The notes under the pieces were generated by a model. That model was not told the DNA's origin and made no database searches. It saw only the letters and a program-made list of their open reading frames with translations. From Thermoguttaceae bacterium (GTDB lineage Bacteria; Planctomycetota; Planctomycetia; Pirellulales; Thermoguttaceae): 45,745 nt of DNA. A program made the translations under genes and the position numbers. Positions 1-45,745 of the stretch are shown piece by piece (position 1 is the stretch's first letter; every line of letters begins with the position of its first letter). The stretch spans positions 1-45,745 of the forward strand of contig JAGCAH010000223.1 in the NCBI GenBank assembly GCA_017652805.1, in the 5' to 3' direction.

Positions 1-807
1 CATGAACAGCTCGTGGCGCTTCCCCAGAACGCGGTGGTCGCGTTTCTTCGCTTCTTCGAGCTGAACCAGGTACGATTCCAGTTCTTTCTTATCGAAGAAG
101 GCGGTTCCGTAGAGACGCTGAAGCTGGACGTTGCTGGCGTCCCCCTTCCAGTAGGCGCCCGCCACCGAAAGGACTTTGAACGCGCCGACCCACTTCGCCG
201 AAGGGATATGCGGGCCGCGGCAGAGGTCGATGAATTCCCCCTGGCGGTAAAACGAAACGGTCTCCTGATTGGAAAGGCCCGTCTTGAGGTGATCGACCTT
301 GAGCGTCTGCCCCATATCGGCGAGAAGATCGATCGCCTGGGCGCGGGGCATTTCGATCCGCTCGAACGCCTCGTCGGCCTTGACAATCTTCTTCATTTCT
401 TCTTCGATGGCGGCGAAATCCTCTTCCGAAAACGGTTTGTCGCAGAGGAAGTCGTAATAGAAACCGGTTTCGGTCGTCGGACCGAACGCCAGCTGGACGT
501 TCGGGAAAAGACGCATCACCGCGCGCGCCATGATGTGCGCAGTCGAATGCCGGAGGATATCGAGCGCCTCGGGGTCTTTTTTGGTCAGGAGGCGGAGTTT
601 CACCGTCCCCTCGGCGGGAAGGGGCGCGTCGGCCGAAAGGGTCTTCTTGACGGGATGGCCGCTCGGGTCGAGCTGTTCGGGGAAGGTCACTTCCCCGGCC
701 AGGGTCGCCTTGGCGAGTCCGGCGCCGATTTCCGCAGCGACATCAATCACTTTCACGGGATTTGAATAACTTTTCTCCGATCCGTCCGGCAGAATGACTT
801 TCAGCAT
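1..807 (-). CDS. thrS: Threonyl-tRNA synthetase, N-terminal 269 residues (gene runs off the left edge)
   Basis: Charges tRNA-Thr with threonine in the cytoplasm. The visible part holds the N-terminal TGS domain (about residues 1-65) and the editing (SAD) domain. The latter shows HSTAHIMA at 87-94 and DLCRGPH at 194-200, so the four editing-site ligands expected in this family (H87, H91, C196, H200) are all present. TETGFYYDF at 112-120 is also typical. The start ATG at 805-807 follows an AAAGG ribosome site about 7 nt upstream. The catalytic and anticodon-binding domains lie outside the window, so nothing can be said about their integrity. A promoter on the same strand is visible at 922-950. 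Assignment is secure. Confidence 0.96.
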   Translation of the reverse strand, partial: MLKVILPDGSEKSYSNPVKVIDVAAEIGAGLAKATLAGEVTFPEQLDPSGHPVKKTLSADAPLPAEGTVKLRLLTKKDPEALDILRHSTAHIMARAVMRLFPNVQLAFGPTTETGFYYDFLCDKPFSEEDFAAIEEEMKKIVKADEAFERIEMPRAQAIDLLADMGQTLKVDHLKTGLSNQETVSFYRQGEFIDLCRGPHIPSAKWVGAFKVLSVAGAYWKGDASNVQLQRLYGTAFFDKKELESYLVQLEEAKKRDHRVLGKRHELFM

Positions 808-921
808 TTTCGCTACCTTTTCTCAGCGCGCCCTGAAACAAAGAGGGTCGCGCCCCTTTCTGGAAATACGGGTAAATGAAACTTCTGTTACGGGAATGCG
901 CCGTGCGCACACCGGTCTATC

Positions 922-950
922 ATTATATCCCAATTGGGAGAACCTGTAAC
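922..950 (-). promoter_or_regulatory. Predicted thrS promoter
   Basis: On the minus strand, -10 TATAAT (922-927) and -35 GTTACA (945-950) are separated by 17 bp. Transcription would start near 915 and give a leader of about 108 nt. I see no T-box-like specifier structure in that leader. Confidence 0.6.
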
Positions 951-1075
951 CCTCCAAGCGGCCCGCCCGAGACGATTTTCAGCGCGCCCCGGCACGGAAA
1001 GCCGAGGATTTTCTCGTTCAGGAGGCCGGAAAAGATATTTTTTTCGAATTTTTCTCAAAAACGGGGGGCGAATAA

Positions 1076-1103
1076 TTGGAAAACCGCCTGTTTCTGTTAA
1101 AAT
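1076..1103 (+). promoter_or_regulatory. Predicted promoter of the SUMF1-family gene
   Basis: -35 TTGGAA (1076-1081), 16 bp spacer, -10 TAAAAT (1098-1103). The start site would be near 1110. The resulting 100-nt leader contains a small hairpin, CCCTCCG (1166-1172) pairing with CGGAGGG (1178-1184), just before the ribosome site. Confidence 0.6.
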
Positions 1104-1210
1104 GGGGGGTGAGAGTTTTTGTTTGGCGTCTCTCCCTTCCTATGGTAAGGGCGAGCCCGGTTTCCCCCTCCGCGAGCCGGAGGGATGTCAGAACTTAGGA
1201 GTATTTGCAG

Positions 1211-2344
1211 ATGAAAAAGATGATGCTGCTCGCCGCGGCCCTGATGGCGGCGGCCGTCTCCTGTGCGTATGCCCAGGAAGACCTGACCAAAAACCCGGCG
1301 ACCCAGTCGAGCCTTCCGTGGCTTGAAAACGCCGTTCCGAACGCCGACGCCGAAGCGGCCACCGAAGACGATATGAAAGTCTACGAAGAGTCGCTTCAGA
1401 CGAACACCGGCGGGACGTACACCTTCAAGATGGTCCCGATCAAAGGGGGCACCTTCACGATGGGGAGCGAGAACGGCCAGCCCGACGAGGCGCCGACGGT
1501 TGAAGTGACCGTCAAACCGTTCTGGATGGAAGAACACGAAACGACCTGGGAAGAATTCCAGCTCTTCGCGCTCGCCTATCTGGCGAAAGCGCACAACGGC
1601 AAACAGGTCGAGATGCTCCACCCCGAACGCGACGCCGTCGCCGACGCCATGGCGATGCCGACCGCTCCATACAGCATCGGGTCGATCAGTTACGACAACA
1701 GCAGCAAACCGGGTTATCCCGCCAGCGGGATGACCCGTTACGCCGCGCAGATGTACTGCAAGTGGCTGACCGCGATCACCGGCCGCTACTACCGTCTGCC
1801 GACCGAAGCCGAATGGGAATACGCCTGCCGCGCCGGCACCACCACCGAGTATTACTTCGGGGACGACTCGGCGATTGACGAGAACGCCTGGTATCTGGCC
1901 AACTCGCCGGACGGCTATCACGAAGTCATGCAGAAGAACCCGAATGCCTGGGGTCTGTACGACATGGCCGGAAACGTCTGCGAATGGGTCCTCGACGATT
2001 ACGACAAGAAGGCCTACGAGAAGCGCGCCGAAGGGAAGCTCGAAGGGGAATTCGCCAAGGCGAAAAAGGCGAAGTCGGTCTATAAGATGTTCGACGAAGT
2101 CGCCCGCGGAGGTTCCTGCGTCGACGAGGCCGCCGACTGCCGCAGCGCCCGCCGCATCGTCTCGAACAAAGAGTGGAAAAAGCAGGACCCGCAGTTCCCG
2201 CAGTCGATCTGGTGGATGACCGACGCGCCGTTCGTCGGATTCCGCGTCGTCCGCCCGCTCGAGGCGCCGACCGCCGAAGAGGCTGCCGCGATGGAACCGG
2301 ACTTCAACGTCTGGCTCAAATACAAAGAGCTCAACAGCCGCTGA
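1211..2344 (+). CDS. Secreted formylglycine-generating-enzyme/SUMF1-family protein
   Basis: A 377-residue exported protein with one FGE-sulfatase (SUMF1) domain over roughly residues 60-365. It opens with an N-terminal signal sequence (MKKMMLLAAAL..., likely cut after AYA at about residue 21; VSC at 16-18 is a poor alternative lipobox). Family hallmarks are GGTFTMGS, YRLPTEAEWEYACRAG, WGLYDMAGNVCEWV and a GFRVVR ending. True FGE carries a Cys pair five residues apart after GGS; here the segment reads RGGSC (C303) with a second Cys at 310, so the canonical first Cys is missing. The ATG at 1211 has AGGAG 9 nt upstream; a TTG at 1205 is too close to that site. Members outside true FGE are functionally diverse, so the role is unknown. 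It is a single-gene unit with its own promoter and terminator. Confidence 0.88.
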   Translation: MKKMMLLAAALMAAAVSCAYAQEDLTKNPATQSSLPWLENAVPNADAEAATEDDMKVYEESLQTNTGGTYTFKMVPIKGGTFTMGSENGQPDEAPTVEVTVKPFWMEEHETTWEEFQLFALAYLAKAHNGKQVEMLHPERDAVADAMAMPTAPYSIGSISYDNSSKPGYPASGMTRYAAQMYCKWLTAITGRYYRLPTEAEWEYACRAGTTTEYYFGDDSAIDENAWYLANSPDGYHEVMQKNPNAWGLYDMAGNVCEWVLDDYDKKAYEKRAEGKLEGEFAKAKKAKSVYKMFDEVARGGSCVDEAADCRSARRIVSNKEWKKQDPQFPQSIWWMTDAPFVGFRVVRPLEAPTAEEAAAMEPDFNVWLKYKELNSR

Positions 2345-2406
2345 GCCCGGGTAATCTCACCGGTCGATCATTCGCCTGACCGTTTAAAAACGCCCTCACA
2401 GGCGCG

Positions 2407-2471
2407 ACGACTCCCCTTGAATGACACTGTTCTTTCTTTTCAGTGTCCCATTCAAGGGGAGTCGTTCTTTT
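2407..2471 (+). terminator. Long hairpin terminator after the SUMF1-family gene
   Basis: A 23-bp stem (left arm 2407-2429, right arm 2441-2465 with a two-C bulge) encloses a T-rich loop and is followed by TCTTTTT. It lies between convergent genes and could also stop transcription from the minus strand, since A residues flank the other side only weakly. Confidence 0.85.
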
Positions 2472-2522
2472 TCGGATGACTTCTCACACAGGCGGAAATC
2501 AACCCCTGCGCCGACGCGGGGT

Positions 2523-5054
2523 TCATTCCGGTTTCTGTTCGGAAGAATCCCCCTTCCATTCGATCGAACCGGCCTTTTCAGACCTCCCGCGCTGGAATTC
2601 ATACGCGCCGATATCGACGGCTCTGCCGACGATACGCGGGTTTCCGGCAAGATCGGTTTCGGTCGTCACGATGTCGTTGAACCCTTTGTCGACCGCCGGA
2701 CTTCCGGCTTTGAGCGTAAAGTCGGCTTCGTCCGGATTCATCAGTCTTCGCGTTTGAAAAACGGGGGGAGTCACGAAACCGGGATCTGTCCCCACAATAT
2801 TGTAACCGTAGGTTTTCTGTGATCCCGATTCCTCGGAATAATAATCATCATCGTGGGCCGCCGAATTAAGTGAAATGATCGAGTTGAAGATCGAACCGCT
2901 TTTAGATTTGTCATCGAAAATCCCGCCGGCGCGTATCCCGGCGGTATTGCCGGATATCGTCGCGTTTAGGGCGGACACGGGGCCGTAGATTCCGCCGCCG
3001 ACTTTGTCAACGGCATTCTTGACAACCATCGAGTTTTCGACCCAGCATCCGCCGCAAATCCCGCCGCCTCTGTCCGCTGTATTACCGGAAATCGTCGAAT
3101 TGATAATTCTCGCCGTTTCGTCAAAGTCCGTATAGATCCCGCCGCCGACTTCCGCGGTATTCCCGGAAATCGTTGAGTTGGTGACCATCAGCGGTTCATG
3201 GGTGCAGACCCCGCCGCCCTTTCCGTTCTCCTCATCATTTCCGTTTGCGGTATTCCCGGAAATCGTCGAGCCGATAATCATCATTTTGACGTCGGCGCAG
3301 ATTCCGCCCCCCTTTCCCTCCGCGGTATTCTCGGAAATCGTCGAGTTCCTGATGACCGATAACCCCTGTGTGGCGGCGATCCCCCCGCCGTTTCCCCACT
3401 CAGTCTTCCCTGAGGCATTCTCGGTGATCTCGGTATTGTCGACCATCAGAATACCGTGGCTTCGAATCCCGCCGCCGACGCTGTCCGAGGAATTCCCGGT
3501 GATGGTCGAGTTCTTGACCGTCAATCTGCCCCCGTCATGGAAGATCCCGCCGCCGGATTCGGCTCTCCCTCCCGTAATCGTCAGACCGATAAGTTCCACA
3601 AGTTTTTCGGATTCCGTTTCGATGGAGAAGACGCCGCTTTCCCCGTTCCCGTCAATCGTGATCCCGCCGATCGAAGTGGCGTCAATGGTAACGCTCTTTG
3701 TGATTTTGAGCTCTCTCCAGCCGAGCTTGATTGTCCCATTCTCCAGGGAATCGTCAAAGGTGATCACGTCGCCCGGTTTGGCCTTTTTGATCGCTTGCCG
3801 CAGCGAAATCGAGACGTTTCCTCTGTCCTCCCCGTCGTCTAAAGTGGTAACGACAATCGGAGGCGCTTGGGATTTTTCCTCCTGACATTCATACGCGCCG
3901 AGATCGACATTTCCGCCGAAAATGCGGGGTTCTCCGGCAAGATCGGTCTTGGATTCCACCGCGCCGTTATCTCCCTTGTCTATCGCGGGGCTTGTCGCTT
4001 TGAGCGAGAGATCAAGTTCGTCCGGATTGACGAGTTTACCCGATTCAAAGGCCGGAGCGACGGCAAAATCCGGGTCGAGACCGACAAGGTTGTTGAAATC
4101 AAAAAACAAACCGGAGACGTCGTTGTGGCTCTCGGCGCGATTGATGGCGACGATTGTATTGGTCATCGTCGTTGTCCCTGTGCAATAGATTCCGCCGCCC
4201 TCGCCGCCCGCGGAATTCCCGGAGACGGTCGAATTGACAATCTTCGTGATTCCTGTGCAACGGATTCCGCCGCCGCCGTTCGCGGCATTCCCGACGATGA
4301 CCGAATTGGCGATCATCATCCCGCCGATGTCATTCTTCCCGCCGATGTTACCAACCCCGCCGCCGACTCCCGCGGAATTCCCGGTAACGGTTGAGTCGGT
4401 AATCGTCATCCAACATTCATCACTGTTCATAATCCCGCCGCCGCCGCCAATTGCGGAATTCCCGGAGACGGTCGAGTTGCGGATCGTCACCCGGCCGCCG
4501 TAAGACTGACCATCGGAACGAAACGTGCCGTTGAATATCCCGCCGCCCATCTTCTCCGTAGTATTCCCGGTGATGGTCGAGTCGGTGATCACCAGCAAAG
4601 CGCCCTCGTTGTATATTCCGCTGCCGCAATCGTTGTTAATGATGTTTCCCCCCGTGATGGTCAGACCTTTTAACTCGACCGGAATCGCTGGATCTTCGCC
4701 GCTGATAAAAAAGACTCTGCTCCCCCGGCACGCGTCAATCGTGATTCCGCCGGCCGAAGTGGCGTCGATGGTGAGACCTTTCGTGATCGACAGAGGATCG
4801 CCGTTAAGGTCTATCGTCCCTCCCTTCAGAGATTTGTCGAACGTGATCTTCTGACCCGATACCGCTCCGTCGATCGCCTCGCGCAGTGAGAGAAGGCCGT
4901 CGGTCTCGTCGACATTGTCAAGCAGGGTTGTAACGACGGTTGAAGACGGATCGGACCGGCTCGTCTTCGCCTGCTGCGAATAACCGAATACGCAGATAAG
5001 AAAAAAGCCGACTGCCAACGGAAACGACAACATATGTGAAAGATGTTTAATCAT
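2523..5054 (-). CDS. Secreted two-module parallel beta-helix surface protein (CSLREA / choice-of-anchor Q type)
   Basis: An 843-residue protein with an N-terminal signal peptide (MIKHLSHMLSFPLAVGFF..., cut near GYS-QQ). It has two homologous modules. Each opens with a VVTTL...SLREAI segment (about residues 38 and 398), runs through many NSTISGNTA-GGGI beta-helix rungs, and closes with a SPA(I/V)DKG...DLAG-PRI...D(I/L)GAYE block (ending about 386 and 818). This architecture is known from right-handed beta-helix, polymorphic-outer-membrane-like exported proteins, which are often adhesins or polysaccharide-binding. The C-terminus is a short charged tail with no visible anchor. ATG at 5054 is chosen because AAGGA lies 4 nt upstream and the signal peptide follows; an upstream in-frame start at 5111 would bury the signal. 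A strong promoter sits at 5283-5312. Ligand and exact role are unknown. Confidence 0.85.
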   Translation of the reverse strand: MIKHLSHMLSFPLAVGFFLICVFGYSQQAKTSRSDPSSTVVTTLLDNVDETDGLLSLREAIDGAVSGQKITFDKSLKGGTIDLNGDPLSITKGLTIDATSAGGITIDACRGSRVFFISGEDPAIPVELKGLTITGGNIINNDCGSGIYNEGALLVITDSTITGNTTEKMGGGIFNGTFRSDGQSYGGRVTIRNSTVSGNSAIGGGGGIMNSDECWMTITDSTVTGNSAGVGGGVGNIGGKNDIGGMMIANSVIVGNAANGGGGIRCTGITKIVNSTVSGNSAGGEGGGIYCTGTTTMTNTIVAINRAESHNDVSGLFFDFNNLVGLDPDFAVAPAFESGKLVNPDELDLSLKATSPAIDKGDNGAVESKTDLAGEPRIFGGNVDLGAYECQEEKSQAPPIVVTTLDDGEDRGNVSISLRQAIKKAKPGDVITFDDSLENGTIKLGWRELKITKSVTIDATSIGGITIDGNGESGVFSIETESEKLVELIGLTITGGRAESGGGIFHDGGRLTVKNSTITGNSSDSVGGGIRSHGILMVDNTEITENASGKTEWGNGGGIAATQGLSVIRNSTISENTAEGKGGGICADVKMMIIGSTISGNTANGNDEENGKGGGVCTHEPLMVTNSTISGNTAEVGGGIYTDFDETARIINSTISGNTADRGGGICGGCWVENSMVVKNAVDKVGGGIYGPVSALNATISGNTAGIRAGGIFDDKSKSGSIFNSIISLNSAAHDDDYYSEESGSQKTYGYNIVGTDPGFVTPPVFQTRRLMNPDEADFTLKAGSPAVDKGFNDIVTTETDLAGNPRIVGRAVDIGAYEFQRGRSEKAGSIEWKGDSSEQKPE

Positions 5055-5282
5055 AAATTCCTTTCCCTGGAAAATCGATTCCGCCAGTCCTTTCGGCAAA
5101 AGAGGCGGCAAACCGACGATACCGGCAAGATGCCGAGCGGCCCATTCGACGGCCGGAACACCCGTTCAACAAGTGTGCTTCGTCCGATCTTTCAAATTCA
5201 AAACACGATTCTCGTTCGCCGACGCATTCCCGCCGGGATCAGTTCGGATCCGCGTTTCCCGGCTCAACGCGAGATCGCGTCC

Positions 5283-5312
5283 ATTATATATTTTGCACAA
5301 GAGGCGTGTCAA
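5283..5312 (-). promoter_or_regulatory. Consensus sigma70-type promoter of the beta-helix gene
   Basis: Minus strand: -35 TTGACA (5307-5312), 18 bp spacer, -10 TATAAT (5283-5288). Both hexamers are perfect. The transcript would begin near 5276, giving a leader of about 220 nt before the ATG at 5054. The remainder of the 5055-5519 gap shows no gene. Confidence 0.8.
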
Positions 5313-5519
5313 GATTTTTCGGTTTTTCCCGTAATAATGGGGACTTCAAATTCGGGCAGTCTCCAACTCGCGGGAATCGGACTTGAAAAGCCGATAAACC
5401 TGACCGCCGCGACCACCGCGCGGAAAAGACCCAAAATCACGCGGTTTCTCTGCCGCCGCGGTGAGGAATCAAAGCCGAGAAACGTCCGCCGCGGCGGGCG
5501 TTTCGGATTCGGTCGATTT

Positions 5520-6500
5520 TTACCCGATCGCCTTTCGGATGAATTCTTCGATCGCATCGAACGGAATCACGTCGACCTTGTCGTAGAGATCGGTATGCAC
5601 CGCGCCGGGAACGATCAGGAGCTTTTTGTTTTCTCCCTTGAGTTTCCTGTAAAGATCTTCGCTGAAATAGCGCGAATGAGCTTTCTCGCCGTGGACCAAG
5701 AGAACGGCGTTTTTGATCTCTCCGGCGTAAGACTCGAGGGGCATGTTCAGAAACGAGATCGACGAGGTCATGTTCCAGCCGCCGTTCGAGTTGAGCGACC
5801 GGGGATGATAGCCCCGTTCGGTCTTATAGTAGCTGACGTAATCCTTAACGAAAAAGGGAGCGTCCTTATCGAGCTCTTCGGGCGTCGGAAGACCGCCGGC
5901 AAGTTTGTATTCGCCGCTCTTATAGTCGAGCGTCCGCTGCGCGGCGAGGTTTTTGCGCATTTCGTCCCGCGCGGCCTCGTCGCTCGCGCCGAAATACCCC
6001 TCGGCGGTGACACGGCTCATATCGTACATCGTTGAGGCGACCGCCGCCTTGATCCGGGGATCGGCCGCCGCCGCGTTGACCGCCATTCCACCCCAGCCGC
6101 AGATTCCGAGAACACTGATCTTTTCGGGATCGACGTTCGGCTGAACCGAAAGGAAGTCGACCGCGGCGCAGAAGTCTTCGGTATTGATGTCCGGCGAGGC
6201 GACGTAGCGGGGCTGGCCGCCGCTTTCGCCGCAATACGAGGGGTCAAACGCGATCGTCAGAAAACCGCGCTTTGCCATCTCCTGGGCGTAGAGGCCGCTG
6301 CACTGTTCCTTGACCGCCCCGAACGGGCCGCTGACGGCGACGGCCGGCATCGGGGCGTTTCCCTCTTTCGGAGTGTACATATCCGCCGCCAGGGTGATGC
6401 CGTAGCGGTTGTGAAATGTGATCTTGCAGTGGAAAACCCTGTCGCTCCGGTCAAAGGTCTTGTCCCACTCCATACCAAGAATCAAATCCGCGTCTTTCAT
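5520..6500 (-). CDS. Alpha/beta hydrolase with a Cys nucleophile
   Basis: A 326-residue cytoplasmic alpha/beta-hydrolase of the dienelactone-hydrolase/COG1073-like group. The nucleophile elbow reads GICGWGG with Cys134 in place of the usual Ser. A likely catalytic His is H302 (PGAVHTD), and a candidate acid is near residues 272-282 (HGEKAHSRYFSED). No signal peptide is present. An AGGAAG ribosome site precedes the ATG. It is the last gene of the operon beginning at 8366, 41 nt after the cupin gene. Substrate cannot be read from sequence. A Cys nucleophile favours ester, lactone or thioester chemistry, but this is a family-level inference. Confidence 0.85.
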   Translation of the reverse strand: MKDADLILGMEWDKTFDRSDRVFHCKITFHNRYGITLAADMYTPKEGNAPMPAVAVSGPFGAVKEQCSGLYAQEMAKRGFLTIAFDPSYCGESGGQPRYVASPDINTEDFCAAVDFLSVQPNVDPEKISVLGICGWGGMAVNAAAADPRIKAAVASTMYDMSRVTAEGYFGASDEAARDEMRKNLAAQRTLDYKSGEYKLAGGLPTPEELDKDAPFFVKDYVSYYKTERGYHPRSLNSNGGWNMTSSISFLNMPLESYAGEIKNAVLLVHGEKAHSRYFSEDLYRKLKGENKKLLIVPGAVHTDLYDKVDVIPFDAIEEFIRKAIG

Positions 6501-6541
6501 CGGTTATCTTCCTCTCTTGTTTTCAGATTAAAGAATTGCGC

Positions 6542-6979
6542 TCAGTGAAGCTGGGCGTACTCCTCGTCGGAGAGCGCCTCGCACCACTGGGTGCGGCAGT
6601 TTTCACCCGGAACCTCAACGGCGATGTGCGAGAACCAGGAGTCGTTTTTGGCGCCGTGCCAGTGCTTGACACCGGCGGGAATGACCACGACCGAACCTTC
6701 ATTGAGTTCGCGCGGCTCCTCACCCTCGGCCTGATACCAGCCCTCGCCGGCGGTGCAGATCAGAATCTGGCCTCCGCCCCTGTCGGCATGGTGGATGTGC
6801 CAGTTGTTCCGGCACCCCGGTTCGAACGTGACGTTAAAGAGGGGGAATTCCCCGCGCGCAAAATCGGTCAGCGGATTCAGAAAACTCTCGCCGACAAAGT
6901 ACCGCGCGTAATTCACGTTCGGCCCGCCGAGTCCGAACATATTCTGCCTGTCGAATTCTTCTTTCGTCTTGTATTTCAT
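6542..6979 (-). CDS. Single-domain cupin protein
   Basis: A 145-residue cupin. Motif 1 (about residues 53-80) carries the metal ligands in NNWHIHHADRGGGQ, and motif 2 (about 95-112) has IPAGVKHWHGA. The ending SHIAVEVPGENCRTQW is shared by cupins commonly found beside carboxymuconolactone-decarboxylase-like genes. That fits here, where a CMD gene heads the same operon. The spacing is 25 nt from the aldo/keto reductase upstream and 41 nt to the hydrolase downstream. The ribosome site is weak. A metal-bound isomerase, oxygenase or sugar-binding role is possible; the reaction is unknown. Confidence 0.88.
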   Translation of the reverse strand: MKYKTKEEFDRQNMFGLGGPNVNYARYFVGESFLNPLTDFARGEFPLFNVTFEPGCRNNWHIHHADRGGGQILICTAGEGWYQAEGEEPRELNEGSVVVIPAGVKHWHGAKNDSWFSHIAVEVPGENCRTQWCEALSDEEYAQLH

Positions 6980-7004
6980 AATTAGCTTTCATTCCGTCGT
7001 CGGT

Positions 7005-8018
7005 TTATTTTTGTTCTTTTAAAACGCCCGCCAGAGGCTTCTCGCCCGGGCGCGCCACGGGCCCGACAAGTTCGTGCGCGACGTACGGCTCCTCGAGATA
7101 AGCAATCTCCTCTGCCGAAAGTTCGACGTCGAGCGCGCTGACCACATCGTCGATCCGTTCGGGACGCGTGCAGCCGGCGATCGGCGAGGCGGCCCCTTTT
7201 GCCCAGAGCCACGCCAGAGCGACGTTGGCCATCGGAACCCCGTATTTCTTCGCCACATCGCCAACCCGTTCGACGATCTTCATGTCGTGTTCTTTATACG
7301 TGTCGTATTTCTCGCGCGAGACTTTGTCGGTTTCGCTCCGTTTCGAACCGCTCTCCCACGTCGGCCGGGCCAGATGTCCCGCTGCCAGGGGGGAATAGGG
7401 CGTCACCGCCAATTTGTACTGTTTGGCCAGAGGGAGCATTTCCCGTTCGTCCTCGCGGTAGATGAGGTTGTAGTGCGCCTGCAAAACGGAAAATTTCGTC
7501 CATCCGCCCCGTTCGGCGCAGATCTGCATGTTGTGCAGCTGGTAGGCGTACATTTCGCTCGCCCCCAAGGCGCGAACCTTCCCCGATTTCACCAGGGAGT
7601 CGAGCGCGCTCATCGTCTCGTCGATCGGGGTGTCGTAGTCGAACCGGTGGATCAGGTAGAGATCGAGATAGTCGGTCCCCAGGCGTTTGAGCGTTCCTTC
7701 AATTTCGCGTTCGATCGCCTCTCGGCTCAGCTTTCCCGGATTCCAATAGACCTTACTTCCGATCACGACCTCCTCGCGCCTGACCCCCAAATTCCTCAGC
7801 GATTGCCCCAGGAACTCCTCACTTGTTCCTTTCGAGTAGACATTTGCCGTATCAAAGAAGTTTATGCCAAGCTCCAGTGCGCGCGCGATGACCGACTGCG
7901 CGGTCGGCTGATCAACGACCCAAACGTGGAGATCTTCAAAAGGCCGGCCAAACCCCATACACCCCAGACAGATTCTGCTGACCTTGATCCCGGAATCCCC
8001 CAATACCGCGTATTTCAC
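7005..8018 (-). CDS. Aldo/keto reductase
   Basis: A 337-residue NADPH-dependent aldo/keto reductase with a TIM-barrel fold. The catalytic tetrad is complete: D56 and Y61 (FFDTANVY), K89 (IGSK) and H124 (YLIHRFD). The dinucleotide-binding end shows SPIAGCTRPERIDD. Translation starts at GTG (8016-8018) with GAGG about 7 nt upstream. It lies in an operon with CMD, cupin and hydrolase genes, 21 nt after the CMD gene. Similar enzymes reduce sugar or ketone carbonyls; the natural substrate is not evident. Confidence 0.93.
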   Translation of the reverse strand: MKYAVLGDSGIKVSRICLGCMGFGRPFEDLHVWVVDQPTAQSVIARALELGINFFDTANVYSKGTSEEFLGQSLRNLGVRREEVVIGSKVYWNPGKLSREAIEREIEGTLKRLGTDYLDLYLIHRFDYDTPIDETMSALDSLVKSGKVRALGASEMYAYQLHNMQICAERGGWTKFSVLQAHYNLIYREDEREMLPLAKQYKLAVTPYSPLAAGHLARPTWESGSKRSETDKVSREKYDTYKEHDMKIVERVGDVAKKYGVPMANVALAWLWAKGAASPIAGCTRPERIDDVVSALDVELSAEEIAYLEEPYVAHELVGPVARPGEKPLAGVLKEQK

Positions 8019-8039
8019 CGAAAGCCTCTTTTCAAAAAG

Positions 8040-8366
8040 TTATTCTGTGTAAACGTCTTTGGCGATATTGAAGGTCGCCCACGCCTTCGGCCATCCGGCG
8101 TAGAACGCCGCATGGGTGATCGCCGCGGCCATCTCTTTGCGCGTCACGCCGTGATTCTTGGCGTTGACGATATGGAATTTCAGCGACGAGTCGGTGATCC
8201 CCTGCGCCATCAGCGTAATCACGGTCAGAAGAGAGCGCGTTTTCAGGTCGATGTCCTGGTTGTTCCAGTTCTCCCCGAAAAGAACGTCGTCGTTGAAATG
8301 GGCAAACTCCGGAGCGAATTCCCCAAGGGCCCGTCTTCCGGCGGTCTGTACAATTTTCTCAGCCAT
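8040..8366 (-). CDS. Carboxymuconolactone decarboxylase-family protein
   Basis: A 108-residue all-helical CMD-family protein. The core runs DLKTRSLLTVITLMAQG (about 40-56) through HIVNAKNHGVTRKEMAAAITHAAFYAGWPKA, matching the CMD signature. The AhpD-type CxxC redox pair is absent, so it resembles the decarboxylase/gamma-lactone branch rather than the peroxidase branch. It is the first gene of the operon, with a strong GAGGAG ribosome site and a near-consensus promoter at 8442-8470. With the downstream reductase, cupin and hydrolase it suggests a small catabolic or detoxification pathway, which is inference. Confidence 0.9.
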   Translation of the reverse strand: MAEKIVQTAGRRALGEFAPEFAHFNDDVLFGENWNNQDIDLKTRSLLTVITLMAQGITDSSLKFHIVNAKNHGVTRKEMAAAITHAAFYAGWPKAWATFNIAKDVYTE

Positions 8367-8441
8367 CTTTCTCCTCTTTCCCTTCGGCTGTTCAAATTCT
8401 CAAATTGACCGGCATCACACTGATGCGGCACCCGCGGGACG

Positions 8442-8470
8442 AGTATAACGCACACGGCGCGAAAAATCAA
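8442..8470 (-). promoter_or_regulatory. Predicted promoter of the CMD-AKR-cupin-hydrolase operon
   Basis: Minus strand: -35 TTGATT (8465-8470), 17 bp, -10 TATACT (8442-8447). Only one convincing promoter is seen for the four closely spaced genes. Confidence 0.75.
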
Positions 8471-8544
8471 GCTCCAGGCTCTGTCGATCAACGTAAAACG
8501 AAAAAAGAAAACCGAAATTCTGTGAAAAGAGCGAACGAGGGGAA

Positions 8545-8946
8545 TCACCGGCGGAACCGGAACCCGCGGTCGAGTTCCTCGCCCAGGTCAAAGAGGTCGG
8601 CGAAATTCTCGGGCCGGTCGTCGTCGTAGAGGCGGACCTGCCCCGTTTCGCTCAGGTTAAAGATGATCTGCCCGATATCCTGGGTCTTTTTGATCCCCAT
8701 TTCGCTCAGGACGGTGCGTGCCAGGAACCCGAAGTTTTCGAGCGCGCTGTCGCGCACCGCGCGGCAGAGGTCGGCCGGGCCGATCAGCGATTCGGCCTCG
8801 GGAGGAGTCTCCTGAAGGATCGCCGCCGTTCCCCGTTCGATGCGGCGCGCCGCCTGATTCAGCACGGTATTGACGAAACGGTACGACTCGAGTTTGTACC
8901 GCCGATCCCGCTTCAAAATATCGAAAATCGGATTTTCCGTCATCAT
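8545..8946 (-). CDS. Minf_1886-like conserved protein of Planctomycetes/Verrucomicrobia
   Basis: A 133-residue soluble protein resembling the Planctomycete/Verrucomicrobia-restricted Minf_1886 (TIGR04138-type) family. It has an N-terminal YRFVNTVLN helix, a central LCRAVRDSALENFGFLARTVL stretch, then IKKTQDIGQIIFNLSETGQV and an acidic ENFADLFDLGEELD ending. The function of this family is unknown. Two consecutive ATGs (8946, 8943) can serve as start and no clear ribosome site decides between them. It lies 52 nt after the PIN/TRAM gene and may be co-transcribed with it. The taxonomic restriction of the family is one of the best clues to the host. Confidence 0.75.
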   Translation of the reverse strand: MMTENPIFDILKRDRRYKLESYRFVNTVLNQAARRIERGTAAILQETPPEAESLIGPADLCRAVRDSALENFGFLARTVLSEMGIKKTQDIGQIIFNLSETGQVRLYDDDRPENFADLFDLGEELDRGFRFRR

Positions 8947-8998
8947 GGCCGCGTTATGGGGTTTCCGTCGTTTTAACGGTTCGGGTCAGAAGTCACTC

Positions 8999-10102
8999 TC
9001 ACGAATCGGTCGTGCGCTGAGATGAAGCGCCGCCGCTGCCCGACTTAATATCGTCCAAAACAATCGTCGTTCCCGTCAATTTTTTGGTCGTTGCCTCATA
9101 ACGCGCAAAGATCATCCTTCCGGCACTCGTCTGGAGTACACTTGTAACGGTTACGATAACCCGTTCGGCAATATGCCCCCTTCCCTGGTCGATCACCACC
9201 ATCGTCCCGTCGTCGAGATAGGCGACCCCCTGCCCGACTTCCTCGCCGCTTTTAACGATATCGACCTCAATCTTTTCGCCGGGAAGGTAGACCGGCTTGA
9301 GCGCGTTGGCCAGGTCGTTCAGGTTGATCACGGTCACCCCCTGAATCTTCGCCACCTTGTTGAGGTTGTAGTCGTTCGTCACCAGTTTCCCGTCGAGATG
9401 TTTGGCCAGGGCGACCAGTTTCAGATCGACCGGCTGCTTCTGGTACTCGGGGAGTTCCGACTCGTCGATTCTGAGATCGACCCCCTCCATGTTCTGGAGT
9501 TTGCTCAGGATATCGAGCCCCCGCCGCCCGCGGGTCCGACGGTTCCTTTCCGAGGAGTCGGCGATATGCTGGAGTTCCAGAATGACGAACCGGGGAATCA
9601 CCAGCGGCGCGTCGGCGATTTTCGTCTCCATGATGTCGGTGATCCGCCCGTCGATCACGACGCTCGTATCGAGAACCAGCGGCTTGACCCCTTTCACGTC
9701 GGGCTGGAACTCGACGAAGGGGATAATGAACCGGAAATCGTTCTGCGTCTGAAAGAGGAAACTGACCCCGAAATAACTGAAGAAGATGAGCATCACGGTC
9801 AGGACGCTCCGGCGCAGGGCGCCCGTCTCGTCGTTGACGAAATACGGTTCGAGCGCCGTGGCGAAGAAGAAGGTCATCACCAGCCCGATCAGGAGTCCGA
9901 AATAGATCGCGCTGATGAGCGCCACCTTCTTTTTGGGAAACGCCATATCGAGCCCGATCACGCCGAACGCGAGAATCAGGAGGGCGAAAAACGATTTCAG
10001 GTTCAGGTCGATGTTTCCGCTGATACTCCCGGTTCGGACGATAAAAATACCGATCCCGGCAGTCACGACCAAAAAGATCACTCGAAGGATTAAAAGGGGC
10101 AT
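8999..10102 (-). CDS. Membrane-anchored PIN/TRAM domain protein (YacL type)
   Basis: A 367-residue protein. Four hydrophobic segments fill residues 1-120. A PIN-like nuclease domain follows at about 140-260, with acidic residues D145 (LDTSVV), E176 (ILELQ), D226 and D244 (TNDYN) in the expected places. A TRAM domain occupies about 272-335 (PGEKIEVDIV...), and the tail is polar. This matches the YacL family: likely RNA-binding, with a nuclease-type active site facing the cytoplasm; its biological target is not established. ATG at 10102 is preferred over an upstream start at 10279 because the first transmembrane helix follows at once. The upstream extension is Arg/Cys-rich and lacks coding character. 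It is divergent from gyrA. Confidence 0.88.
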   Translation of the reverse strand: MPLLILRVIFLVVTAGIGIFIVRTGSISGNIDLNLKSFFALLILAFGVIGLDMAFPKKKVALISAIYFGLLIGLVMTFFFATALEPYFVNDETGALRRSVLTVMLIFFSYFGVSFLFQTQNDFRFIIPFVEFQPDVKGVKPLVLDTSVVIDGRITDIMETKIADAPLVIPRFVILELQHIADSSERNRRTRGRRGLDILSKLQNMEGVDLRIDESELPEYQKQPVDLKLVALAKHLDGKLVTNDYNLNKVAKIQGVTVINLNDLANALKPVYLPGEKIEVDIVKSGEEVGQGVAYLDDGTMVVIDQGRGHIAERVIVTVTSVLQTSAGRMIFARYEATTKKLTGTTIVLDDIKSGSGGASSQRTTDS

Positions 10103-10262
10103 AACAACACTCTCTCGACAAAAGCGACGATTTCCGCAAGCGAAAAAGAGGGACGGCCGACGTCGGAACCGTCGCCCCGAGCCGCACTTTTCGCAAATCG
10201 AAAACGGTCCAGGGAAAAATAATGAATAAAGCCGGAAAGGGAGAGACTCCCTTCGCGTTTGA

Positions 10263-10268
10263 ATTATA
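10263..10268 (-). promoter_or_regulatory. Predicted -10 element for the PIN/TRAM gene
   Basis: A TATAAT on the minus strand about 160 nt before the ATG. No good -35 is visible; the T-rich tract upstream is the only candidate. Confidence 0.45.
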
Positions 10269-10395
10269 CCGTCCGACAAAAAAAATAAAAGGGAATCGAG
10301 CCGCCTGCGCCCCTGCCGCCCCTGAAAAAGATCAAAAATGCGGCTCTTTCCGACGCAAAAACGGGGGAAAGACCCTTTTAAAAATCCCCGTTTCT

Positions 10396-10419
10396 GCTAT
10401 AATGACCCTATTATATTAT
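10396..10419 (+). promoter_or_regulatory. Predicted gyrA promoter region
   Basis: TATAAT at 10398-10403 has a TG dinucleotide one base before it (extended -10). A second AT-rich hexamer TATTAT (10414-10419) stands 17 bp after TTTCTG, so two start sites are possible. The leader to the TTG start is about 150 nt. Confidence 0.6.
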
Positions 10420-10563
10420 ATAGTGGCCGCGTCATATTAAAGCGGCAGCGGGCCGGTCCCCGCAAAAGACCCCCGCCCGCCGAAACGTGACCCGCCGCCC
10501 GAAAAATCCGTCGGCGCCGAGCGCTTCCGCTCCGCCGCCGCATCCAAATTCAGGGGGTGCCCT

Positions 10564-13386
10564 TTGTCATCAGATAACACCAACCTTCCTCCCGAAGACG
10601 ACAACCGCGAAAACAACTCCGGCGAGACTCCCGATCCCCGTCCGGTTCACAATCCCGGCGACGGTCCGCTCAATCCGCTCGTTCCGCAGGTCGGCACCGA
10701 CGGGCATCTCTATCTTCCCGACGGCACGCGCCTTCTGCAGATGCCGATCGAAGACGAGATGAAAGGGAGCTACCTCACCTACGCGATGAGCGTCATCATC
10801 AGCCGCGCCCTCCCCGACGTGCGCGACGGGCTCAAGCCCTCGCAGCGGCGTATTCTGGTCGCGATGAACGACCTCAACCTCAGCCCCGGATCGGGGCGTA
10901 TCAAGTGCGCCAAGATCTCCGGCGACACGAGCGGCAACTACCATCCGCACGGCGAGGCGATCGTCTACCCGACGCTCGTCCGTATGGCGCAGGAATGGAA
11001 CATGCGCTACGTCCTGGTCGATAAGCAGGGGAACTTCGGCTCAATCGCGGGTCTTCCCCCCGCAGCGATGCGATACACCGAAGCGCGTCTTTCGGGAATG
11101 GCGATGGCGCTGCTCGAAGACCTGAACCTCGACACGGTCGACTTCGTTCCGAGTTACGACGAGCGGAACATGGAACCGACGGTTCTCCCGTCGAAAGTTC
11201 CGAACCTCCTGGTCAATGGCGCCAACGGGATCGCCGTCGGGATGGCGACGAGCGTCCCGCCCCACAACCTGGGGGAAATCTGTGACGCGACGATCGCCGT
11301 GATCGACGATCCCGACGTCTCCCCCTTCGAACTGTTGAAAATCTGCCCCGGTCCCGACTTCCCGACGGGCGGGGTGATCTGCGGAACCAGCGGAATCCGG
11401 CGCGGCTATCTGCAGGGCCGAGGGAGCGTGGTCGTCCGCGCCCGAGCCAAGATCGAAGAAAACGGCAAACGCTCGCGGATCATCGTCTCGGAGATTCCCT
11501 ATCAGCAGGCGCGCGACCGGATCGAAGAAAAAATCGCCGAGGTCGTCAATGAGGGGAAGATCACCGGCATCTCGAACATCCGCAACGAATCGGACCTCAA
11601 CGAGCCGGTTCGTCTGGTTCTCGATATCAAGCGCGACGCCGATCCCGAGATCGTCTTAAACCAGCTCTATCAATACACGCCGCTGCAAGACACCTTCTCG
11701 ATCATCATGCTCGCCCTGGTCGACGGCAAGCCGCGCGTGCTCACGTTCAAAGAGATGATCGAAGAGTTCGTGCGCCACCGGATCTCGGTGATCCGACGCC
11801 GCACCCTTTTCCTGATGAACAAGGCGCTCAAACGCCAGCATACCGTCGAGGGGCTCCTGATCGCCCACGCCAACATCGACGAGGTGATCCGCGTCATCCG
11901 GACCAGCAAGACCCAGCAGGAGGCGAAAGAGCGCCTGATGCAGATCAAGTCTCCCGCCGCGCTCTTAAAGCGTGCCCTGGGCGACGAGGGCTACAAGGCG
12001 TTCGTCGAAAACCGCGGCGGTCAGGAAACCGAGACCTACTCCCTCACACCGGTCCAGGCCGACGCGATTCTGAAGATGACCCTCGGCCAGTTGGTCAATC
12101 TCGAGCAGGAAAAGCTCGGCGGCGAATACCAGACCCTCCTTACCGACATCGCCGAATTCCGCCGGATCCTCTCCGACGAGAAAAACATTCTGGCGATCAT
12201 CCGCGAAGACCTCCTCGACGTCAAGAAGAAGTTCGGCGACAAGCGGCGCACCGAAATCAGCACCGAAGAGCTTTCCGACATCGACATGGAAGCGCTCATC
12301 GATGAAGAGACGATGGTCGTTTCGATCAGCGCCGGCGGCTACATCAAGCGTACGCCGGTCATCGAATACCGAATTCAGAACCGGGGCGGAAAAGGGCTCA
12401 AGGGGGCGAAGACCGACGACGAAGACCCGATCAGCCACCTCTTTGTGGCGAGCACCCACGCCTTCCTGATGTTCTTCACCAACAAGGGGAAGGTCTACTG
12501 GCACAAGGTCTACGGTCTGCCGCAGCTCTCGCGCGACGCCAAGGGGCGGGCGCTGGTCAACCTGCTCCACCTCGACGAAGGGGAAGTGATCCAGGACTGC
12601 CTGGCGGTCAAGGATTACGATCTGCCCGACCACTACCTGATCATGGCGACCAAAAAGGGCCTGGTCAAGAAGACCGTTCTGCACGCCTACCGCCGACCGC
12701 TCAAAGCGGGGCTGATCGCGATCAAACTCCGCGAGGGGGACGAACTGATCGACGCGTGCGTCTGCGGCCCGAACGACGAAATTCTCCTTTCGACCGCCAA
12801 GGGGCAGGCGATCCGATTCCGTCAGTCCGACGTCCGCCCGATGGGGCGCAACTCGAGCGGGGTCAAGGGGATCTCGCTGCGGCACGGCGACTCGGTGGTC
12901 GGGATGGTCGTCGCCGACGAGAATGCCACGCTTCTGACGGTCTGCGCCAACGGCTACGGCAAACGGACCCCGTTCGGCCCGAACGCGCCGGCACTCCCCG
13001 ACGATGAGCCGATTCCGGAAGACGACGATCAAATCATCGGTCAGGCCCCGGCCGAGACCGACGCCGATTCGGAGGCAGAAGACGTCAATTCCACCCGTTC
13101 GTACCGTGTCCAGCGGCGCGGCGGCGGCGGGATCAAAGATATCAAGGCGACCAAACGGAACGGCCCGGTCATCGCGATCGTGCCGGTCACCGACGGCGGC
13201 GAGGTCATGATGATGACAGCGCGCGGCAAGATCCAGCGGATTTCGGTCGACGACATTTCGATCGTCGGACGGAACACGCAGGGGGTACGCGTGATGAACG
13301 TTGACGACGGGGACGAGCTGATCGCCGTCAAGCCGGTTCCGAGCGAAGACGCCGGCGTCGTGAAAACCGACGAAAACGAAGATTAA
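10564..13386 (+). CDS. gyrA: DNA gyrase subunit A
   Basis: A 940-residue type IIA topoisomerase A subunit, which with GyrB introduces negative supercoils. The breakage-reunion core begins near residue 60 ([15 protein letters not shown]), with the catalytic Tyr at 171 (MRYTEAR). The GyrA box reads QNRGGKG from 605, close to canonical QRRGGKG, and marks this as GyrA rather than ParC. The start is TTG with AGGGGG 6 nt upstream; the 45-odd residues before the core form an acidic, Asn/Pro-rich extension. An acidic insert (about 811-841) interrupts the C-terminal beta-pinwheel before a second box-like QRRGGGG. At the quinolone-determining positions it has A132 and P136 where E. coli has Ser83 and Asp87. 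It is a monocistronic unit closed by a strong terminator. Confidence 0.97.
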
Positions 13387-13399
13387 ACGCGCCTTTTGC

Positions 13400-13445
13400 A
13401 AAACCGGCATCCGTTCCCGAACCGTTCGGGGGATGCCGGTTTTTC
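13400..13445 (+). terminator. Intrinsic terminator of gyrA
   Basis: AAACCGGCATCC (13401-13412) pairs with GGATGCCGGTTT, with an inner CCCGAA/TTCGGG stem, followed by a T run at 13439-13444. Confidence 0.92.
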
Positions 13446-13492
13446 TGTTATACAACGGTTTTCTGTCACGTTCGTTTCGGGGGAAAGAAAAA

Positions 13493-14635
13493 ATGAAAGA
13501 ACTCCGGGTCGGAATCGTCGGTTTCGGGATGATCGGCAAAGTCCACGCGTTCGGCTACCGGACGCTCCCCTTTTACGCGTGCGGTTTGAAGATCCGCCCG
13601 CGGATCGCGACGGTGGCGACCTCGCGCCCGGAGACTGCCGCGGCGGCGGGGGAACTTCTCGAGTGCGAGGGAACGACCGACTGGCGCCGGATCACCGAGA
13701 GCCCCGAAATCGACGCGGTTCACATCTGCACCCCGAACCGGGATCATCTCGCTCCCCTCCTTTCGGCAATCAAGCACCAGAAACACGTCTACTGCGACAA
13801 GCCGATCGCCTCGTCGCTCGACGAGGCGCTTCAGGTCGAAAAGGCGCTCGACCGCACCGACGGCGCGGGTCTTCCCCTTTACACACAGGTCAACATGATG
13901 ACCTTCCATCTGCGGTTCATTCCGGCGCTGATCCGCGCCAAACAGCTGGTCGACGAGGGCCGGCTCGGCCGCGTTCTGGAATACCGCGCGGCATACCGCC
14001 ATTCGAGCAACGCCTCGCCCGACGTGCCGTATAAATGGAAGTTCGACGTCGGCGGCGGGGCGATCCTCGATTTGGGCTCCCATCTGGCCGATCTGATCGA
14101 CTGGCTCATCGGCCTTCCCGACGAAGTCTGCGCCGACAGCGTGATCGCGCACCCGACCCGAATTGACCCGGCGACGGGAACGCCGCGCCCGGTTCGCGCC
14201 GAAGACGCGTTCACCGTCCTGACCCGCGCGGCCGACCCGAAAACCGGCGCGGTCACCCGCGGCCAGATCAGCGGCACGAAACTGGCGACCGGTTCCGAAG
14301 ACGAGATGTCGCTTGAGATTTACGGCGAAAAGGGCGCCCTCCGCTTCTCGCTGATGGACGCGCACTTTCTGGACTTCTACGACGCCGAAAAGAAAGAGGG
14401 CTGGATCCGCATTGCCGCCGGCGCGCGCTACACCGACCCGCACACCGAATTCCCCTCGCCGAAATCCCCCGCCGGCTGGACCCGCGCGCACGCGGCGTGC
14501 GTGGCGCGGTTCGTCGCGTCGATCGATACGGGCGCGCCCGTCGGCGCCGACCTGCGGCAGGGAATCCGCATTCAGAAGTTTTTAGACGCCGTCCGCCGTT
14601 CGGCCGAGGCGCGCGCGTGGATCGCGGCGCGCTAG
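13493..14635 (+). CDS. Gfo/Idh/MocA-family NAD(P)-dependent oxidoreductase
   Basis: A 380-residue cytoplasmic dehydrogenase. The N-terminal Rossmann fold has VGIVGFGMIGKVHA (residues 6-19). The family's catalytic-lysine motif appears as CDKPIA near residue 103. GGGAILDLGSHLADL near 184-198 carries the expected C-domain His. Members oxidise or reduce sugars, inositols and related polyols; the substrate is not evident, but the sugar kinase at 17642 is compatible with carbohydrate catabolism. ATG at 13493 follows GGGGGAAAG, and an in-frame ATG at 13433 lies inside the gyrA terminator. Its TAG stop shares a CTAG palindrome with the stop of convergent mutS. Confidence 0.93.
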   Translation: MKELRVGIVGFGMIGKVHAFGYRTLPFYACGLKIRPRIATVATSRPETAAAAGELLECEGTTDWRRITESPEIDAVHICTPNRDHLAPLLSAIKHQKHVYCDKPIASSLDEALQVEKALDRTDGAGLPLYTQVNMMTFHLRFIPALIRAKQLVDEGRLGRVLEYRAAYRHSSNASPDVPYKWKFDVGGGAILDLGSHLADLIDWLIGLPDEVCADSVIAHPTRIDPATGTPRPVRAEDAFTVLTRAADPKTGAVTRGQISGTKLATGSEDEMSLEIYGEKGALRFSLMDAHFLDFYDAEKKEGWIRIAAGARYTDPHTEFPSPKSPAGWTRAHAACVARFVASIDTGAPVGADLRQGIRIQKFLDAVRRSAEARAWIAAR

Positions 14636-17391
14636 CCGAGCTCCTCTTTCCAGCGGGCGATCAGACGGAGCGCCTCGAGCGGGGTCAGATTATCAATGTT
14701 GAGATCCCGTATTTCACTCACCAGCGGGTGGTCTTCCGGACCGAAAAGGGAGAACTGAACCGTCTTTTTCGACCGTCGTCCCGTCCTTGTCTCGGGCGCG
14801 TCGAACGGCTGCTCGGCGGCGCTTTTGAGCGCGCCGGCCAGCGCCTCGCGCGCGGCGTTCAGGTGCGAGGCTTCCAGCGAGTCGAGAATCGCCCTGGCTC
14901 GGCGGATCACCGGTTTGGGAACCCCCGCCAGACGCGCCACGTGAATCCCGTAACTCTTATCCGCCGGGCCGGGCATGATCTTATGCAAAAACGCGATCTC
15001 GTCTTCCCATTCGCGAACCGCCACGTTCAGGTTGTCGACCGCGGGGCAGGTGTCGGGCAGATTCGTCAGCTCGTGATAGTGGGTGGCGAAGAAGGTGCGG
15101 CATCCCTGCTCCTCGTCGGAAGACGCTCCGGGAAGAGGCGGGCGGCGGCTGAGCGACTCGGCGATCCCCCAGGCCAGCGAGATTCCGTCGTAGGTGCTCG
15201 TGCCCCGGCCGATCTCGTCGAGGATCACCAGACTCCGGCGGGTCGCGCCGTTTAAGATCCGCGCCGTCTCGATCATCTCGACCATAAAGGTGCTCAGCCC
15301 GCGCGTCAGCTCGTCCGAAGCGCCGACCCGAGCGAAGATCCGGTCGGTGATCCCGATTTCGGCGTCGGCGGCGGGAATGAACGAGCCGGTCTGCGCCAGG
15401 AGAACCAGAAGCGCGACCTGGCGGATATACGTGCTCTTCCCCGCCATATTCGGGCCGGTGATCAGATGGATCATCGCGCCGTCAGGAGAGCAGTCGGCGT
15501 CGTTCGGCACGAAACTCCCCGGGTCGGCGGCGTCGAGAACCGGATGCCGCCCCTCTTTGATATGCAGAACCGGTTCTTCGACCAGCCGGGGCCGGCAGTA
15601 ACCGCGCGAGGCGGCCGTCTCGGCCAGCGAGGCGAGAACGTCCAGATGCGAAAGCGCCGCGGCGGTCGACTGGAGGCGTGCGCGCTGCTGGGCGGCGAGC
15701 TGAACCAGGTTCCCGAAGAGTTCAAACTCCCGTTCCAGGGCGTGCTCGGCGGCGCCGAGAACCTTCTCCTCGTACGCTTTCAGCTCTTCGGTGATATACC
15801 GTTCGGCGTTTTTGAGGGTCTGCTTGCGAATGTAGTTCGCGGGGACCTTGTCGCTCTGCGCGTGGGTCACTTCGATGTAATACCCGAAGACCGAGTTGTA
15901 GCCGACCTTCAGCGTCGGGATCCCGGTCTTCCGGATTTCGGCGGCCTGGAATTCGGCGAGCCGCTGTTTTCCCCCCGACTGAAGTCGGCGGTACTCGTCC
16001 AGCTGCGGGTCGTAGCCCGTTTCGATGAACCCGCCCTCGCGGAAGTTGAGGGGCGTTTCGTCACCCAGGGCGCGGCGGAGTTCGTCGGCAAGCTCTTCGA
16101 GCGGAAAGATCTGCGAGCCGTAGACGTTCAGGAGAGACGCCGAACACCCTTCGAGCCGGCTTTTCAGCTCGGGAAGAATTTCGAGCGTCTTGCGAATCGA
16201 AATCAGATCGCGGGGTGAAACGCGCCGCTGGGCGAGGCGGGTGACGATCCGGGGCAGGTCGAAGACCGAACGGAACTGACGGCGGATAAACTCGCGCAGC
16301 TCGCTCTGGCCGACCAGTTCTTCGACGCCGTCCTGCCGCGCGGTGATCTGCGCGATGTCGGTCAGGGGATACGCCAGCCACGAGGCGAGAAGACGGCTCC
16401 CCATCGGCGTTTTACACATATCGACCGCGTCCAGAAGCGAGCCCTCGCGCCGCCCGTCCCGGCTGTTGCGGAGGATTTCGAGGCTCCGCTGGCTCGCCTC
16501 GTCGATTTCGAGCTGCGAGGCGGGCTGATACTTTTGGAGCGTCTCGATATACTCGAGCGAATCTTTCTGCGTTTCGCTCAGATAGGAGTGGATTCCCCCG
16601 GCGGCGGCCAGAGCCAGCGGGTCTTTTTCGGGCGAGAAACCGAACCCTTCGAGCGTATTGACGCGAAAGAGCGCGTGGAGACCGTCGACCGCCGCGCGGA
16701 GGGCAAACGTCCAGTCAGGCCGGAGCGACCGCATCGTTCCCTCTTTTCGATCGGGAAAGTGCGCGGCGCAATGTTCGGGAACGAGGATTTCCGCCGGATG
16801 GATCCGCGCCAAAAGGTCAAGCGCCTCCTGGAACGGGACCTGCGCCGCGGTGAACTCGCCGGTCGAAAGCTCGACCCACGCGACCCCGGTCGGCTGGGCG
16901 GGATCGATTTTACTCTGCGGCGCGCGCGCCGTTTCGGCGCCGTCGAAATCGAAGTTGTCGTTCGAGACGAAGCGGGGCTTGGCCGGCAGCGAGACCGCCG
17001 CCAGGTAGTTGCTCGTCTTCGGGTCGAGGATCGCCTCGTCGGTGACGGTGCCGGGAGTGACCACGCGTGTGACTTCGCGCTTGACGATCGACTTGGCCTT
17101 CTTCGGGTCTTCCATCTGATCGCAGACCGCGACCTTCTGACCGGCGTTGATCAGTTTGGCCAGATACAGATCGAGCTGATGATGCGGGAACCCCGCCATC
17201 GGCATCGCGTCGGGCCCCTTGTTCCGGTCGCGCGTGGTGAGGGTCAGGCCCAGGATGTTGGCGGCCTTGTACGCATCGTCGTAGAAGAGTTCGTAAAAAT
17301 CCCCCATCCGAAAGAGCAGGATCGCATCCCCCGCCGCGCGTTTGGCCTCGTGGTACTGGCGCATCATCGGGGTTTCGGGAGTCGATTTCAT
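14632..17391 (-). CDS. mutS: DNA mismatch repair protein MutS
   Basis: A 919-residue mismatch-recognition ATPase. The mismatch-binding Phe-x-Glu is F32-E34 (GDFYELF). The ABC-type ATPase has Walker A GPNMAGKST near residue 645, Walker B and signature VILDEIGRGTSTYDG near 725, and the helix-turn-helix dimerisation end (SYGIHVARLAGVP). The length is slightly above the usual 850-880. ATG at 17391 has AAGGA 11 nt upstream; a longer reading to 17481 has an Arg-rich, non-family start. It starts with a strong promoter at 17506-17533. No mutL is nearby in this window. Confidence 0.97.
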   Translation of the reverse strand: MKSTPETPMMRQYHEAKRAAGDAILLFRMGDFYELFYDDAYKAANILGLTLTTRDRNKGPDAMPMAGFPHHQLDLYLAKLINAGQKVAVCDQMEDPKKAKSIVKREVTRVVTPGTVTDEAILDPKTSNYLAAVSLPAKPRFVSNDNFDFDGAETARAPQSKIDPAQPTGVAWVELSTGEFTAAQVPFQEALDLLARIHPAEILVPEHCAAHFPDRKEGTMRSLRPDWTFALRAAVDGLHALFRVNTLEGFGFSPEKDPLALAAAGGIHSYLSETQKDSLEYIETLQKYQPASQLEIDEASQRSLEILRNSRDGRREGSLLDAVDMCKTPMGSRLLASWLAYPLTDIAQITARQDGVEELVGQSELREFIRRQFRSVFDLPRIVTRLAQRRVSPRDLISIRKTLEILPELKSRLEGCSASLLNVYGSQIFPLEELADELRRALGDETPLNFREGGFIETGYDPQLDEYRRLQSGGKQRLAEFQAAEIRKTGIPTLKVGYNSVFGYYIEVTHAQSDKVPANYIRKQTLKNAERYITEELKAYEEKVLGAAEHALEREFELFGNLVQLAAQQRARLQSTAAALSHLDVLASLAETAASRGYCRPRLVEEPVLHIKEGRHPVLDAADPGSFVPNDADCSPDGAMIHLITGPNMAGKSTYIRQVALLVLLAQTGSFIPAADAEIGITDRIFARVGASDELTRGLSTFMVEMIETARILNGATRRSLVILDEIGRGTSTYDGISLAWGIAESLSRRPPLPGASSDEEQGCRTFFATHYHELTNLPDTCPAVDNLNVAVREWEDEIAFLHKIMPGPADKSYGIHVARLAGVPKPVIRRARAILDSLEASHLNAAREALAGALKSAAEQPFDAPETRTGRRSKKTVQFSLFGPEDHPLVSEIRDLNIDNLTPLEALRLIARWKEELG

Positions 17392-17505
17392 GATCGGGGG
17401 AATCCTTTCTCGGAAGTTTCGCGAGATTCCGGCTTGGACGCCGCGGCGGAATCGCCGGAGGGAAGGACGCCCGTACCGCAAAAAGGAACAATCGAATTCC
17501 CTCTC

Positions 17506-17533
17506 ATTTTATCATCTTTCGGGACGATGTCAA
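17506..17533 (-). promoter_or_regulatory. Predicted mutS promoter
   Basis: Minus strand: -35 TTGACA (17528-17533), 16 bp, -10 TAAAAT (17506-17511). The start site near 17499 gives a leader of about 108 nt. Confidence 0.75.
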
Positions 17534-17557
17534 AACGACGCGCGGCAGTTTCGGGTC

Positions 17558-17586
17558 TTGAACCGCGGGGCCGGATAACTTAAAAT
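17558..17586 (+). promoter_or_regulatory. Predicted promoter of the FGGY kinase gene
   Basis: -35 TTGAAC (17558-17563), 17 bp, -10 TAAAAT (17581-17586). It overlaps the in-frame ATG at 17585, so that ATG cannot be in the transcript and the next one (17642) must be the start. The -35 lies only 25 bp from the divergent mutS -35. Confidence 0.7.
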
Positions 17587-17641
17587 GAGTGGAGAAACTC
17601 ATAGCGAAAGCGATCACCCCAACCTTGAAAGCGAAACAGTT

Positions 17642-19156
17642 ATGTCGAAAAAAATCATCGCGCACGATCTGGGAACCGGCGGGAACAAAGCGACCCTCTT
17701 TGACAGCGACGGGACGCTGATCGCCTCGGTCTTTGCCTCCTATCCGACGAACACTCCCGGCCCGAGTCTGATCGAGCAGAAGCCGGACGACTGGCTCCGG
17801 GCGGTCTCGGAGAGTACGCGGCAACTTCTGGCCGAAACAAAGACCGACCCGCGCGACGTGGCGGCGACGGCCATCTCGGGCCACAGTCTGGGAACCGTTC
17901 CGCTCGACAAAGACGGCAACCTGCTCCGCGAAGAGACGCCGATCTGGTCGGACCGCCGCGCCGAAGAAGAAGCGGCGGCGTTCTTCGAAAAGATCGACCC
18001 GACCGAGTGGTACATGACGACCGGAAACGGGTTTCCGGCGGCGCACTACACCGTCTTTAAGATTCTCTGGTTCCTGAAACACGAGCCGGAAATGATGCGG
18101 CGGGCCGACGTCGTTCTGGGCACGAAAGACTACATCAACTACCGCCTCTCTGGCATCCGCGCCACCGACCCGAGTTACGCATCGGGGTGCGGGGCGTACG
18201 ACCTCGAAAAGTGGGCGTATTCGGAGAAGCTCCTCGAAGCGACCGGGCTCGACCCGGCGCTCCTGCCGAAGATCGTCCCCTCGACTGAGCCGCTCGGCCC
18301 TCTGACCGACGAAGGGGCGCGGCTGCTGGGGCTGACTCCGGAGACCGTCGTCTGCTGCGGCGGGGTCGACAACTCGTGTATGGCGCTCGGAGCGGGCTCG
18401 TTCAAAAAGGGGCGCGTCTACACGTCGCTCGGCTCGTCGTCATGGATCGCGCTGTGCGACTCCCTCCCGACCCTCGACGTGGCGGCGAAGAGTTACGTCT
18501 TTACGCACGTCGTTCCCGGAATGTTCACCTCGGCGCTTTCGATCTTCTCGTCGGGTACGACGTTCCGCTGGGTTCGCGACCACTTCTGCCGCGATCTGGC
18601 CGCCGAGACCGAAAAGAGCGGCGCCGACGTCTACGACCTGATGACCGCCGAAGCCGCCCTCTCCCCGCCCGGCGCGCGCGGACTCCTCCTGAACCCCTCC
18701 TTCGCCGGCGGGACGATGCTCGACGCCAACCCGAACATGCGCGGCGGATTCGCCGGGCTTGACCTTTCGCACACGCGCGCCGACGTGATCCGCGCGACGA
18801 TGGAAGGGATCGCCATGAATATGCGCGCCGTGATGGAAGCGCTCAAAAAGATCGCCGTGACCGAAAAGAGCCTGATCGCCGTCGGCGGCGGGGCGAACTC
18901 GCCGCTCTGGCGTCAGATCTACGCCGACACGCTCAACATGGATCTTCTGCGGGTCAACATCGGGCAGAACGCCGCCTCGCTGGGGGCCGCCGCGCTGGCG
19001 TTCGTCGGAACGGGAATTTGGGATTCGTTCGATAAGATCGACGATCTGCTCCGCGCCGAAACCGCGGCCTCGCCGATTCCCGAAAATGTTGCCGTCTACG
19101 AAAAGGCGTATCAGCGGTTCCGCCGCTTCTCGGACGCGCTCGGCCGACTCGACTGA
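17642..19156 (+). CDS. FGGY-family carbohydrate kinase (xylulokinase-like)
   Basis: A 504-residue sugar kinase with the two-domain actin-like fold. It has the phosphate-1 loop HDLGTGGNKATLFD (residues 8-21), the IWSDRRAE sugar-domain motif, the catalytic Asp243 in GGVDNS, and the adenosine-site AVGGGANSPLWRQ near 415-428. The sequence is closest in style to xylulokinase, but FGGY substrate specificity cannot be called by eye. The start at 17642 is set by the promoter position; the ribosome site is weak (GAAAG). It ends 18 nt before the convergent dehydrogenase gene with no hairpin between. Confidence 0.9.
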   Translation: MSKKIIAHDLGTGGNKATLFDSDGTLIASVFASYPTNTPGPSLIEQKPDDWLRAVSESTRQLLAETKTDPRDVAATAISGHSLGTVPLDKDGNLLREETPIWSDRRAEEEAAAFFEKIDPTEWYMTTGNGFPAAHYTVFKILWFLKHEPEMMRRADVVLGTKDYINYRLSGIRATDPSYASGCGAYDLEKWAYSEKLLEATGLDPALLPKIVPSTEPLGPLTDEGARLLGLTPETVVCCGGVDNSCMALGAGSFKKGRVYTSLGSSSWIALCDSLPTLDVAAKSYVFTHVVPGMFTSALSIFSSGTTFRWVRDHFCRDLAAETEKSGADVYDLMTAEAALSPPGARGLLLNPSFAGGTMLDANPNMRGGFAGLDLSHTRADVIRATMEGIAMNMRAVMEALKKIAVTEKSLIAVGGGANSPLWRQIYADTLNMDLLRVNIGQNAASLGAAALAFVGTGIWDSFDKIDDLLRAETAASPIPENVAVYEKAYQRFRRFSDALGRLD

Positions 19157-19174
19157 CGCGCGCGGCGAAAAGAG

Positions 19175-20437
19175 CTACGCCCAGGCGTATTTCGGATTGA
19201 GCGCTTCGAGACCGCGGCAGATCCCTTTGACGCGTTCCGTTCCGACACTTTCCGCCCAGGGGAAGATTCCCCCTTTCGCTTCGGGAAACCCCAGTCCGCG
19301 CGTCAGGGCGCGGTCCGCCTCGCTCGGCCGGTCCACGATCCCGTCCCGCAGCGCGCGGCGCGCCTCGGTCAGCACCGCGCAGAAGACGCGCATCGTGATC
19401 ACCTCGTCGGAAATCCCTCTTCCGGAAAGCGCCAGATGCGCTCCCAGGGGAAAATCGGCTCCGCTTTCGGCCGACGGCGTCTGATGCCGCGCGCGCAGGG
19501 GGGCCAGGAGCGCGTCGAGGCTCGGATCGGCCTCGCCCTCGTCGGACCAGTTCCCCCGTCCCCTGTAAAGACGGAATCCCCGCCCGTTCTTCCGGCCGAG
19601 CCGGCCGTCATCGATCATCGCCGGCAGAAGGTCTCCCGACTGAATGTAATCGGGGAACGCCTTAAAAAAAGTCCAGCCGCTGTGCATCGTCACGTCGAGC
19701 CCGATCTCGTCCATGATCCGGAACGGGTCCATCTCCATTCCGAACGCGCGGCACGCCGCGGCGATCCGTTCGGGCGAAACCCCCTCGAGCAGAAGGGTCA
19801 TCGACTCTTCGAGATACGGATTCAGAAGGCGGTTGACCAGAAAACCGGGTCCGTCGGAAACAACGATCGGCTCTTTTTCAATGCGGCGCGCGGTCTCCTC
19901 GGCGCGGGCGATCGTTTCAACGTTCGTCCCTTCCCCCCGGATGATTTCGACCAGCGACCGCTTCCGAACCGGGTGGAAGAAATGGAATCCGCAGAACCGT
20001 CCGCCGGAAAAGTGTTTCGTTCCGTCCAGACCGCGGGCCAATTCGCCGATCCGGATCGTCGACGTGTTCGAAAGGAGGAGCTTTTCGCCGGTACAGACTT
20101 TGTCCAGGCCGCGGTAGAACTTCTGTTTCACCTTCGACTTTTCGACGATCGTCTCTAAGATGATTTCGGCGCGGTCCAGATCCGCCGCTTCGCCCGTGAC
20201 GGTAAAGAGGGCGGCGACCCGGCGGCGCGCCTCGGCGAGATCGTCCGAACTCGGCTCGGCCCGACCCGAGAGCTGGCAGGCCAATTCCGCGGTCAGACGT
20301 TCGGGCGCGGCGGTCCGCGCTTCGGCCGAAAGGTCGTAGAGGAGAACCGGAATCCCGGCGCGCAAAAACGCGGCGGCGATGGAACATCCCATCAGGCCGC
20401 CGCCGGCAATTCCGAGTGAAGTGGAAGGCGTTGTCAT
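19175..20437 (-). CDS. 3-hydroxyacyl-CoA dehydrogenase
   Basis: A 420-residue NAD-dependent dehydrogenase of beta-oxidation or related acyl-CoA metabolism. The N-terminal Rossmann motif is GIAGGGLMG (9-17). The catalytic pair is H152 (GFHFFHP, where most relatives have HFFNP) and E164 (LVEII). The SDGPGFLVNRLL segment opens the C-terminal 3HCDH domain. The extra length beyond about 300 residues is a second C-terminal helical repeat (from about 330). ATG at 20437 is preceded by GAGAGGGG. No thiolase, hydratase or ligase is adjacent, so the pathway is uncertain. Confidence 0.9.
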   Translation of the reverse strand: MTTPSTSLGIAGGGLMGCSIAAAFLRAGIPVLLYDLSAEARTAAPERLTAELACQLSGRAEPSSDDLAEARRRVAALFTVTGEAADLDRAEIILETIVEKSKVKQKFYRGLDKVCTGEKLLLSNTSTIRIGELARGLDGTKHFSGGRFCGFHFFHPVRKRSLVEIIRGEGTNVETIARAEETARRIEKEPIVVSDGPGFLVNRLLNPYLEESMTLLLEGVSPERIAAACRAFGMEMDPFRIMDEIGLDVTMHSGWTFFKAFPDYIQSGDLLPAMIDDGRLGRKNGRGFRLYRGRGNWSDEGEADPSLDALLAPLRARHQTPSAESGADFPLGAHLALSGRGISDEVITMRVFCAVLTEARRALRDGIVDRPSEADRALTRGLGFPEAKGGIFPWAESVGTERVKGICRGLEALNPKYAWA

Positions 20438-20460
20438 CGGAAAACCCCTCTCGGGGGGGA

Positions 20461-20488
20461 TTGCGAAAGGGAGAATGGGGGATATAAT
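20461..20488 (+). promoter_or_regulatory. Predicted tRNA-Gly promoter
   Basis: -35 TTGCGA (20461-20466), 16 bp, -10 TATAAT (20483-20488). The start site is about 38 nt before the mature tRNA 5' end. Confidence 0.65.
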
Positions 20489-20532
20489 GAATCTGTCAGT
20501 CGGGCGCCTTTCGGCGCGCGTCTGCCGCACTT

Positions 20533-20603
20533 GCGCCCTTAGTGTAGCGGTAACACGGCAGCTTCCCAAGCTGCAATTGTGGGTTCGACTCCCATAGGGC
20601 GCT
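20533..20603 (+). tRNA. tRNA-Gly (anticodon CCC)
   Basis: 71-nt cloverleaf. Acceptor GCGCCCT pairs with AGGGCGC, D stem GTGT/ACAC, anticodon stem GCAGC/GCTGC with loop TTCCCAA (anticodon CCC), T stem GTGGG/CCCAT with loop TTCGACT. Discriminator U; CCA is not encoded. It reads GGG codons. Confidence 0.96.
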
Positions 20604-20605
20604 CT

Positions 20606-20638
20606 GGCGCGGGGCTTAACGGTCCCGCGCCTTTTTTA
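20606..20638 (+). terminator. Intrinsic terminator after tRNA-Gly
   Basis: GGCGCGGG (20606-20613) pairs with CCCGCGCC (20624-20631), followed by six T. It begins three bases after the tRNA. Confidence 0.92.
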
Positions 20639-20651
20639 TCGGCGCGTCTCT

Positions 20652-23600
20652 TTACGCGCCGGGGCGCCGCATCCGACGACGCCGTCTCCGCGGCGCCTTG
20701 ATCCCGAAGAAGATCATATAGAGGATCGGAACCATAAAGAGGGTCAGGACGGTCGCGAAGATCAGCCCGAACATGATGGCGGTCGCCATCGAGCCGAAAA
20801 GCGGGTCGTCCAGAAGCGGGATCATCCCGACGATCACCGTCATCGCGGCGACGGTGACCGGCCTCATTCTTTCGACCGAGGCGTCGACGATCGCGTGATA
20901 CGGGTCGTCCCCCTTCTTCATTTCCTCATCGATCTGGTCCATCAGAACGACGCCGTTGCGCACCATCATTCCCAGCAGACTCATCGCGCCGATCAGCGCC
21001 ATGAACCCGAACGGTTTCCCCATGACGAGAAGCCCGAACGTGATCCCGATCGACGCCAGCGGGAAGGTGAGCATGATGATCAGCGGCTGACGAAGCCCGT
21101 TAAAGAGCATCACGACGATGATCGCCATAAAGACCAGGGCGATCGGGAGCTTGCTCATCAGAAAACCGGTCGCGATATCCGACTTCTCCTGCTGCCCTCC
21201 CCATTCGAGACGGTAGCCCGGAGGAAGGGGAATCGACTCGATCTGCGGCCTGACCTTATTCAGAAGCGCGGTCCACTCGACCCCGTCGGCGTCGGCGCCG
21301 ACGGTGATCGTCGGGATCCGGTTCCGATGGCGGATCAGCCCCTCTTCCCACTTGATTTCAAGATCGTCGGTCACCTCTTCCAGCGGAACGCTCGCCGGCG
21401 AGAAACCCCAGACAGGCGTGTTCCGCAGCGTATCGGTTCGATTCCGATCCGCCTCGGAAGCGCGGATTTTGATCGGCAGGAGGTTTTCGCCGTCGGCGTA
21501 AAGCCCCGCCGGAATCCCGACGGTCGCGCGGGTGAGCGCCAGCTGCATCTGCGCGCGCGAGATCAGACCCCGCTGTCCTTTCGCCTGGGAGAAGGCGGGG
21601 GACCAGGTCGGAACCTTCTGCCGCCAGTCGTCCCGCACGAATTTGGCGGTCGGCTCCTGACGGAGGATCTCTTTCGCCTGCTCGGCCAGCTCGCGCAGGA
21701 CCTCCGCGTCGGGCCCGCTGAACCGCGCTTCGAGTTCGAGTTTGGTGGTCGGGCCGAGCGCGAACCGCTGGGTCCGCGACTCCGCCTGCGGGAAGTTCGT
21801 CTTGATCCAGTCCTCGGTCGGCTTTAAGAGTTTGGTGACGTCGCCGACCGTCTCGGTGTTGACGACCAGCTGACCGTAGGAGGTGTTGTTCAGTTCCGGT
21901 TCATACGGCAGATAGAACCGGGGGGGACCGGCACCCAGGAACGAGGCGACGTTGGCCACGCCCGGCTGCGACATCAGGTACTCTTCGATTTGCGCCACGT
22001 CCTTTTCGACCGCGTTGACCGAACTCCCTTCGGGGAGCCAGTAGTCGACCATGAACTGCGTGCGGATGGTGCGCGGGAAGAAGATCTGCGGCACCTTGGT
22101 GAACCCGTAGCCCCCCAGAATCAGCAGGCACAGGAACCCCAGGAGGGCAACGGTCTTATGGCGCAGATTCAACTCGAGCAGACCGCGGTAGAAGCGGTGT
22201 ACCGGCCCGGAGTGGGGGTCTTTCGGCGCACCCTCTTTCGGCCGGACGAAAATGTAGTACAGAACCGGCGTCTGGAGCATCGCGATGAACCAGCTGATCA
22301 TCAGCGAGATCGCCAGCACGATGAAGATGTCTTTCGCGTATTCGCCCGTCACGTCGGGGGAGAGGTAAATCGGCAGGAAGGCGAGCGCCCCGACGATCGT
22401 CGCGCCCAGCAGCTGATTCGCCGCGCGGTGAGCCCCTTCGATACACGCCTGGGTACGTTCCATTCCCCGCTGCATCCGGACCAGGATCAGGTCGCCGACC
22501 ACGACGGCGTCGTCGACCAGAATCCCCAGTGCGATGATGAACGCGCCGAGCGAGGTCCGCTGGAGGATGATCCCCATCGGCGCCAGAACGCAGAGGGTTC
22601 CCAGAATGACCAGCAGCAGGCTGGAGGTGATCAAAAGGCCGCTCCGCCACCCCATCGCGATCATCACGACGAAGGTGACGATGATAATTGCCTCGCGCAG
22701 GTTTTTCGTGAACGCGTGAATCGCCACGTTGACGTTATCCGGCTGATAGCTGACCGTGTCGATGTGATACCCGGCGGGATACGTTTTCATGATCTCGCCG
22801 ATCCGCTCGTGCACCTCTTCCCCCATGGCGATCACGTCGCCGTTCGGAACGGGGGAAAGGGCGAGGACGACGGCGCGCTGGCCGTTGATCCGCATCACCT
22901 TCGACGGTTCGTCGACGGCGACGCGCCGGACGGTGGCGACGTCTTTCAGGCGGATCTGACGGGTTCCCTTTCCATTGTTGGCGCTCAGACGTTCGAGAAT
23001 CGGGTTCGGGTTATCCCCCGAGGCGGCCAGCTGAATGAGACCCGCCGCGTCGATCCCGTCGGGGATGATCACGTTTTCGATCTCCTCGATCGACTCGAAC
23101 GCGCCGGACGGATTGATGCGGATCCTCTCGCCCGAGATGCTCATCTCACCCGCCTTGACCTTCAGGTTCTGAGCGGCCAGCGCCCAGTAGACGACCATCG
23201 GATGAACCGAAAGTTCGGACATCTTCGCCTGCGAGAACTCGATTTCGATCTGTTCTTCGGGGAGTCCCCACAGGACGATCCGTTTCACTTCCGGCACGAG
23301 GAGAAGCTGTTTCTGAACATCTTTCGCGGCGTCGCGCAGTTCGGCGTCGGTATAGCCGTCGGCGGTCAGTGCCAGGACGATCCCGTAGACCTCGCCGAAA
23401 TCGTCGTTGACAATCGGCGTGATCGTCTCGGGAGGGAGTTTCAGCGCGGCGATATCGATCTTATTCCGCAGTTCGGTCCACGCCTTATCGATATTTTCGG
23501 TCGGGAACGTTTCGAGAAGATCGACGAAGACGATCGACATTCCCGGTCTCGAAAGGGCGCGGCTCGTCTTGAACCCCTTGATCTGCTGCGCCGCCTCTTC

Positions 23601-23798
23601 GATCACGCTGGTGACGTTGTTGGCGACGTCTTCCGGCGAGGCGCCGGGATAGAGGGTGATGACCACCGCCGTCTTCACGGTAAACTCGGGGTCTTCGAGC
23701 CGTCCCATCGTGAAGTAGGAGTAGATCCCGCCGACGATGAGCAGAAAGACACAGAATCCGATCACGGTTCGGTGATGAACGGCATATTTTGGAAGCAT
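20652..23798 (-). CDS. RND efflux pump inner-membrane permease (AcrB-like)
   Basis: A 1048-residue proton-driven transporter of the RND superfamily, working with the adaptor just upstream and a TolC-like channel. It has an N-terminal TM1 (RTVIGFCVFLLIVGG), two large periplasmic porter domains, and the TM4 acidic pair in LVDDAVVVGD near residue 425. The TM10 region reads VRNGVVLMDQ, with Arg where AcrB has Lys940. The length is typical. The HAE-type porter could export drugs, solvents or lipids; the substrate is unknown. It starts 54 nt after the adaptor gene with a GAGAGG ribosome site. Confidence 0.94.
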   Translation of the reverse strand: MLPKYAVHHRTVIGFCVFLLIVGGIYSYFTMGRLEDPEFTVKTAVVITLYPGASPEDVANNVTSVIEEAAQQIKGFKTSRALSRPGMSIVFVDLLETFPTENIDKAWTELRNKIDIAALKLPPETITPIVNDDFGEVYGIVLALTADGYTDAELRDAAKDVQKQLLLVPEVKRIVLWGLPEEQIEIEFSQAKMSELSVHPMVVYWALAAQNLKVKAGEMSISGERIRINPSGAFESIEEIENVIIPDGIDAAGLIQLAASGDNPNPILERLSANNGKGTRQIRLKDVATVRRVAVDEPSKVMRINGQRAVVLALSPVPNGDVIAMGEEVHERIGEIMKTYPAGYHIDTVSYQPDNVNVAIHAFTKNLREAIIIVTFVVMIAMGWRSGLLITSSLLLVILGTLCVLAPMGIILQRTSLGAFIIALGILVDDAVVVGDLILVRMQRGMERTQACIEGAHRAANQLLGATIVGALAFLPIYLSPDVTGEYAKDIFIVLAISLMISWFIAMLQTPVLYYIFVRPKEGAPKDPHSGPVHRFYRGLLELNLRHKTVALLGFLCLLILGGYGFTKVPQIFFPRTIRTQFMVDYWLPEGSSVNAVEKDVAQIEEYLMSQPGVANVASFLGAGPPRFYLPYEPELNNTSYGQLVVNTETVGDVTKLLKPTEDWIKTNFPQAESRTQRFALGPTTKLELEARFSGPDAEVLRELAEQAKEILRQEPTAKFVRDDWRQKVPTWSPAFSQAKGQRGLISRAQMQLALTRATVGIPAGLYADGENLLPIKIRASEADRNRTDTLRNTPVWGFSPASVPLEEVTDDLEIKWEEGLIRHRNRIPTITVGADADGVEWTALLNKVRPQIESIPLPPGYRLEWGGQQEKSDIATGFLMSKLPIALVFMAIIVVMLFNGLRQPLIIMLTFPLASIGITFGLLVMGKPFGFMALIGAMSLLGMMVRNGVVLMDQIDEEMKKGDDPYHAIVDASVERMRPVTVAAMTVIVGMIPLLDDPLFGSMATAIMFGLIFATVLTLFMVPILYMIFFGIKAPRRRRRRMRRPGA

Positions 23799-23852
23799 AA
23801 CCGTCTGCCTCTCTTTGTGGGTAATTGATTCGTGATTGAGGATTGTGCGTAA

Positions 23853-25157
23853 CTACTCGGTGCGGACCAGTTCCCCTTCGGCGAGGAAACGCGCGCCGGC
23901 GCCGACGATCTTTTCACCCCCCGAAAGGCCGTCTTCCACGACCGCGCCCTCTTCGGTAAAGGTCTTGATATGCACCGGATGGCGTTCGACCCGCATCTGG
24001 TCGTTGATGACCCAGACCGCCGACTCGTTCTCGCCCGACCCTTCCGCGGCGGGAATCAGCGCCGCCGAGGGAAGGACGATCGTCGAGGAGTTCCCGCGGA
24101 GCGTGAGTTCGGCGCTGCCGGTCATTCCGGGCAGGATTTCAGCTTCCGAGCCGGTTTCGGGGGTGGTTCCCCGTTCGATGACGATCGTCAGCGGATACGA
24201 GAGTCCCTTCTGCCGGACCGTCTGGCCGATCTCCTTCACCGAGGCCGCGAAGGTCACGCCCGGCATTGAGGGGAACGTGCAGCTGATCGACTCGATATCA
24301 TTCTGACGCAGGACGATCTCTTCGGAGACGTTCAGCGTCGCCTCGATCCGGTCGGTGTTGACCAGTTCCAGAACCGCGATCCCCGGCGCGACCGTTTCGT
24401 AATTGTCAAAGAACTTCTGCGAGATGAACCCGTTAAACGGCGCTTTCAGCTCGGTATCGGCGAGTTTGTTCTGCGCCAGGTTCAGCTCGATTTTCAGCCC
24501 GGCGATCTTCGCCTCCATCGCCTGGATCTCTTCGGGGCGGGAACCGGTCGTCGCCTTGTTATATTGCTGACGCAGGGCGTCCAGCTGCGCCTGCGCGCCG
24601 TTGGCGGTCGTCTCGGCCATATCGTACTGCGCCTGCGAGGCGGTCCCGTCGCGGCGGAGATTTTCCATTCGATTGAGCTGCGTCTTGGCGTTGGCGGCGG
24701 CGGTCTCGGCGGCGCGGAGCTGCGCTTCGAGCGCGGCGACGTCTTCGACCCGCGCCCCGGTCTTCATCGCCGTCAGGCCGGCGTTGGCCTCGTTGATCCC
24801 CTGTTCAAACCGCTGAACCGCCAGTTTGTAGTCGCGCGGGTCGAGTCGGGCGACGACTTCCCCCTCACTGACCTTCTTCCCCAGGATCGGGTCGAATTCA
24901 TGGAGCTGACCCGGCACGCGGAACGAAAGGCGCGCCGACTGCCCCTCTTTGGTAAAAAGGGGGAACGAACGGACTTCGGTGTTCCGCTCGCCGGGAATCG
25001 AGAGGACCCGAACCAGAATCGGATCGGTCGGAACCGATTCGACCGGAGCCGCCTTTCGGCATCCCGCGCAAAGGAGGACGCCGAGTCCGACGACGCCGAG
25101 GGTCAGAAGATAGCGCTGTTTGCGATAAAAGGGTTCGCGACCGCGTCTGCCTGTCAT
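23853..25157 (-). CDS. RND efflux periplasmic adaptor (HlyD/AcrA-type membrane fusion protein), probable lipoprotein
   Basis: A 434-residue adaptor. It has a hydrophobic N-terminal segment (about 15-32) ending LLCAGC, whose last Cys is a plausible though non-ideal lipidation site. A lipoyl-like half-motif (GQLHEFDPILGKKVSEGEVVARLD) is followed by a long Ala/Gln-rich coiled-coil hairpin (about 115-235). The second lipoyl half reads KLADTELKAPFNGFIS, and beta-barrel and membrane-proximal domains complete it. ATG at 25157 has AGGAG 5 nt upstream, which decides the start. First gene of the pump operon; its control region holds a possible leader peptide. Confidence 0.93.
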   Translation of the reverse strand: MTGRRGREPFYRKQRYLLTLGVVGLGVLLCAGCRKAAPVESVPTDPILVRVLSIPGERNTEVRSFPLFTKEGQSARLSFRVPGQLHEFDPILGKKVSEGEVVARLDPRDYKLAVQRFEQGINEANAGLTAMKTGARVEDVAALEAQLRAAETAAANAKTQLNRMENLRRDGTASQAQYDMAETTANGAQAQLDALRQQYNKATTGSRPEEIQAMEAKIAGLKIELNLAQNKLADTELKAPFNGFISQKFFDNYETVAPGIAVLELVNTDRIEATLNVSEEIVLRQNDIESISCTFPSMPGVTFAASVKEIGQTVRQKGLSYPLTIVIERGTTPETGSEAEILPGMTGSAELTLRGNSSTIVLPSAALIPAAEGSGENESAVWVINDQMRVERHPVHIKTFTEEGAVVEDGLSGGEKIVGAGARFLAEGELVRTE

Positions 25158-25313
25158 TTTAACTCCTGAATCTTCAGTGCCCCCGTGGGGGAAAAGAGGA
25201 AATTTCCCGCGAAAACGCAACGCCTCCGCGGTTTCATAGCCAGTAAATAATGCGGGCGGTTCGCCGAAAGAACGCACCTTGTCGGAAAGTATCGGCAAAC
25301 TAAAAGTATCAAT

Positions 25314-25329
25314 ATCCCGAAAAAGGGAT
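25314..25329 (-). promoter_or_regulatory. Inverted repeat in the efflux-operon leader
   Basis: ATCCC (25314-25318) and GGGAT (25325-25329) flank GAAAAA. It lies immediately after the stop of the possible leader peptide, so it may act as a leader hairpin. Confidence 0.35.
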
Positions 25330-25333
25330 TTTA

Positions 25334-25372
25334 TCAGAAAACCGCCGTTTTAATCCAGTTCAATTTGTCCAT
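25334..25372 (-). CDS. Possible 12-residue leader peptide of the efflux operon
   Basis: ATG at 25370-25372 is preceded by a good AAGGA ribosome site 7 nt upstream and encodes MDKLNWIKTAVF before a TGA. It lies about 180 nt upstream of the adaptor start, on the same strand, and ends just before a short hairpin. Such an arrangement recalls translation-coupled leader regulation, but a 12-codon reading frame can arise by chance. No homologue is known to me. Confidence 0.3.
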   Translation of the reverse strand: MDKLNWIKTAVF

Positions 25373-25441
25373 CTTACTTTCCTTCTCCAAAAGATCAGAA
25401 AGATTCCCCCCTTTTTTGTGAAGTGAAGGATACGATTTTAA

Positions 25442-25482
25442 CGATTATAGTGATAATCGCGGATACTCCGCCTATGCGGAAT
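25442..25482. promoter_or_regulatory. Divergent efflux promoter/operator region with nested palindromes
   Basis: CGATTAT (25442-25448) and ATAATCG (25453-25459) form a perfect 7-bp dyad with a 4-nt spacer. It contains a minus-strand TATAAT (25444-25449) and an overlapping plus-strand TATAGT (25446-25451). Directly beside it, GCGGA / TCCGC / GCGGA make two overlapping dyads. The -35 boxes are poor on both strands, which is usual at regulated promoters. The regulator is not encoded nearby. Confidence 0.5.
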
Positions 25483-25537
25483 AATCCCGTTTTCCGAAGT
25501 TTACCAACTTCAATGTTTCAAAGGAGTGAGACTCTCT

Positions 25538-27256
25538 ATGGGAAAGTCCAACCTGTCCGTCGAAAGAAAACGAAACCGAAGAAGGGCCGCAATTTCCGGC
25601 GCCCTGATTCTTTCCCTCTGTCTGACCTGCTCGGCCGTCCGGGCGCAGAACGCGTCGCTCTTGCCACAGCTGCGGTTCCGACAAAACAACACGTCGCAAG
25701 TGGAAAAGGCTCCTCCGGTCATCATCTCAAAGCCGATGACCCTTCGCGACGGAACCGGCTCGTCGACTCAGCGCGTCGCGAGGGTCGCGTCGGTCACCCC
25801 GGTGACAAGCGTCAGAAGCGCCGCGCCGGCCAATCTGCCCGACGATGACAGTCTCTTTGTGGCGCAGACGGCAGGAGCGGACAATCACTCCGACGCGCCG
25901 GCCGTTCCGGTCGAAAGCGACGCGCCAAAAGCCGACGCGCCTAAAGCCGAGCCGAAGGCCGCCGCCCCCGCCGGGGACTCCTCCGCGGCCTCCCCGGCGG
26001 TCTACACTACCGAAGGGGAAACCCTCGAAGAGGCATGGAACGCAGCTCTGTCAGCTTCGCGCGCCCTGTCGGCGAAAGATTACGAGCGGCTCGGAGCCGA
26101 GGCAACCGTCGGCGCCGCGCAGGGGGTCGGTCTGCCGAAGCTGTCGAACGTGACCGGGGCTCACGCCATATCCGAAGAGTTGGCGGTCAAAACCGACGTG
26201 GGTCTTTCGCGGATTAATCCGGTTCTTCCCGATGTGCTCGAAACGCCGCTCGCCGAAGAGAGGTTCCTCACCACAACGACCGCGCTGACGATCCCGATCT
26301 ACATGGGTGGACGCGTACGTAGCATGATCGAAGCGGCAAGCGCCGCCTCGTACGCCATCGGCGCCGGCCGGCAGATTCAGGAAAAAGACCTGAAATACGA
26401 AGTGGCGGAGACCTACTTCCTGGTTCTGCGCGTTCGTCATTTATACGAAGTCGCCGAAGAGGCGGAAAAGACGATCGCCGAACACGAGAAGGACGCCCGG
26501 CGCCTCCTGGACAACGGGATCGTGACGAAGAACGTGATCCTGGCGGCGGAGGTGGCGCACGCCAACGCCAGACAGGATCTGATCAAGGCGCAGAACGCGG
26601 TCACCATTTCGCAGGCGGCGTATAACAGACTTCTGTGGCGCCCGCTCGATACGCCGGTCAACCTGGCCGACGTCGATATCCCGAACCTTTCGGGCGATCT
26701 GGAATCGCTGACGCAGACGGCGGTCAGCCACCGCCCGGAACTCTCGGCGCTGGCGTACAAATCGCAGGCGCTGTCGGCCAAGTCGCGCGTCTACCAGGCC
26801 GACCGGCTTCCGCAGGTCGCGGCGATCGGAACGCACGACTACATTGAAAACTCGCACCTGAACAAGAACTCGTTCTTCACCGGATCGCTCGGCGTCGCGT
26901 GGACCCCGTTCGACGGCGGCGTGAGCCGGAACCGGCAGGCGGCCGCCCAATACGAAGCGATGGCGGTCACGCGCGAATACGAGGAGGCCGAATCGAAGAT
27001 CCGCCTTCAGGTCTATAAGAGCTGGCAAGACGAGCAGGAGACGCGCCAGCGCGTCCGCACCGCCGAAAAAGCGGTCGAAAGCGCCGAAGAGAACCTGCGC
27101 GTGGTCAACCGCGGATTCAAGGAGGGGCTGACCAACCACACCGAGGTCCTCGACGCGCAAACGATGCTCACCCACGCGAGAAGCAACTTGGCGAACGCCT
27201 GTTACGACGCGATCCTGGCGACCTACTACCTGCAGCGCGCCACCGGCGAGCTCTGA
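25538..27256 (+). CDS. TolC-like outer-membrane efflux channel protein
   Basis: A 572-residue outer-membrane factor. A basic, hydrophobic N-terminal signal (RRRAAISGALILSLCL) ends near VRA-QN. An Ala/Pro/Asp-rich low-complexity linker of about 110 residues follows. Two OEP repeats (about 165-350 and 370-570) are rich in coiled-coil heptads and carry TIPIYMGGRVRSMIEAA, YFLVLRVRHLYEVAEEAEK and FKEGLTNHTEVLDAQTML. The ATG at 25538 has AAGGAG 11 nt upstream; a GTG at 25526 overlaps that site. It is divergent from the pump/adaptor operon with which it presumably forms a tripartite exporter. Confidence 0.9.
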   Translation: MGKSNLSVERKRNRRRAAISGALILSLCLTCSAVRAQNASLLPQLRFRQNNTSQVEKAPPVIISKPMTLRDGTGSSTQRVARVASVTPVTSVRSAAPANLPDDDSLFVAQTAGADNHSDAPAVPVESDAPKADAPKAEPKAAAPAGDSSAASPAVYTTEGETLEEAWNAALSASRALSAKDYERLGAEATVGAAQGVGLPKLSNVTGAHAISEELAVKTDVGLSRINPVLPDVLETPLAEERFLTTTTALTIPIYMGGRVRSMIEAASAASYAIGAGRQIQEKDLKYEVAETYFLVLRVRHLYEVAEEAEKTIAEHEKDARRLLDNGIVTKNVILAAEVAHANARQDLIKAQNAVTISQAAYNRLLWRPLDTPVNLADVDIPNLSGDLESLTQTAVSHRPELSALAYKSQALSAKSRVYQADRLPQVAAIGTHDYIENSHLNKNSFFTGSLGVAWTPFDGGVSRNRQAAAQYEAMAVTREYEEAESKIRLQVYKSWQDEQETRQRVRTAEKAVESAEENLRVVNRGFKEGLTNHTEVLDAQTMLTHARSNLANACYDAILATYYLQRATGEL

Positions 27257-27281
27257 CGAAACAACGGCTGCGGAGAGCTGA

Positions 27282-27322
27282 GACGGGCTTTTCGGCACGG
27301 CGCCGAAAAGCCCGTCATTTTT
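27282..27322 (+). terminator. Terminator after the TolC-like gene
   Basis: GACGGGCTTTTCGGC pairs with GCCGAAAAGCCCGTC (right arm ending 27316), followed by ATTTTTC. It sits between convergent genes. Confidence 0.88.
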
Positions 27323-27345
27323 CGTTCCGCGCCGCGCGGCGCGCC

Positions 27346-28599
27346 TTACCGGCCGGTTGCCGAGACGGCGTTGCGGCTGGTCGCCTCGAACTGCATCTTT
27401 CGTTCTTCAGGCGAAATTTTATAGATCTGAACCGCGAACCGCTTCGCCAGGTCCGCTTCGAACTTCGATTTCAGGGAACGGAGCCGCTCATCTTTGATCC
27501 GCTTGGTGATCTCCTCCTGAACTTCGACGAAGGGGGTCCACCCCTCCCTCTGCCGTTCGAGAACGCAGATGATCGAAAGGCCCGAGTCGTCTTCGATGAT
27601 CCGCGAAAGGGCGCCGACCGGCAGATCGTCGCTGAAAAGCGCCTCGTCGATCGCCTGGGAGCTCAGTTCGCCCCGTGCGGTCCACCCGCAGTCCCCCCCT
27701 TTCGAGGCGAACATATCTTCGGAATCGGTTCGGGCGACTTTGGCGAACGCCGACTCCTGCCCTTCCCGGCTCGCGGCGCTCTTGACCGCGTTCCCCATAT
27801 AGGCGATTTTGCTATACGCATCTTCCCGGGTCGGGTGGTTCGAGAAATAGACGGTCATCTTCTGCCAGCGGACTTTTTCGTCCTTATGGTATTCGCCGCG
27901 GTGTTTTTCGTAGTAGCGGCGCAGGTCGTGCGAGGTCGGAACCCACTGGTCGGTTCCCAGGTTATACGACACCCAGCTGCTCGAAACGGTCTGCTGAATG
28001 AAAAGGCGGCGTTCCTCGTCGAGGGAACTTTCGAGTTTTTCCTTAAAGAGATCTTCCAGCTCGTCCTGCGTCTCGCAGTGCATCTGCTCGATCAGCGTCG
28101 GCAGATATTCGTTGTCGAACGCCTTGTTGAGCGTCTTCTTCTGCTCTTCGATTTCGTCTTTCGACCGCGAAACGATGTAGTCGTTGTAGAAAAGGAGCTG
28201 ACAGATATACTCTTCGAGAACCTGCGTGTATAGATGGTCGCTGGCGACGAACTCGTTCATCATGGCGACCCGGTACTTTTCGTCGAACTTCGCTTTTTCC
28301 TCTTCCGGCGCATCGTCTTTCATACGGAGGAATTCGAGATAGGCGTATTTGCGCAGCTGGTGGAAGATATCGCGTTTGAGGATCGATTCGTTCCCGACCC
28401 GGCCGAGCGTGTCGGACCCCTCGTAGTAGACCCGGCTCGAAATCACCGACGGCGAGATTCTCATGTTGTACGAACCCTCGCCGGCCATCGAGACCCTGTC
28501 GGCGCGCGGCGCGTCTTCCTGACCCGGAAGGGACGCGGCGACCCACAGAAAGAGAACGCTCAGAAATCCGGCGGCGGCGCGCCGCGTTACCTCTCTCAT
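27346..28599 (-). CDS. Exported parvulin-type peptidyl-prolyl isomerase (PpiC/SurA-like)
   Basis: A 417-residue periplasmic protein. A signal peptide (FLSVLFLWVAASLPG-QE) and a SurA-N-like helical region with GNESILKRDIFHQLRKYA precede the rotamase domain (about 235-345). That domain has the parvulin hallmarks DMFASKGGDCGWTARGELSS and LPVGALSRIIEDDSGLSIICV. Family members help outer-membrane protein folding. It follows the TIGR03009-like gene by 33 nt, so both are likely envelope-biogenesis partners (inference). Confidence 0.85.
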   Translation of the reverse strand: MREVTRRAAAGFLSVLFLWVAASLPGQEDAPRADRVSMAGEGSYNMRISPSVISSRVYYEGSDTLGRVGNESILKRDIFHQLRKYAYLEFLRMKDDAPEEEKAKFDEKYRVAMMNEFVASDHLYTQVLEEYICQLLFYNDYIVSRSKDEIEEQKKTLNKAFDNEYLPTLIEQMHCETQDELEDLFKEKLESSLDEERRLFIQQTVSSSWVSYNLGTDQWVPTSHDLRRYYEKHRGEYHKDEKVRWQKMTVYFSNHPTREDAYSKIAYMGNAVKSAASREGQESAFAKVARTDSEDMFASKGGDCGWTARGELSSQAIDEALFSDDLPVGALSRIIEDDSGLSIICVLERQREGWTPFVEVQEEITKRIKDERLRSLKSKFEADLAKRFAVQIYKISPEERKMQFEATSRNAVSATGR

Positions 28600-28632
28600 A
28601 CTCCCGATCCTCGGCGTACTTTCCCCCGTCTG

Positions 28633-29916
28633 CTAGTCCCGGCTCAGGCTCACGCGGCTCGGCGCCGCTTCTTCCTTTTTCCAGCCGAAATCGACTTTCG
28701 GTTCGATGTTCCAGAGCCCTTTATTGATCGAAATGTCCGAGAACCACAGCTCGGTGTAACTCTTGCCGTTCGAGTGGTACTGCCGCATGTAGTACGGCTG
28801 CAGGTCGGAAAGGCGCAGAGTGATGATGATCCGCTGGAACGACGCCGCGTCGCTCTGCTGGCGGGGCCACGCCTCGATCCAAACTTCCGAATCCTGCTTT
28901 TCCGGCTTGGTGATCAGTTTCATGTAGAAGCGGCGTTTCAGGTTGTCGGCCTTGGCGATGAAGAAGATCGGAATCGGCCCGTCCATCGTCAGGTCTTTGT
29001 TCTGCTGATCTTCGGCGATCGGGGTGACGAGCGCCACGCGGTTTTTGTAATCGTATTCGGTCAGGCTCTTTCCGTCGAGAACGAATTTCTTTTCGTCGAG
29101 ACCTTTTTTGTATTCCGGTTTCCGATTGCCGTTTTCGTCCTTTTCGTAGGTGAACTCGCCTTCGACATGATAGAGGAGCTTGTTCGGCGCGATGAACTTG
29201 AACTCGCCGTAGGTGTGTGACAGCGGGACGCCGCGTTCCTCGCCGTAGAGGCCGCCTCCCTGTTCTTTCGAGGTGACGTTACACGCCACCTTTTTGATGT
29301 TCTTGCCGAACTCCTCCCACTTCGCCAGGAACTGGTCCAAAAGCGCGGCTTCCTGCGGCGAGATGCGGAAATCTTCCGGCGGGGGAAGGATCCCGTCGTC
29401 GGCGTTTTCGGGAAGAAGGCCCGAATGGGCGTCGGCTTCCGGAAGTCGGGCGGGAGGCGCCTGCGGCGCGGCGGGCCTCCCGTCGGCGGCAGCGGCCGGG
29501 ATCGGGCCGCCTTGCGGGCGGGTATCCTGAGCGACTTTGATCGGCGCGCTCGGAGCGGTCTCGGGCGCGGAGAACTGCTGCGGCGCGGCGGGCTCTTCGG
29601 CGACGGAAACCCGCCCGGCCGACGAAGTCTGGACCGCGGGAATCTGCTGGGCCGCGAGGCGGCGCGTGCGGCCGTCGGCGGGCACGGCGGGGACGGAAGG
29701 CGTGGTTTTATACTCGGGAATGGAACGGACCGCCGACGCGTCGGCGACCGGCGAGGCGGGCAAGGGCGTAACGCTCCTTTCCGCCGTGTCGGGAGAGATG
29801 ATCGACTGATAGCTGTACTGCGCCGAAAGCCGGGCCGTCAGGAAAAAAAGCAGCATCCCTGCCGCCAGGCCGATCGACGTGTTTATCATATAGCGGGCGG
29901 CGTATCCCCGGCTCAT
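28633..29916 (-). CDS. TIGR03009-like, LolA-type envelope protein of Planctomycetes
   Basis: A 427-residue protein with an N-terminal membrane segment (residues 10-30, possible signal peptide ending LSA). A roughly 150-residue Pro/Ala-rich linker follows. The C-terminal domain (about 195-410) has LLDQFLAKWEEFGKNIKKVAC, then a beta-rich stretch (YGEFKFIAPNKLLYHVEG, LDGKSLTEYD). It resembles the Planctomycete TIGR03009 domain, which has a LolA-like lipoprotein-carrier fold. ATG at 29916 follows AAGGAG and GGAAGGA; the longer reading to 30159 is Arg-rich and lacks a start site. It is first in an operon with the PPIase. The carried ligand, if any, is unknown. Confidence 0.75.
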   Translation of the reverse strand: MSRGYAARYMINTSIGLAAGMLLFFLTARLSAQYSYQSIISPDTAERSVTPLPASPVADASAVRSIPEYKTTPSVPAVPADGRTRRLAAQQIPAVQTSSAGRVSVAEEPAAPQQFSAPETAPSAPIKVAQDTRPQGGPIPAAAADGRPAAPQAPPARLPEADAHSGLLPENADDGILPPPEDFRISPQEAALLDQFLAKWEEFGKNIKKVACNVTSKEQGGGLYGEERGVPLSHTYGEFKFIAPNKLLYHVEGEFTYEKDENGNRKPEYKKGLDEKKFVLDGKSLTEYDYKNRVALVTPIAEDQQNKDLTMDGPIPIFFIAKADNLKRRFYMKLITKPEKQDSEVWIEAWPRQQSDAASFQRIIITLRLSDLQPYYMRQYHSNGKSYTELWFSDISINKGLWNIEPKVDFGWKKEEAAPSRVSLSRD

Positions 29917-29995
29917 TCCTTCCACTCCTTGCAATCTCGTGAATCGATAGACTCCTCCCCGCGCCTCTCGGCCGGAGGGAGTCAGTCCCACCGCG

Positions 29996-30024
29996 TTTAT
30001 AGCGATTTTCGCCGAATGAGTAAA
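29996..30024 (-). promoter_or_regulatory. Predicted promoter of the TIGR03009-like/PPIase operon
   Basis: Minus strand: -35 TTTACT (30019-30024), 17 bp, -10 TATAAA (29996-30001). Confidence 0.55.
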
Positions 30025-30152
30025 GAGCGTTTTGCCCCTTCCGTCGGCCTCCGCCCTCGGCCGGGAAAAACGCGCCGGGGCGCGTCTCTTCCGCGGCTCG
30101 GGGAAAAGTCCCCTTTTTTCGCGTGAAAAACGTCCTTTTTTCCGGAACGGAC

Positions 30153-30181
30153 TGGACAAATCGGGAGCGGGTCTCTATAAT
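30153..30181 (+). promoter_or_regulatory. Promoter placing transcription start at the zinc-ribbon ATG
   Basis: -35 TGGACA (30153-30158), 17 bp, -10 TATAAT (30176-30181). The expected start is 30188-30189, where the ATG begins. Confidence 0.7.
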
Positions 30182-30188
30182 CTAAAGC

Positions 30189-30551
30189 ATGAAAGAGAAA
30201 CATTACGGCTACGGCCCGTGGGAATACCGCTACGTCTGCAAGAGCTGCGGAAGCGCGGTGCGGGAACCGAAGAACAAGTTGCCCTGCGCGGTTTGCGGCG
30301 GAGATTTCGGCCCCAAAACGTCGATGCGCAAGCTCTATCTGGAAGAAGAAAAGCCGTACGAAATCGTCGAGGTCGAGTACCCCCTCCCGAAGACGTTTCT
30401 CGACCGTGTTAAAGAGTTTTTCGGATTCCCCGTCGAGACCCGTTACGGAATCCGCGAAGAGAAGCGCCGCCCCTCCCGCCGATGGCGATGGCAGACTCAC
30501 GCCGAGGTCGAGGAGGAATCGGGGATCATGCGGCACGAAGATTTTCTCTGA
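30189..30551 (+). CDS. Small zinc-ribbon protein of unknown function
   Basis: A 120-residue basic protein. An N-terminal zinc ribbon has CKSC (C17, C20) and CAVC (C33, C36), set between YGPWEYRYV and FGPKTSMRKLY. The rest is polar, with PLPKTFLDRVKEFFGFP and an Arg-rich stretch (RRPSRRWRW) near 93-101. It is probably cytoplasmic. No family is recognised. No ribosome site is possible because the promoter puts the mRNA 5' end at the ATG, so this looks like a leaderless message. It is divergent from the TIGR03009-like operon. Confidence 0.7.
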   Translation: MKEKHYGYGPWEYRYVCKSCGSAVREPKNKLPCAVCGGDFGPKTSMRKLYLEEEKPYEIVEVEYPLPKTFLDRVKEFFGFPVETRYGIREEKRRPSRRWRWQTHAEVEEESGIMRHEDFL

Positions 30552-30661
30552 TTCACGTCTCGTTTCAAGCCGTTTTCATTTCGCGGCGCTCGCCGGTCCG
30601 TTTCGTTTCGTCCCGTAAAACGCCGCGGCGCCGGCCGTTTTTCGTCGGAACGCGCACGCAC

Positions 30662-30701
30662 AAAAAAGCGATACCGACCGATCCGAAAACGGATCGGCCG
30701 G
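30662..30701 (-). terminator. Terminator of rpsT
   Basis: Minus strand: a 12-bp stem (30674-30685 with 30690-30701, one G-T pair) with a TTTT loop, followed shortly by TTTTTT. Nothing else is seen in the 30552-30748 gap except a smaller CGGCT/AGCCG hairpin near 30725-30740. Confidence 0.75.
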
Positions 30702-30748
30702 CTCGCTTCATGTTTTTTACCGCTCGGCTGAAAAAGCCGAACCCCGAC

Positions 30749-31027
30749 TCAGGCGTTGGCGGCCTGTTTGGTCTTGAGGATGAGCTTCGAAAGGCGCGAC
30801 TTTTTGCGGCTGGCGGTATTCGGGTGCCAAAGCCGGCTTGAAGCGGCGGAATCGAGAGCGCTGCAGACACTCGGGAAGAGATTTTCGGCTTCGGCGACCT
30901 GCCCCTCTTTGAGGGTGCGGATCAGCTTCTTGATCCGGTTCCGGACAACCGAGCGCGCGGCGCGGTTGCGAAGACGGAGCTTTTCGTTTTGCCTCATTCT
31001 CTTGATGGTGCTTTTAATATTCGGCAT
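30749..31027 (-). CDS. rpsT: 30S ribosomal protein S20
   Basis: A 92-residue basic protein, the normal S20 length. It binds 16S rRNA early in 30S assembly. The N-terminus MPNIKSTIKRMRQNEKLRLR and the C-terminal HPNTASRKKSRLSKLI are characteristic. Only a weak GGAAAA ribosome site precedes the ATG, as often seen in S20 genes that are translationally autoregulated (known from E. coli, inferred here). A terminator follows on the same strand. Confidence 0.96.
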   Translation of the reverse strand: MPNIKSTIKRMRQNEKLRLRNRAARSVVRNRIKKLIRTLKEGQVAEAENLFPSVCSALDSAASSRLWHPNTASRKKSRLSKLILKTKQAANA

Positions 31028-31099
31028 GGTTTTCCAAAAAATTCTTTAGATGTTAACCTTCTGGCCGGTGAGACTGTACTAATCTATAGCGGCCGCCAA

Positions 31100-32500
31100 T
31101 TACTCTTGGCTACTATTATTTAGCTTTTCGGCCAATTTGTCTAGGAGGGGGGCGACGTTTTTATAGGAAAAATCTATCGCCGCGAGCCGTTCCAGCATCC
31201 CCTCGGCTTTTTTATAGAGCCGGAGCCCGGCGGCCAGGAGCGCGCCGCCGTAAAGGGCGCTCTTTCCCTGTTCCGAGCCGAGGTTCTTTCCGAACGCCTC
31301 GATCGACTTTTCGTAGTGGGTCAGGGCGAGCTTGTACTGTTTGATCTTCTCGAAGCATTGGGCGATCGCCAGGAAGCAGACCGCTTTGAGCGACTCGTCC
31401 TGCTGCGCCTTCTGCAGTTCGCCGATCGCCTCGCGAAACTGCCCGTGCGCCACGAGGAACTGCCCATATTCGAAATGGACCGCGGTCGAGTTCGGGTTCG
31501 CTTCGAGTTTTCGGTGAATCAGCGCCAGCGTCGCCTCGTCGAACCCCTTTTTGGCGGCGACAACTTTCGCTTTCGCCGCGTCGGTCGGATTCTTTTTATA
31601 GAGTTCCTGCGCCTGATCGAGGTCGAGCTTGGCGCGTTCGCGACGGACGTCGTCGTAGCGGAGCTGAAGGTTTTTGTCTTCCGGAAAATACTTGAGCGCG
31701 CGGCGGATGGTGTCTTCTTCTCTCCGGCGGTTCCCGCGCATATTGAAGAAGCGGATGTAGTCGTCCCACAGGTCGTGGTCGTCGGGGGTTTTCGCCAGTT
31801 TCTTTTCGAAGGCGTCCTCTTCGCTGATATGGTTTTCGGCGTTCAGCGCGGCTTCCTTTTCGGCGGCGGTCTTTTTCCGCTCCATGTGCTGCATCGTCTT
31901 TTGAAGGAGCAGGTCTTTCATCATGCTGCTCGCTTCATGGTCGTTCGGCTTGACGTTCAGAATCCGCTGGCAGCAGGCGATCGCGTCGTCGAAGAGGTTT
32001 CGTTCGGCGAGTTCGTTGGTCGCGTAGCGGTTCACCTCGACGTTGGTCGGGTCGCAGTCGACGGCGTGCTTTAAGAGGGCCAGCCCGGTCTCGTCGTAGC
32101 CCAGGCCGAGCGACGCTTTGCCCATCGAAAAGAAGACTCCCGCGTCCCACGGGTTGAGCTTCAACAGTTCGGCGCCCGCCTTAATCACATCTTCGTGCTT
32201 CGAGCGGGTCTCGGCGACTTTCATCTGCGACCGCGCCGCGCCCCCCTTGAGTTTGGCGAACCCCGCCCCTTTTTTGTTATTGCCGTATTTCATCCGCAGA
32301 TTGGCGACGAACGACTGGAGGTAGATCAGGTTCGACGGGGCGTTCGTATAGCATTGCGAGAACATCTCGTTGGCGTAGTCGAACTCGCCGGCCTGCATCT
32401 TTTGGTTGCCGAACTCATAGCATTTCTGGAGCCGGGCGCGGAGCGTCTGGGAGAGGTGGGAGTTCTTTGCGTCGTTTAATAAGTTGTCGTCTTGCGGCAT
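31100..32500 (-). CDS. Cytoplasmic tetratricopeptide-repeat protein
   Basis: A 466-residue soluble TPR protein without signal peptide. Repeats are recognisable at about 25-60 (AGEFDYANEMFSQCYTNAP), 110-175 (two units with LNPWDAG and LKHAVDCDPTN), 180-210 (FDDAIACCQRILNVKPND), 330-390 and 400-460. A charged helical stretch rich in Lys/Glu lies near 205-240. TPRs mediate protein-protein contacts; the partner is unknown. It follows mcsB by 33 nt with a CGGAG ribosome site, so a functional link with protein arginine phosphorylation is possible but unproven. Confidence 0.8.
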   Translation of the reverse strand: MPQDDNLLNDAKNSHLSQTLRARLQKCYEFGNQKMQAGEFDYANEMFSQCYTNAPSNLIYLQSFVANLRMKYGNNKKGAGFAKLKGGAARSQMKVAETRSKHEDVIKAGAELLKLNPWDAGVFFSMGKASLGLGYDETGLALLKHAVDCDPTNVEVNRYATNELAERNLFDDAIACCQRILNVKPNDHEASSMMKDLLLQKTMQHMERKKTAAEKEAALNAENHISEEDAFEKKLAKTPDDHDLWDDYIRFFNMRGNRRREEDTIRRALKYFPEDKNLQLRYDDVRRERAKLDLDQAQELYKKNPTDAAKAKVVAAKKGFDEATLALIHRKLEANPNSTAVHFEYGQFLVAHGQFREAIGELQKAQQDESLKAVCFLAIAQCFEKIKQYKLALTHYEKSIEAFGKNLGSEQGKSALYGGALLAAGLRLYKKAEGMLERLAAIDFSYKNVAPLLDKLAEKLNNSSQE

Positions 32501-32533
32501 CGTGAAAACTCCGAAAAATGAAACGGCGCCGGC

Positions 32534-33586
32534 TTACGCGAGTTCCCGGCGCAGGTATTCGGCGCGCCGGACGAGCGCTTCGTCGTCGTCGAGGGGCCGA
32601 CCCGCCGCCAGTTCGAGGTGGGCGGGCTGAATCCGCAGAAAGAGCTCGTCGATCTTCTGCGCGGGAACCTCGTCCTGAAGACCCAGGTGCGCCCCCATCC
32701 GCAGGAACGAAAGGTGCGTCATCGCCTCTTCGGTCCGGATCTTCCGCGCCGATTTGAGGATCCCGATACCGCGGTAGATGCGGTCGAGCGTCTGCTGCTG
32801 TTCCTTTTCGATGAGGCGCTCGCGCGCTTTGCGTTCATACTCGACGATCTTCGGGATCACCGTCATCAGATGGTGGAGGATCTCCTCCTCGGCCAGACCG
32901 AGCGTCGCCTGATTGCTGACCTGGTAGAAGTCGCCCAGCGGCTTCGACCCTTCCCCGTAAAGCCCGCGCAGTTCGAGATTCATGGTCTGAATCGCGCGGA
33001 AGGCGCGTTCGGACTCGTTGGTGAGGATCAGCGCGGGAAGATGGAGCATCACGCTCATCCGGGCCCCCGTCCCCACATTAGAGGGGCAGGCGGTCAGGTA
33101 GCCGTGTTTCTCGTCGAAGGCGTAGGGGAGGAATTCCTCGTAGCGGTTATCGAGATCGTTGACCCGCCGCCACGGGGTTTCCAGATCGAAACCGGGCGCG
33201 AGAGCCTGCATCCGGAGGTGGTCTTCCTCGATCACCATTATACTGAAATTCTCGGTGCGTTCAACCAAAACGGCGCGTTCCGCCTCGCCGTCGAGGAATT
33301 CGCGGCTGATGAGCTGCCGTTCCAGAAGGCAGAGCAGATCGGCCTGCTGCAGCTCCGAGGCACCCAGGAGAAGATAGCTGTCCGGTTCCAGGAGTTTGGC
33401 CGACGCTTCGGTAAACGAGGAGATGATCTTTTCGCGGTCGAAGACCGAGAGCCGGTCGACGAACGGGTAACCGGCCAGGTTCCGCGCCAGACGGACCCGG
33501 CTTGAAAAGACCACGTCGCTTTCGGGCCCCCGGCAGGCGAGTCGGGTATCGACGTTCGTTACGAGTTGAGCGATCCTTGCGTCCAT
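32534..33586 (-). CDS. mcsB: Protein-arginine kinase McsB
   Basis: A 350-residue ATP:guanido phosphotransferase of the bacterial McsB type, which phosphorylates arginines on proteins and marks them for ClpCP in Firmicutes. It has SSRVRLARNLAGYPF (28-42), the catalytic Cys167 in CPSNVGTG (same number as in Bacillus-type McsB), and FDEKHGYLT just before it. The C-terminal helical region is also present. ATG at 33586 follows AGGTG. No mcsA, ctsR or clpC is adjacent; instead a TPR gene follows and a tRNA precedes. The usual activator McsA must therefore be elsewhere or missing. Confidence 0.94.
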   Translation of the reverse strand: MDARIAQLVTNVDTRLACRGPESDVVFSSRVRLARNLAGYPFVDRLSVFDREKIISSFTEASAKLLEPDSYLLLGASELQQADLLCLLERQLISREFLDGEAERAVLVERTENFSIMVIEEDHLRMQALAPGFDLETPWRRVNDLDNRYEEFLPYAFDEKHGYLTACPSNVGTGARMSVMLHLPALILTNESERAFRAIQTMNLELRGLYGEGSKPLGDFYQVSNQATLGLAEEEILHHLMTVIPKIVEYERKARERLIEKEQQQTLDRIYRGIGILKSARKIRTEEAMTHLSFLRMGAHLGLQDEVPAQKIDELFLRIQPAHLELAAGRPLDDDEALVRRAEYLRRELA

Positions 33587-33671
33587 AAATCACCTGTGAA
33601 ATCTTCCCTGAATCTTCGGCGGAACAGGCGGCCGACAGAGGAAAACAGAAACGGCCGAAAAAAAACACCCA

Positions 33672-33707
33672 TAAAAAAACGATCCTAAGAGAGACTCTTA
33701 AGACCGT
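33672..33707 (-). terminator. Terminator after tRNA-Asn
   Basis: A 13-bp stem with two G-T pairs (33679-33691 with 33695-33707), followed on the minus strand by seven T. It separates the tRNA from mcsB. Confidence 0.8.
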
Positions 33708-33716
33708 TTTAGAGAG

Positions 33717-33789
33717 CGCCTCGACTAGGACTCGAACCTAGGACCCAGCGGTTAACAGCCGCTTGCTCTACCAACTGAGCTATCAAGGC
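33717..33789 (-). tRNA. tRNA-Asn (anticodon GTT)
   Basis: 73-nt cloverleaf. Acceptor GCCTTGA pairs with TCGAGGC, D stem GCTC/GAGC, anticodon stem AGCGG/CCGCT with loop CTGTTAA, T stem CTAGG/CCTAG with loop TTCGAGT. Discriminator G, no encoded CCA. Confidence 0.96.
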
Positions 33790-33833
33790 AACGGCGAGGA
33801 GGGGAAGGAGGAACCCCAAATCGCACGGTCTTT

Positions 33834-33861
33834 ATTCTATCCCTTTTAATGGATTGCGCAA
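33834..33861 (-). promoter_or_regulatory. Predicted tRNA-Asn promoter
   Basis: Minus strand: -35 TTGCGC (33856-33861), 16 bp, -10 TAGAAT (33834-33839). Confidence 0.55.
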
Positions 33862-33889
33862 CCCCACCCCCGGGAAAAAAACGATTTTT

Positions 33890-36800
33890 TCACCGGCCGG
33901 GAAGGAGTCCGGACATATCGCCGGAGGAAACCCCAGTTTCTGAAAGGCTCACGCCGATCTTCTCGGTATCGAGATTGAACGAGACGCTGTTGAACGTCTG
34001 CGTGCTGATCGGCGCGCCGATCCGTTCCTGCCGACTCAGCGTGGCGGGAGACAGGCCGTTGCCCGTCATCGACACCGTCCGTTTCCGATGATCGTATTTT
34101 ATCGTATCGGCGCGTCCGATAAAAGTCTGATATTTGAATCGCGCGTCGTCTCGGGCGGTTATCCCCATCGACCGCTCGGTCTCGCCCGACTGCGCCGACT
34201 CGGAGAGCTCCAGTTTGCCGCAGGAGAGATCGAACGTACCGGGCGGAAGCGGATCGATACCGTTGACGTCGAGATCGAGCTGCGGTTTTTCGCTCCCGAC
34301 CACCGCCAGACGAACATCCCCCTCGGCGTTCACGTGCCGGTCTCGGATATTCCCGACGATCCCGTTCCGAAAGACGAGGTGGAAATGAGTCCACGGTTTC
34401 TTCGCCTGCGCCAGGAGCGCCTCCTTCTGCGAATCGCCGCCGGTCCCGGCGGTGTCGCCGGCATCAATGTCGGGGGTCTCGACCATGCCCCGGAGCCAAC
34501 CCGGCCCGGAGACGGTTAAAACGCCGGTCTCGACCTCGATCTTCGCACTGGTCGCCTCGCCGCGAGCCCGTCCGCGGAGCGGCTTCTTTTCACCGGCGCC
34601 GGCGGTATCGGGGTCCGCCGGAACGACGCCGTTCCACGCCACGCTGACCGGAGCGGTGCGGGACCCCAGGCAGGTCGTCGTATTGAGCGGGAGTCTCTTG
34701 GCGCCGGAAGCGTCTTTCCCCATATCGAAATCGAAGATCTGAATCGGCTGTTTCAGACTCAGGACGATCATGGGGGATTTCAGCTCGACCGTACTCCCCT
34801 GCCGGACGATGACCTGATCGTCGTCTTTGGGACGTTCGGCGATCGACCCGTCTTCAGGCTGGGGTTTTCCGTGAAAGACGAGCTGCCGGCCGTCGAACGA
34901 CATGGAGCTCGGCCACCAGACCTCGACCGGCTCGTCCGAGACCGCGCCGCCGTCGGCCGACGGCATTCCCGAACCTTTCGGAATCGCGAACCGGAGTCGG
35001 CCGCGGCCTGACACCGAGAATCGATTCTCAGGCCGACTGACCTGAATATCCTTACCGATGAGAGTCAGGCCGCTCCCGACAAAGTTCGCCGGTGCGCCAT
35101 GGAGGGCGACCGTGACAAGGGAGGTTCCCGGATTCTCGATCTGAACGCTGTCCCCGTCGATCCGGAGGGTCTCTTTCCTTTCGAGCGGGTCGGTTTCTGT
35201 GACGCGGAACTCTCCCATCATCGTGACGAGCGGAACGTCGTACCCCTTGACCGGGCGCGGGGAAAGACAGATTTTCATCTCTCCCGCCGAAATGTCGAAC
35301 GTCGAGTTCCCCTCTTCTCCCATCATCGAGCCGCCGACGTCGAACGGGTTCCCTTTCGGCTTTTCGCCGACGAGCGACGAGCCCGCCGCGCCGCTCGGAT
35401 TCCGGTCGAAGACAAGATCGACCCTGTCCCGAATGAGGCACTTCCCGCGCGCGGCGGTCATCTCGACGTCCCCCGCCAGTTTCGCCGCCACCGGCGTGAT
35501 CTTCGGCATTTTCCCGTCCGAAGATCCTTCCTTCTTCCCCATCGGCGACTTAAACCAGAAATCGGCTTCCCGGGCGGTCAGCGAACCGAACAGGGTCGAG
35601 ACGACGCTGAGCCCGCCGCGAACCGACGCGACGTACATTTCCTTTTCTTCCGCGTCCGGAATGACCTGAACCTTTTCGTTCCAGGCGACGGAGAGATGCT
35701 CCGCCTCCTCGTCGGGCGAGTCGGTCGGCAGATCGGTTTCGAGGCGTCCCTTTCCGACGGCGATCAGCCGCTCGAGTCCCTCTTTGCCGTGGATATACTC
35801 GATCTGTTTTGAAATGAAGCTCAGCTTTCCGTACTGCAGAACGGTCTCCTCTTCCTCCTTCTGCGCCGCCGCGGGAATCGTATTTCCCGGAGTCGAGTCT
35901 TTGAGGGGGAAAAGCGCGAGCCGCTGCCGGGTGGGTTCGAAGGAGATGACCCCCGCCTCGGCGCTGACGAACCCCCCTTCGACCTGGAGCGACGACTTCC
36001 GTTCGGGCGAGCCGGTCGCGCTGATCCGGGAAGGTCTCAGCCGCGAGATTTTTCCGTTCGGCTTCCGTTTTCCCTTGTATAGCGATTCGAACTTGTCCAG
36101 CTTCTGCTGAAGTTCGCTGTCGCTGAGGTAGAAGGTGAGATAGTCGCACCGGATCGAGTCGGTCTGACGTTCTTCGTGAAACGCGGTGATCTCGACGTTT
36201 CCCGAAAAGCGCGCGCACCAGGTCGTCGGCCCCTCGTTCGGGTCCGGCTCGAAGATCACGCCGTCGCGGCACCGCACGTCCATCGTCACCTTCTTCGGCG
36301 TTTTACCGTCCCCCTGCGGCGCTTCTTCCGACCCGGGGTCGACCGACGCGCTTCCGTCCCACGGGTTCACGTCGGGGAGGGTCGGCAGAAAGTCGTCCAT
36401 TTCGAATTCGAGCCGGGTCAGTTTATTGAGCGTCACCTGACGGATCGAAAAGCCGTGGCCGACGTTCCCGTCGTTCAATTCGTCGTCGAGCGGCCCCTCT
36501 TCCGGCGCGGCATTCTCCCCTTCTTTCTTTTCTTCCGGAAGGGAAAGATCGATCGCCATACGGAGCCCGACCCCTTCGACCTGCCGCCGGCCGTAGTGAA
36601 TGATCACTTCGCTGTCGGTATTGATCGTTTCGAGGTTAAACGTGATGTTCCGGGTCGTCAGGCTGAAATTGTCGGCCGTGTTTTCGGGATCCATCACCGA
36701 CCGGATCGTGACCTGCCCCTGGAACTGCCCCCCCTCGACGTTGCTCGGCGAGAATCCCGCCGAAAGGGACTGAAAACTCAGTTTATCCTTGAATCGGAGT

Positions 36801-37216
36801 TCCACCTTATCGTTCGTCTCGATCACCACCGCGCGGCGGAACCGTTCCCGTTCCGAAAGATCCTTGTCGCCGCTCGGCCAGACGAAGGTGCACGCGTTGA
36901 ACGCGAGGGTCTCTTTGCCGGGTTCCGGTTCTTTCGGAAAAAGGAGGAGCCAGGAGCGGTCTTTGGCGATCACGCTCAGCGGATTGAGCCGACGCCAGTC
37001 GGTCGGGTTGGGAAAAACCTCGGCGAGGAGTTCGCTGTTCTCGCGGCTGATCCGTTCGACTTCCGACGACGCGTCGATCGTCGCGCGGGGCATCGACACC
37101 CGCTGCCGAACGGCGCGGGGCATGATGAACGTGGGAACGACGATCGCGGCGTAAACGACATACGCCCCCAGTCCGATCGCCAGTCCCACAAAGGTCAGCC
37201 AGAATTTGCTATACAC
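33890..37216 (-). CDS. Giant membrane-anchored OstA/LptA-LptC-like envelope protein
   Basis: A 1108-residue protein with one N-terminal transmembrane helix (about 5-30: FVGLAIGLGAYVVYAAIVV). A long, beta-rich extracytoplasmic region follows. Several segments have the rhythm of LptA/OstA beta-taco repeats, such as FSGNVEITAFHEERQ followed by CDYLTFYLSD, LAGDVEMTAARGK followed by DRVDLVFDR, and ADTIKYDHRKRTVSMTGNG near the C-terminus. Such domains bridge or carry lipopolysaccharide in LPS export. Start: GTG at 37216, preceded by GGAGGGG; an ATG four bases earlier is out of frame and soon stops, and the reading upstream of 37216 overlaps the barrel gene. It is third in an operon with a barrel gene 17 nt upstream. 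The LPS link is inference. Confidence 0.6.
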   Translation of the reverse strand: MYSKFWLTFVGLAIGLGAYVVYAAIVVPTFIMPRAVRQRVSMPRATIDASSEVERISRENSELLAEVFPNPTDWRRLNPLSVIAKDRSWLLLFPKEPEPGKETLAFNACTFVWPSGDKDLSERERFRRAVVIETNDKVELRFKDKLSFQSLSAGFSPSNVEGGQFQGQVTIRSVMDPENTADNFSLTTRNITFNLETINTDSEVIIHYGRRQVEGVGLRMAIDLSLPEEKKEGENAAPEEGPLDDELNDGNVGHGFSIRQVTLNKLTRLEFEMDDFLPTLPDVNPWDGSASVDPGSEEAPQGDGKTPKKVTMDVRCRDGVIFEPDPNEGPTTWCARFSGNVEITAFHEERQTDSIRCDYLTFYLSDSELQQKLDKFESLYKGKRKPNGKISRLRPSRISATGSPERKSSLQVEGGFVSAEAGVISFEPTRQRLALFPLKDSTPGNTIPAAAQKEEEETVLQYGKLSFISKQIEYIHGKEGLERLIAVGKGRLETDLPTDSPDEEAEHLSVAWNEKVQVIPDAEEKEMYVASVRGGLSVVSTLFGSLTAREADFWFKSPMGKKEGSSDGKMPKITPVAAKLAGDVEMTAARGKCLIRDRVDLVFDRNPSGAAGSSLVGEKPKGNPFDVGGSMMGEEGNSTFDISAGEMKICLSPRPVKGYDVPLVTMMGEFRVTETDPLERKETLRIDGDSVQIENPGTSLVTVALHGAPANFVGSGLTLIGKDIQVSRPENRFSVSGRGRLRFAIPKGSGMPSADGGAVSDEPVEVWWPSSMSFDGRQLVFHGKPQPEDGSIAERPKDDDQVIVRQGSTVELKSPMIVLSLKQPIQIFDFDMGKDASGAKRLPLNTTTCLGSRTAPVSVAWNGVVPADPDTAGAGEKKPLRGRARGEATSAKIEVETGVLTVSGPGWLRGMVETPDIDAGDTAGTGGDSQKEALLAQAKKPWTHFHLVFRNGIVGNIRDRHVNAEGDVRLAVVGSEKPQLDLDVNGIDPLPPGTFDLSCGKLELSESAQSGETERSMGITARDDARFKYQTFIGRADTIKYDHRKRTVSMTGNGLSPATLSRQERIGAPISTQTFNSVSFNLDTEKIGVSLSETGVSSGDMSGLLPGR

Positions 37217-37233
37217 GCATCCCCTCCGGCCGC

Positions 37234-38379
37234 CTAGTATTTGACATGGAACCCGCCCGAAACGGAATACGAGACGTTGTCCGGGGCGATGACATACGAG
37301 TAGTCGCAGAAGAGATCGACCATATCGCGCAGCTGCGCCGAGATGCCCGTTCCCAGAATGGCGTGGTCGCGCGGGAAGGTTTCGCCGCCGAACTCCGCGG
37401 CGATCGGGAACAGAAAGGTGTCGTCGGTCGTAAAGACGGTTTCGTCGCCGAACTCGTGCGCCCAGATTCCCTTGAGCTGAGGTCGGATCGTCGCCAGCGG
37501 GGTGGCGTACTCCCACGAGAAGCGGCTGCCGACAAACAGGCGCGCCGATTGGGGCGTTCGGCTGTCGTCATACGCCGAATCGTCGAACGGGTTGAATCCG
37601 CCGGCGCTCAGCGTGATATACCGCGCGCCGACGAACGGCTCGATGTGGGTGAACCCGCTGCTCAGTTTCAGACCCAGTTCGGTCTGGTAGTTCATCTGGG
37701 TCACGTTCCGTTTTTCGTTAAGCGAGGCGCCGGGAAGGTTCTTCTCGGCGCGGTTGCGGTTTCGGGCGACCCCGAGCGAGAGGTCCCAGTACCAGCGCGT
37801 TTCGCTGTAGGAGAAACGGGCCAATCCGCCGACCGAGGTGAGGCTCCCGTCGTAGCCGTACTCCTCCGGATCGATGTCCAGGTTGACGTTGACGGCGTGG
37901 AACCCGATCAGCGAGTTTTCAGTCAGAAGCCAGTCCGCGCCGAGCGTCTCGCCCCAGGCGCACGACTTAAACCCCCGTTTTATGTTCCTTTTGAGTGAAT
38001 CGCCGATAGGATCGGCTCCGTTGAGGAGATCTTCCACCGAGTACTCCTCCCAGGTCCGATCGGCCCACTGCCCGAAAGAGGTCCCGACGACCCGGAACCG
38101 GAACGGCGCGATCTCGAGCGTGCCGAAGTTTCCGCGGACGATTTCCGTAAAGAAGCCGGTCGGCCGAACGCCGCCGTCGAAGTCGGGCGCAAACGACACG
38201 GCCGGCCCCCCCTCGGGCGCCGGGGCGAAATCCCCGCCGAAGAACGTCGGCGCGCCGAATCGGAAGAAATCCGAAAAACGGCCGAGATAACCGGCCGTTC
38301 CCTCCCCCTCGAGCGCCGAGCCGAGCCGGGCGACACCAGCCAGAAGAATCGCGAGGAGGATCGGAAAGAGGTGTTTCAC
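37234..38379 (-). CDS. Outer-membrane autotransporter-type beta-barrel protein without passenger
   Basis: A 381-residue exported protein. A signal peptide (MKHLFPILLAILLAGVARLGSA) precedes a region that, after about 120 residues, has the alternating pattern of an autotransporter barrel. This includes RFSYSETRWYWDLSLGV, THIEPFVGARYITLSAGGF, RLFVGSRFSWEYATPL and the terminal strand VSGGFHVKY with a C-terminal Tyr. No long passenger is present. It starts at GTG (38377-38379) without a clear ribosome site, 27 nt after the preceding gene. The tight linkage to the OstA-like gene suggests an envelope role, possibly a receptor or translocation pore. Confidence 0.75.
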   Translation of the reverse strand: MKHLFPILLAILLAGVARLGSALEGEGTAGYLGRFSDFFRFGAPTFFGGDFAPAPEGGPAVSFAPDFDGGVRPTGFFTEIVRGNFGTLEIAPFRFRVVGTSFGQWADRTWEEYSVEDLLNGADPIGDSLKRNIKRGFKSCAWGETLGADWLLTENSLIGFHAVNVNLDIDPEEYGYDGSLTSVGGLARFSYSETRWYWDLSLGVARNRNRAEKNLPGASLNEKRNVTQMNYQTELGLKLSSGFTHIEPFVGARYITLSAGGFNPFDDSAYDDSRTPQSARLFVGSRFSWEYATPLATIRPQLKGIWAHEFGDETVFTTDDTFLFPIAAEFGGETFPRDHAILGTGISAQLRDMVDLFCDYSYVIAPDNVSYSVSGGFHVKY

Positions 38380-38406
38380 TCGATTTTCGGGGGTGTTGAT
38401 TCGGCT

Positions 38407-39204
38407 TTATTTCGGGTTAGACGGCGTGAGCATCGGAAGCCCGCCGGGAATGCGGTTTTCCGACTCCGCCCCGTCGGACGGCGTCATCGCCAGCCGGGTC
38501 GGCGGCGCCGGCTCGGCGTCCGACAGGAGGGTCTTTTCGGCGGGCGCCCCGGGAGCCGGTTCGGCGGCCGTCCCGGTAGTCGGCGCGGCGGCTGTTGTCT
38601 CGGCGGTGGGCGCGGCGGCAGCGGCGGTCTGGTCGCTCGGCGCGGCGGGCGCCGGTTCGGCGGCAGGCGCGCTCTCGGCCTCTTTGTGCGGAATCGGCAT
38701 CACCGCCTGGGCGGTCATCGCCGCGTCGTCGTTATTCCGCGAGACGACGAAGCCGGTCTCGTTCTTATCGAACCCGACGTTGACCGAGTGGGTTCCTTTC
38801 GGACTGAGCATAGCTATATACGCGCCCTGCCCCCCGTCGCCGGCTCCGATTTCGCAGAAAATCGGCGGGTCGTCGGTCGACGGGTCGCCGGTCGTGATCT
38901 GGAGTTTCCGGCCGACCATTTCGAGCCCCCCCACGTAGCGCGAGAGAACCTCGTTTTTCGCCAGAATGACGCCGTCTTTCAGTTCGATGAGGGGTTCCCC
39001 CGTCTCGCTGTGGCAGACCCAGATCCCGCCGGTCACTTTCAGCCGGTCGACCTGGAGTTCCTCGAACTGCGTCGCCGCCGCCTGTTCGGCCGCGGGCGGC
39101 TCGACCGGCTTGGGGGCGAGTTCCCCCTTCCAATGCAGAACGCCCAGAGCCGCGGCGCCGCCGGCGAGGGCCGAAATCACGATATTTTTGAATGTTCCGT
39201 TCAT
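38407..39204 (-). CDS. Membrane-anchored protein with Ala/Pro-rich tail, unknown function
   Basis: A 265-residue protein. It has an N-terminal hydrophobic anchor (VISALAGGAAALGVLHW), then a compact beta-rich domain (about 45-165) with LQVDRLKVTGGIWVC, LIELKDGVILAKNEV and GAYIAMLSPKGTHSVNVGF. The low-complexity Ala/Pro/Thr tail (about 178-250) resembles a periplasmic or cell-wall-spanning linker. I do not recognise a named family. It leads the operon with the barrel and OstA-like genes. A TATAAT lies about 55 nt upstream. Confidence 0.7.
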   Translation of the reverse strand: MNGTFKNIVISALAGGAAALGVLHWKGELAPKPVEPPAAEQAAATQFEELQVDRLKVTGGIWVCHSETGEPLIELKDGVILAKNEVLSRYVGGLEMVGRKLQITTGDPSTDDPPIFCEIGAGDGGQGAYIAMLSPKGTHSVNVGFDKNETGFVVSRNNDDAAMTAQAVMPIPHKEAESAPAAEPAPAAPSDQTAAAAAPTAETTAAAPTTGTAAEPAPGAPAEKTLLSDAEPAPPTRLAMTPSDGAESENRIPGGLPMLTPSNPK

Positions 39205-39257
39205 AGACCTGTTTCTTTCTCCGAAGGAATCGAATCGCCCCCGAAAAGGGGCGGGGA

Positions 39258-39286
39258 ATTATAGGGAACGGGGCGGGAAAAAGCCA
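39258..39286 (-). promoter_or_regulatory. Predicted promoter of the three-gene envelope operon
   Basis: Minus strand: -10 TATAAT (39258-39263) with a weak -35 TGGCTT (39281-39286) 17 bp away. Confidence 0.5.
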
Positions 39287-39413
39287 GCTCAATTTTGCGC
39301 GCGCAATATAGAGAGGCTTTTTCGCCAAGCAAGGGGTCAGATTACCCCCCGCGGCGGCCAAACGGGTCGGACCAAAACGGCAAAAACGGGAAAAGCGGGT
39401 TCTCTATTTTACC

Positions 39414-39672
39414 AGATCGGTACACTCGGAATAATCGGTACAACTCGCGTACTCGGAACGATCGATATCACTGCTACCACCCGTACGGGGAACCGGAAAA
39501 AACCGTTCGATTCGTTTTTTTGGGAATACCGGTATTAAATCTCTTTCCGATATTTCTGGGGAAATCAGTTGTTCCCTAAAAAGGGGCGTTGTGCGCATGG
39601 GCGGCGAAACCCGCAATTTCGGCACGACGTGCGCTGAAACCGCCCCTGAACTCAAACTAAGGAAGGTGAAAC
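39414..39672 (+). promoter_or_regulatory. Upstream region and leader of the porin gene
   Basis: ATCGGTACA occurs twice (39416-39424 and 39434-39442) and ACTCGGAA twice (39424-39431 and 39451-39458), which may be regulator sites. A weak promoter-like pair is TTCGTT with TATTAA near 39533-39538. The leader can form a long-range stem between AGGGGCG (near 39581) and CGCCCCT (near 39644), just before the GGAAGG ribosome site. No gene is seen in 39205-39672. Confidence 0.35.
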
Positions 39673-41016
39673 ATGGAAGTCAAAAGAAATTTTGGACGGA
39701 CCCTGTTGCTTGCCGCGATTTTCGGCGCGGCAAGCATAACCATGGCCGATGAGGCGAGTGATTTCATCACGACCGAGTCGTCCGCCGCCCCCGCGGCCGT
39801 CGAAGCGGTCGACGCCGACATACCGACCGCGGCGCCCGCCGAAAAGGCCAAGGCGGATTTTGTCGAGACGATGGTTCATCACGATACGATTCAGGCGTGG
39901 GACATCATCGAACTGGGCGGTTTCGTCAACGGCGGCGCGATTCTCAACACGCACGGCGCCGAATACAACATGGTCGGTTGCAACTCGGACCGCGATTTTC
40001 AGATGAACACCGCCTACATCCGCGCTGTGAAAAAGGCGCAGACCGGACGCGGTGCGCTCGACTGGGGTTTCGGAGCCGACGCCCTCATCGGCAGCGAAGG
40101 CCATCTGTTCCGCGGCTACACCGGTCTGGACAGCGACTGGACGACCGGCCACCGTTCCTCCGACTACAACCAGGTCGCCGAGCTTTCGGACGCCGAACGC
40201 GAGAACTACGCCGGCGCGATGCCGCAGCTCTACGGCGAATTTACGGTCAACAACTGGGATTTCAAGGCGGGCCGCTTCTACGGTCTGATGGGTTATGAAG
40301 GCCCGGGCGACAGCCGCTTCTTCTACACCTACGGCCGCGCGTTCGAACTGACCCCGGTCACGCACACCGGCGCGATCGCGACCTTCTCGGGAATCCAGAA
40401 CATTGACCTTTCGGTCGGCTGGGTGATGGGCGAGAACAACATGTTCAGCCGCCTATACGACGAAAGCCTGATCACCGGTGCGGTGAAGATCAAGAACGGC
40501 GACTGGCTCGGGCTCAAATACGCCTTCCTCGTCGGCGATGGCGCGCTGGGCGGAACGAGCGGCGACCTCTTCCGGAACGACGTGGTTCTGACCGCGAACC
40601 TGGGCAATTGCTGGGAAACCGCCCTTATGTACAACTACGGTAAATTCGACGGCGAATCGCCGGCGGGCGAATGGGGCAAAAGCGCCACGCTCAACGACCT
40701 GGCGCAGATGTACGGCAGTCTGAAATACCAGACCTATGGCGGGTTCCTCTACTACACGCTCAACCAGAACTGGAAGGTCGGCACACGCGGCGAATGGCAG
40801 CGCGGCAAGGCCGAAGGCGACGCGATGGAAATCTATGAATTCACCTTCGGCGCGAACTGGACCCCGACCGGCTACGACAACTTCGCGATCCGTCCGGAAA
40901 TCCGCTACGACAAAGTGCACACCGCCGACGCCAGCGGATACGAAGGGATGTTCGGCAACGGCCTGATCCACGACGATCAGTTCACCCTCGCCTGCGACAT
41001 GATCTACAAGTTCTGA
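39673..41016 (+). CDS. BBP2-type outer-membrane beta-barrel porin
   Basis: A 447-residue exported barrel. A signal peptide (TLLLAAIFGAASITMA-DE) is followed by an acidic Ala-rich spacer, then a barrel from about residue 78 (ELGGFVNGGAILNTHG). Alternating amphipathic strands follow (LDWGFGADALIGSEG, YGEFTVNNWDFKAGRFYGLMGYE, MIYKF ending in the C-terminal Phe needed for barrel insertion). It resembles the OmpL-like BBP2 porin group. Unusually even codon use and a strong GGAAGG ribosome site suggest high expression. It is closed by a strong terminator. It is divergent from the envelope operon. Confidence 0.85.
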   Translation: MEVKRNFGRTLLLAAIFGAASITMADEASDFITTESSAAPAAVEAVDADIPTAAPAEKAKADFVETMVHHDTIQAWDIIELGGFVNGGAILNTHGAEYNMVGCNSDRDFQMNTAYIRAVKKAQTGRGALDWGFGADALIGSEGHLFRGYTGLDSDWTTGHRSSDYNQVAELSDAERENYAGAMPQLYGEFTVNNWDFKAGRFYGLMGYEGPGDSRFFYTYGRAFELTPVTHTGAIATFSGIQNIDLSVGWVMGENNMFSRLYDESLITGAVKIKNGDWLGLKYAFLVGDGALGGTSGDLFRNDVVLTANLGNCWETALMYNYGKFDGESPAGEWGKSATLNDLAQMYGSLKYQTYGGFLYYTLNQNWKVGTRGEWQRGKAEGDAMEIYEFTFGANWTPTGYDNFAIRPEIRYDKVHTADASGYEGMFGNGLIHDDQFTLACDMIYKF

Positions 41017-41043
41017 GCCGTTTTCACCGGCTTAAACGAACGA

Positions 41044-41082
41044 AGCGGGAAGTCCCGATCGGGGCTTCCCGCCTTCTTTTTG
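41044..41082 (+). terminator. Terminator after the porin gene
   Basis: GCGGGAAG pairs with CTTCCCGC with an inner CCCGATCGGG stem, followed by CTTCTTTTT. Confidence 0.9.
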
Positions 41083-41104
41083 TGTACGGAGGCCGTTAAG
41101 GCGT

Positions 41105-41989
41105 CTAGCGCGCGGTGTGGATATCGTCTCCCGCGCGGTCGATCCAGCGGAAGAAGCGGAAATCGAGCTGACGCGGATCGATCTCTTCGGAGAAGCGGAA
41201 ATCCGCGTCCGGCGCCAGCTCCCACGAGCGCATCTGGTCGAGGAGCGGCTCGCAGGTCGGGTTGACCCGCATCGGGGTGACGGCGATCCGGCCTGAGGCG
41301 ACGGCGTCGAAATCGGTCGCCCCGCCGGTCGGTTCGGTCGGGTTCGGGTTCGGCCGGTCGGCGAGCCAGTAGTAAGGCCGGCTGATCGGGTCGTGCCGCT
41401 TTTCGTAGGACCCCCAATGCGGCGTGACGTCGATCGGAACGACCAGCGGCGCGCGGTTGGCGTCCTCTTTGAGCGCGGCGAACGGGATATTGATGTTATA
41501 CAGAGTTCCGCTGATATACGGATGTTCCAGAATCTTTTCGATCAGAACGGCCGCCAGTTCCGCCACGCGGTCGATCCGCGCGCCGGGACGCAGATCCGAG
41601 AACTGGGTCGAGACCGCCACGCTCGGGATTCCCTGCCACGCGCTCTCCTGGACCGCGGCGACGGTTCCCGAATAGAGGACGTTGATCCCGACGTTCAGGC
41701 CGTTGTTGATCCCGCTCACCACCAGGTCGGGCCGCCATCCGGCGAGTTCGGCGATGCCGATTTTAACACAGTCGACCGGGGTCCCCTCGACGGCGTAGCC
41801 CCAGAACTCGCCCCGGCGGAACGCCTTTTTGACCGTCAGCGGGGTCAGAAAGGTGATCCCCTGCCCCACCCCGCTCTGTTCGGAGGCGGGAGCGGCCACA
41901 CAGACCTCGCCCAAGCGGCGGAGGGCGGCGGCCATCGCCGCCAGACCGGAAGAGAGAATACCGTCGTCGTTCGTCAGTAGAATGCGCAT
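41105..41989 (-). CDS. surE: 5'/3'-nucleotidase SurE
   Basis: A survival-protein-E-family metal-dependent nucleotidase of about 294 residues. It has the N-terminal MRILLTNDDG with the paired Asp metal ligands D8 and D9, SEQSGVGQGITF near 39-50, and VVSGINNGLNVG near 90-101, all diagnostic. Start: the ATG at 41989 gives the family's usual N-terminus, but neither it nor the in-frame ATG at 42001 has a good ribosome site. The C-terminal 60 residues are longer than in E. coli. It dephosphorylates nucleoside monophosphates. It is divergent from hisH. Confidence 0.93.
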   Translation of the reverse strand: MRILLTNDDGILSSGLAAMAAALRRLGEVCVAAPASEQSGVGQGITFLTPLTVKKAFRRGEFWGYAVEGTPVDCVKIGIAELAGWRPDLVVSGINNGLNVGINVLYSGTVAAVQESAWQGIPSVAVSTQFSDLRPGARIDRVAELAAVLIEKILEHPYISGTLYNINIPFAALKEDANRAPLVVPIDVTPHWGSYEKRHDPISRPYYWLADRPNPNPTEPTGGATDFDAVASGRIAVTPMRVNPTCEPLLDQMRSWELAPDADFRFSEEIDPRQLDFRFFRWIDRAGDDIHTAR

Positions 41990-42099
41990 CGTTTTCAGCA
42001 TTGGGGTTATCGTTTCGAAGCGGGGGCGGCTCCCGATCAATTCAGCCGCGCTTATACCACTATAAGACGCGCGAGGCCGAAAAACGCCCCTCGCCGGTT

Positions 42100-42127
42100 A
42101 TTCTACCCGTTTTCGGGCGTTTGACAA
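42100..42127 (-). promoter_or_regulatory. Predicted surE promoter
   Basis: Minus strand: -35 TTGTCA (42122-42127), 16 bp, -10 TAGAAT (42100-42105). Confidence 0.6.
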
Positions 42128-42163
42128 GAATATTTGCCGCAAACCGCCGAAAATGCGGCTTCA

Positions 42164-42212
42164 CCCGTCTGGCGGAAAGGTGCCAACCAGTTAAAATACA
42201 TTTTTCGGCCGG
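42164..42212 (+). promoter_or_regulatory. Promoter block of hisH-hisF, copy A of a shared element
   Basis: CCCGTCTGGC, then -10 TAAAAT (42192-42197) set exactly 17 bp after CTGGCG (42169-42174), followed by a T tract and GGCCG. It is nearly identical in sequence and spacing to 43724-43770 ahead of guaA. Confidence 0.7.
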
Positions 42213-42244
42213 GCGCGGCCGGGCAGGTTCACGAAGGAAAGGCA

Positions 42245-42874
42245 ATGATCGGGATCATCAACTACAAGGCGGGGAACTCGCACAGCGTCATGAACGCGTG
42301 TAAAAAGATCGGCGTCGGCTGTAAATACGTCGCCCGACCCGAAGATTTCGACGGCGTCACGGCGGTGATCCTCCCCGGGGTCGGTTCGGCGAAAGCGACG
42401 CTCGGCTCGCTTCGCGAACTCGGCGTTCTTCCCCGTCTCGAAGAACTAGTGTTAAAAGAAAAGATCCCCTTCCTCGGCATCTGCGTCGGGCTTCAGATCC
42501 TCTTCGAGCACAGCGAAGAAGACGACGTCGACTGCCTGGGCTGGATCGGGGGGACCGTCGTCGAGTTCGACAACCGCCGCGTCCGCGTCCCGCAGATCGG
42601 CTGGAACCGGCTCACCTGGAAGAAGAGCGACCCGGTCCTCGCGGGGCTGGGCGAGAGCGAGTTTTTCTACTTCGTCAATTCCTACTACGCCAAGCCCGCC
42701 GACGAAGCCGACATCCTGGCGGCCGCCGACTACGACGGCGAATTCTGCGCCATGATCCGGCACGGGAACATCTACGCCAGTCAGTGCCACATCGAAAAGA
42801 GCGGCATGGTCGGGCTGACGTTTTTAAAGAACTTCTGCGAAGGGGGGGCGGCGTCATGCTCGCGAATCGACTGA
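42245..42874 (+). CDS. hisH: HisH-family glutamine amidotransferase subunit
   Basis: A 209-residue class I glutaminase. The catalytic triad is intact: C80 (LGICVGLQ), H182 and E184 (CHIEKSG). The oxyanion loop LPGVGSAKATL (43-53) is also intact. It releases ammonia from glutamine for a synthase partner, classically HisF in histidine biosynthesis. ATG at 42245 follows AAGGAAAGG. Its stop overlaps the start of the hisF-like gene by 19 nt, so translation is coupled. Because its partner is atypical, its role may lie outside histidine synthesis. No other his gene is in the window. Confidence 0.85.
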   Translation: MIGIINYKAGNSHSVMNACKKIGVGCKYVARPEDFDGVTAVILPGVGSAKATLGSLRELGVLPRLEELVLKEKIPFLGICVGLQILFEHSEEDDVDCLGWIGGTVVEFDNRRVRVPQIGWNRLTWKKSDPVLAGLGESEFFYFVNSYYAKPADEADILAAADYDGEFCAMIRHGNIYASQCHIEKSGMVGLTFLKNFCEGGAASCSRID

Positions 42875-43653
42875 TCGCCTGTTTCGACGTGATCAACGGA
42901 ATGGTCACCAAGGCGAGCCAATTCCAGAACAACATCGACATCGAAGACGCCGTCACCGCCGCCAAGCGGGTCTACGAGATGCAGATCGACGAGCTCATCT
43001 TCTACGACGTAACGGCGAGCGCCGAGAAGAGGCCGATCGACCTGAACCTTGTCGAGGCGGTCGGCAAAGAGGTCTTCGTGCCGTACACCGTCGGCGGGGG
43101 GATCCGGAACCTGACCGACATGTACAACGTCTTGAAGTCGGGTGCCGAAAAGATCAGCGTCGACTCGATGGCGGTGCGCAACCCGGAGATCATCGCGCAG
43201 GGGGCGAAGGAGTTCGGTAGCCAATGCATCGTGCTGAGCATGCAGGTCAAGCGGGTCGGCCGGAGCGAAAAGATCCCGTCCGGCTACGAGATCGCGATCG
43301 ACGGCGCGCGGGTCTTTACCGGCATGGACGCCTTGGAATGGGCAAGGCGCGGCGCCGGTCTGGGGGCGGGGGAAGTCGTCGTCAACAGTATCGACAACGA
43401 CGGCACGCATCACGGCTACGACCTTGAAATCACCTCGCTGATCGCCGACCACCTCCGGATCCCCGTCGTCGCTTCGGGGGGCGCGGGCGCGATGGAGCAC
43501 CTTTACGACGTTTTCACCAAGACGCAGGCGTCGGCGGGAATCATCAGCTCGATGCTCTACTCGCCCCGGCTCGAACGGAACTTCACAGTTCGGGAGATCA
43601 AAGAGTATCTTCACGGCCGCGGCGTCGCGATCCGGCCTTTCATCTACCGTTAG
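42856..43653 (+). CDS. HisF-like TIM-barrel protein with altered active site
   Basis: A 265-residue barrel that aligns throughout with HisF (imidazole glycerol phosphate synthase cyclase). It keeps D11 (ACFDV), K19, [21 protein letters not shown] and ASGGAG. However residue 130, an essential Asp in HisF (AIDAKR), is Gln here (SMQVKR), and N103 is Asp. The substrate loop reads [11 protein letters not shown] instead of the usual NFENLRDSGD pattern. HisF paralogues working with HisH and a PP-loop ATPase are known in LPS amidation loci (WbuZ/HisF2 type), and this may be such a paralogue. ATG at 42856 has AAGGGGGGG upstream. Cyclase activity is doubtful from sequence alone. Confidence 0.8.
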
Positions 43654-43723
43654 GGACGCGCCGATTCGGCCGTCCGGCGATCCGGCGGAACTCGTCTTAA
43701 AAATCTCTCGGAATTCGGAACTC

Positions 43724-43770
43724 CCCGTCTGGCAAAAAAATACCAAGCGGTTAAAATATTTTTTTGGCCG
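43724..43770 (+). promoter_or_regulatory. Promoter block of guaA, copy B of a shared element
   Basis: CCCGTCTGGC, then -10 TAAAAT (43752-43757) set exactly 17 bp after CTGGCA (43729-43734), followed by a T tract and GGCCG. It matches copy A at 42164-42212. Confidence 0.7.
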
Positions 43771-43822
43771 CGCGCAAAAATCGCCGGTTCTCAGAATCAC
43801 CGCTAGAGCAGGAGTCAGAGTA

Positions 43823-44782
43823 ATGGAAGATTGCAAAGGGTTTGTCGAAAAGTCGATCGCCGGTCTGAAACAGCAGATCGGTTCGGAACGGGTGATTTGC
43901 GGACTTTCGGGCGGCGTCGACTCCGCCGTGACCGCCGCGCTGGTCGCCAAGGCGGTCGGCAGTCAGCTGACGTGCATTTTTGTCAACACCGGCCTGATGC
44001 GCAAAGGCGAAATCGAATCGGTCGCCGACGTCTTCACGAAGAACTTTGACTCGAAACTCGTGGTCGTCGAAGCCGAAGACCGTTTCCTGGCGAAACTCGC
44101 CGGGGTGACCGACCCGCAGCAGAAGCGGAAGATCGTCGGCAAGGAGTTCATCGACGTCTTTGCCGAAGAGGCCGCCAAGGTCAACGGCGCCAAGTTCCTG
44201 GCGCAGGGAACCATCTATCCCGACATCGTCGAAAGCGGCGGCACGCCCGACAAGCCTTCGGGCATGGTCAAGTTCCACCACAACGTCGGCGGTCTGCCCG
44301 ACGACCTGGAATTCGAGCTGGTCGAACCGCTGCGCGACCTTTACAAAGAAGACGTCCGTCAGGTCGGCCGCGAGCTGGGTCTTCCGGCGGAAGTCGTCGA
44401 GCGCCATCCCTTCCCCGGCCCCGGCCTTTCGGTCCGCTGTCTGGGCGAGGTGACCAAGCAAAAGCTCGACACCCTTCGTGAAGCCGACGCCATCGTTCGG
44501 GAAGAGATCCGCAAAGCGGGGCTTTACAACCAGGTCTCGCAGGCGTTCGCCGTCATTCTGCCGATCCAGAGCGTCGGCGTCCGGGACGGCTCGCGCATTT
44601 ACGAATCGACGATCGTGATCCGCTGTATTTCGACGGGCGATTTCGTCACCGCCGACTGGACCCGGATCCCCTTCGAGACGCTCGACGCGATTTCGCGGCG
44701 CATCACCGCCGAGGTGATCGGCGTCAACCGCGTCGTCTACGACATCACCCCCAAACCGCCGGCAACGATCGAGTGGGAATGA
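43823..44782 (+). CDS. guaA: GMP synthase ATP-pyrophosphatase subunit (no glutaminase domain)
   Basis: A 319-residue protein corresponding to the C-terminal two-thirds of GuaA. It has the PP-loop SGGVDS (29-34), [36 protein letters not shown] near 153-160, PFPGPGL near 198, and the dimerisation/XMP-binding end KPPATIEWE. It amidates XMP to GMP using ATP and ammonia. The usual 200-residue N-terminal class I glutaminase is absent. The ATG at 43823 has its own AGGAG site 9 nt upstream and promoter, so this is not a truncation artefact. Archaea use a split GuaAa/GuaAb form. Here the ammonia source must be a separate glutaminase; the co-regulated HisH upstream is one candidate (inference). A terminator follows. 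Confidence 0.92.
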
Positions 44783-44810
44783 CGAATTTCCGATATCCGC
44801 GTAAGTCCAA

Positions 44811-44847
44811 AACGGCGGGCGTCCTTCGCGATGCCCGCCGTTTTTTT
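44811..44847 (+). terminator. Terminator after guaA
   Basis: AACGGCGGGC (44811-44820) pairs with GCCCGCCGTT (44833-44842), followed by a run of T. Confidence 0.93.
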
Positions 44848-44887
44848 CGAACTCCGTTAAAAAGAAAAATTTTCAGTTGGCTATCGA

Positions 44888-44916
44888 TTGCAATTGTCAT
44901 CAAATGATGATATAGT
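44888..44916 (+). promoter_or_regulatory. TA-module promoter with palindromic operator in the spacer
   Basis: -35 TTGCAA (44888-44893), 17 bp, -10 TATAGT (44911-44916). The spacer holds the perfect palindrome TCATCAAATGATGA (44897-44910), ideally placed for repression by the antitoxin. Confidence 0.7.
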
Positions 44917-44954
44917 ACGGATGAAACAGAAAACGTCGTTTCAAGGAGATCGTT

Positions 44955-45248
44955 ATGGCAAATACGTTGGTTCAATTTCGTGCGGACGAGAGTTCAAGAT
45001 TGAAGGCCGTCAGCATTTGCGAGAAGCTCGGCATTGACCTGCCGACCTATCTCCGCATGTGTATGGCGAGACTTGTTCAGGAGAACGGTATCCCCTTCCC
45101 CATGAAGTTCGACATCAAACCGGATTCGGCGGCGGTAAAGGCGATGAAAACGGCGAGCCGAATCGCGAAGAAAAACGGCATTTCCGACATGACTCTCGGC
45201 GAGATCAACGCAGAAATCACCGCCGTTCGGAAACGGGCGCGAAAATGA
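44955..45248 (+). CDS. RelB/DinJ-type ribbon-helix-helix antitoxin
   Basis: A 97-residue protein. The N-terminal ribbon-helix-helix (NTLVQFRADESSRLKAVSIC, then LGIDLPTYLRMCMARLVQ) would bind DNA as a dimer. The IPFPM boundary is typical of DinJ/RelB antitoxins. The C-terminal half is charged and probably wraps the toxin. AAGGAG 9 nt upstream sets the start. Its stop overlaps the toxin ATG (ATGA). It likely represses its own promoter through the palindrome at 44897. Base composition is more A+T-rich than the rest of the window, suggesting horizontal arrival. Confidence 0.85.
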   Translation: MANTLVQFRADESSRLKAVSICEKLGIDLPTYLRMCMARLVQENGIPFPMKFDIKPDSAAVKAMKTASRIAKKNGISDMTLGEINAEITAVRKRARK

Positions 45249-45677
45249 AATATTACGCGGTTATCGATACCAACGTGCTCGTCTCGGCAATGATCAAGTG
45301 GGACTCTGCCGGGAAGTGTTATCGCGCTGATCTTCAGCGGCACAATAGTTCCCTTGCTGAATGAGCGGATTATCAGAGAGTACAGAGAGGTCCTGAAACG
45401 AAAGAAATTCCATCTAACCGATGAAATCGTTGACCCTGTTGTAGATGAAATTGAACGTCTTGGAAAATACACCGATGCAGAGGGAATTGACTTGGACTTC
45501 TCCGACCCGGGGGATCGAATATTTTACGAAGTCGTAATGGAAGAACGAAAAACGGAAGACGCGTATCTCGTTACCGGTAACATCAGACACTTCCCGGTCA
45601 AGCCTTATGTCGTAACGCCCCGCCGAATGTTGGATATCATTTTAGAAGACACGGACAATGTATCGGAAGGAAAATAG
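45245..45677 (+). pseudogene. PIN-domain toxin, frameshifted
   Basis: The first frame (45245-45363) encodes MKYYAVIDTNVLVSAMIKW, with the PIN Asp in VIDTN, up to DSAGK, then runs into unrelated residues. A shift of one base after codon AAG (45314-45316) restores VIALIFSGTIVPLLNERI and continues to 45677. That part has the expected EYREVL, DAYLVTGN and a VVTPRRMLDIILE ending. The full protein would be about 143 residues, normal for the COG1569-like PIN toxin group. An extra T at 45317 is the simplest explanation. It is either a natural inactivation, a sequencing error or, less likely, programmed frameshifting. Confidence 0.8.
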
Positions 45678-45745
45678 TTAGGGGGCGGACAGTCAGGTCC
45701 CAAGCCCTTTATCAATGCACCGATTCGGTGTATTTAATTACCAAA

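Follow-up and report, generated by a model that had tools for sequence, protein, structure and literature searches.

A giant protein of planctomycetes best read as a single-chain LptC–LptA bridge of the Lpt machine

Here we describe a 1108 aa protein of a Thermoguttaceae bacterium (GCA_017652805.1) for which the best reading is a single-chain LptC–LptA bridge, a version of the Lpt machine that would be new. LptC and LptA are two separate proteins in E. coli, where they take lipopolysaccharide across the envelope. We think it probable that this giant protein is the planctomycete Lpt bridge, with LptC and LptA replaced by one polypeptide that feeds LptD; the evidence from sequence profiles, internal repeats, predicted fold, synteny and a homologous fusion agrees. 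The gene lies on the minus strand at 33890..37216 of the window, that is, the whole 45,745-nucleotide stretch analysed (contig JAGCAH010000223.1, positions 1 to 45,745, forward strand); it starts with GTG, has GGAGGGG just upstream, and in two relatives (L002 and L056) the earliest start codon of the orthologous frame sits at the same position. A first-pass annotation of this DNA had proposed a trans-envelope bridge for a lipid or LPS, and this is the most likely role of the protein. That LPS is what it carries is probable on grounds of homology, predicted fold, genomic slot and the co-presence of LpxC, LptF/G and LptD.

The same annotation described the protein as beta-rich and N-terminally anchored, with OstA/LptA-like segments, a description that the analysis supports. 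Residues 993–1054 (34055..34240, minus strand) match PF03968 (OstA/LptA/LptD_N) with 23.7 bits, above the cut-off of 20.4, and the score was 18.3 bits in a genome-wide six-frame search. At E ≤ 0.1, PF03968 matches 13 of 21 members of the giant family, our own included. A profile built from these 21 proteins and searched against all PDB sequences gave eight matches up to E 10, every one of them LptA (best E 9.6e-4, the remaining seven 0.034–0.36), and the matches fall in three distinct parts of the family profile. By the NCBI cut-off the giant is not an LptA equivalog (TIGR03002, 15.9 bits versus 71.7). An AsmA-like assignment, also raised at first pass, was rejected: a Pfam search of the 21 giants gave no match of AsmA or TamB type at E ≤ 0.1. 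Profile comparison of the protein's own segments by hhalign revealed five non-overlapping block pairs at a probability of ~90–94%, and three further non-overlapping pairs reach 48–66% only; two of the 15 pairs (S300-500/S455-610 and S630-785/S765-870) were not counted as repeats since they match their own shared overlap.

The N-terminal part of the protein is less readily assigned. A hydrophobic anchor can be read from the sequence at about residues 5–30 (37127..37204, minus strand), where the model places a helix at 16–30 with low confidence, and residues 165–221 (36554..36724, minus strand) resemble LptC in matches that stay below threshold (PF06835, 15.8 bits against a cut-off of 21; TIGR04409, 20.3 bits against 38). 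In profile comparisons the block comprising residues 60–235 matched neither the clear LptC block of a 660 aa protein from another lineage (probability 0.4%; see below) nor the giant's other blocks, leaving its equation with LptC unsupported by this approach. The N-terminal region may be LptC, a suggestion we make tentatively and from sequence.

As far as the models reach, the predicted fold is also Lpt-like, with LptA the best match for two segments. For the full-length protein the model is of poor quality (pLDDT 48.6, pTM 0.35, with low confidence in the N-terminal region), not good enough to trace the path from end to end, and that of residues 305–785 is moderate (pLDDT 67.3), so that a continuous groove is only a proposal. 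In the AF2 model the C-terminal unit, a predicted LptA-like beta-taco at about residues 880–1064 (34025..34579, minus strand), aligns with LptA 2r1a at Z 12.5 (VIA-align; rmsd 2.4, 129 residues). A second such unit is predicted in the middle of the chain, at about residues 629–785 (34862..35332, minus strand; AF2 of 305–785), and aligns with LptA 2r19 at Z 8.8 (rmsd 2.9, 118 residues), little above the Z of 7–8 that, according to the tool, is usual for models lacking a clear match. For the whole model, rows 1–27 of the VIA-align output are all Lpt chains (26 by title, and 4q35, which we take to be LptD–LptE) and the first unrelated row has Z 6.4; for residues 305–785, rows 1–18 are all Lpt (17 by title, and again 4q35), rows 17–18 score no higher than the first unrelated row (all three Z 5.9), and a TamAB chain reaches Z 4.1 only. 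LptD rows obtained with this middle model (rmsd ~14–17) were left out of the structural evidence. With Foldseek, the lowest E-values for the whole model belong to the large unrelated structures 6sup and 9g2h (probabilities 0.25 and 0.13) and LptA ranks fourth (E 2.6e-3, probability 1.00), whereas for the middle model LptA ranks first (E 3.4e-3), nothing being found at E ≤ 0.001.

A homologue in another Planctomycetota lineage carries the fusion in plain form. This 660 aa protein (L110:826-2808) contains an LptC domain (64.6 bits) and three LptA stretches (81.5 bits), each domain scoring above its cut-off, whereas the giant has one PF03968 stretch above cut-off and a sub-threshold LptC match. 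The profile of its family matches that of the giant family with a probability of 96%, in the LptA-like parts only; searched alone against the PDB, the 660 aa protein retrieved unrelated sequences only.

Members of the giant family occur in 55 of the 60 genomes of the order, our own included. The E. coli operon runs kdsD-kdsC-lptC-lptA-lptB. KdsC was confidently identified and the giant gene placed in 43 genomes; in 34 of these the giant gene follows kdsC in the same orientation, the slot that lptC–lptA fill in E. coli; a KdsD-type isomerase and KdsC both score above cut-off on one locus, and the order kdsD-kdsC-giant recurs in other genomes of the order. The arrangement departs from the E. coli kds-lpt operon in that a single gene appears in place of lptC and lptA, and in that the giant gene of our own genus lies away from the kds locus (not beside kdsC in the genus's four genomes with a confident KdsC). 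It also differs in its flanks, where no ABC ATPase with an LSGGE, LSGGQ or FSGGE motif was found immediately adjoining the giant gene, so that by motif LptB is not its direct neighbour; two motif-bearing ABC ATPases are encoded ~5–7 kb from the giant gene, in L056 and L058.

Much of the remaining canonical Lpt set is in place. LpxC and LptF/G were each found in 58 of the 60 genomes, including our own, which encodes two LptF/G proteins. A divergent LptD was detected in 59 of 60 by a search with an alignment of seven Pfam-found LptDs, and in our own genome it is encoded away from the giant. The Pfam LptD model itself recognizes LptD in 7 of the 60 genomes and not in ours, an absence that is an artefact of sensitivity, and we reject the notion that this genome is devoid of LptD. 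Searched against the PDB, the profile of the divergent family gave one weak match, to LptD 7omm (E 0.024); our own LptD-like protein, taken alone, has no Pfam family and a single, unrelated PDB match. The family is presumably that of the LptD which PMC3422733 reports for every planctomycete genome published in 2012, and it is the likely outer-membrane partner of the giant; LptA and LptC do not occur in the main text of that paper. Separate LptA and LptC went undetected: stand-alone LptC was found in none of the 60 genomes with PF06835 (E ≤ 0.01), a model that is weak here, and no small LptA was found in the genomes searched with PF03968, which is weak here too. Since PF03968 detects 22 of 60 genomes only (E ≤ 0.01) and the giant family is present in 55, a small LptA of diverged sequence may have escaped detection. 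The suggestion, made at first pass, of a route different from LptA–LptD finds no support in this distribution of LptD, LptF/G and LpxC.

If the giant is a single-chain LptC–LptA bridge, its N-terminal helix would anchor in the inner membrane beside LptF/LptG, with the N-terminus playing the role of LptC. The LptFG transporter would extract LPS, the presumed cargo, and push it along one continuous groove formed by the tandem LptA-like beta-taco modules, and the C-terminal module would dock on the N-terminal domain of the separate, divergent LptD; a separate LptA would take no part. LptA itself is small and periplasmic and forms oligomers. The giant resembles LptA (E. coli YhbN; PDB 2r19, 2r1a, 8onu) in its predicted beta-taco segments and in an OstA profile match above cut-off, but with 1108 aa and a hydrophobic N-terminus it is not a small soluble periplasmic protein, and its modules are repeated within one anchored chain. 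With LptC (PF06835, TIGR04409; PDB 3my2, 4b54) it would share a putative N-terminal membrane helix followed by predicted beta strands, and in relatives it has the gene slot after kdsC; it differs in the sub-threshold profile match and in a chain that continues through LptA-like modules. A parallel may be drawn to the elongated MlaD described for Veillonella parvula (PMC10665443), where one long anchored chain likewise replaces separate carriers as a proposed envelope bridge, but that protein belongs to an MCE-domain phospholipid system with its own outer-membrane barrel and a different fold and cargo.

In E. coli, the number of LptA copies that span the periplasm and the stability of the bridge are open questions. 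A natural fixed-length bridge would make both testable, and a series of bridge lengths across lineages would be a natural experiment on periplasm width; bridge stability is discussed in PMC9972910, where the names lptCA and LptCAD also occur. Planctomycetes have been recorded with a "largely reduced" Lpt system (PMC8871954), and a single-chain LptC–LptA bridge, if true, would explain a reduced set alongside an LptD reported in all genomes examined (PMC3422733). We regard as evenly poised the wider proposal that throughout this planctomycete class the whole periplasmic bridge is one covalent chain of fixed length per bridge, dispensing with LptA subunits and oligomerisation, its length set by that of the gene and probably matched to an unusual periplasm, its module number differing by lineage (~660 aa in one, ~1000–1250 aa in others), and the reported reduction being largely a matter of fusion and divergence. 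Searches of open-licence PMC articles brought up no title or abstract describing a single-chain LptC–LptA protein in planctomycetes.

The same observations bear on other readings of the giant. It is unlikely to serve as an additional bridge, carrying phospholipid or a different glycolipid, next to a small LptA and LptC that escaped detection: the insensitivity of PF03968 and PF06835 in these genomes would allow for such a pair, and the first non-Lpt row of the whole-model comparison is LPD-3 (9cap, Z 6.4), which we take to be a bridge-like lipid-transfer protein, but the position downstream of kdsC, PDB profile matches that are without exception LptA, the lack of AsmA-like matches and the plain LptC–LptA fusion in another lineage all argue against it. 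Low overall model confidence, unrelated large proteins at the lowest Foldseek E-values and moderate Z values in the middle region might instead be taken to mean that this is a long protein of beta repeats with some unrelated role, structural or at the surface, similar to Lpt proteins by chance or composition; as independent lines from profiles, repeats, fold, synteny and the fusion homologue agree, we find this scarcely credible.

The immediate neighbours suggest a further alternative, a dedicated trans-envelope system for a lipid other than LPS in which the giant is the bridge and an adjacent barrel its outer-membrane end. Three genes lie on the minus strand at the positions and 17–27 nt spacing first noted: an Ala/Pro protein of 265 aa (38407..39204; ATG start, hydrophobic N-terminus, conserved core, Ala/Pro-rich tail, no Pfam family), 27 nt from an autotransporter-type beta-barrel of 381 aa (37234..38379; GTG start), which in turn is 17 nt from the giant gene. 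The barrel's sole Pfam family is the autotransporter beta-domain (PF03797, residues 131–361, 95.3 bits); ~130 residues precede this domain, no passenger domain was found in Pfam or NCBIfam, and the barrel profile has no PDB matches. Gene order and reading frames of the trio are kept among close relatives, so the arrangement is not due to chance, and barrel and giant co-occur in all seven searched genomes of the genus, our own included. The trio as a unit is, nevertheless, confined to one subclade: the barrel occurs in 12 of the 60 genomes (9 strong matches) versus 55 for the giant, the pair stands beside the giant gene in five, barrel and giant are on different contigs in five others (G001, G005, G015, G026 and G034), and the genomes concerned also encode LptD. 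A dedicated trio is accordingly very unlikely, and on linkage and distribution we reject the barrel as the outer end of the bridge, the place given to it at first pass. The barrel and the Ala/Pro protein, which occurs in 10 of the 60 genomes and adjoins a barrel match in all 10, are a separate, lineage-restricted pair of their own rather than a conserved partner of the giant.

The three genes lie where the first-pass annotation had placed them. All are read from the minus strand, 27 and 17 nt apart, and encode an Ala/Pro protein (265 aa, 38407–39204), an autotransporter-type β-barrel (381 aa, 37234–38379) and a giant protein (1108 aa, 33890–37216) in which LptA-like modules follow a hydrophobic N-terminal anchor. 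That annotation had suggested that giant and barrel form a trans-envelope bridge, perhaps on a route other than LptA–LptD. A bridge made by the giant is still the most likely reading, without the barrel as a conserved partner: we consider it likely that the giant is a single-chain LptC–LptA bridge of a planctomycete Lpt (LPS transport) machine, probably doing the work of LptC and LptA together. Its GTG start at 37216, closely preceded by GGAGGGG, aligns with the start codon that comes first in the orthologous frames of two other loci (L002, L056); in a third (L001), the matching start was picked within a longer frame.

Pfam places PF03968 (OstA/LptA/LptD N-terminal) over its cut-off at giant residues 993–1054, and LptC under its cut-off at residues 165–221. 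The giant falls short of the curated equivalog cut-offs for LptA and LptC proper, the NCBIfam LptC model giving 20.3 bits (cut-off 38) and the LptA model 15.9 bits (cut-off 71.7). A PDB sequence search with the giant alone returned zero matches; a profile of 21 family members drew eight PDB sequences up to E 10, every one LptA (top E 9.6e-4, the remaining seven 0.034–0.36); their best-matching stretches fall in three distinct regions of the profile. When blocks of this family alignment were compared, block 300–500 repeated in 760–870 (probability 94%) and 880–1090 (91%), and block 455–610 in 630–785 (91%), 760–870 (91%) and 880–1090 (90%); these repeats with a probability of at least 90% are between non-overlapping parts, two block pairs matching merely through their own overlap and three further pairs reaching only 48–66%. 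The N-terminal block 60–235 matched no other block in this comparison (best 5.5%).

Four sequences went into the full-length giant model, which is weak (pLDDT 48.6, pTM 0.35) and consists mainly of strands and loops. LptA matches the C-terminal part of this model with Z 12.5 over 129 residues (rmsd 2.4), and the model's top 27 structural rows are all Lpt (26 by title), with unrelated rows from Z 6.4. Residues 305–785 modelled alone reached pLDDT 67.3; within them, residues ~629–785 match LptA with Z 8.8 over 118 residues (rmsd 2.9), and rows 1–18 are all Lpt (17 by title), though the last two share their Z of 5.9 with an unrelated row. Both Lpt counts include 4q35, which we take to be LptD–LptE. 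In Foldseek, LptA ranked first for the 305–785 model (E 3.4e-3) and fourth for the full-length model (E 2.6e-3, probability 1.00), where the two lowest E-values belonged to large unrelated proteins with probabilities of 0.25 and 0.13. Given the LptA alignments of the C-terminal part and of residues ~629–785, two separate β-taco units are predicted in the one chain.

Sequence search found the giant family in 55 of 60 genomes of the same order, own genome included; one of the five genomes with no match (G057) has an OstA-bearing frame of 1076 aa downstream of kdsC. Among 246 genomes sampled across the phylum, 45 match the family. Sixteen of these, including our own, belong to the same class (order and class names serve here as kinship labels only), and 12 of the 16 match along nearly the whole profile; the other 29 matches are weak. 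The non-matches listed, out of a set holding 181 more, include no genome of the class. Three named records with relatives of the giant are uncultured planctomycete isolates (RUG14216, RUG695, RUG11210), RUG presumably denoting rumen genomes.

The weak matches include a family, f62, with frames of 662–667 aa in eight genomes, six of which were fetched, read as proteins of 655–664 aa and built into a six-member profile. One of them, from another lineage of the phylum (L110:826–2808), is a single chain of 660 aa in which a hydrophobic N-terminus leads. LptC is clearly recognized in it, at 64.6 bits against a cut-off of 21, and so are three stretches of LptA, at 81.5 bits against 20.4. The f62 profile matches the giant family with a probability of 96% over the LptA-like parts, and with 91% where a stretch starts inside the f62 LptC domain; profile comparison gave no match between the f62 LptC block and the giant's N-terminal block. 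The 660-aa protein is well suited as a model of an LptC–LptA fusion for structural and biochemical work.

In E. coli the gene order is kdsD–kdsC–lptC–lptA–lptB. KdsC scored over its cut-off in 46 genomes of the order, 43 of which yielded a position for the giant gene; taking the nearest listed match within 3.5 kb, it lies downstream of kdsC on the same strand in 34. Thirty of these 34 have the two no more than 784 nt apart. In G021, G056, G039 and G057 the distance is 1.2–2.9 kb, since the match listed there falls within the giant frame rather than at its start, and we infer adjacency in those four. In the other nine, including all four own-genus genomes with KdsC, the giant is on another contig or elsewhere. 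One locus (L052) carries a KdsD-type isomerase (TIGR00393) and KdsC (TIGR01670), both over cut-off, and clustering placed the same neighbour families at other loci.

LptF/G and LpxC each occur in 58 of the 60 genomes, our own having LpxC and two LptF/G proteins (120.5 and 86.6 bits). LptD was found by Pfam in seven (four over cut-off) and, by alignment of those seven, in 59, including a divergent LptD-like protein of 1202 aa in our own genome (contig C199, L117:11029–14637) that no Pfam model detects alone. Stand-alone LptC was found in none of the 60 at E ≤ 0.01, in a search positive in 5 of 14 control genomes. At the same threshold PF03968 gave 23 matches in 22 genomes (14 over cut-off), of which 20 fall in giant frames, counting a 506-aa frame in the giant's place (G031) and a giant assigned by its place (G057), and three in frames resembling LptD; a small LptA is not among them. 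The absence of stand-alone LptC and small LptA is weakly indicated, because the same models miss many giants too. Planctomycetes have been listed as having a largely reduced Lpt system (PMC8871954). LptD and BamA were reported in all planctomycete genomes then published, in a paper whose main text does not mention LptA or LptC (PMC3422733). LptC, LptA and LptB are described as separate genes in Borrelia (PMC10353723), and an LptC–LptA–LptD bridge in E. coli (PMC9972910); the nearest analogue in logic that we found is an elongated MlaD, proposed as a single-chain phospholipid bridge (PMC10665443).

The barrel and the Ala/Pro protein adjoin the giant in only five genomes (G000, G002, G003, G004, G006); in five more (G001, G005, G015, G026, G034) pair and giant are on different contigs. 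The barrel profile matched 12 of the 60 genomes, nine strongly and G015 weakly; in G049 and G032 the match is embedded in a frame of 1203 aa and 1111 aa, respectively. The Ala/Pro protein occurs in 10, and in all 10 a barrel match stands beside it. Ala/Pro protein and barrel (37234–39204) therefore make up a separate, conserved pair of genes, adjacent to the giant in one subclade, rather than the bridge's conserved partner.

The window, which carries the trio, is contig C157 of our own assembly (2.68 Mb, 286 contigs, rated 87% complete). Downstream of the giant gene are a tRNA-Asn (gtt; 33716–33789), a McsB-type protein arginine kinase (32534–33586) and a TPR protein (31100–32500), the latter two also present in L001, L002 and L056. 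A BBP2-family porin (39673–41016) is divergent from the trio and adjoins it in L001 too. At another locus the gene immediately upstream of the giant encodes a Rex redox-sensing repressor (L043:8131–8823); L044 and L045 have homologues by clustering in that position.
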